24,134 nucleotides of DNA from a virus. The DNA is taken from IMG/VR virus record IMGVR_UViG_3300037961_006042, positions 1 to 24,134 of that record, one strand, 5' to 3'. Below are positions 1 through 24,134 of this stretch, in pieces. The notes below the pieces were generated by a model, which saw nothing but the letters and a program-made list of their open reading frames with translations, was not told the DNA's origin and made no database searches. Numbering within the stretch: position 1 is the first letter of the stretch; every line of letters starts with the position of its first letter. A program made the position numbers and the translations under genes.

Positions 1-155
1 TTAAAAAGATTATCTCCAAACTTAAACTCATTGTAGATGAGTTGGAATCAGAAGTTTATTCTGATCCACAGGCATATAAATATGATACTCAATATGATGT
101 GCCCCTCTCAGACTATGATGAGGTGTTCAATGATGATGATGGTTACCCAGACTAA
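1..155 (+). CDS. C-terminal end of an unidentified phage protein (5' truncated)
   Basis: The reading frame is open from the window edge (first full codon at base 3) to a TAA at 153-155 and gives about 50 residues. The visible part begins with a lysine-rich helical stretch and ends in an acidic, tyrosine-rich tail containing three consecutive Asp residues. Two bases separate its stop from the next ATG, so it probably belongs to the same transcription unit as the small gene and thyX downstream. I do not recognise the family and the N-terminus is outside the window, so no function can be given. Confidence 0.6.
   Translation, partial: KKIISKLKLIVDELESEVYSDPQAYKYDTQYDVPLSDYDEVFNDDDGYPD
75..82 (+). 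promoter_or_regulatory. Possible T4-type late promoter TATAAATA inside the upstream gene
   Basis: The octamer is a perfect match to the T4 late promoter consensus. It lies 75 bases before the ATG of the 56-residue gene, but within coding sequence for Tyr-Lys-Tyr codons, where an AT-rich match can arise by chance. The genes downstream (thyX and others) would be expected to be early or middle, which argues against it. Confidence 0.25.
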
Positions 156-157
156 AC

Positions 158-328
158 ATGTATGAAGAACTAGACACATTTGAAAGAGCACTTCAACACT
201 TTGGCACAAGAGTAGAGGTTATTGCTGCCATGGAAATGGGTGGCAGAATAACTGCTGAAGATGCATACCAAATGATTAAAACAGAAGTAAAAGCACTTAA
301 AAAAGTTAGAAAAGCAGAGAAGCAATGA
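158..328 (+). CDS. Conserved small hypothetical protein, 56 aa, upstream of thyX
   Basis: An ATG at 158 opens a 56-codon frame ending in TGA at 326-328. The protein starts MYEELDTFERALQHFG and looks entirely alpha-helical: an acidic N-terminal helix, a Gly-Gly-Arg turn near residue 28, and a Lys/Arg-rich C-terminal helix. Its stop overlaps the thyX start as ATGA, typical of translationally coupled phage genes. From memory, similar small proteins sit at this place in other cyanophages, but I cannot assign a role. The compact size, the spacing and the overlap make a real gene likely. Confidence 0.7.
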   Translation: MYEELDTFERALQHFGTRVEVIAAMEMGGRITAEDAYQMIKTEVKALKKVRKAEKQ

Positions 329-960
329 CAGCAAAACTTATCTCAGTAACTCCTGATGCAGAAAAGCACATAGCTTATTGTGCCAGAGTGAGCAACCCTT
401 CTAATCAGGGTAATGATTCCTTTGAGGGTCTTATCAAGTATTGCATCAAGCACAAGCATTGGAGCATCTTTGAGCAGGCATTCATGACCATTGAGTTGGA
501 AACTACCAGAGCCATTGCGGCTCAAGTGCTGCGTCATAGGAGCTTCACATATCAAGAATTTTCACAAAGGTATGCTGACTCATCTTTGCTCATGGAAAAG
601 ATCCCTCTCCCAGAGTTGAGACGTCAGGACACTAAGAATCGTCAGAATTCCACTGATGATCTTGATCCATTTGTTAAACAAAATCTGGAACTCCAGATGC
701 AGACTCTATTTGACTCTTCTATGGCACTGTATCAACAGATGCTTGAAAGAGGCGTGGCAAAGGAGTGTGCTCGTAATGTGCTTCCCATGTGTGTTCCGAC
801 CAGAATGTACATGAGTGGCTCAGTGCGATCATGGGTTCATTATATTGATCTGAGATCTGCTAATGGTACTCAGAAAGAGCACATGGATCTTGCAAATGAT
901 TGTAAGGCAATCTTTGTAGAGCAATTTCCTGTCATTGCACAGGCACTTGACTGGTCTTAA
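325..960 (+). CDS. thyX: Flavin-dependent thymidylate synthase ThyX
   Basis: ThyX makes dTMP from dUMP with methylene-tetrahydrofolate, using FAD and NADPH, and supplies thymidine for phage DNA synthesis. The 211-residue length fits the family. The diagnostic ThyX motif RHRSFTYQEFSQR is at residues 70-82. Before it, near residues 45-50, is the H-x-S-x-F-E segment. The C-terminal part has W-x-H-Y-I-D-L-R at 170-177 followed by GTQKEH, which supplies the conserved substrate-binding arginine (R177 here). The start ATG overlaps the preceding stop (ATGA). ThyX in place of ThyA is usual in marine T4-like phages and in many cyanobacteria. A late-promoter-like motif overlaps its stop codon and would serve the next gene. 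Confidence 0.95.
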   Translation: MTAKLISVTPDAEKHIAYCARVSNPSNQGNDSFEGLIKYCIKHKHWSIFEQAFMTIELETTRAIAAQVLRHRSFTYQEFSQRYADSSLLMEKIPLPELRRQDTKNRQNSTDDLDPFVKQNLELQMQTLFDSSMALYQQMLERGVAKECARNVLPMCVPTRMYMSGSVRSWVHYIDLRSANGTQKEHMDLANDCKAIFVEQFPVIAQALDWS

Positions 961-966
961 TAAATA
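959..966 (+). promoter_or_regulatory. Candidate late promoter AATAAATA
   Basis: The sequence matches the NATAAATA form of the T4-type late promoter used by cyanomyoviruses. It overlaps the thyX stop and lies 21 bases before the ATG at 988. A transcript starting about six bases downstream would have a leader of roughly 15 bases containing the GAGGA ribosome-binding site. The geometry is good, but the motif is short and AT-rich, so chance cannot be excluded. Confidence 0.45.
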
Positions 967-987
967 AACACACAACAGAGGAAACTT

Positions 988-1284
988 ATGGCAACATACC
1001 CTGTTCTTAATAAAGAAACTGGTGAAAAGAAGGATGTAGTGATGAGCATCCATGATTGGGATCAGTGGAAAGAGGACAATCCTGAATGGGAAAGATATTT
1101 TACTCCTGAAAATTCACCAGGCATGGGGATTGAAGTTGGTGAATGGAGAGATAAACTTGTCAATAAAAATCCTGGATGGGGAGAGGTCCTCAAGAAAGCT
1201 GAAAAGTCTGGAGGAATTTCTGGACGTTTAGCAAAGAGAGGATCTTATGAATCTTCCACCCAATCTGCCTTTGATGTAGACTAA
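988..1284 (+). CDS. Conserved hypothetical phage protein, 98 aa
   Basis: A GAGGA ribosome-binding site lies about 7 bases before the ATG. The protein is charged and rich in tryptophan and Asn-Pro/Gly pairs: W24, W27, W34, then GEWRDKL and NPGWGEVLKK, and a basic, Ser/Gly-rich tail (GGISGRLAKRG). It has no cysteine, so it is not a zinc-ribbon protein of the FmdB type that its size might suggest. It lies between thyX and phoH and is followed after 5 bases by phoH. I recall similar proteins as unassigned conserved genes of cyanophages. No function is claimed. Confidence 0.75.
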   Translation: MATYPVLNKETGEKKDVVMSIHDWDQWKEDNPEWERYFTPENSPGMGIEVGEWRDKLVNKNPGWGEVLKKAEKSGGISGRLAKRGSYESSTQSAFDVD

Positions 1285-1289
1285 CTAAC

Positions 1290-2057
1290 ATGCCAAGAAA
1301 ATCAAAAACAGGAATTGGAAGCACTGGTAATCCAGTGCCATTTGGAATGAGCAATAGAGTTATGAAAAGAAAGAAACCAATTAATCTTGATTACATCAAG
1401 AAGATTGAACCACTCACAGAAAATCAACAATTGTTTTTTGATGAGTATTCAAAAGACCAACATACTGTTGCTTATGGATGTGCTGGTACTGGTAAGACCT
1501 TTATCACACTCTACAATGCACTCCAGGATGTTCTAGATACAAAGACACCTTATGACAAGATCTACATTGTAAGGTCTCTTGTACCCACCAGAGAGATTGG
1601 TTTCCTCCCTGGTGACCATGAAGACAAATCAGACATCTACCAGATTCCTTATAAGAATATGGTAAAATATATGTTTGAGATGCCTGATGACAATGCCTTT
1701 GAAATGCTCTATGCAAATCTAAAAGCACAAGGCACCATCAGTTTCTGGAGCACATCATTCATCAGAGGTACAACCTTTGATAATGCAATTCTCATCATTG
1801 ATGAGTTCCAAAACCTGAACTTTCATGAACTTGATTCAATCATTACTAGGGTAGGTGAGAACACCAAGATTCATTTCTGTGGTGATGCTACTCAAACTGA
1901 TTTGGTTAAGAACCATGAGAAGAATGGAATCATTGATTTCATTCGTATTCTTAAGAACATGCCCTCATTTGGTATGGTAGAGTTTGGACCAGAGGACATT
2001 TGTAGAAGTGGACTGGTCAAAGAATACATTGTAGCAAAAACAGAACTAGGTATGTAA
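1290..2057 (+). CDS. phoH: PhoH-like P-loop ATPase
   Basis: The 255-residue protein has a clear Walker A, GCAGTGKT at residues 63-70, and a Walker B, AILIIDE at about 166-172 followed by FQN, plus FCGDATQTDL near 196-205, all characteristic of the PhoH family (related to the N-terminal domain of helicase-like proteins). PhoH proteins bind or hydrolyse ATP. A link to phosphate stress is known in E. coli, but the role in phages is unsettled. The residues before the P-loop are basic and Gly/Pro-rich. phoH is a common signature gene of marine phages. Its TAA overlaps the next ATG by one base (TAATG), and the next gene is an exonuclease, which fits a nucleic-acid role. Confidence 0.93.
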   Translation: MPRKSKTGIGSTGNPVPFGMSNRVMKRKKPINLDYIKKIEPLTENQQLFFDEYSKDQHTVAYGCAGTGKTFITLYNALQDVLDTKTPYDKIYIVRSLVPTREIGFLPGDHEDKSDIYQIPYKNMVKYMFEMPDDNAFEMLYANLKAQGTISFWSTSFIRGTTFDNAILIIDEFQNLNFHELDSIITRVGENTKIHFCGDATQTDLVKNHEKNGIIDFIRILKNMPSFGMVEFGPEDICRSGLVKEYIVAKTELGM

Positions 2058-2731
2058 TGTTTAATCACGTTGAAATTGATTACCCTACTCTCACTAGAGA
2101 GACTATTGATGGTGTTAGATACTATGATACTCCCAATGGGAAGAAACTAGTATCTATCACCTCTATTATTAGTCATTACCAACGTGAGATCTTCAGAGAG
2201 TGGAGGGCAAAGGTAGGAAATGAAGAAGCAAACAGAGTCACCAAACAGGCGACATCTAGGGGCACAGACATGCATACTCTGGCTGAGCATCATCTTTGCA
2301 ACAAGCCATTACCTAGAGTCCAACCACTTTCGCAATACCTTTTTGCCCAGGCAAAACCTACACTGGACAAGATAGATAATGTACATGCTATTGAACAATC
2401 CCTATTCAGTTATGAACTAGGTGTTGCTGGTAGTGTGGATTGTATTGCAGAGTATGAGGGTGAACTTGCTATCATTGATTTCAAGACAGCAAAGAAACCT
2501 AAACCAAGACAATGGATTGACAGTCACTTTGTACAATGTGCAGCCTATGCTTGCATGTTATATGAGATGACTGGTATAATGGTGAAGAAGTTTGTAATTA
2601 TTATGTCATGTGAAAATGGCGAGGTTGAAGTTTATGAGGAATACGACAAGAGAAAGTACATCAATTTACTCTCAAAATATATTAGAGAGTTTGTTGAATA
2701 TAAATTGCATGATTATGCCGCAGTCAACTGA
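2057..2731 (+). CDS. RecB-like PD-(D/E)XK exonuclease
   Basis: The 224-residue protein has the ordered motifs of a PD-(D/E)XK exonuclease of the RecB/MGME1 type. RGTDMH is at 69-74. GVAGSVDCI has the first metal ligand D128. The core IIDFKTAKK has D141 and K143, and QCAAYA starts at Q160, the QxxxY motif. Such enzymes digest single- or double-stranded DNA ends during replication and recombination. The gene starts on the last base of the phoH stop and its 3' end overlaps the gp33 start by about 20 bases, so it is embedded in the replication operon. The exact substrate cannot be told from sequence. Confidence 0.87.
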   Translation: MFNHVEIDYPTLTRETIDGVRYYDTPNGKKLVSITSIISHYQREIFREWRAKVGNEEANRVTKQATSRGTDMHTLAEHHLCNKPLPRVQPLSQYLFAQAKPTLDKIDNVHAIEQSLFSYELGVAGSVDCIAEYEGELAIIDFKTAKKPKPRQWIDSHFVQCAAYACMLYEMTGIMVKKFVIIMSCENGEVEVYEEYDKRKYINLLSKYIREFVEYKLHDYAAVN

Positions 2732-2984
2732 AGACAGTATCAATAAACTTATTGAAAATAAGTTTTACTCTTCAAAGAAATTTGCTGAAGAGATAGAGAA
2801 GATTGCGCATGACAATAAAGACATGTCATACATTGATGCAATTGTATTCTTCTGTGAGAAGAATAGTGTGGACATTGAATCAGTTCCCAAGTTGATGTCC
2901 AAACCCCTGAAGGAAAAATTGAAGTGTGAGGCAATGGAACTGAACCTCCTCAAGAAAACTAGTCATGCTAAACTCCCATTATGA
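2709..2984 (+). CDS. 33: gp33-like late transcription accessory protein
   Basis: T4 gp33 binds host RNA polymerase and links it to the sliding clamp for late transcription. This frame gives 91 residues from ATG 2709, or 89 from ATG 2715; both lie near the end of the exonuclease gene. The frame is open further upstream, but those codons lie wholly inside the exonuclease gene and are unlikely to be used. The conserved part is MSYIDAIVFFCEKN followed by SVPKLMSKPLKEKLKCEA and a basic end (KKTSHAKLPL), which I recognise from cyanophage gp33 proteins. Its position directly before gp59 and two genes before gp32 matches T4 order. Its stop overlaps the gp59 ATG (ATGA). Identification rests on the C-terminal motif and on synteny. 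Confidence 0.8.
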   Translation: MIMPQSTEDSINKLIENKFYSSKKFAEEIEKIAHDNKDMSYIDAIVFFCEKNSVDIESVPKLMSKPLKEKLKCEAMELNLLKKTSHAKLPL

Positions 2985-3583
2985 TTCCCAAGGTGACTCC
3001 TTTTGATGCCTACAAATCTTATCTTGGTTTAAAAAACCACTTTACAAAAGAGAAGTATGACTACCATAGGTATGGTGGCAAGTCACGTGCTTCTTTGGAA
3101 AGTTTCTACAAAAGACGTGACAGATATTTCTTTGAAAAACTGAGCAGGCAGAAAGATGATGCAGAAGTGGTTGAGTTTTTTGTTAGTAATTTTGTCAGTT
3201 GTGATGATCCGCAGTCTCTCTGGATTGGAGAGATCGTCAGAAATGGAGAACAAAACTATACAGACTGGAAGAAGCGACTTCAGTCTCTGAGTTATACATT
3301 CAAGTCTGAGATTGAGAATGTCTTTGCTGGTAAGAACTTTGATGAGATGTTCCACATTGAAGGTACAAAACATCCTATCATTGTGAAGGAACATCTAGGT
3401 AAGAACATTTCTCTTGAATCTCTTGTCCTATTAAATAAGATTATAGGATTCAAAAATAACTTTGATAAAAAACTTGATGATCCTGTGTGGAAGTTTCTTT
3501 CCATGAGAATGTCAAAGTATGATTCCTTCCTACATATTGATGTTATCAAGTATAGAAAAATTCTAAAGAGTATAGTAGTATGA
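2981..3583 (+). CDS. 59: gp59-like loader of the gp41 replicative helicase
   Basis: T4 gp59 loads the gp41 helicase onto gp32-coated forked DNA and helps start recombination-dependent replication. The 200-residue length is close to T4 gp59 (217). The N-terminal half contains YKRRDRYFFEKLS (about residues 43-55), closely similar to QKRRDKYFFQKLS of T4 gp59, followed by a segment with an Asn/Phe-rich helix and SLWIGEI, like the T4 segment with AWIGDI. The C-terminal half is helical and basic (KYRKILKS at the end, as in T4). The gene is tied by ATGA overlaps to gp33 before it and the DUF1825-like gene after it. Confidence 0.9.
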   Translation: MIPKVTPFDAYKSYLGLKNHFTKEKYDYHRYGGKSRASLESFYKRRDRYFFEKLSRQKDDAEVVEFFVSNFVSCDDPQSLWIGEIVRNGEQNYTDWKKRLQSLSYTFKSEIENVFAGKNFDEMFHIEGTKHPIIVKEHLGKNISLESLVLLNKIIGFKNNFDKKLDDPVWKFLSMRMSKYDSFLHIDVIKYRKILKSIVV

Positions 3584-3915
3584 GTTTCTTCGAATCAGAA
3601 TTTGTTAAGAAGGAGATGCAGGATATTACTGACCTCCAAGAAAAAATCTATAACAGTGTCTTTAGGTTTCACTCCATGACAAATGCAGAGAAACTTGAGC
3701 ATGTAGAAATGCTTGAAGATCTTTTGAATAAACAAAAGATTCTTTACACCAGACTCAGTTTGTCTGATGATCCAAAGGCAAAGGAGATGAAAGAGAACAT
3801 CATGAGGGAGGCAACAATGATTGGGTTTCCTGCAGATGTTGACCTGGCTACAGTGTTCACTAACATGAATGCCATGATTGCCAACATGAAGAAGACCATC
3901 CAAAGAGAGGGTTGA
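3580..3915 (+). CDS. DUF1825-like protein between gp59 and gp32
   Basis: This 111-residue, all-helical protein begins MSFFESEFVKKEMQ and has a central heptad-like segment (LEHVEMLEDLLNKQKILYTRLSLSDD), then a C-terminal part ending in Met/Asn-rich MNAMIANMKKTIQ. The start MxFF(D/E)SE and the spacing of the helices resemble DUF1825, a family found mainly in cyanobacteria and their phages, so it supports a cyanophage origin. Function is unknown. Its ATG overlaps the gp59 stop and gp32 follows after a 90-base leader, so a role at the fork with gp59 or gp32 is possible but is only inference from position. Confidence 0.72.
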   Translation: MSFFESEFVKKEMQDITDLQEKIYNSVFRFHSMTNAEKLEHVEMLEDLLNKQKILYTRLSLSDDPKAKEMKENIMREATMIGFPADVDLATVFTNMNAMIANMKKTIQREG

Positions 3916-3923
3916 CTTCCCCT

Positions 3924-3931
3924 CATAAATA
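3924..3931 (+). promoter_or_regulatory. Candidate late promoter CATAAATA before gp32
   Basis: It matches the NATAAATA late motif in the only sizeable intergenic gap of the left block. It is 74 bases before the gp32 ATG, giving a leader of about 68 bases with a GGAG ribosome-binding site near 3995. In T4, gene 32 also has late expression in addition to earlier promoters. Confidence 0.45.
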
Positions 3932-3940
3932 TCCTATATT

Positions 3941-3957
3941 GAGGCTGCCTGATCCTC
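3941..3957 (+). promoter_or_regulatory. Small hairpin in the gp32 leader, possible autoregulatory element
   Basis: GAGG at 3941-3944 can pair with CCTC at 3954-3957 around a 9-base loop. The loop CCT could also pair with AGG at 3969-3971, only 3 bp. After it comes an A-rich, G-poor stretch to the ribosome-binding site. T4 gp32 represses its own translation by binding a leader pseudoknot and spreading over unstructured RNA. The layout here is similar, but the pairing is weak. Confidence 0.25.
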
Positions 3958-4005
3958 TACCAAGCTAAAGGACACAGACCAAATACATCTAATACGGAGA
4001 ATACA

Positions 4006-4944
4006 ATGTCTTTCAAAGACCTTAAGAAGCAGTCTTCCCTTGGTTCACTGACCAATAAGTTGGTGAAAGAAGTAGAGAAGATGAACAATACTGGTGGAGG
4101 TGCAGATGAACGCCTTTGGAAACCAGAAATGGACAAGTCAGGTAATGGGTATGCAGTTATTCGCTTCCTCCCTGCTCCTGAAGGAGAAGATCTTCCTTGG
4201 GTAAAACTCTTCTCTCATGCCTTCCAAGGACCTGGTGGATGGTATATTGAAAACTCCCTGACCACTGTGGGAGGAAAAGATCCTGTAGGAGAACTCAACA
4301 GGGAACTTTGGAACAGTGGAAATGAATCTGATAAGGACACTGTGCGTAAGCAAAAGCGCAAACTGTCCTTCTATGCCAACATCTATGTTGTCAAAGATCC
4401 TGCCAACCCACAGAATGAAGGAGGTGTGTTCCTCTACAAGTTTGGTAAGAAGATCTTTGATAAGATCATGGCTGCTATGCAACCTGAGTTTGAGGATGAG
4501 ACTCCTATCAATCCTTTTGACTTCTGGCAAGGTGCTAACTTCAAACTGAAGTTGAAGAAGGTTGCTGGTTACTGGAACTATGACTCCTCTGAGTTTGATC
4601 GTCAGGGTCCTCTCCTGGATGATGATGATGCCCTTGAAGCAATCTGGAAGAAAGAGTATTCACTTGCTGCTTTCACTGCTGCTGATCAGTTCAAGTCCTA
4701 TGATGAACTGAAGAAGCGTCTTGATTATGTTCTTGGAAAGAAGTCAACACGTCCAGCACCACAAGCAGAGGAAACTGAATATGATAACTACGCAGCAGCA
4801 GAACAGAAGTCTGTCACAGAAGAGCAAGTGCTCAGGAAGCTTGAAGATTCTTACCAAGCATCAAAAACTCCTGACCCAGCACCCACTGCTTCTGACGATG
4901 ATGATGACGCTATGTCTTACTTCGCAAAACTTGCTGACTCATGA
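4006..4944 (+). CDS. 32: gp32-like single-stranded DNA-binding protein, cysteine-free
   Basis: gp32 coats single-stranded DNA at the fork and recruits polymerase, gp59 and recombination proteins. The 312-residue protein has a basic N-terminal region (KDLKKQSSLGSLTNKL) like the cooperativity domain. Its core starts with GYAVIRFLPAPEG and continues with GGWYIENSLTT, KRKLSFYANIYVVKDPANPQNEG and FGKKIFDKI, all alignable with T4 gp32. It ends in an acidic tail with five consecutive Asp residues and DAMSYFAKLADS. T4 gp32 binds zinc through one His and three Cys. Here there is no cysteine in the entire protein, and the T4 CPVC position reads DPVG, so zinc binding is lost. The start follows a GGAG ribosome-binding site. 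Confidence 0.93.
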   Translation: MSFKDLKKQSSLGSLTNKLVKEVEKMNNTGGGADERLWKPEMDKSGNGYAVIRFLPAPEGEDLPWVKLFSHAFQGPGGWYIENSLTTVGGKDPVGELNRELWNSGNESDKDTVRKQKRKLSFYANIYVVKDPANPQNEGGVFLYKFGKKIFDKIMAAMQPEFEDETPINPFDFWQGANFKLKLKKVAGYWNYDSSEFDRQGPLLDDDDALEAIWKKEYSLAAFTAADQFKSYDELKKRLDYVLGKKSTRPAPQAEETEYDNYAAAEQKSVTEEQVLRKLEDSYQASKTPDPAPTASDDDDDAMSYFAKLADS

Positions 4945-5012
4945 AATGGACTTATGAGAGAGGGTGTCTTACCCTCCTCGTAATTGCAACCTATTATAGT
5001 CTTTTAAAATAG
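4941..5012 (+). CDS. Possible 23-aa membrane peptide overlapping the gp32 stop
   Basis: ATG at 4941 overlaps the gp32 stop as ATGA, the same coupling used at three other junctions on this strand. The 23-codon frame begins MKWTYERGCL and continues as a hydrophobic, single-helix-sized run (TLLVIATYYSLL) before a final lysine and TAG. A charged N-terminus plus about 15 hydrophobic residues would suit a membrane peptide. It fills the gap between gp32 and the convergent gp53 gene, whose last codons it overlaps. It is very short and contains two hairpins, so it may be chance. Confidence 0.3.
   Translation: MKWTYERGCLTLLVIATYYSLLK
4960..4976. terminator. Hairpin GAGGGT-5-ACCCTC after gp32
   Basis: A perfect 6-bp stem with a 5-base loop lies 16 bases after the gp32 stop, in the zone where + and - strand genes converge. 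It has no U-tract after it on either strand, so a classical intrinsic terminator is doubtful. It could instead protect the mRNA 3' end. Confidence 0.35.
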
Positions 5013-5015
5013 GTT
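4988..5015. terminator. AT-rich hairpin at the gp32/gp53 convergence point
   Basis: AACCTATT at 4988-4995 pairs perfectly with AATAGGTT at 5008-5015 around a 12-base loop containing TTTT. It spans the gp53 stop codon (TAA on the minus strand at 5004-5006). It sits where transcripts from both strands meet, so a bidirectional terminator is plausible, though the stem is weak and no clean U-run follows on either strand. Confidence 0.35.
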
Positions 5016-5669
5016 GATATTTTCTCCTTTCACTAGTTGATGGTTTACAAATTGGGTGCTACCATCTTTATATCTCATCAAGTCTTTCATTTCTCTTATG
5101 ACAGTTTGAATAAGATCAGGTCTTAACAAGTAAATACTTCTCTTATCATCCTGAATTCTTTGTTCATACTCATAGTTGGTAACACCTACATTTGTATCTG
5201 TGACGGTTTTCATCTTACCTAGAGCACCATCATAGAATGTAATAGAATAATCAGAAGGGACTTCAAGTCCCTTTTTTAGTACTGTAAAACTGTTACTTGA
5301 GTCCTTTATTTCTTTAGACTCATAGTGATGGAAGGCATCATAGTTAGTTACACCATACTTCTTATTCATGTAGAGTTCAAATGCCCTATTAGTCATTGGC
5401 CATTCATCTTGAATGTTTATAATATTGTTTGATAGAAGGACAATCCAATCATAATTAGAACTTTTATATATTTTTTGGGCAACATTATCTGGTCTCTCAT
5501 CACCACGAATTGTATAAGTGGTGAAGTTAGTTAGGTCTTGAAATAATTTGTCATTCAACTTCACTCTCTTAAAGAGATTCTTTACCTCTGTGTATGAGGA
5601 TATATTTTGCTCACTAGGAATCCTGTTTACATAATCAAAGTTAGGAAGATAAGAGAAATAGTTTGACAT
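5004..5669 (-). CDS. 53: gp53-like baseplate wedge subunit
   Basis: T4 gp53 joins neighbouring baseplate wedges into the ring. The 221-residue protein begins MSNYFSYLPNFDYVNR and has the typical N-terminal part: TTYTIRGDERPDNVAQKIY, then SNYDWIVLLSNNIINIQDEWPM, which resembles the LysM-like first half of gp53. The C-terminal half is richer in charged residues and ends LVKGENINLF. The gene follows gp48 after 2 bases on the same strand and is the last gene of the minus-strand block. In T4, 53 is also next but one to the head-completion gene 4, so synteny supports the call. Confidence 0.88.
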   Translation of the reverse strand: MSNYFSYLPNFDYVNRIPSEQNISSYTEVKNLFKRVKLNDKLFQDLTNFTTYTIRGDERPDNVAQKIYKSSNYDWIVLLSNNIINIQDEWPMTNRAFELYMNKKYGVTNYDAFHHYESKEIKDSSNSFTVLKKGLEVPSDYSITFYDGALGKMKTVTDTNVGVTNYEYEQRIQDDKRSIYLLRPDLIQTVIREMKDLMRYKDGSTQFVNHQLVKGENINLF

Positions 5670-5671
5670 TT

Positions 5672-7117
5672 TTAGTAACCCATGTTTCTATGATCGCTGA
5701 ATGATCCAATAGCATTATCATCTGGATCATCAAACTCATCAGCATAGATTGGTTCAAGTTCACCAAAACTCATCTGTAGATCATATGCTGTAAGTGAACC
5801 ACTCTGATTGTATGTCATATAAGTTCCATCAGGAGTATAGTTCACGTTAAGATTGGTCATTGCCATTGGTTTGAATACATTCAAATATGGATGTATCTGA
5901 CCAGCATTTTCACCTGAGGCATTATATATGTACTCTAAAGTGAATACTCTAGGTGTCAAAAGAAATAAGTTGGAGGTTGATCTCTGAACTGCCATGTTCT
6001 TTTTGAACACTCTAATTATTTCTTTTACTTCTTTTGATTCTTTCTCTGACCTTGGAGTAAATCTAAAATTAAAATTAAATGTACGCAGGTTAGGTCCTTT
6101 GAAGAGAAGTTCAAGATTGGGATTGAGTGTTACCCCTGCAGTTCTGCCAAGGATGTTTGCACCAACTGCTTGTCCAGCAAAGTATGCAATCAATCCTGCT
6201 TCAGACACTTCATCTTTGAACATTTCCCTTATATCATCACCTACATCCTTCAAAGCTTTTGAAAATAATTCACCTGCTTTACTAGGGTTCATAAGATTTC
6301 CTAACCCTTCTATGCCACCCATGGCAGCTCTACCCAAAACCATTTGAAGTGGGTTTAGATTGTCTCCACCCCAACTGACAGCATTTGATTCAGAAAAGTT
6401 TGGTTGCATAGGGAGAATCACTGTCTCCTTTTTGGTTGCATCTCTTACAATTCTTTTCTTTGCACTTAATCTTTGAGCTAGTGTCAGAGATTGTCTTCCA
6501 CCAGCAGTGTATTCATATGCAGTTATTCTAATGAAATCATATCCAAGTTCAGGAACTGATATAGGATATCTGAGTACATTTTTTCCTTCAGGTATTGCTT
6601 TGCCTTTTTGTGTTGGATCTTTATATCCACGTTCACCACTTTCTGGACTTGCACCAGGGTCTACTGGTGATGTTTGTGGGTTATCAGGATCTGTTTCTGA
6701 ATCATTTCCAACTGATTTATACCTTTTAGTTTTTTTTAAATCTTCAAACACTGAAGGTTCTAATTCTTTTTTTGCTGTGGCAACAAATTCATTCTTTGTT
6801 AAATCTAAAACTTGCTGAAGTTGTCTACCTCTAGTGCTTGATGTATCTGCATCAAAGTAGGTTGCGTAAGTATCGCCACTTTGATATGATTGAGAACCAT
6901 CTGCATCAAGGGTTGACATCAATGTCTCACCAGAACTAGTCTTTTCAGAGAGTGTTATCTGTCCATCCTGTACATTGAATCTTGCTATTACTTGTCCCTT
7001 TCTTTTATCAATTGGATTATTAGGATCATCAAATTTACTTAAAGGCATAGTGGTCTCATAGACGGATTCATTCCCATCCTTCTTTTTCCAACCTGTATTG
7101 TTATTTGTAGATGGCAT
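5672..7117 (-). CDS. 48: gp48-like baseplate tail tube cap
   Basis: gp48 sits on the central hub and starts polymerisation of the tail tube. The 481-residue protein has a variable, charged N-terminal third (about 1-190, with a DPDNPQTSPVDPGASPE linker). The conserved part follows: a beta-rich segment and a Gly/Ala-rich helical insert (GLIAYFAGQAVGANILGRTAG). Next comes LLFKGPNLRTFNFNFRFTPR with SEKESKEVKEIIRVFKKNM, the signature I recognise from cyanophage gp48, and the end is tube-like (YNQSGSLTAYDLQMSFGELEPIY). It is longer than T4 gp48 (364). An AAGGA ribosome-binding site precedes the ATG, and a late promoter motif lies 20 bases upstream. Confidence 0.85.
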   Translation of the reverse strand: MPSTNNNTGWKKKDGNESVYETTMPLSKFDDPNNPIDKRKGQVIARFNVQDGQITLSEKTSSGETLMSTLDADGSQSYQSGDTYATYFDADTSSTRGRQLQQVLDLTKNEFVATAKKELEPSVFEDLKKTKRYKSVGNDSETDPDNPQTSPVDPGASPESGERGYKDPTQKGKAIPEGKNVLRYPISVPELGYDFIRITAYEYTAGGRQSLTLAQRLSAKKRIVRDATKKETVILPMQPNFSESNAVSWGGDNLNPLQMVLGRAAMGGIEGLGNLMNPSKAGELFSKALKDVGDDIREMFKDEVSEAGLIAYFAGQAVGANILGRTAGVTLNPNLELLFKGPNLRTFNFNFRFTPRSEKESKEVKEIIRVFKKNMAVQRSTSNLFLLTPRVFTLEYIYNASGENAGQIHPYLNVFKPMAMTNLNVNYTPDGTYMTYNQSGSLTAYDLQMSFGELEPIYADEFDDPDDNAIGSFSDHRNMGY

Positions 7118-7132
7118 TGATCATCCTTGCAT

Positions 7133-7510
7133 TTAAGTATTTATTAGGAAATGTTGAGTTGGAATGGACCTAGCATCCCTTAATTCAAGTGGGTATATCA
7201 CATGCAAATTACCCACAACTTCATTCCAGGTATAGTTTCTAAACTTACCCCAATGATAATTCAACCCTTTAAACCCCCATCTATCAATAGACACACAAGC
7301 AATCAATGGGTTCTGATCATATTTTATTCTTGGTGTCTTTGGTTGATACACAAATGTGTAGTATCTCCCAACATCAGGAACAACTTCTGTCTCTGTTAGC
7401 ACCTCAAGAAGAGCCATCATCCTATCATCAGCAGATGACTTGTTGATGATATCATCTACAACATACTCTAATCTATTTTCTGCGCTTTCTAGATACTCCT
7501 CTTGTTCCAT
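7133..7510 (-). CDS. Conserved hypothetical phage protein, 125 aa, between gp48 and gp4
   Basis: The ATG at 7510 has AGGAAG 5 bases upstream and lies inside the last 38 bases of gp4, so the two are probably coupled. The first 50 residues are acidic and helical. The rest is compact and aromatic: GRYYTFVYQPKTPRIKYDQNPLIACVS, then WGFKGLNYHWGKFRNYTWNEV. The pattern Tyr-Asp-x-x-Pro-Leu-Ile followed by Gly-Phe-x-Gly-x-Asn-x-His recalls a domain seen in unassigned proteins of many large phages. Given its place between a head-completion and a tail-tube gene, an assembly or structural role is likely, but this is inference. Confidence 0.75.
   Translation of the reverse strand: MEQEEYLESAENRLEYVVDDIINKSSADDRMMALLEVLTETEVVPDVGRYYTFVYQPKTPRIKYDQNPLIACVSIDRWGFKGLNYHWGKFRNYTWNEVVGNLHVIYPLELRDARSIPTQHFLINT
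7138..7145 (-). promoter_or_regulatory. Candidate late promoter AATAAATA before gp48
   Basis: Read on the minus strand, the motif matches NATAAATA. It ends 20 bases before the gp48 ATG, leaving a leader of about 15 bases with the AAGGA ribosome-binding site. It overlaps the 3' end of the 125-residue gene. The spacing is nearly the same as for the candidate at 959-966, which adds some weight. Confidence 0.5.
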
Positions 7511-7961
7511 AGTTCTTCCTAGTATGATGTTTTTCTGGGAAGATTTGATTCTCCGTCATTATCTGAAACTCAATACCATTATCTTTGGCAAACTCTGACG
7601 CTGCTTTCCACTTGGCTTTATTTATCTCAAAAGTTGCACATTCATATAGGTATGACTTAGTAACTCTACTCTTCTTCTCAGGTGGTTTGGTTTGTTTGTC
7701 AGGTTTTATTTCTATGATATATCTCTTGCCATCAGTCTTCTCAATTAAGAAGTCTGGATAGTACCTATGAACCTTACCATCAACAGGTGATACATATGGG
7801 ATTGAGAACTCTTCACTTGCCCACTTTTTTATGCTAGGATTGGTATCACACTCCTTACAGAACCTTCTTTCCCATGAACTCCTACAAATAATATTGTTAG
7901 GATTGCCCATGTACTTGTCTGGGTTGGTGGGTTTATACTTTGTCTTTATAGATTGCCCCAC
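7473..7961 (-). CDS. 4: gp4-like head completion protein (PD-(D/E)XK fold), probable GTG start
   Basis: T4 gp4 (gp50/gp65) is needed to finish DNA-filled heads before tails attach. The core matches cyanophage gp4: SIKTKYKP near the start, CRSSWERRF, WASEEFSIPYVSPVDGKVHRYYPDF, and IIEIKPDKQTKPP. PDF and EIK form a PD-(D/E)XK nuclease-like pattern (D70, E84, K86 from the GTG). The frame is open to ATG 8015 and ATG 7988, but a perfect late promoter at 7991-7998 would start RNA near 7985, downstream of or at these codons. GTG at 7961 gives VGQSIKTKYKP, which agrees with the start of relatives as I remember them and yields 162 residues. No strong ribosome-binding site is seen for any start. Confidence 0.82.
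   Translation of the reverse strand: MGQSIKTKYKPTNPDKYMGNPNNIICRSSWERRFCKECDTNPSIKKWASEEFSIPYVSPVDGKVHRYYPDFLIEKTDGKRYIIEIKPDKQTKPPEKKSRVTKSYLYECATFEINKAKWKAASEFAKDNGIEFQIMTENQIFPEKHHTRKNYGTRGVSRKRRK
7619..7626 (-). promoter_or_regulatory. Weak candidate late promoter GATAAATA inside gp4
   Basis: The minus-strand octamer matches NATAAATA 109 bases before the 125-residue gene. It encodes Glu-Ile-Asn in a conserved part of gp4 and may be a chance match. Confidence 0.2.
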
Positions 7962-7990
7962 TTTCTGTCTACATAGTATGGTAATCATCT

Positions 7991-7998
7991 TATTTATA
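7991..7998 (-). promoter_or_regulatory. Late promoter TATAAATA driving gp4 and the minus-strand block
   Basis: On the minus strand this is a perfect T4 late consensus. It lies between divergent genes, two bases from the ATG (8000) of the plus-strand tail gene and 30 bases before the GTG proposed for gp4. It is the best promoter candidate in the window and would transcribe gp4, the 125-residue gene, gp48 and gp53. Confidence 0.65.
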
Positions 7999-7999
7999 G

Positions 8000-8791
8000 A
8001 TGGCAGGGATATCAAGATACACTACAGAGAGTCTGATTACAAAGTTGATGCACAATGCAACAACTTCAAATTACTTTCTGTCAATCAATCTGCCAGGCGC
8101 AGTAAGAACTCATATTCAACAACAAAAAGGTGTTGCAGTTGATGCTGGATTGCAAGAAAGAATCAACATCTCTTGCACTGATGCAACTCTTCCTGGTTCA
8201 TCATTTGCCACTCATGATGTGACGTCAGACTTCATGGGTGTCACTGAGAAGATGGCATATAGAAGGATGTATGATGACACAATGTCTGTGTCAATGATTG
8301 TTGATCCTGAATATAAAACCCTTCACTTCTTTGAGGGTTGGATGGATTATATTGCTGGTAAGGAGATAACTAATAGAGGAAGTAATGAAAACTATAAAAA
8401 CTTTAGGAATGGATTCAGGATGAATTATCCTGATGGTGATGAGATAGGTGAAGGTTATAGATCACAAAATCTTATTGAAATTTATAAATTTGAGAGAGAT
8501 ATTTCAAAAAATCAAAGTATCAAATATACTTTGATTGAGGGATTTCCTATCTCTATGAATCCAATGGACATTAGTTATGGATCAACTGATCTTCTTAAAC
8601 TGACAGTAAACTTTACTTTTGTCAGATATGTGACTGAACCATACATTCCAGCAGCCAAAAAGAAGACTGATGAACAAAGTCCTCTTCCCACTTTAGATAA
8701 CTTTCTTCTTACACAGAACTTCCTTAACTTCAAACCAGGTGATGGAAAGATCAATCCAGAACTTAATTTTGTTAATCAAAACGTTGCCTAA
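8000..8791 (+). CDS. Tail-tube-like baseplate protein, possible gp54 (tube initiator)
   Basis: The 263-residue protein begins MAGISRYTTESLITKLMHNATTS. The central part (IQQQKGVAVDAGLQERINISCTDATLPGSSF, then YRRMYDDTMSVSMIVDPEY and FFEGWMDYI) and the end (YGSTDLLKLTVNFTFVRYV) follow the pattern of phage tail-tube proteins: an initial strand, a loop with Pro-Gly, a middle strand giving size and position, and a final strand ending in F-x-x-R/Y. gp48 is already present, so this is a good candidate for gp54, the other T4 tube initiator, but gp19-fold proteins are hard to separate by eye. No ribosome-binding site is visible and the ATG is two bases from the divergent late promoter. Confidence 0.65.
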   Translation: MAGISRYTTESLITKLMHNATTSNYFLSINLPGAVRTHIQQQKGVAVDAGLQERINISCTDATLPGSSFATHDVTSDFMGVTEKMAYRRMYDDTMSVSMIVDPEYKTLHFFEGWMDYIAGKEITNRGSNENYKNFRNGFRMNYPDGDEIGEGYRSQNLIEIYKFERDISKNQSIKYTLIEGFPISMNPMDISYGSTDLLKLTVNFTFVRYVTEPYIPAAKKKTDEQSPLPTLDNFLLTQNFLNFKPGDGKINPELNFVNQNVA

Positions 8792-8821
8792 ATATTCACA
8801 CTGATTTTTTTATAGGATATT

Positions 8822-9538
8822 ATGCCTTTACCAAAAATTGTAACACCAACATTTGAGTTGGATTTGCCTTCTTCAGGAAAAACAATTAGTTATAGACCTT
8901 TCCTTGTCAAGGAAGAAAAACTACTTGTGATTGCACTTGAGTCAGAGGACTCGCAACAGATCACATCAGCAATCAAAGCTGTCATCAGTGATTGTATCTT
9001 GACAAAGGATGTTAAGGTTGATCAACTTCCAACTTTTGATATTGAATATCTCTTCTTGAATATCAGAGGTAAGTCTGTAGGAGAGGTTGTAGAAGTAAAC
9101 ATTATCTGTCCAGATGATGGTGAGACTGAAGTAAAGGTGTCAATCAATCTTGATGACATTCAAGTAGTCACAGATAAAAATCATACAAAGACTGTTAAAC
9201 TTGATGATACTTACTTCATGGACATGAAGTATCCATCTCTTGATCAGTTCATCAGAAACAACTTTGAATTTGAAGATCCAGATCTTGATCAATCATTTGA
9301 TCTGATTGGAACTTGTATTGATAAAATCTATGATAGTGATGAAGTATGGTCTACAGGTGATGTAAGTCCTCAAGAGGTGAAGGAATTTCTTGAGCAGTTG
9401 AACTCAACTCAGTTTAAAGAGATTGAAAAGTTCTTCAGCACAATGCCTAAACTTTCTCACACTATTGATGTGAAGAATCCTAATACAAAGAAAAAGAATA
9501 AAGTAACACTGGAGGGACTCTCAAGTTTTTTCGCATAG
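8822..9538 (+). CDS. 26: gp26-like baseplate hub protein (T4_baseplate family)
   Basis: The 238-residue protein starts MPLPKIVTPTFELDLPSSGK and has KTISYRPFLVKEEKLLVIALES (about 21-42), the typical opening of the T4 gp26 family, then TFDIEYLFLNIRGKSVGE and VNIICPDDGETEVKV. The C-terminal part is helical and Asp/Glu-rich. T4 gp26 is counted with the hub assembly proteins. An AGGA ribosome-binding site precedes the ATG. Near its end the gene has GGAGGG (9511-9516) and then T TTT TTC (9526-9532) just before the TAG, a probable -1 frameshift site leading into the next small frame. See the separate entries. Confidence 0.87.
   Translation: MPLPKIVTPTFELDLPSSGKTISYRPFLVKEEKLLVIALESEDSQQITSAIKAVISDCILTKDVKVDQLPTFDIEYLFLNIRGKSVGEVVEVNIICPDDGETEVKVSINLDDIQVVTDKNHTKTVKLDDTYFMDMKYPSLDQFIRNNFEFEDPDLDQSFDLIGTCIDKIYDSDEVWSTGDVSPQEVKEFLEQLNSTQFKEIEKFFSTMPKLSHTIDVKNPNTKKKNKVTLEGLSSFFA
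9511..9532 (+). promoter_or_regulatory. Probable programmed -1 frameshift signal at the end of gp26
   Basis: The heptamer T TTT TTC (9526-9532) is in the correct phase for gp26 (codons TTT 9527-9529 and TTC 9530-9532), two codons before the TAG. GGAGGG at 9511-9516 is a Shine-Dalgarno-like element 9 bases upstream, the arrangement that stimulates -1 slippage in bacterial dnaX. After slippage the frame stays open through ATG 9541 to the TGA at 9718-9720, giving a fusion of about 299 residues. No strong downstream stem was found. Confidence 0.6.
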
Positions 9539-9540
9539 GC

Positions 9541-9720
9541 ATGGCACATATGGATATGATGTCATACTATAAACTAAATTTTGCCTTGATGCAGTACCAT
9601 AAATACTCATTGACTGAGATTGAAAATATGATCCCTTGGGAGAGGGAAGTATATACTATTCTACTTGAGCAACATCTTAAAGAAGAAGAGGAAAAGGCAA
9701 AGAGAAAGAATGGCTCTTGA
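9541..9720 (+). CDS. Small hub/tail assembly protein, 59 aa, -1 partner of gp26
   Basis: ATG at 9541 opens a 59-codon frame 2 bases after the gp26 TAG, in the -1 phase relative to gp26. The protein reads MAHMDMMSYYKLNFAL, then YHKYSLTEIENMIPWEREVYTILL, and a strongly charged end (EEEEKAKRK). The pattern YSLxEIExMxPWEREVY resembles the short C-terminal partners of tail assembly chaperones and the region after gp26 in other T4-like phages, where T4 has gp51. No clear ribosome-binding site lies before the ATG, so it may be made mainly as a gp26 fusion. Its 3' end overlaps the next gene by 11 bases. Confidence 0.65.
   Translation: MAHMDMMSYYKLNFALMQYHKYSLTEIENMIPWEREVYTILLEQHLKEEEEKAKRKNGS
9598..9605 (+). 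promoter_or_regulatory. Candidate late promoter CATAAATA before the 1081-aa tail protein
   Basis: It matches NATAAATA inside the small gp26 partner gene, about 105 bases before ATG 9710. It encodes His-Lys-Tyr there, so coding constraint is an alternative explanation. Confidence 0.3.
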
Positions 9721-12700
9721 GAACCCCACCAACGTAGATAAAGAAATTGACCAGGGTATCTTGCGAGATTATCTTGGTATTGAGGATGGGAGTGATATAG
9801 ATTTTGGCACATATAAAACACTAATCAAAGAGAAAATCACTGCTGCCAGGATGGGTGGTAGTGACATGGATAGTGGTGATGTTGACATTCTTACAAGAGA
9901 GTTTGTCAGGATTAAAAAGATTCCTGTGCCTGATGACCAGGCAAAACCAAAGATTGATGCAAAGAAATTTTTTGCTGAGCAAAAGAAAGCAAAAGAGAAA
10001 ACTGAAGAAACTGAAGAGAAAAAACAAGATAAAAAAGAAGTTAGAATATCACAGGAAAAGTTTCTTAAGACTGCTCAAAACACAGTAAGAGAAAAAAAAG
10101 AAAAGGTTACTCCAAAACTTTTACTTCCAGGAACTGCTACTCCTCAAGAAAAAGAGAAGGAGGAGGATCAGCAGGAGGACGTCAAGAAAGGTATTGATGA
10201 AGTATCTCTTAAACTCACTGACCTTGAGGAAAATTTAAAGAGTATCTTAGAGACTCTCAAGAATCAATTTAGACTTGACAAAGAAGAAGAAAAGAAAGAA
10301 GATAATTTAGAGGCAAGAGAAAAAAGAAAAGCAAGAGAGGCAAAGTTAGAGGACAAAGCAGGAGAAAAAACTGATAAGAGTATCAATAAGAAAGTGGTCA
10401 AACCTGTTAAGGGTATCTTTGACATGATCATGGATTTCTTCAAGAATATTCTTCTTGGTGGTGCTCTTCTATTCCTTCTTAAACTTCTTCAAGATCCTAA
10501 GAAATATTTACAACCACTGGTTGATGCTTTTAATAGTGTTCTTGAATTTTTCAATGGTATTATAAGAGCAATCAATGGATTCATTAATGAATTTAATTAT
10601 TGGATTCTTAAACCAATAAGCAACTTTGTTATTGGTCCAATCTATGGTGCCTTTAATTTTATTGAAGATAGAATTAATGATGTCTTGAAACTCTTTGGAC
10701 AAAATCCTCTGAACAATATACCAGATCAAGCGCCACAAATTCAGATTCCAAAGATACCAGAGATCCCACTGTTTGATCCATTCAATACCTTACCTCAGAA
10801 TCAACAGAAACCACCTCCACCAAAGAGCACACCTGCTCAAGGACTTGAAGGTGGTGGCATAGTTCTCAATAATACCACCAATGCTGGAGATGTTAATGTA
10901 ACTGCAATGACATCTGGTGGCAGGGTCACTGGTAATACAGGAGAGAAAGTAAGGGGCATGGGTCCTGATACTCAGATGATTGCATTGCAACCTGGTGAGA
11001 TTGTAATGAGTAAATCTGCTGTTCAGTATCATGGTGCTAATAAACTACTTGCAATGAACAAGGAAGGTGGTGGAACAAATGTTCCTAAGCAAGGCACAGT
11101 GGCTGGTATGCAGGGTGGTGGCATGGTAGCATTGCAACCTGGTGAGATTGTGATGAACCAACCTGCTGTACAATATTATGGTGCTGAGAATCTTCTTGCA
11201 ATGAATAAGGAAGGAGGAGGGACAAATATTCCTAAGGTAGGAACAGTGACTGGTATGAGAGGTGGTGGTATGGTTGGATATGGAAAAGGTTTGGGTAAAA
11301 GTCCCATACCTGGATTTCCAAACTATCAGAAACCATCAGACAAATATGGTCAATTCTATGCCAGAATGTATAAAGCTGCTAAGAAATATGGAGATCCATT
11401 CCCAGGTGTTGTAGCAGCACAGGCGTGTGAGGAAAGTGCTTATGGAACATCACCACTAGCAAAAGCAGCAAACAATTTGTTTGGTCAAGATGCTAGTTCT
11501 GATTTCCCAGCTGATCAAACTTTTAAATATCATGATACTACTGATGACACTTATCATACAGCTATCAAGTTTAAGTCTCCAGAAGATTCTATCAAATACA
11601 GAGTAAGAATCTGGAAAGATTATTATGGTAATGCAAAAGTTCCAGGAAAAGCAATCAGAAATATTGCTTCTGCAGGATACAATCCATATGAAGATTATCC
11701 TGGTAAGATAGATGGTATAATGAGAGAGATGGGCATAGATCCATGGAAACCAAACCCTCAGATGAAAAAATCTGTTGCAAGGAGCGTTGAAAAGAGTAAA
11801 ACAAATAAAACAAAAGGTAAAAAACCTGAAGGTTTTATTGGTAAAATTAAAGGTGGTCTGATTTATACTTGGAATTCTGCAAGAAAAATTCTTGGAATGC
11901 AAGGTGGTGGATATATTGGGGAAGTAAAGAAGAGAGATAAGACTCAAGGACCAAATGCTAATAAGAAAATCTATTTGCACTGGGCTGCATCAACTAGAAA
12001 TAGTGTTGGTCCATATAAAGATGGTGCTGGATACCATACACAAATCACATCAGGTGGTTTAAGATCAGTTGCACCTTATGGAAGTAGAAAACCTTATCAT
12101 ACTTATGCTAAGAATACTCCAAATGCAGCAGGAATTGCTGTGTCTGGTATGCATGGAGCAAGTGAGGAAAACTATAAGAGTTGGGGACCACATGCAATAA
12201 CATCAACACAATATAAGGGGATGGCAAAAGAAGCTGCTGCCCTTGCTACTATATGGGGATGGAAACCAAGTGATATTACATCATCTAGAGTAAGAACACA
12301 CTCTGAAGAGTATAGAGATAATCCACAATATTACAATAGAAATATTGGAAGTCATTATCGTTGGGATCTCAATAGACTTTATGCATCCAGGAAGAAAAAC
12401 ACTGGTGGTGATGAGATAAGAAGGATGATTAAATCTGAAATGAATGCGTTTAAAGGTGTAAGTGGTGATCCTTCAGGGTCACAACCTAAGAGTTCTCCTG
12501 CTGCTGAGTTTAAAAAAGCAGAGGGTGTTGATCCTAGTAACTTTGCTGTCTTCCAGAGCATGTCTGAAGGACAGAGAAGTAGATTTCTTTCAGCACAGGC
12601 AGGCACTACTCTTGAAGGGACAAGAGTTACTTCAAGGATGCAGTTTCAGTTGCAGAAATATCTGATTGCAGAATCAAAGTTTAAGAAACAACAAACACAA

Positions 12701-12955
12701 CCTGCTGTCTCTGCTCCAGGTCCATCACCTGTAGTTTCTACATCACAAGATACTAGAGTAGCACCTGGTCCAAGGCAACCATCTACTTCTGTTGTCACTG
12801 GTCCTACACAAAATGGTGGACAAGTGCCCCCAGGTGCAACACCACAATCTGCAGCATCTGGTGGTCCTCAAAACACTGTTCCTTCTTTTGAATCAACAGA
12901 TTCTATGAACACTGAGACTCTTATCATCAAATCCATCTACAGTCTGGTAGGATAA
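9710..12955 (+). CDS. Large tail protein with GH73-like glucosaminidase and amidase domains (1081 aa)
   Basis: The chosen ATG has AGAGAAAG just upstream; a TTG start 45 bases earlier is possible but lies wholly in the preceding gene. Residues about 60-230 are Lys/Glu-rich and likely coiled coil. A hydrophobic segment DFFKNILLGGALLFLLK is near 243-259. A Gly-rich stretch holds two 49-residue repeats (ALQPGEIVM...AVQY.GA..LLAMNKEGGG) of a kind common in marine phage tape-measure proteins. Residues about 543-680 resemble GH73 glucosaminidases, with VVAAQACEESAYG (probable catalytic E575) and NNLFG. Residues about 752-895 look like an N-acetylmuramoyl-alanine amidase: IYLHWAAS (H757), GYHTQI, RTHSEE (H864) and RWDL (D886) as likely zinc ligands. 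It probably acts in the tail to open peptidoglycan, and may share tape-measure duty with the next gene. Confidence 0.8.
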   Translation: MALENPTNVDKEIDQGILRDYLGIEDGSDIDFGTYKTLIKEKITAARMGGSDMDSGDVDILTREFVRIKKIPVPDDQAKPKIDAKKFFAEQKKAKEKTEETEEKKQDKKEVRISQEKFLKTAQNTVREKKEKVTPKLLLPGTATPQEKEKEEDQQEDVKKGIDEVSLKLTDLEENLKSILETLKNQFRLDKEEEKKEDNLEAREKRKAREAKLEDKAGEKTDKSINKKVVKPVKGIFDMIMDFFKNILLGGALLFLLKLLQDPKKYLQPLVDAFNSVLEFFNGIIRAINGFINEFNYWILKPISNFVIGPIYGAFNFIEDRINDVLKLFGQNPLNNIPDQAPQIQIPKIPEIPLFDPFNTLPQNQQKPPPPKSTPAQGLEGGGIVLNNTTNAGDVNVTAMTSGGRVTGNTGEKVRGMGPDTQMIALQPGEIVMSKSAVQYHGANKLLAMNKEGGGTNVPKQGTVAGMQGGGMVALQPGEIVMNQPAVQYYGAENLLAMNKEGGGTNIPKVGTVTGMRGGGMVGYGKGLGKSPIPGFPNYQKPSDKYGQFYARMYKAAKKYGDPFPGVVAAQACEESAYGTSPLAKAANNLFGQDASSDFPADQTFKYHDTTDDTYHTAIKFKSPEDSIKYRVRIWKDYYGNAKVPGKAIRNIASAGYNPYEDYPGKIDGIMREMGIDPWKPNPQMKKSVARSVEKSKTNKTKGKKPEGFIGKIKGGLIYTWNSARKILGMQGGGYIGEVKKRDKTQGPNANKKIYLHWAASTRNSVGPYKDGAGYHTQITSGGLRSVAPYGSRKPYHTYAKNTPNAAGIAVSGMHGASEENYKSWGPHAITSTQYKGMAKEAAALATIWGWKPSDITSSRVRTHSEEYRDNPQYYNRNIGSHYRWDLNRLYASRKKNTGGDEIRRMIKSEMNAFKGVSGDPSGSQPKSSPAAEFKKAEGVDPSNFAVFQSMSEGQRSRFLSAQAGTTLEGTRVTSRMQFQLQKYLIAESKFKKQQTQPAVSAPGPSPVVSTSQDTRVAPGPRQPSTSVVTGPTQNGGQVPPGATPQSAASGGPQNTVPSFESTDSMNTETLIIKSIYSLVG
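10976..11269 (+). repeat. Two tandem 49-codon repeats in the 1081-aa tail protein
   Basis: Units 10976-11122 and 11123-11269 are exactly 147 bases each. Both encode M-(I/V)-ALQPGEIVM, then AVQY-(H/Y)-GA, LLAMNKEGGGTN and a Gly-rich end. They differ at about ten residues, so the duplication is not very recent. Similar LxPGEfVmxxxAVxxxGxxxL motifs occur singly near the C-terminus of many phage tape-measure proteins. Confidence 0.85.
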
Positions 12956-12956
12956 A

Positions 12957-15900
12957 ATGGCACTTCCACTTCTTCTCGCTGGTGCTAAAGGATTGTTGGC
13001 AGGTGTTGCCAAGCAGGGTATTAAGAAAGCTGCAACTAATGCTCTTAAAAATAAAGCAAAGAATGTAGCAAAGAATAAAGCAAAACAGTTCATTAAAGGT
13101 AAAAAGAAAGGTGCTCTAGCAAGAGTCACAGGTGAAGATGGTGCCCTTGTTAAATCAAAAGGTGGCGCTCTTGTCAGGTCAATGGAAGGTGGTGGAGTCA
13201 GTGCCATTGTAAAGGCACCTCCCACCAGACCTCAAGATCCAAAAGTAATTTCAACTGGTGGAAAGGTAGGATTTGAAAAAATTTCTATTCAGGTAACTAA
13301 TCTTGTTAGTTTATCTGGGTCAATTGATGATGCAATAAAAGGTCAGTATCAGGCAGAAGTAGAAGCAGCAAAGGAGAGAAAGAAACAACTTGCTGCTGCA
13401 AGGAGAAGAAGAAGAGAGAGACTGCTTGAAGGTGTCAAGGGAGCAGCAGGTGTTCTCTCAGGTATCATAGGTGGTGTAGCAGGTAAGTTTAACTTCTTTG
13501 ACTTTATAAAAAATATTCTGATAGGTGGCATTCTTCTTTTCCTTCTTAAGAACTTTAAGAAGATTATGGGTGCTCTCACATTCTTGAGAGATAATCTTTA
13601 TCTTATATTCCTACTCACAAGAGGTGCATTCCAAGTATTTGGAAGGGGACTGGGGTTAGTAGGTAAGATATTAAAGGGTGCTGTCAAAGGTATTCTGAGA
13701 TTTTTAACAGGCACCATCAAGACTATATTTAAAACCACTGGTAAAATTTTAGTATCAGGTGTGAAGAACCTTGGCAAGATGCTAAGGTCTGTGGGCACTG
13801 CTATATTTAATTTTGGTAAGAATATTTTTAGATCCATAGTAAACTTTGCTAAGAGAGTTCCACTCCTTAAGAATGTAATTAAATTTGCAACTAAACTTGG
13901 AAACCTTTTGAAGAGAGGTGGTAAAGCTGCGTTTAATATGATCAAAAGTCTTACTAGACCAGCATCTGCAGCAATCAAGGGTATTACAAAAACAGCAGCT
14001 GCTGTTGGTGGTGCAGTAAGTAAAGCAGTAAGGGCACCTGGTACATTAGTATCAAAGTTGTTTGGTAAAGAAGCAGCAAAGAACTTTGGTGGTATTAGTA
14101 AGATGATGAAGGGTGTTGCTAAAGCAGCAAGAGGAATCAGGATTCCTATTGTTGGTCCTTTAATTGTAGCAATCTCATCATTACTATCTGGTGATCCACC
14201 AACAAAAACATTGTTCAAGGCAGTGGGTGCTGGACTTGGTGAAGCACTTGGCACACTGATTCCAGTTCCAGTTGTTGGAACAATTGTTGGTGGTTTGTTG
14301 GGTGAGTTTGGTGGTGAGTTATTATATGATCTTACTCAGGGTGGTGGTATAGATGCAGTTAAGAAGAAGATATTTGATAAGTTTCAAAGCGCATTGAATG
14401 TTGGTGGTAAGATACTTGACTTCTTTAAGGCAGGATTCTCAAGGTTGCTTAAGAAAATTCCAATGATTAAACTGCCTGGTCTGAGACCAGGTGGTGGATG
14501 GCAGTGGACAATTGACAGATTACCAGGTCTCTCTCAGGAAGCTAAAGACAATATCAAGAAGTTCCTGATGGAACCCCAGATCCCCAATATACTTTGGATG
14601 TTGAATCCATTTAATATATTGGACAAGGCAAAGATACTAAAGGATTCTTTCTTCCCTCCCAATTTTGATTCATCAACTCCTTCAAGTTTGCAAGGTGGTG
14701 GCACACCATTGACAGGATTGATGGAGGATCCTGGTACATCACAACAATCACAACAACCACAACTTCCAGCAACTACTCAAGTTACTTCAGGTGGTGGTTC
14801 AGACTTCTGGACTCTTGTTGCTGTTGCCTCTAGAGAAGATAGTGATGGACAAGCAAGAGCAGATGTGGCACAATCAATCTACAATAGAAAAGCATCTGGT
14901 GCTTATGGATCTGGATCTATTCGTGATTTGATTCTCCAAGATGGGCAATATCAACCATGTTATGATTACCCTTCTCCAAATCCAGCAGGTGCTAAAACAA
15001 ATCCTGAGTGGTATAATATTGTTGATGCTCAAACTGCCGCAGCAGCAGTTGGTGAGGATGTTGCTTTCATTGAAAAAGCAGCTCGTGATATTCAGAACAA
15101 ACAATATCAGGAAGAAGCAAAGAAGTTTGTTGGTGGTAGAACAGACTTTACAAACTATTCAAAGAGAGATAGAAAAGAAGAGGTAGTAAGAACAACTAAT
15201 AAACCTAACAATTACTTTGGATATGATTGGAATTACACAGGCACTACAATGGGAAATGTTCCCAACTTCAATACCACTCAACCACCTGCTATTCCTCCAC
15301 AACCACAACCAGAAGCACAACCAGAAGCAGAACCAGTAACACAACCAGCAGCACAACCACAAACCAGAATGATACCTACTGCTGAAGCAAAAGAAGCAAA
15401 AATAACTCTTGCTACTATGCGTGATCAAGCAGCAAAGATTACATCAATGATGGGTAACAAAGGTACAGGTGAATCTGTTAGGTTAAAGAATGTAGGTACT
15501 TTTGTAAGTGGAAGAAACATCTTTAAAATGGGTCAGGATAAGTTTTTTGATCCAGATGGAAGAGAAATTACAAGAGATGAGTTTGAAGCTACCATGGTTG
15601 CTCAAGCAAAGAGATTGACTAGACAAAGTGCAGAGACAACAACTGAAACAATCTCTACTCCAACTGCTCAGCTTTCAGGTGATGCTGGTGGAGAACAACA
15701 ACAAGGTCCATCACCAGGTGTTACTCCTGTTTCACAAGCAATTCCTAGAACAGGTGGTGGTGGTACTGGACTGACAAATATTGTTCCCACTGCTAATTTA
15801 ATGGATATTGGTGTATATGCTGGAGAAAATGCCATCCAGAATAAAGTTGGTATGACTAGTGCAAGAGGATGGAGGGATGGTAGATTTCATAGAGGAGTAG

Positions 15901-16541
15901 ATATTGGAGTTGGTAAGGGCAATAAAGGATATTATGTTGCATTCAAGTTGAAGGGTAGAGTATCAGATGTTGGTACGTTTGACGGATATGGTGAGACTGT
16001 TGTTATAACCTCTGGTGATAAAGACTTCTTGTTTGCACACCTTGCATTGGGGTCAATCATGGTTCAAAAAGGACAAGCATATAATGGTGAGATTATTGGT
16101 GAAATTGGAAATACAGGTAGGGGGACAAGTGAGCACTTACACTTTGAGGTAAGTCCTGAAGGCACTGGTGGTTATAAAAAAGATGAAGACCCAATGCCTT
16201 ATGTTAAGTATCTTGTTATTGGTAGAATGGGTGATGGTTCTCCTGTGTCCACCACACCTGCCACTGAAGGTCCACAAATTGTTGGTGACTCTCATGGTCA
16301 TAGACAATCTGGAGGTAATGTAGTATCACCTGGTCCAGTAACAAGAGACATTGAACAATATCCATCATATGATCTTGGTGATAATAATGTTATCATCATA
16401 GGACCTGGTGGACAACCACAACCTGCAATGTCAGGTGGTGGAAGGAAGTCAAGTGTGATGATGACAGGTGTCTCTACAAAATCCATGTTAAATAGTTACT
16501 ATAAAAAACAACTCTTAGGGTTACTTTATAAAGTAGGATAA
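12957..16541 (+). CDS. Large tail protein with SleB-like hydrolase and M23 peptidase domains (1194 aa)
   Basis: The start is one base after the preceding stop. The N-terminal 170 residues are basic and Ala/Lys-rich. A hydrophobic segment DFIKNILIGGILLFLLK (about 182-198) is nearly the same as in the preceding protein. Then come long amphipathic, Gly/Lys/Leu-rich helices to about 470, tape-measure-like. Residues about 615-745 resemble SleB-type cell-wall hydrolases: VAVASREDSDGQARADVAQSIYNRK with probable catalytic E627, and LILQDGQYQPCY. A Pro/Gln linker follows. Residues about 970-1080 are an M23 (LytM-like) peptidase with HRGVD (H978, D982), FAHLALG (H1028) and HLHFEV (H1060, H1062), so all zinc and catalytic residues are present. 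The stop overlaps the next ATG by one base. It is likely a virion wall-degrading protein. Confidence 0.8.
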   Translation: MALPLLLAGAKGLLAGVAKQGIKKAATNALKNKAKNVAKNKAKQFIKGKKKGALARVTGEDGALVKSKGGALVRSMEGGGVSAIVKAPPTRPQDPKVISTGGKVGFEKISIQVTNLVSLSGSIDDAIKGQYQAEVEAAKERKKQLAAARRRRRERLLEGVKGAAGVLSGIIGGVAGKFNFFDFIKNILIGGILLFLLKNFKKIMGALTFLRDNLYLIFLLTRGAFQVFGRGLGLVGKILKGAVKGILRFLTGTIKTIFKTTGKILVSGVKNLGKMLRSVGTAIFNFGKNIFRSIVNFAKRVPLLKNVIKFATKLGNLLKRGGKAAFNMIKSLTRPASAAIKGITKTAAAVGGAVSKAVRAPGTLVSKLFGKEAAKNFGGISKMMKGVAKAARGIRIPIVGPLIVAISSLLSGDPPTKTLFKAVGAGLGEALGTLIPVPVVGTIVGGLLGEFGGELLYDLTQGGGIDAVKKKIFDKFQSALNVGGKILDFFKAGFSRLLKKIPMIKLPGLRPGGGWQWTIDRLPGLSQEAKDNIKKFLMEPQIPNILWMLNPFNILDKAKILKDSFFPPNFDSSTPSSLQGGGTPLTGLMEDPGTSQQSQQPQLPATTQVTSGGGSDFWTLVAVASREDSDGQARADVAQSIYNRKASGAYGSGSIRDLILQDGQYQPCYDYPSPNPAGAKTNPEWYNIVDAQTAAAAVGEDVAFIEKAARDIQNKQYQEEAKKFVGGRTDFTNYSKRDRKEEVVRTTNKPNNYFGYDWNYTGTTMGNVPNFNTTQPPAIPPQPQPEAQPEAEPVTQPAAQPQTRMIPTAEAKEAKITLATMRDQAAKITSMMGNKGTGESVRLKNVGTFVSGRNIFKMGQDKFFDPDGREITRDEFEATMVAQAKRLTRQSAETTTETISTPTAQLSGDAGGEQQQGPSPGVTPVSQAIPRTGGGGTGLTNIVPTANLMDIGVYAGENAIQNKVGMTSARGWRDGRFHRGVDIGVGKGNKGYYVAFKLKGRVSDVGTFDGYGETVVITSGDKDFLFAHLALGSIMVQKGQAYNGEIIGEIGNTGRGTSEHLHFEVSPEGTGGYKKDEDPMPYVKYLVIGRMGDGSPVSTTPATEGPQIVGDSHGHRQSGGNVVSPGPVTRDIEQYPSYDLGDNNVIIIGPGGQPQPAMSGGGRKSSVMMTGVSTKSMLNSYYKKQLLGLLYKVG

Positions 16542-17860
16542 TGCCAAAACTTACTGAAGCAGGTGATATTAAAGATTTTAGTATCAGTTCTAATTCTAAA
16601 CAATTTTCAATTGATATCTCACCTAGTGTTGTTGAGTTCAGATACTTTGAGAGCGTCTTATCAAACACCATTACTGCAACAGCAGTTGTGATTGACACTG
16701 GTGTACAGGAAGGTAGTAAGATAGGAGAGGGTAGTATCATTGACGCTCTTCCTATAAGAGGTGGTGAGAGAGCTGATATTACTGTGGTTGATAACTATGG
16801 GACTGAAATGGTTTTTGAACTCTATGTGAATAGAGTAAGAAATTCAAACCCTGGCACATCACAAGAGGTATTTTTTATTGACTTCTCATCAAAGGAATAC
16901 TTTGCCAATGAACAATTCAGGGTGACAAAGAGATATAAAGATGCTCCTATCTCTACTCACGTGAATGACATTGCTACTGCCATGGGCATTGGACAAATTG
17001 AAATTGATGATACTGCAGGTAACTATAACTTCTATGGTAATGATAGAAAAGCGTTTTATATTCTGACTTGGTTAGCATCCAAGGCAATCCCTGGTTCATC
17101 AGGACAAGGTTCTGGTCTAGGTGGAACAGCAGGTTACATGTTCTATCAAACAAAAGATGGACACTTTTTTAAATCAATTGATAAACTTCTTGACCAGGAT
17201 CCAAAAAAGACTTATATTTACACAGGTAGTATTGGTCTTCCTGATGATGAAGATTATGATGGAAAGATAGTTACATACAAAATCAATGCTGACATTGATG
17301 TTCAACAGAATCTAGCATTGGGTGTTTATAATAATAGAACCATATTCTTTGATCCTTTGGGATTTAGTTATGTTGTTCAAGGTTTTGATACCAAACAACA
17401 ATCTGGAAAGATCACCACTGCTGGTGAAGAGGCAGCAACTGCTGCTAATTTATTGAATCCACAACTCATTGAGACACCATCAAGATTGATGTCAAGAGTA
17501 TTAGATGTAGGTTTTAATCAACCAGGATCTGGTGATGAGCAGGTTGCTAACATCAGAAAGGGAAATGAATCAGTAATTAATGATAATACAACAAAGAATC
17601 TTGTTCAGTCTGTGATGAGATATAATCAGTTGTTTACTATTCAGACTGAGGTTAAGATTCCAGGTGACTTCTCACTCAGGGCAGGGGATATCATCAAATG
17701 TGTCTTCCCTCAAATTGGTCCAGCAGATACTACAGGTCCAATAAATAATGAAACAAGTGGTGAGTATATGATTGCTCATATATGTCATAGAACCACACCC
17801 AAAGACACTTTTTCAAGTCTCACATTAGTTAGAGATTCATATAGGGTAAAGAATGATTGA
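16541..17860 (+). CDS. 27: gp27-like baseplate hub subunit
   Basis: The 439-residue protein begins MPKLTEAGDIKDFSIS and has a first beta-barrel-like part (FRYFESVLSNTITATAVVIDTG, GGERADITVVDN, VFELYVNRVRN), then EVFFIDFSSKEYFANEQFRVTKRY, followed by GNDRKAFYILTWLASKAIP and MFYQTKDGHFFKSIDKLL. The end is a barrel-like segment (FSLRAGDIIKCVFPQ, GEYMIAHICHR, FSSLTLVRDSYRV). This order of elements is that of gp27/gpD-type hub proteins, which form the trimeric torus holding gp5. Its neighbour downstream is the gp5-like protein, with an 8-base overlap, as expected for partners. It starts on the last base of the previous stop. Confidence 0.8.
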   Translation: MPKLTEAGDIKDFSISSNSKQFSIDISPSVVEFRYFESVLSNTITATAVVIDTGVQEGSKIGEGSIIDALPIRGGERADITVVDNYGTEMVFELYVNRVRNSNPGTSQEVFFIDFSSKEYFANEQFRVTKRYKDAPISTHVNDIATAMGIGQIEIDDTAGNYNFYGNDRKAFYILTWLASKAIPGSSGQGSGLGGTAGYMFYQTKDGHFFKSIDKLLDQDPKKTYIYTGSIGLPDDEDYDGKIVTYKINADIDVQQNLALGVYNNRTIFFDPLGFSYVVQGFDTKQQSGKITTAGEEAATAANLLNPQLIETPSRLMSRVLDVGFNQPGSGDEQVANIRKGNESVINDNTTKNLVQSVMRYNQLFTIQTEVKIPGDFSLRAGDIIKCVFPQIGPADTTGPINNETSGEYMIAHICHRTTPKDTFSSLTLVRDSYRVKND

Positions 17861-20800
17861 TCAAGGTTTTCTTAAGTCACATTTTGTAGGAAGAGACGGA
17901 TTTGTCTGGTGGATAGGACAGATTGCGCCTGAAGAAACTTGGAAATCAAACTTTGGTTTAGGGCAACTTGAAGAAACTGCTACTGAAAATGCAGGATTTG
18001 GTGAGAGATATAGAGTTCGTATTATGGGTTACCATACTGCGAGTAAAGAAGATCTACCTGATAATGAGTTGCCATTTGCTAGTTTAATGTACCCAGTCAC
18101 TGCTGGTTCTGGTGGTGATGCTGCTCAAACCTCAAACCTTAGGCAAGGTAACTTTGTTTTTGGTTTCTTCTTAGATGGTGAAGAGGCACAGCAACCTGTT
18201 ATCATGGGTTGCATTGGATATAATAATTATCAGGCAGTGATGGATGCTGTCCCCAACATTGGATTCAAACCTTTTTATGGTCTGACTAAGAAAAAACCTG
18301 CTGGTGGTGAGTTAGTTACAACACAGAAAGAAGTTGTACAAACATTAACTGTTTCTAATGTACAAGGTAACACAGACTCAACTGCTTCTACAACAACACC
18401 TACCACTACAACTGGTACAGATGTTGGTAGGGAGGATAGAGTTAGTATTGAAGCACATAAAAACTCTGATACAAAGAGATCAAAAAGAGATGCTGATAAT
18501 CCATCTGAGAGAATTCCAAAATACATTGCCTCTGCTGACCCCAATGAGATGCCCATCAAGGGTATGCAAAAGGCATTGCAGAGAGCAATTCAGCAGATTG
18601 AGCAACTTAAGAGAACTATAAGAGAGATTGGTGATGAGCAAATTGAAAGACTGGAAGCAGTAGAAGAGGAGATAAACGCAAAGATAGAAGAGGCAGCAAC
18701 ATTTATTGCTGGATCTATTAAGTGGCTTTATGAAATGATTGAAGAGAACATCTTCAAGAAGATGGATCAAGCATTCAAGAAAGTTTTAGCACTTACAAGA
18801 CCAAGTGAAACTGAAGTTGCAAAGACCACCACTGATAAAGTATTAGAAACACTTGCTTGTTTCTTTAGAAAATTATTTGGTGGACTTCTTGGTATGGTCA
18901 GAGACTTTATCAAGGAAGCAGTTGATAAGATTGTAAATGTTCCCACTTGCTTTGTTGAAAAATTTGCAGGTAATGTTTTAGGAACTATTAGTGGATTCCT
19001 TGGTGGTGCAATGGATGCAATCCAAGGTTTGGTAGAGGGTGTTGTTGACCTGGCAGGACAAGGACTTGATCTTGCTGGTGATGTAATGAATATGGTTGGT
19101 AACCTGTTGTCCTTCCTCAATTGTGATGATATCCCTGAAAATTCACCAGTCAGTGAGTGGAGTCACATTTATGGTTCTGGTTCACAGTTTGGAAAAGGTG
19201 ATGTTGCAAATGTACTGAACAAGGCAAAAGAATATGCTGGTGCAGTTCAACAGGGTGGTCTTGATGCTTTAAACACATTCAATTTTGCAGATAATGTAAA
19301 CTTCAGTAATATTTTGGATGTAGGTAGTCAACTTGATGGTTGTATTACTGATGAATTCCCATGTGGTCCTCCAGATCTGAACATCTTTGGATCACAGCAA
19401 GGAGCAGGTGCTGCTGGTAATCTTGTTATCAATGCTGCTGGTAATGTCATTGGCGTTGACATGAAAAGTTTTGGTCTTGGATATGATGAACAGGCAAGAG
19501 CAAATGTTCATGACAAGTGTGGAAAGGGAAAGGGTGCTGTTGTCAAACCAGTTCTTGGTGATGTTAATAATAACTATCCCAAGGATCTTAAGAATAAGAA
19601 AAGGAAAAAAGGTGTCAACAGTGGAACGCCTGCTGTCACTCCTGACAGTCTTGGATTTGGTCCATTTGAACCTTCACCATATCCATTCAATGAAAACACT
19701 GATGACTCAACTAGAACATCACCATATAGTCCCAGACAAAAGGCATTTGGAACACCCTCTTATGGTTTAGGTCCTAGTTTTTCTAAGATTGGTAAGAGAG
19801 CACCTAAGCAACAACTTAAGATTAGAGAAGAGGATTACATTGTTGAATTTACAATGGAAACCTTCACCATTCCTGTTGCAAAAACAAAAGAAAAACCTGT
19901 AATCAAGTTTGTTCTTCAAGATAAGTCTCAACTTGCATCTGTTGATACTGATTTTGACTTCTCAACTGATGACATTGGAGGTGAAGGAAGATTAAAAGAT
20001 GGACAAGTTGTTGTTGGAACTGGTAAGTCTACATTTGCTCTGGCTCCTAAAAAATCAATCATTCAAGATGGTCTTGAACTTGAATTCAAAGAGGCATTTG
20101 ATGGTGGTCAGAGACAAAGAGTTGTTAAAGACAAATGTTATATTGTAAAAGGATTCCAATTTGATGGAGAACCGCTCTTCAATCCACTTAAGATTAGTAA
20201 TAATGGTAAGTGTATTCAACTTGATGATGTCTTTGGTAGAAAAGTCATAAGAGAGCAGAAGACTAAAACCGTTCGCAATCAACCTTCAATTGTTGATATA
20301 ACTTGGGTGTTTGGTAATAATAGAGAAACACAGAGATACAATGCCAATCCAAGCACATACTTTAAGGGAAGAGTCAAAAAAGATAATAAACAAATTGAAC
20401 TATTAGATGGTCATGGTAATGATGTCAATGCTAGATTTACTATTGAGAATGGAGATGCAAGATTCAGTGATGATGGACTTCAATTAATTGGTAAAGGTGT
20501 CATTGTAATTGCATTGGAGTGGAAGGATAATCCTGAAGATAGTGGTACTGCCATTGATTATATTGAGATTGAGGGAGAGGGTGTTAAAGGTCACTGGGGT
20601 GAGCAAAGAAGATGGACACAAAGAGAAGGTGGTGAAATAACTGATAGTGGTGGTGGCCAACTTGTAAAGGAAGGAAGAGATAAAGAGACCATTGTACTTC
20701 ATGAACAGACAAGGATAGAGACTTATTGGGTTGAGAAACTTGACCCAGGTAAAAGTGATGAAGATTATGATGACCTTGTTATCTGCGCTAAGAGAGGTAA

Positions 20801-22448
20801 ATTTAAAAAACCTAAGTCAAAAAGACTACAGAAAGAGGGTGCTGTTCTTTATTGTTTGAAAGAAGAGGATGTCACTCCTGACCCTGAAGATCCAATCAAA
20901 CCTATTAGAGTTCCAATCCCAGGTTCACCTGCATTACCCCCAGGAGGATATTCATTCCCATCACCTGGTCCTGGTGGTGGAGGAATCCCTGGTATTCTAA
21001 CTCCAGGTCCTGGACAAAACTCTACATTCCATCCATTCCCTGGCACTACAACACTTGGACCTGGTAAGTGGGTTCCTGGTCCTGTTCCACCTGGTGGTGG
21101 TGGACCACACGTTGGTCCTGCTGTCTTTGTTCATGATGGAAAGTTATTTGGTGAACTGACAAGTAGACAAGGAACACCTTTCCAAACTGATGGTCCTGAA
21201 GGATCACTTGCCCCATTCACTGGTGGGGGTGGTGGAAGCCCTGGTTCTATACCTCCAGGAACTATAACTCCTGGATCTCCTCCTGCATCTCCTCCTGGTT
21301 CAATTGGTGGTCCTGGTGGTTTACCTCCTGGTTCTATACCTCCAGGATCTCCTCCTGGTTCAATTGGTGGTGGTGGTTTACCTCCTGGTTCTATACCTCC
21401 AGGATCTCCTCCTGGTTCAATTGGTGGTGGTGGTGGACCTGGTGAGATTCCACCTGGTGGCATTGGTCCTGGTGGTCCTGGTGACCCAGGAGGTTTTGGT
21501 CCACCACTTGGTCCTCCAAGTGAAGATCCTACTGCACCACCTGGTACTATTGGACCTGGTGATCCTTCACCAGAACCTGGTGCCATTGGTCCTGGTAGTC
21601 CTGGTCCTGGTGACCCAGGTGGTATAGGTCCATCTGATCCTCCTGGTCCTTTCACACCAATTACTGTTCTTCCTCCTGGTCCTGGTACGTTCTATCCAGA
21701 TCCAGCTCCTCCTCATGGTCCTCTACCAAACACTCCCAATGCTCCAGGAACAATGGTTCCTCCTGATCTAGGTGGAATTGGTGGCCCTGGTCTAGGTATT
21801 GTTGACATAATCGTTATTGATCCTGGTGATGGATACTTGCCCACAGAGGATGGAAGCACAGGTGGTGATGGTAGAGAATATAGTAAACCTGATGATACAA
21901 GGATTACATATGATGATGGTGTCAAAGAAATTCCTGCAGGACCAGGCACAAGAATTTGTCTTGATGAAGGTGATAAGATAATTCTTCCTGTTGGTACAAC
22001 CGTTATCACAGAACCTTTTGATGGAGAAGGTGGTGGAGAAGTTATCAATGGTGGTGCTCCCCACATAATGCAAAAAGCTGGATGTCTTACCACTCCTAAT
22101 GGCGGTGAAAGACCTGCTGCTGAAAATACTTATCCTGTATTGATGTATCTTTGCGATATTATTGTTCAGAGACCTGGTTTTGGATATCAGAATACTGATA
22201 CAGTAATTATTGAACCAAGCATGGGTGCTGAGGCAGAGTTGGTTGTTGATAAATTTGGAAGGATTGCAGATGTTATTATCACCAAACCTGGTGAGGGATT
22301 CCAAGTGATTCCAGAGATAACAATTCAGAGTGCTACTGGACAGAAAGCACAATTGCTTGCAAAACTTTGTATAGATAGAGTGAGAGACATCTCACTTGTT
22401 GATCAAGAAAAAGTTATTCAAGTAGTTGATTGTGTAGGTAAGTTTTAA
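17853..22448 (+). CDS. 5: gp5-like baseplate hub protein without a visible lysozyme domain (1531 aa)
   Basis: Residues 1-140 match the gp5 OB-fold: FVWWIGQI, GERYRVRIMGYH, LPFASLMYPVTAGSGG, and VFGFFLDGEEAQQPVIMG. T4 gp5 has a lysozyme domain and a beta-helix after this; I see neither here. Instead there is a coiled-coil and amphipathic region (about 230-420, MQKALQRAIQQIEQLKRTI onward). Next comes a long region with beta-rich segments (about 660-1010), then a Pro/Gly-rich collagen-like region (about 1023-1315) with two perfect 57-bp repeats. The C-terminal end has V-x-x-PGxGY motifs (IVIDPGDGY, IIVQRPGFGY, VIITKPGEGF) probably forming small beta units. It presumably docks on gp27 and extends as part of the hub or spike. 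Confidence 0.78.
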   Translation: MIDQGFLKSHFVGRDGFVWWIGQIAPEETWKSNFGLGQLEETATENAGFGERYRVRIMGYHTASKEDLPDNELPFASLMYPVTAGSGGDAAQTSNLRQGNFVFGFFLDGEEAQQPVIMGCIGYNNYQAVMDAVPNIGFKPFYGLTKKKPAGGELVTTQKEVVQTLTVSNVQGNTDSTASTTTPTTTTGTDVGREDRVSIEAHKNSDTKRSKRDADNPSERIPKYIASADPNEMPIKGMQKALQRAIQQIEQLKRTIREIGDEQIERLEAVEEEINAKIEEAATFIAGSIKWLYEMIEENIFKKMDQAFKKVLALTRPSETEVAKTTTDKVLETLACFFRKLFGGLLGMVRDFIKEAVDKIVNVPTCFVEKFAGNVLGTISGFLGGAMDAIQGLVEGVVDLAGQGLDLAGDVMNMVGNLLSFLNCDDIPENSPVSEWSHIYGSGSQFGKGDVANVLNKAKEYAGAVQQGGLDALNTFNFADNVNFSNILDVGSQLDGCITDEFPCGPPDLNIFGSQQGAGAAGNLVINAAGNVIGVDMKSFGLGYDEQARANVHDKCGKGKGAVVKPVLGDVNNNYPKDLKNKKRKKGVNSGTPAVTPDSLGFGPFEPSPYPFNENTDDSTRTSPYSPRQKAFGTPSYGLGPSFSKIGKRAPKQQLKIREEDYIVEFTMETFTIPVAKTKEKPVIKFVLQDKSQLASVDTDFDFSTDDIGGEGRLKDGQVVVGTGKSTFALAPKKSIIQDGLELEFKEAFDGGQRQRVVKDKCYIVKGFQFDGEPLFNPLKISNNGKCIQLDDVFGRKVIREQKTKTVRNQPSIVDITWVFGNNRETQRYNANPSTYFKGRVKKDNKQIELLDGHGNDVNARFTIENGDARFSDDGLQLIGKGVIVIALEWKDNPEDSGTAIDYIEIEGEGVKGHWGEQRRWTQREGGEITDSGGGQLVKEGRDKETIVLHEQTRIETYWVEKLDPGKSDEDYDDLVICAKRGKFKKPKSKRLQKEGAVLYCLKEEDVTPDPEDPIKPIRVPIPGSPALPPGGYSFPSPGPGGGGIPGILTPGPGQNSTFHPFPGTTTLGPGKWVPGPVPPGGGGPHVGPAVFVHDGKLFGELTSRQGTPFQTDGPEGSLAPFTGGGGGSPGSIPPGTITPGSPPASPPGSIGGPGGLPPGSIPPGSPPGSIGGGGLPPGSIPPGSPPGSIGGGGGPGEIPPGGIGPGGPGDPGGFGPPLGPPSEDPTAPPGTIGPGDPSPEPGAIGPGSPGPGDPGGIGPSDPPGPFTPITVLPPGPGTFYPDPAPPHGPLPNTPNAPGTMVPPDLGGIGGPGLGIVDIIVIDPGDGYLPTEDGSTGGDGREYSKPDDTRITYDDGVKEIPAGPGTRICLDEGDKIILPVGTTVITEPFDGEGGGEVINGGAPHIMQKAGCLTTPNGGERPAAENTYPVLMYLCDIIVQRPGFGYQNTDTVIIEPSMGAEAELVVDKFGRIADVIITKPGEGFQVIPEITIQSATGQKAQLLAKLCIDRVRDISLVDQEKVIQVVDCVGKF
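20919..21795 (+). other. Collagen-like Pro/Gly-rich region of the gp5-like protein
   Basis: Roughly 290 codons encode almost only Pro, Gly, Ser, Ile and some Thr, in patterns such as PPGSIPPGSPPGS and GPGDPGGIGP. The repeats are not strict Gly-x-y triplets, so a true collagen triple helix is uncertain; an extended, flexible or polyproline-type stalk is more likely. The minus strand is free of stops over part of it only because of the repeated codons. Confidence 0.8.
21321..21434 (+). repeat. Two perfect 57-bp tandem repeats (LPPGSIPPGSPPGSIGGGG)
   Basis: Units 21321-21377 and 21378-21434 are identical at every base and encode the same 19 residues in frame. A degenerate third copy lies just upstream (about 21240-21320) with changed codons. 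Identity at third codon positions suggests a recent duplication or gene conversion. There are no spacers, so this is not a CRISPR array. Confidence 0.9.
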
Positions 22449-23062
22449 TGTCAGCAAAGATCAATTATGAAGCCTATAGATTAGGCACAAAGGATGGTGA
22501 GATTAAGTTTGGTCATCTGTCAACAAACCAACAAATTTATTCAGTTTATCTGAATAATTACATGACTGATGCACCACACTATATTGCTATGGTGCAGACA
22601 GGTGAGTTGGATTGGCAGAGGGATAGTACACTTTGCAGATCTGCTGGTTCTTTTGCTGTCATTGCTGGAGACAGAGCAAAGGATGGAACACCATCAATTG
22701 ATTTGACTGCAAACAGTGGGGATATTATTCTCTCTGCTCCATCTGGAAGAATTAAACTTCAAGCAAAAGATATTGAGTTGATTACTACTGGTGACACAGG
22801 TGAAACTGGTAACATCAGACTCAAAGCAAATGAAAAGATTATTCTAGATGCTGGACAAATTATAGATATCCATGCTAAAGTATCTGTTAAAATTGTATCA
22901 GATAAAGATGTTGAATGTATTGCCAGAAACATTTTGAACTTGATTGGCAATTTTGTTAACATGACAGATGGTAATGATGCAGCGTGTGCTGCCCTTGGAA
23001 GAGTTAGAAAGGGTGGATCAGCCACAGATGCAAGAGAAGGTGCAAAATCATTAGCAGGATAG
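22448..23062 (+). CDS. Beta-helix virion protein, possible detached gp5-type spike (204 aa)
   Basis: After an N-terminal part containing SVYLNNYMTDAPHYIAM and a DWQRDSTLCRSAGSFAVIAGD segment, residues about 88-165 form short repeated strands: IDLTANSGDIILSAPSGRIKL, NIRLKANEKIILDAG, IDIHAKVSVKIVS. This alternation of hydrophobic and polar residues with Gly/Asn turns is what the gp5 C-terminal and VgrG triple-stranded beta-helices look like. The gene starts on the last base of the gp5-like stop and ends 9 bases before the next gene. The gp5-like protein has no such helix of its own, so this may be the needle in separate form. That function is inferred. Confidence 0.6.
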   Translation: MSAKINYEAYRLGTKDGEIKFGHLSTNQQIYSVYLNNYMTDAPHYIAMVQTGELDWQRDSTLCRSAGSFAVIAGDRAKDGTPSIDLTANSGDIILSAPSGRIKLQAKDIELITTGDTGETGNIRLKANEKIILDAGQIIDIHAKVSVKIVSDKDVECIARNILNLIGNFVNMTDGNDAACAALGRVRKGGSATDAREGAKSLAG

Positions 23063-23071
23063 GAGGTTAAG

Positions 23072-23755
23072 ATGTCAGGTGCAGGTAATTTTCACGTAGG
23101 TGGACAGTTTGAAGTTGGTGAGGGAAAACCAGAACAATTTGGTAGAGGTGTTACTAAAGTAAGAGGAAGTTCTTACATTGAGGGACCAGAGATGACTGGT
23201 GACCCATCACAATTTGCAGTCCCAGTTTATGAGAGAGGAAGTGTGATGGCAGGACAAACTGCCAATCCTGATGTTGCTTCTCCTGCATTTGGTGGTCCTC
23301 CTTTTTATGCATTCTTTGCCACCACATTTGCCAGGATCAAGAGTTTTCTAAAGGTAGATACTCTCCTTACAGTTAAGATTATTAAATCAAAAGTAATATA
23401 TACTGAAGTATTGATGGCAAAGATTAAGAACTTTGCTATCCCACACCCAACTCTTCCTAATACAAATCTAGTTTATGCTTGTCTTGAAGGACCAGAGAAT
23501 GCTGTTTATGTCAGAGGAGTGTTGAGAAATAAAGATACAATTCAATTACCAGAGGTCTGGAAGGATATTGTTTCTCCAAATTCTATCACAGTATCCCTTA
23601 CATCAGTTGGTATTGATCAAGGATTGATGGTCAAGAGAGTTGCAAACAATCAGGTTGTTGTTCAAGCAAAACCTGGTTTACCCATTCATTGTCATTATCA
23701 TATCTTTGCTGAAAGAAATGATGTTGAGAAACTTAAGACAGAGGTTCCATTATGA
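23072..23755 (+). CDS. Virion structural protein, 227 aa
   Basis: A strong AGGAGG ribosome-binding site (23061-23066) overlaps the preceding stop. The N-terminal part is Gly-rich (MSGAGNFHVGGQFEVGEG). The C-terminal half has FAIPHPTLPNTNLVYACLEGPENAVYVRG, then a strand-rich part with LPEVWKDIVSPNSITVSLTSVG and HCHYHIFAERND. The order His-Pro, Asn, Leu/Tyr, (V/L)EGPE, a G-rich strand, LPxxW and a (L)TxxG strand recalls a domain found near the C-terminus of many phage tail and fibre proteins (FxIDHP...VESP...LPxYF...LTxIG). I take it to be a baseplate or fibre-attachment component. The stop overlaps the next ATG (ATGA). Confidence 0.7.
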   Translation: MSGAGNFHVGGQFEVGEGKPEQFGRGVTKVRGSSYIEGPEMTGDPSQFAVPVYERGSVMAGQTANPDVASPAFGGPPFYAFFATTFARIKSFLKVDTLLTVKIIKSKVIYTEVLMAKIKNFAIPHPTLPNTNLVYACLEGPENAVYVRGVLRNKDTIQLPEVWKDIVSPNSITVSLTSVGIDQGLMVKRVANNQVVVQAKPGLPIHCHYHIFAERNDVEKLKTEVPL

Positions 23756-24134
23756 GTTGGGAAAGTCTATTTCCAGGAAATCCAAAGGGTGGTGAAGAGG
23801 GAACTCTTCCATTTAGATTTGAGAACTTTGGCACATTTGCTGGTCCACAGAACAGTTCTACAAACTATGATTATGATAAAGTAAGTCAGGAAGGTGCATG
23901 GTCTGATTCAGTTCCTGGTGACTATGCGTTCAAGAATGTAGACCTTGGTGCATATCTCTACAACAATGAGACCAACTATGTTGGATTCCATTGTGATGGA
24001 GTCTCAACAGCACAGATGTACCTTCAGCATAGTGCTGGTAATATTCCAATCTTTAATGTTCTTGCTGATACAACAAATGTCTTAGGTGATATCAATGTAG
24101 TTGGTAATATTTCAGCAACTGGTGATATTACATG
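23752..24134 (+). CDS. Virion structural protein, N-terminal part only (cut by window edge)
   Basis: The ATG overlaps the previous stop as ATGA and the frame is open to the end of the window (127 codons). It begins MSWESLFPGNPKGGEEGT and later has SVPGDYAFKNVDLGAYLYN and a short repeat-like end (VLGDINVVGNISATGDIT), whose alternating strands with Gly-Asp/Asn turns are typical of the stem of tail-fibre or baseplate-fibre proteins. The full length and C-terminus are not visible, so only a structural role is suggested from this motif and its position after the hub genes. Confidence 0.65.
   Translation, partial: MSWESLFPGNPKGGEEGTLPFRFENFGTFAGPQNSSTNYDYDKVSQEGAWSDSVPGDYAFKNVDLGAYLYNNETNYVGFHCDGVSTAQMYLQHSAGNIPIFNVLADTTNVLGDINVVGNISATGDIT

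Follow-up and report, generated by a model that had tools for sequence, protein, structure and literature searches.

Gene order and sequence at the gp26 3' end

The stretch of DNA analysed here (the window) comprises the 24,134 nucleotides of IMG/VR virus record IMGVR_UViG_3300037961_006042, which has T4-like gene content and finds its closest phage matches among the Synechococcus and Prochlorococcus myoviruses. The minus strand carries gp53-, gp48-, gp2- and gp4-like genes. The plus strand carries, in this order, a tail tube-like protein, gp26, a small frame usually annotated as "gp51" and a pair of very large genes whose products contain cell-wall hydrolase domains, with the following features:

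8000..8791, plus strand: tail tube-like protein, upstream of gp26 (phrog_45 tail tube, E=3.6e-25; PF23849, E=2e-9)
8822..9538, plus strand: gp26-like gene, 238 aa (PF12322, E=1.3e-74; phrog_150, E=1.2e-79)
9511..9516, plus strand: SD-like GGAGGG, likely frameshift stimulator, read from the sequence
9526..9532, plus strand: slippery heptamer T TTT TTC, in phase, proposed site of the -1 frameshift
9532..9720, plus strand: -1 frame extension, 62 codons and TGA (9718-9720), candidate C-terminal domain of a long form
9541..9720, plus strand: "gp51" ORF as usually annotated, 59 aa (phrog_634, E=9e-27)
9710..12955, plus strand: large protein, 1081 aa, glucosaminidase domain (PF01832, E=5e-14), adjoining the pair downstream
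12957..16541, plus strand: second large protein, 1194 aa, hydrophobic segments and M23 peptidase domain (PF01551, E=9e-13)

The position of gp26, between a tail tube-like gene and large genes that are probably tape-measure-like, is the context expected of a tail assembly chaperone (TAC) gene, and the first-pass annotation had likened it to the layout in phages lambda and P2. The protein encoded at 9710..12955 weakly matches a tape measure family (phrog_37649, E=8e-4) and is presumably tape-measure-like; the protein at 12957..16541 may have a similar role. In Caulobacter phage Cr30, an annotated tail tape measure protein lies just 3' of the gp26/"gp51" pair. We note that the two neighboring large proteins of the window both have hydrophobic segments and carry different hydrolase domains (glucosaminidase and M23 peptidase, respectively); they may be tape-measure-like proteins with built-in peptidoglycan hydrolases.

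The 3' codons of gp26 read CTG GAG GGA CTC TCA AGT TTT TTC GCA TAG and are followed by GC ATG. The first-pass annotation had described a heptamer, T TTT TTC, in phase near the gp26 stop, and direct reading of the sequence places it at 9526-9532 in the phase X XXY YYZ, with GGAGGG (9511-9516) separated from it by the claimed spacer of 9 bases. After a slip, reading would continue from 9532 as CGC ATA GGC ATG and so on, through a frame that is open for 62 codons to the TGA at 9718-9720, giving the anticipated fusion of 237 + 62 = 299 residues. The small frame had also been said to lack a clear ribosome-binding site, and indeed no SD-like sequence is present in the 15 bases upstream of the ATG of the 59-aa ORF. 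An in-phase X XXY YYZ sequence occurs within the last ten codons at only 1 of the 20 gene ends of the window, that of gp26, and although the genes of the window contain 20 Phe-Phe pairs, the one at the gp26 site alone is written T TTT TTC.

Conservation of the heptamer and of the -1 frame

Relatives of the locus were chosen by gp26 protein similarity or by record, never by the heptamer, and removal of duplicates left 233 distinct gp26 junctions. Of the 233 junctions, 232 have an in-phase TTTTTT[C/T/G] among their last six codons, nearly always at the same place, so that the conservation by which the slippery site had been proposed to stand or fall is clearly seen. The heptamer is kept down to ~21-30% protein identity in phages of Caulobacter, Vibrio, Aeromonas, Stenotrophomonas, Sinorhizobium and Acinetobacter, and the distant members that have it are Caulobacter Cr30, Aeromonas G2, Stenotrophomonas Moby and Vibrio ValKK3, as well as Sinorhizobium phiM9, Rhizobium IC12 and Acinetobacter SH-Ab 15599. 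A search with the Acinetobacter-type gp26 found no contigs. Because the heptamer is kept across these relatives, we consider it to be beyond reasonable doubt. The sole exception among the 233 junctions is Vibrio phage K474, which has the same gene layout without a canonical heptamer; when four more phages were added later, Vibrio K351, a relative of K474, was likewise without one, and the three more distant phages added alongside it have the heptamer. The K474 junction (L095 802-1623) reads CTT TTT GCG TAA TGATGG and that of K351 (L336 632-1372) CTT TTC AAG TAA TGG, each with the partner in the -1 frame; in these two phages, a one-tRNA slip or reinitiation at TAATG may serve as a substitute.

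The constraint on the heptamer acts on its nucleotides. We counted third-position changes per codon column on a tree of the gp26 proteins and found 1, 0 and 6 changes at codons 235, 236 and 237, against a gene median of 62 per column. These three heptamer codons are, the initiator Met aside, the lowest columns of the gene, and the nine other conserved Phe columns of gp26 underwent between 13 and 64 TTT/TTC changes on the same tree. Further, codon 236 is TTT in all 232 relatives, the preceding base is T in 232/232 even though six different codons supply it, and codon 237 is TTC in 225 of the 232, against a general Phe usage of 66% TTT and 34% TTC. We conclude that the heptamer is under nucleotide-level selection. 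A run of at least six consecutive Ts in nearly all relatives could also invite slippage by RNA polymerase, with the long product then arising from the transcript rather than on the ribosome. However, the TTC at codon 237 holds the run at six although TTT is the favored codon, which fits slippage of two tRNAs and not a selected homopolymer, and the SD-like element is linked to the site. We therefore regard a transcriptional origin of the long form as extremely improbable.

Past the heptamer, each of the 226 complete relatives keeps the -1 frame open, for 55-68 codons. The residue that follows Phe-Phe in frame 0 varies (Ala in 138, Gly in 53, Val in 14, Glu in 10 and Asp in 2), and the first base of its codon is G in 217 of 229 relatives, which produces Arg in the -1 frame in all 217. 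That the frame 0 residue varies while the -1 frame Arg is kept implies translation of the -1 frame upstream of the gp26 stop; this conserved codon sits 5' of any start at which ribosomes could reinitiate. The second frame thus continues past the gp26 stop and is selected for its coding content, as in a TAC made by programmed frameshifting (lambda G/GT type).

As mostly annotated, gp26 and the 59-aa gp51 would be separate proteins, with ribosomes that terminate on gp26 reinitiating at the nearby ATG to make gp51. In 189 of 225 relatives, an ATG or another start is indeed present among the first 12 codons; more than half have an ATG only a few codons away, so that a separate small product may be made, and the annotated start overlaps the stop in several distant phages. 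However, the first 12 post-shift codons of 36 of the 225 contain no ATG, GTG or TTG, and 4 have no start codon in the first 22. Nor does separate synthesis account for the frozen heptamer or for the -1 frame Arg codon before the stop; the SD-like element is kept at the wrong spacing for the ATG (24 bases), and T4-type relatives carry the two parts as an in-frame fusion. Because some relatives have no start codon for the partner and the Arg codon precedes any start, the partner cannot in general be made by separate translation, and as an account of this locus we consider separate synthesis by coupled reinitiation very improbable. A conserved ribosome-binding site serving the small gene, named beforehand as a sign against the frameshift, was not seen in the relatives, some of which have no start codon for it at all. 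The 59-aa "gp51" ORF is probably part of the -1 extension and improbable as a gene of its own.

In a mixed arrangement, the long form would come from the frameshift, and ribosomes reinitiating at ATG 9541 would make some free C-terminal domain in addition; start codons are indeed frequent there, and 119 of 225 relatives have their first start at codon 4 of the shifted frame. At this position, however, the relatives have Met or another hydrophobic residue, as at an ordinary position within a protein, and ATG 9541 has no SD before it; we consider such additional reinitiation unlikely. The stop codon of gp26 itself shows a bias, being TAG (9536-9538 in the window) in 186 of 232 relatives, compared with 3 of the 20 window genes and 29 of 226 ends of the -1 frame. 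This preference probably reflects the -1 frame, which wants Ala or Gly there.

The upstream SD-like element and downstream RNA

The upstream GGAGGG falls on a Glu-Gly codon pair, and in the relatives, this pair is written GAA-GGT only 2 times, compared with 67 expected, although GAA-GGT is the commonest Glu-Gly codon pair elsewhere in the same genes. The pair instead keeps GAG-GGN, GAA-GGG or GAA-GGA, i.e. GAGG or AAGG[AG], and we conclude that selection also acts separately on the SD-like element, via linked codon choice. The element is likely to be a frameshift stimulator. In E. coli dnaX, an SD-like stimulator lies ~10 bases upstream of the heptamer and a hairpin lies downstream. The gp26 locus resembles dnaX in the upstream SD-like element and differs from it in that no hairpin is common to the gp26 relatives.

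Downstream of the heptamer in the window, no RNA structure was detected beyond the level of shuffled sequences (z -0.48 and -0.84). In 229 relatives, the 60 bases 3' of the heptamer had a mean z of -1.6, compared with -0.5 and -0.4 for the controls; RNAalifold found no structure common to these relatives, and pairwise covariation in the region was weak. We therefore do not claim a downstream structural stimulator, there being no common fold, little covariation and a window at shuffle level. Stable lineage-specific hairpins are nevertheless present within this 60-base stretch of some relatives (e.g. L193, L184, L059 and L082), and the window is without one. Together with the reduced site in Vibrio K474 and K351, these hairpins, which share no common sequence, leave room for the rather doubtful idea that the frameshift signal includes a variable, lineage-specific third part. 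If it did, the PF12322 family would show a frameshift signal that has been lost or changed toward the two-gene solution of T4.

Protein family, predicted fold and proposed chaperone function

The gp26 protein belongs to PF12322 and phrog_150 and is annotated as "baseplate hub" in its relatives; its partner belongs to phrog_634 and aligns in addition with the final 43 columns of phrog_150. T4 gp26 (208 aa) covers columns 14-235 of the 282-column phrog_150 profile, and T4 gp51 (249 aa) covers columns 13-280 and also matches phrog_634. In a profile comparison, the C-terminal domain of the predicted long form matches residues 208-244 of T4 gp51 and nothing in T4 gp26. PF12322 genes number two in T4 and in Aeromonas phage ZHF, and one in each of 16 other phages; the window, which is a genome fragment, has one, as does each complete cyanophage tested. 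T4 gp26 ends in GLKEFFELL, with Phe-Phe written TTC TTT, which is not slippery. Judged from these profiles, T4 devotes one gene to the short member of the family (gp26) and another to the long member (gp51), and most relatives would encode both forms in one frameshifted gene. T4 and the window phage thus share the family (PF12322, phrog_150) and the short and long form, and differ in that T4 makes them without a frameshift. We also note a CxxC pair (e.g. KCPKCG) shortly 5' of the frameshift site in gp26 of Vibrio, Stenotrophomonas and Pseudomonas relatives (L086, L087 and L339), replaced by NPxT in cyanophage gp26; to judge by the motif, it could be a zinc site.

An AlphaFold2 model of gp26 (pLDDT 87) was compared with solved structures, a check for a tail chaperone fold that the first-pass annotation had put forward. 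A sequence search of the PDB gave no match, and a Foldseek search of the model against the PDB gave no significant E-value (E 0.8 and 1.6). After structural realignment, the three best PDB matches were 2OB9 (HK97 TAC; Z 7.9), 3FGX (Z 7.9) and 3KLU (YqbN; Z 7.2), which places the HK97 TAC among the best solved-structure matches, with a Z just below 8, and all other realigned entries had Z of 4.8 and below. The three matches span 84-86 residues, and the likeness is confined to gp26 residues 1-90. The model thus resembles TAC-N, and we predict with moderate confidence that the N-terminal part of gp26 has this fold. The C-terminal domain of the long form is modeled by AlphaFold2 as helices.

Overall, we put at about 0.93 the probability that a -1 programmed frameshift in gp26 makes a short and a long tail assembly chaperone (TAC-N and TAC-NC). 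Most ribosomes would read gp26 to the TAG and produce the short form of 238 aa. A fraction would instead move into the -1 frame at T TTT TTC, where the P- and A-site tRNA-Phe would re-pair with TTT, and pairing of GGAGGG with the anti-SD of 16S rRNA would aid the slip. These ribosomes would continue for 62 codons in the -1 frame and produce a long form of 299 aa that has an additional helical domain. If the proteins act as lambda gpG/gpGT do, the tape measure protein would be coated by many copies of the short form and few of the long one, tail tube subunits would be recruited through the additional domain, and both forms would depart before the virion is complete. The proposal of the first-pass annotation that the gp26/gp51 position acts as a frameshifting tail chaperone is thus supported, at the level of sequence and model, by the conserved site, the kinship with T4 and the HK97 TAC-like model.

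The slippery site of lambda gpG/gpGT is G GGA AAG, and we know of no sequence similarity between these proteins and gp26. The lambda site therefore differs from that of gp26, whose heptamer is moreover preceded by an SD-like element. In phage P2, which has a contractile tail, E/E+E' is made by -1 frameshifting on a T-rich heptamer; such a heptamer is common to P2 and gp26, and the proteins differ. Vladimirov, Gautam and Davidson (Virology 2022, 566:9-15) reportedly named the T4-like tail assembly chaperone genes, and their abstract is said to state that frameshifting is kept in several T4-like groups and that T4 uses two genes. The latter point is repeated, with reference to that work, in a passage of the PRFect paper (PMC10885494), and a passage of PMC12846349 cites it for slippery poly-T sites within the TAC-N genes that T4-like phages carry. 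PMC12846349 also describes the TAC of Pakpunavirus/Andersonviridae, with a GTTTTT site found by comparative alignment. These phages resemble the gp26 relatives in being myoviruses in which a poly-T -1 site is conserved ahead of the tape measure gene, and differ in phage family. A 2016 review (PMC5009743) treats lambda gpG/gpGT, the basis of the chaperone analogy used here, and lists T4 as an exception without a TAC frameshift. T4 gp51 is needed for assembly and absent from the particle (PMC3004832), which fits a chaperone role.

A frameshifted TAC in T4-like phages was already proposed in 2022 and is not a new idea, and the window phage is a further member of this known type. The first-pass annotation had suspected the arrangement to be outside standard annotation, which is correct for the public records, since none of 21 named records joins the two frames, and is not so for the literature, in which the T4-like assignment had been made. 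The second "gene" of the locus often has no annotation, and the C-terminal domain frame is without an annotated gene in many cyanophage records (S-CAM1, ACG-2014d, ACG-2014e, S-CAM4, P-RSM1 and others). Newly added here are the relatives free of start codons, the dual-coding Arg, the per-codon counts on the tree, the linked codons of the SD-like element and the exception in Vibrio K474 and K351. The -1 frameshift signal is represented here in 232 natural versions, with strong nucleotide-level evidence for the heptamer and the SD-like element. The analysis corrects a widespread annotation of marine T4-like phages: "gp26 baseplate hub" and "gp51 hub assembly catalyst" would together be one frameshifted TAC locus. 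Further, it favors the assignment of T4 genes 26 and 51 to the short and the long chaperone, respectively, and it thus bears on how the length of the T4 tail is set.
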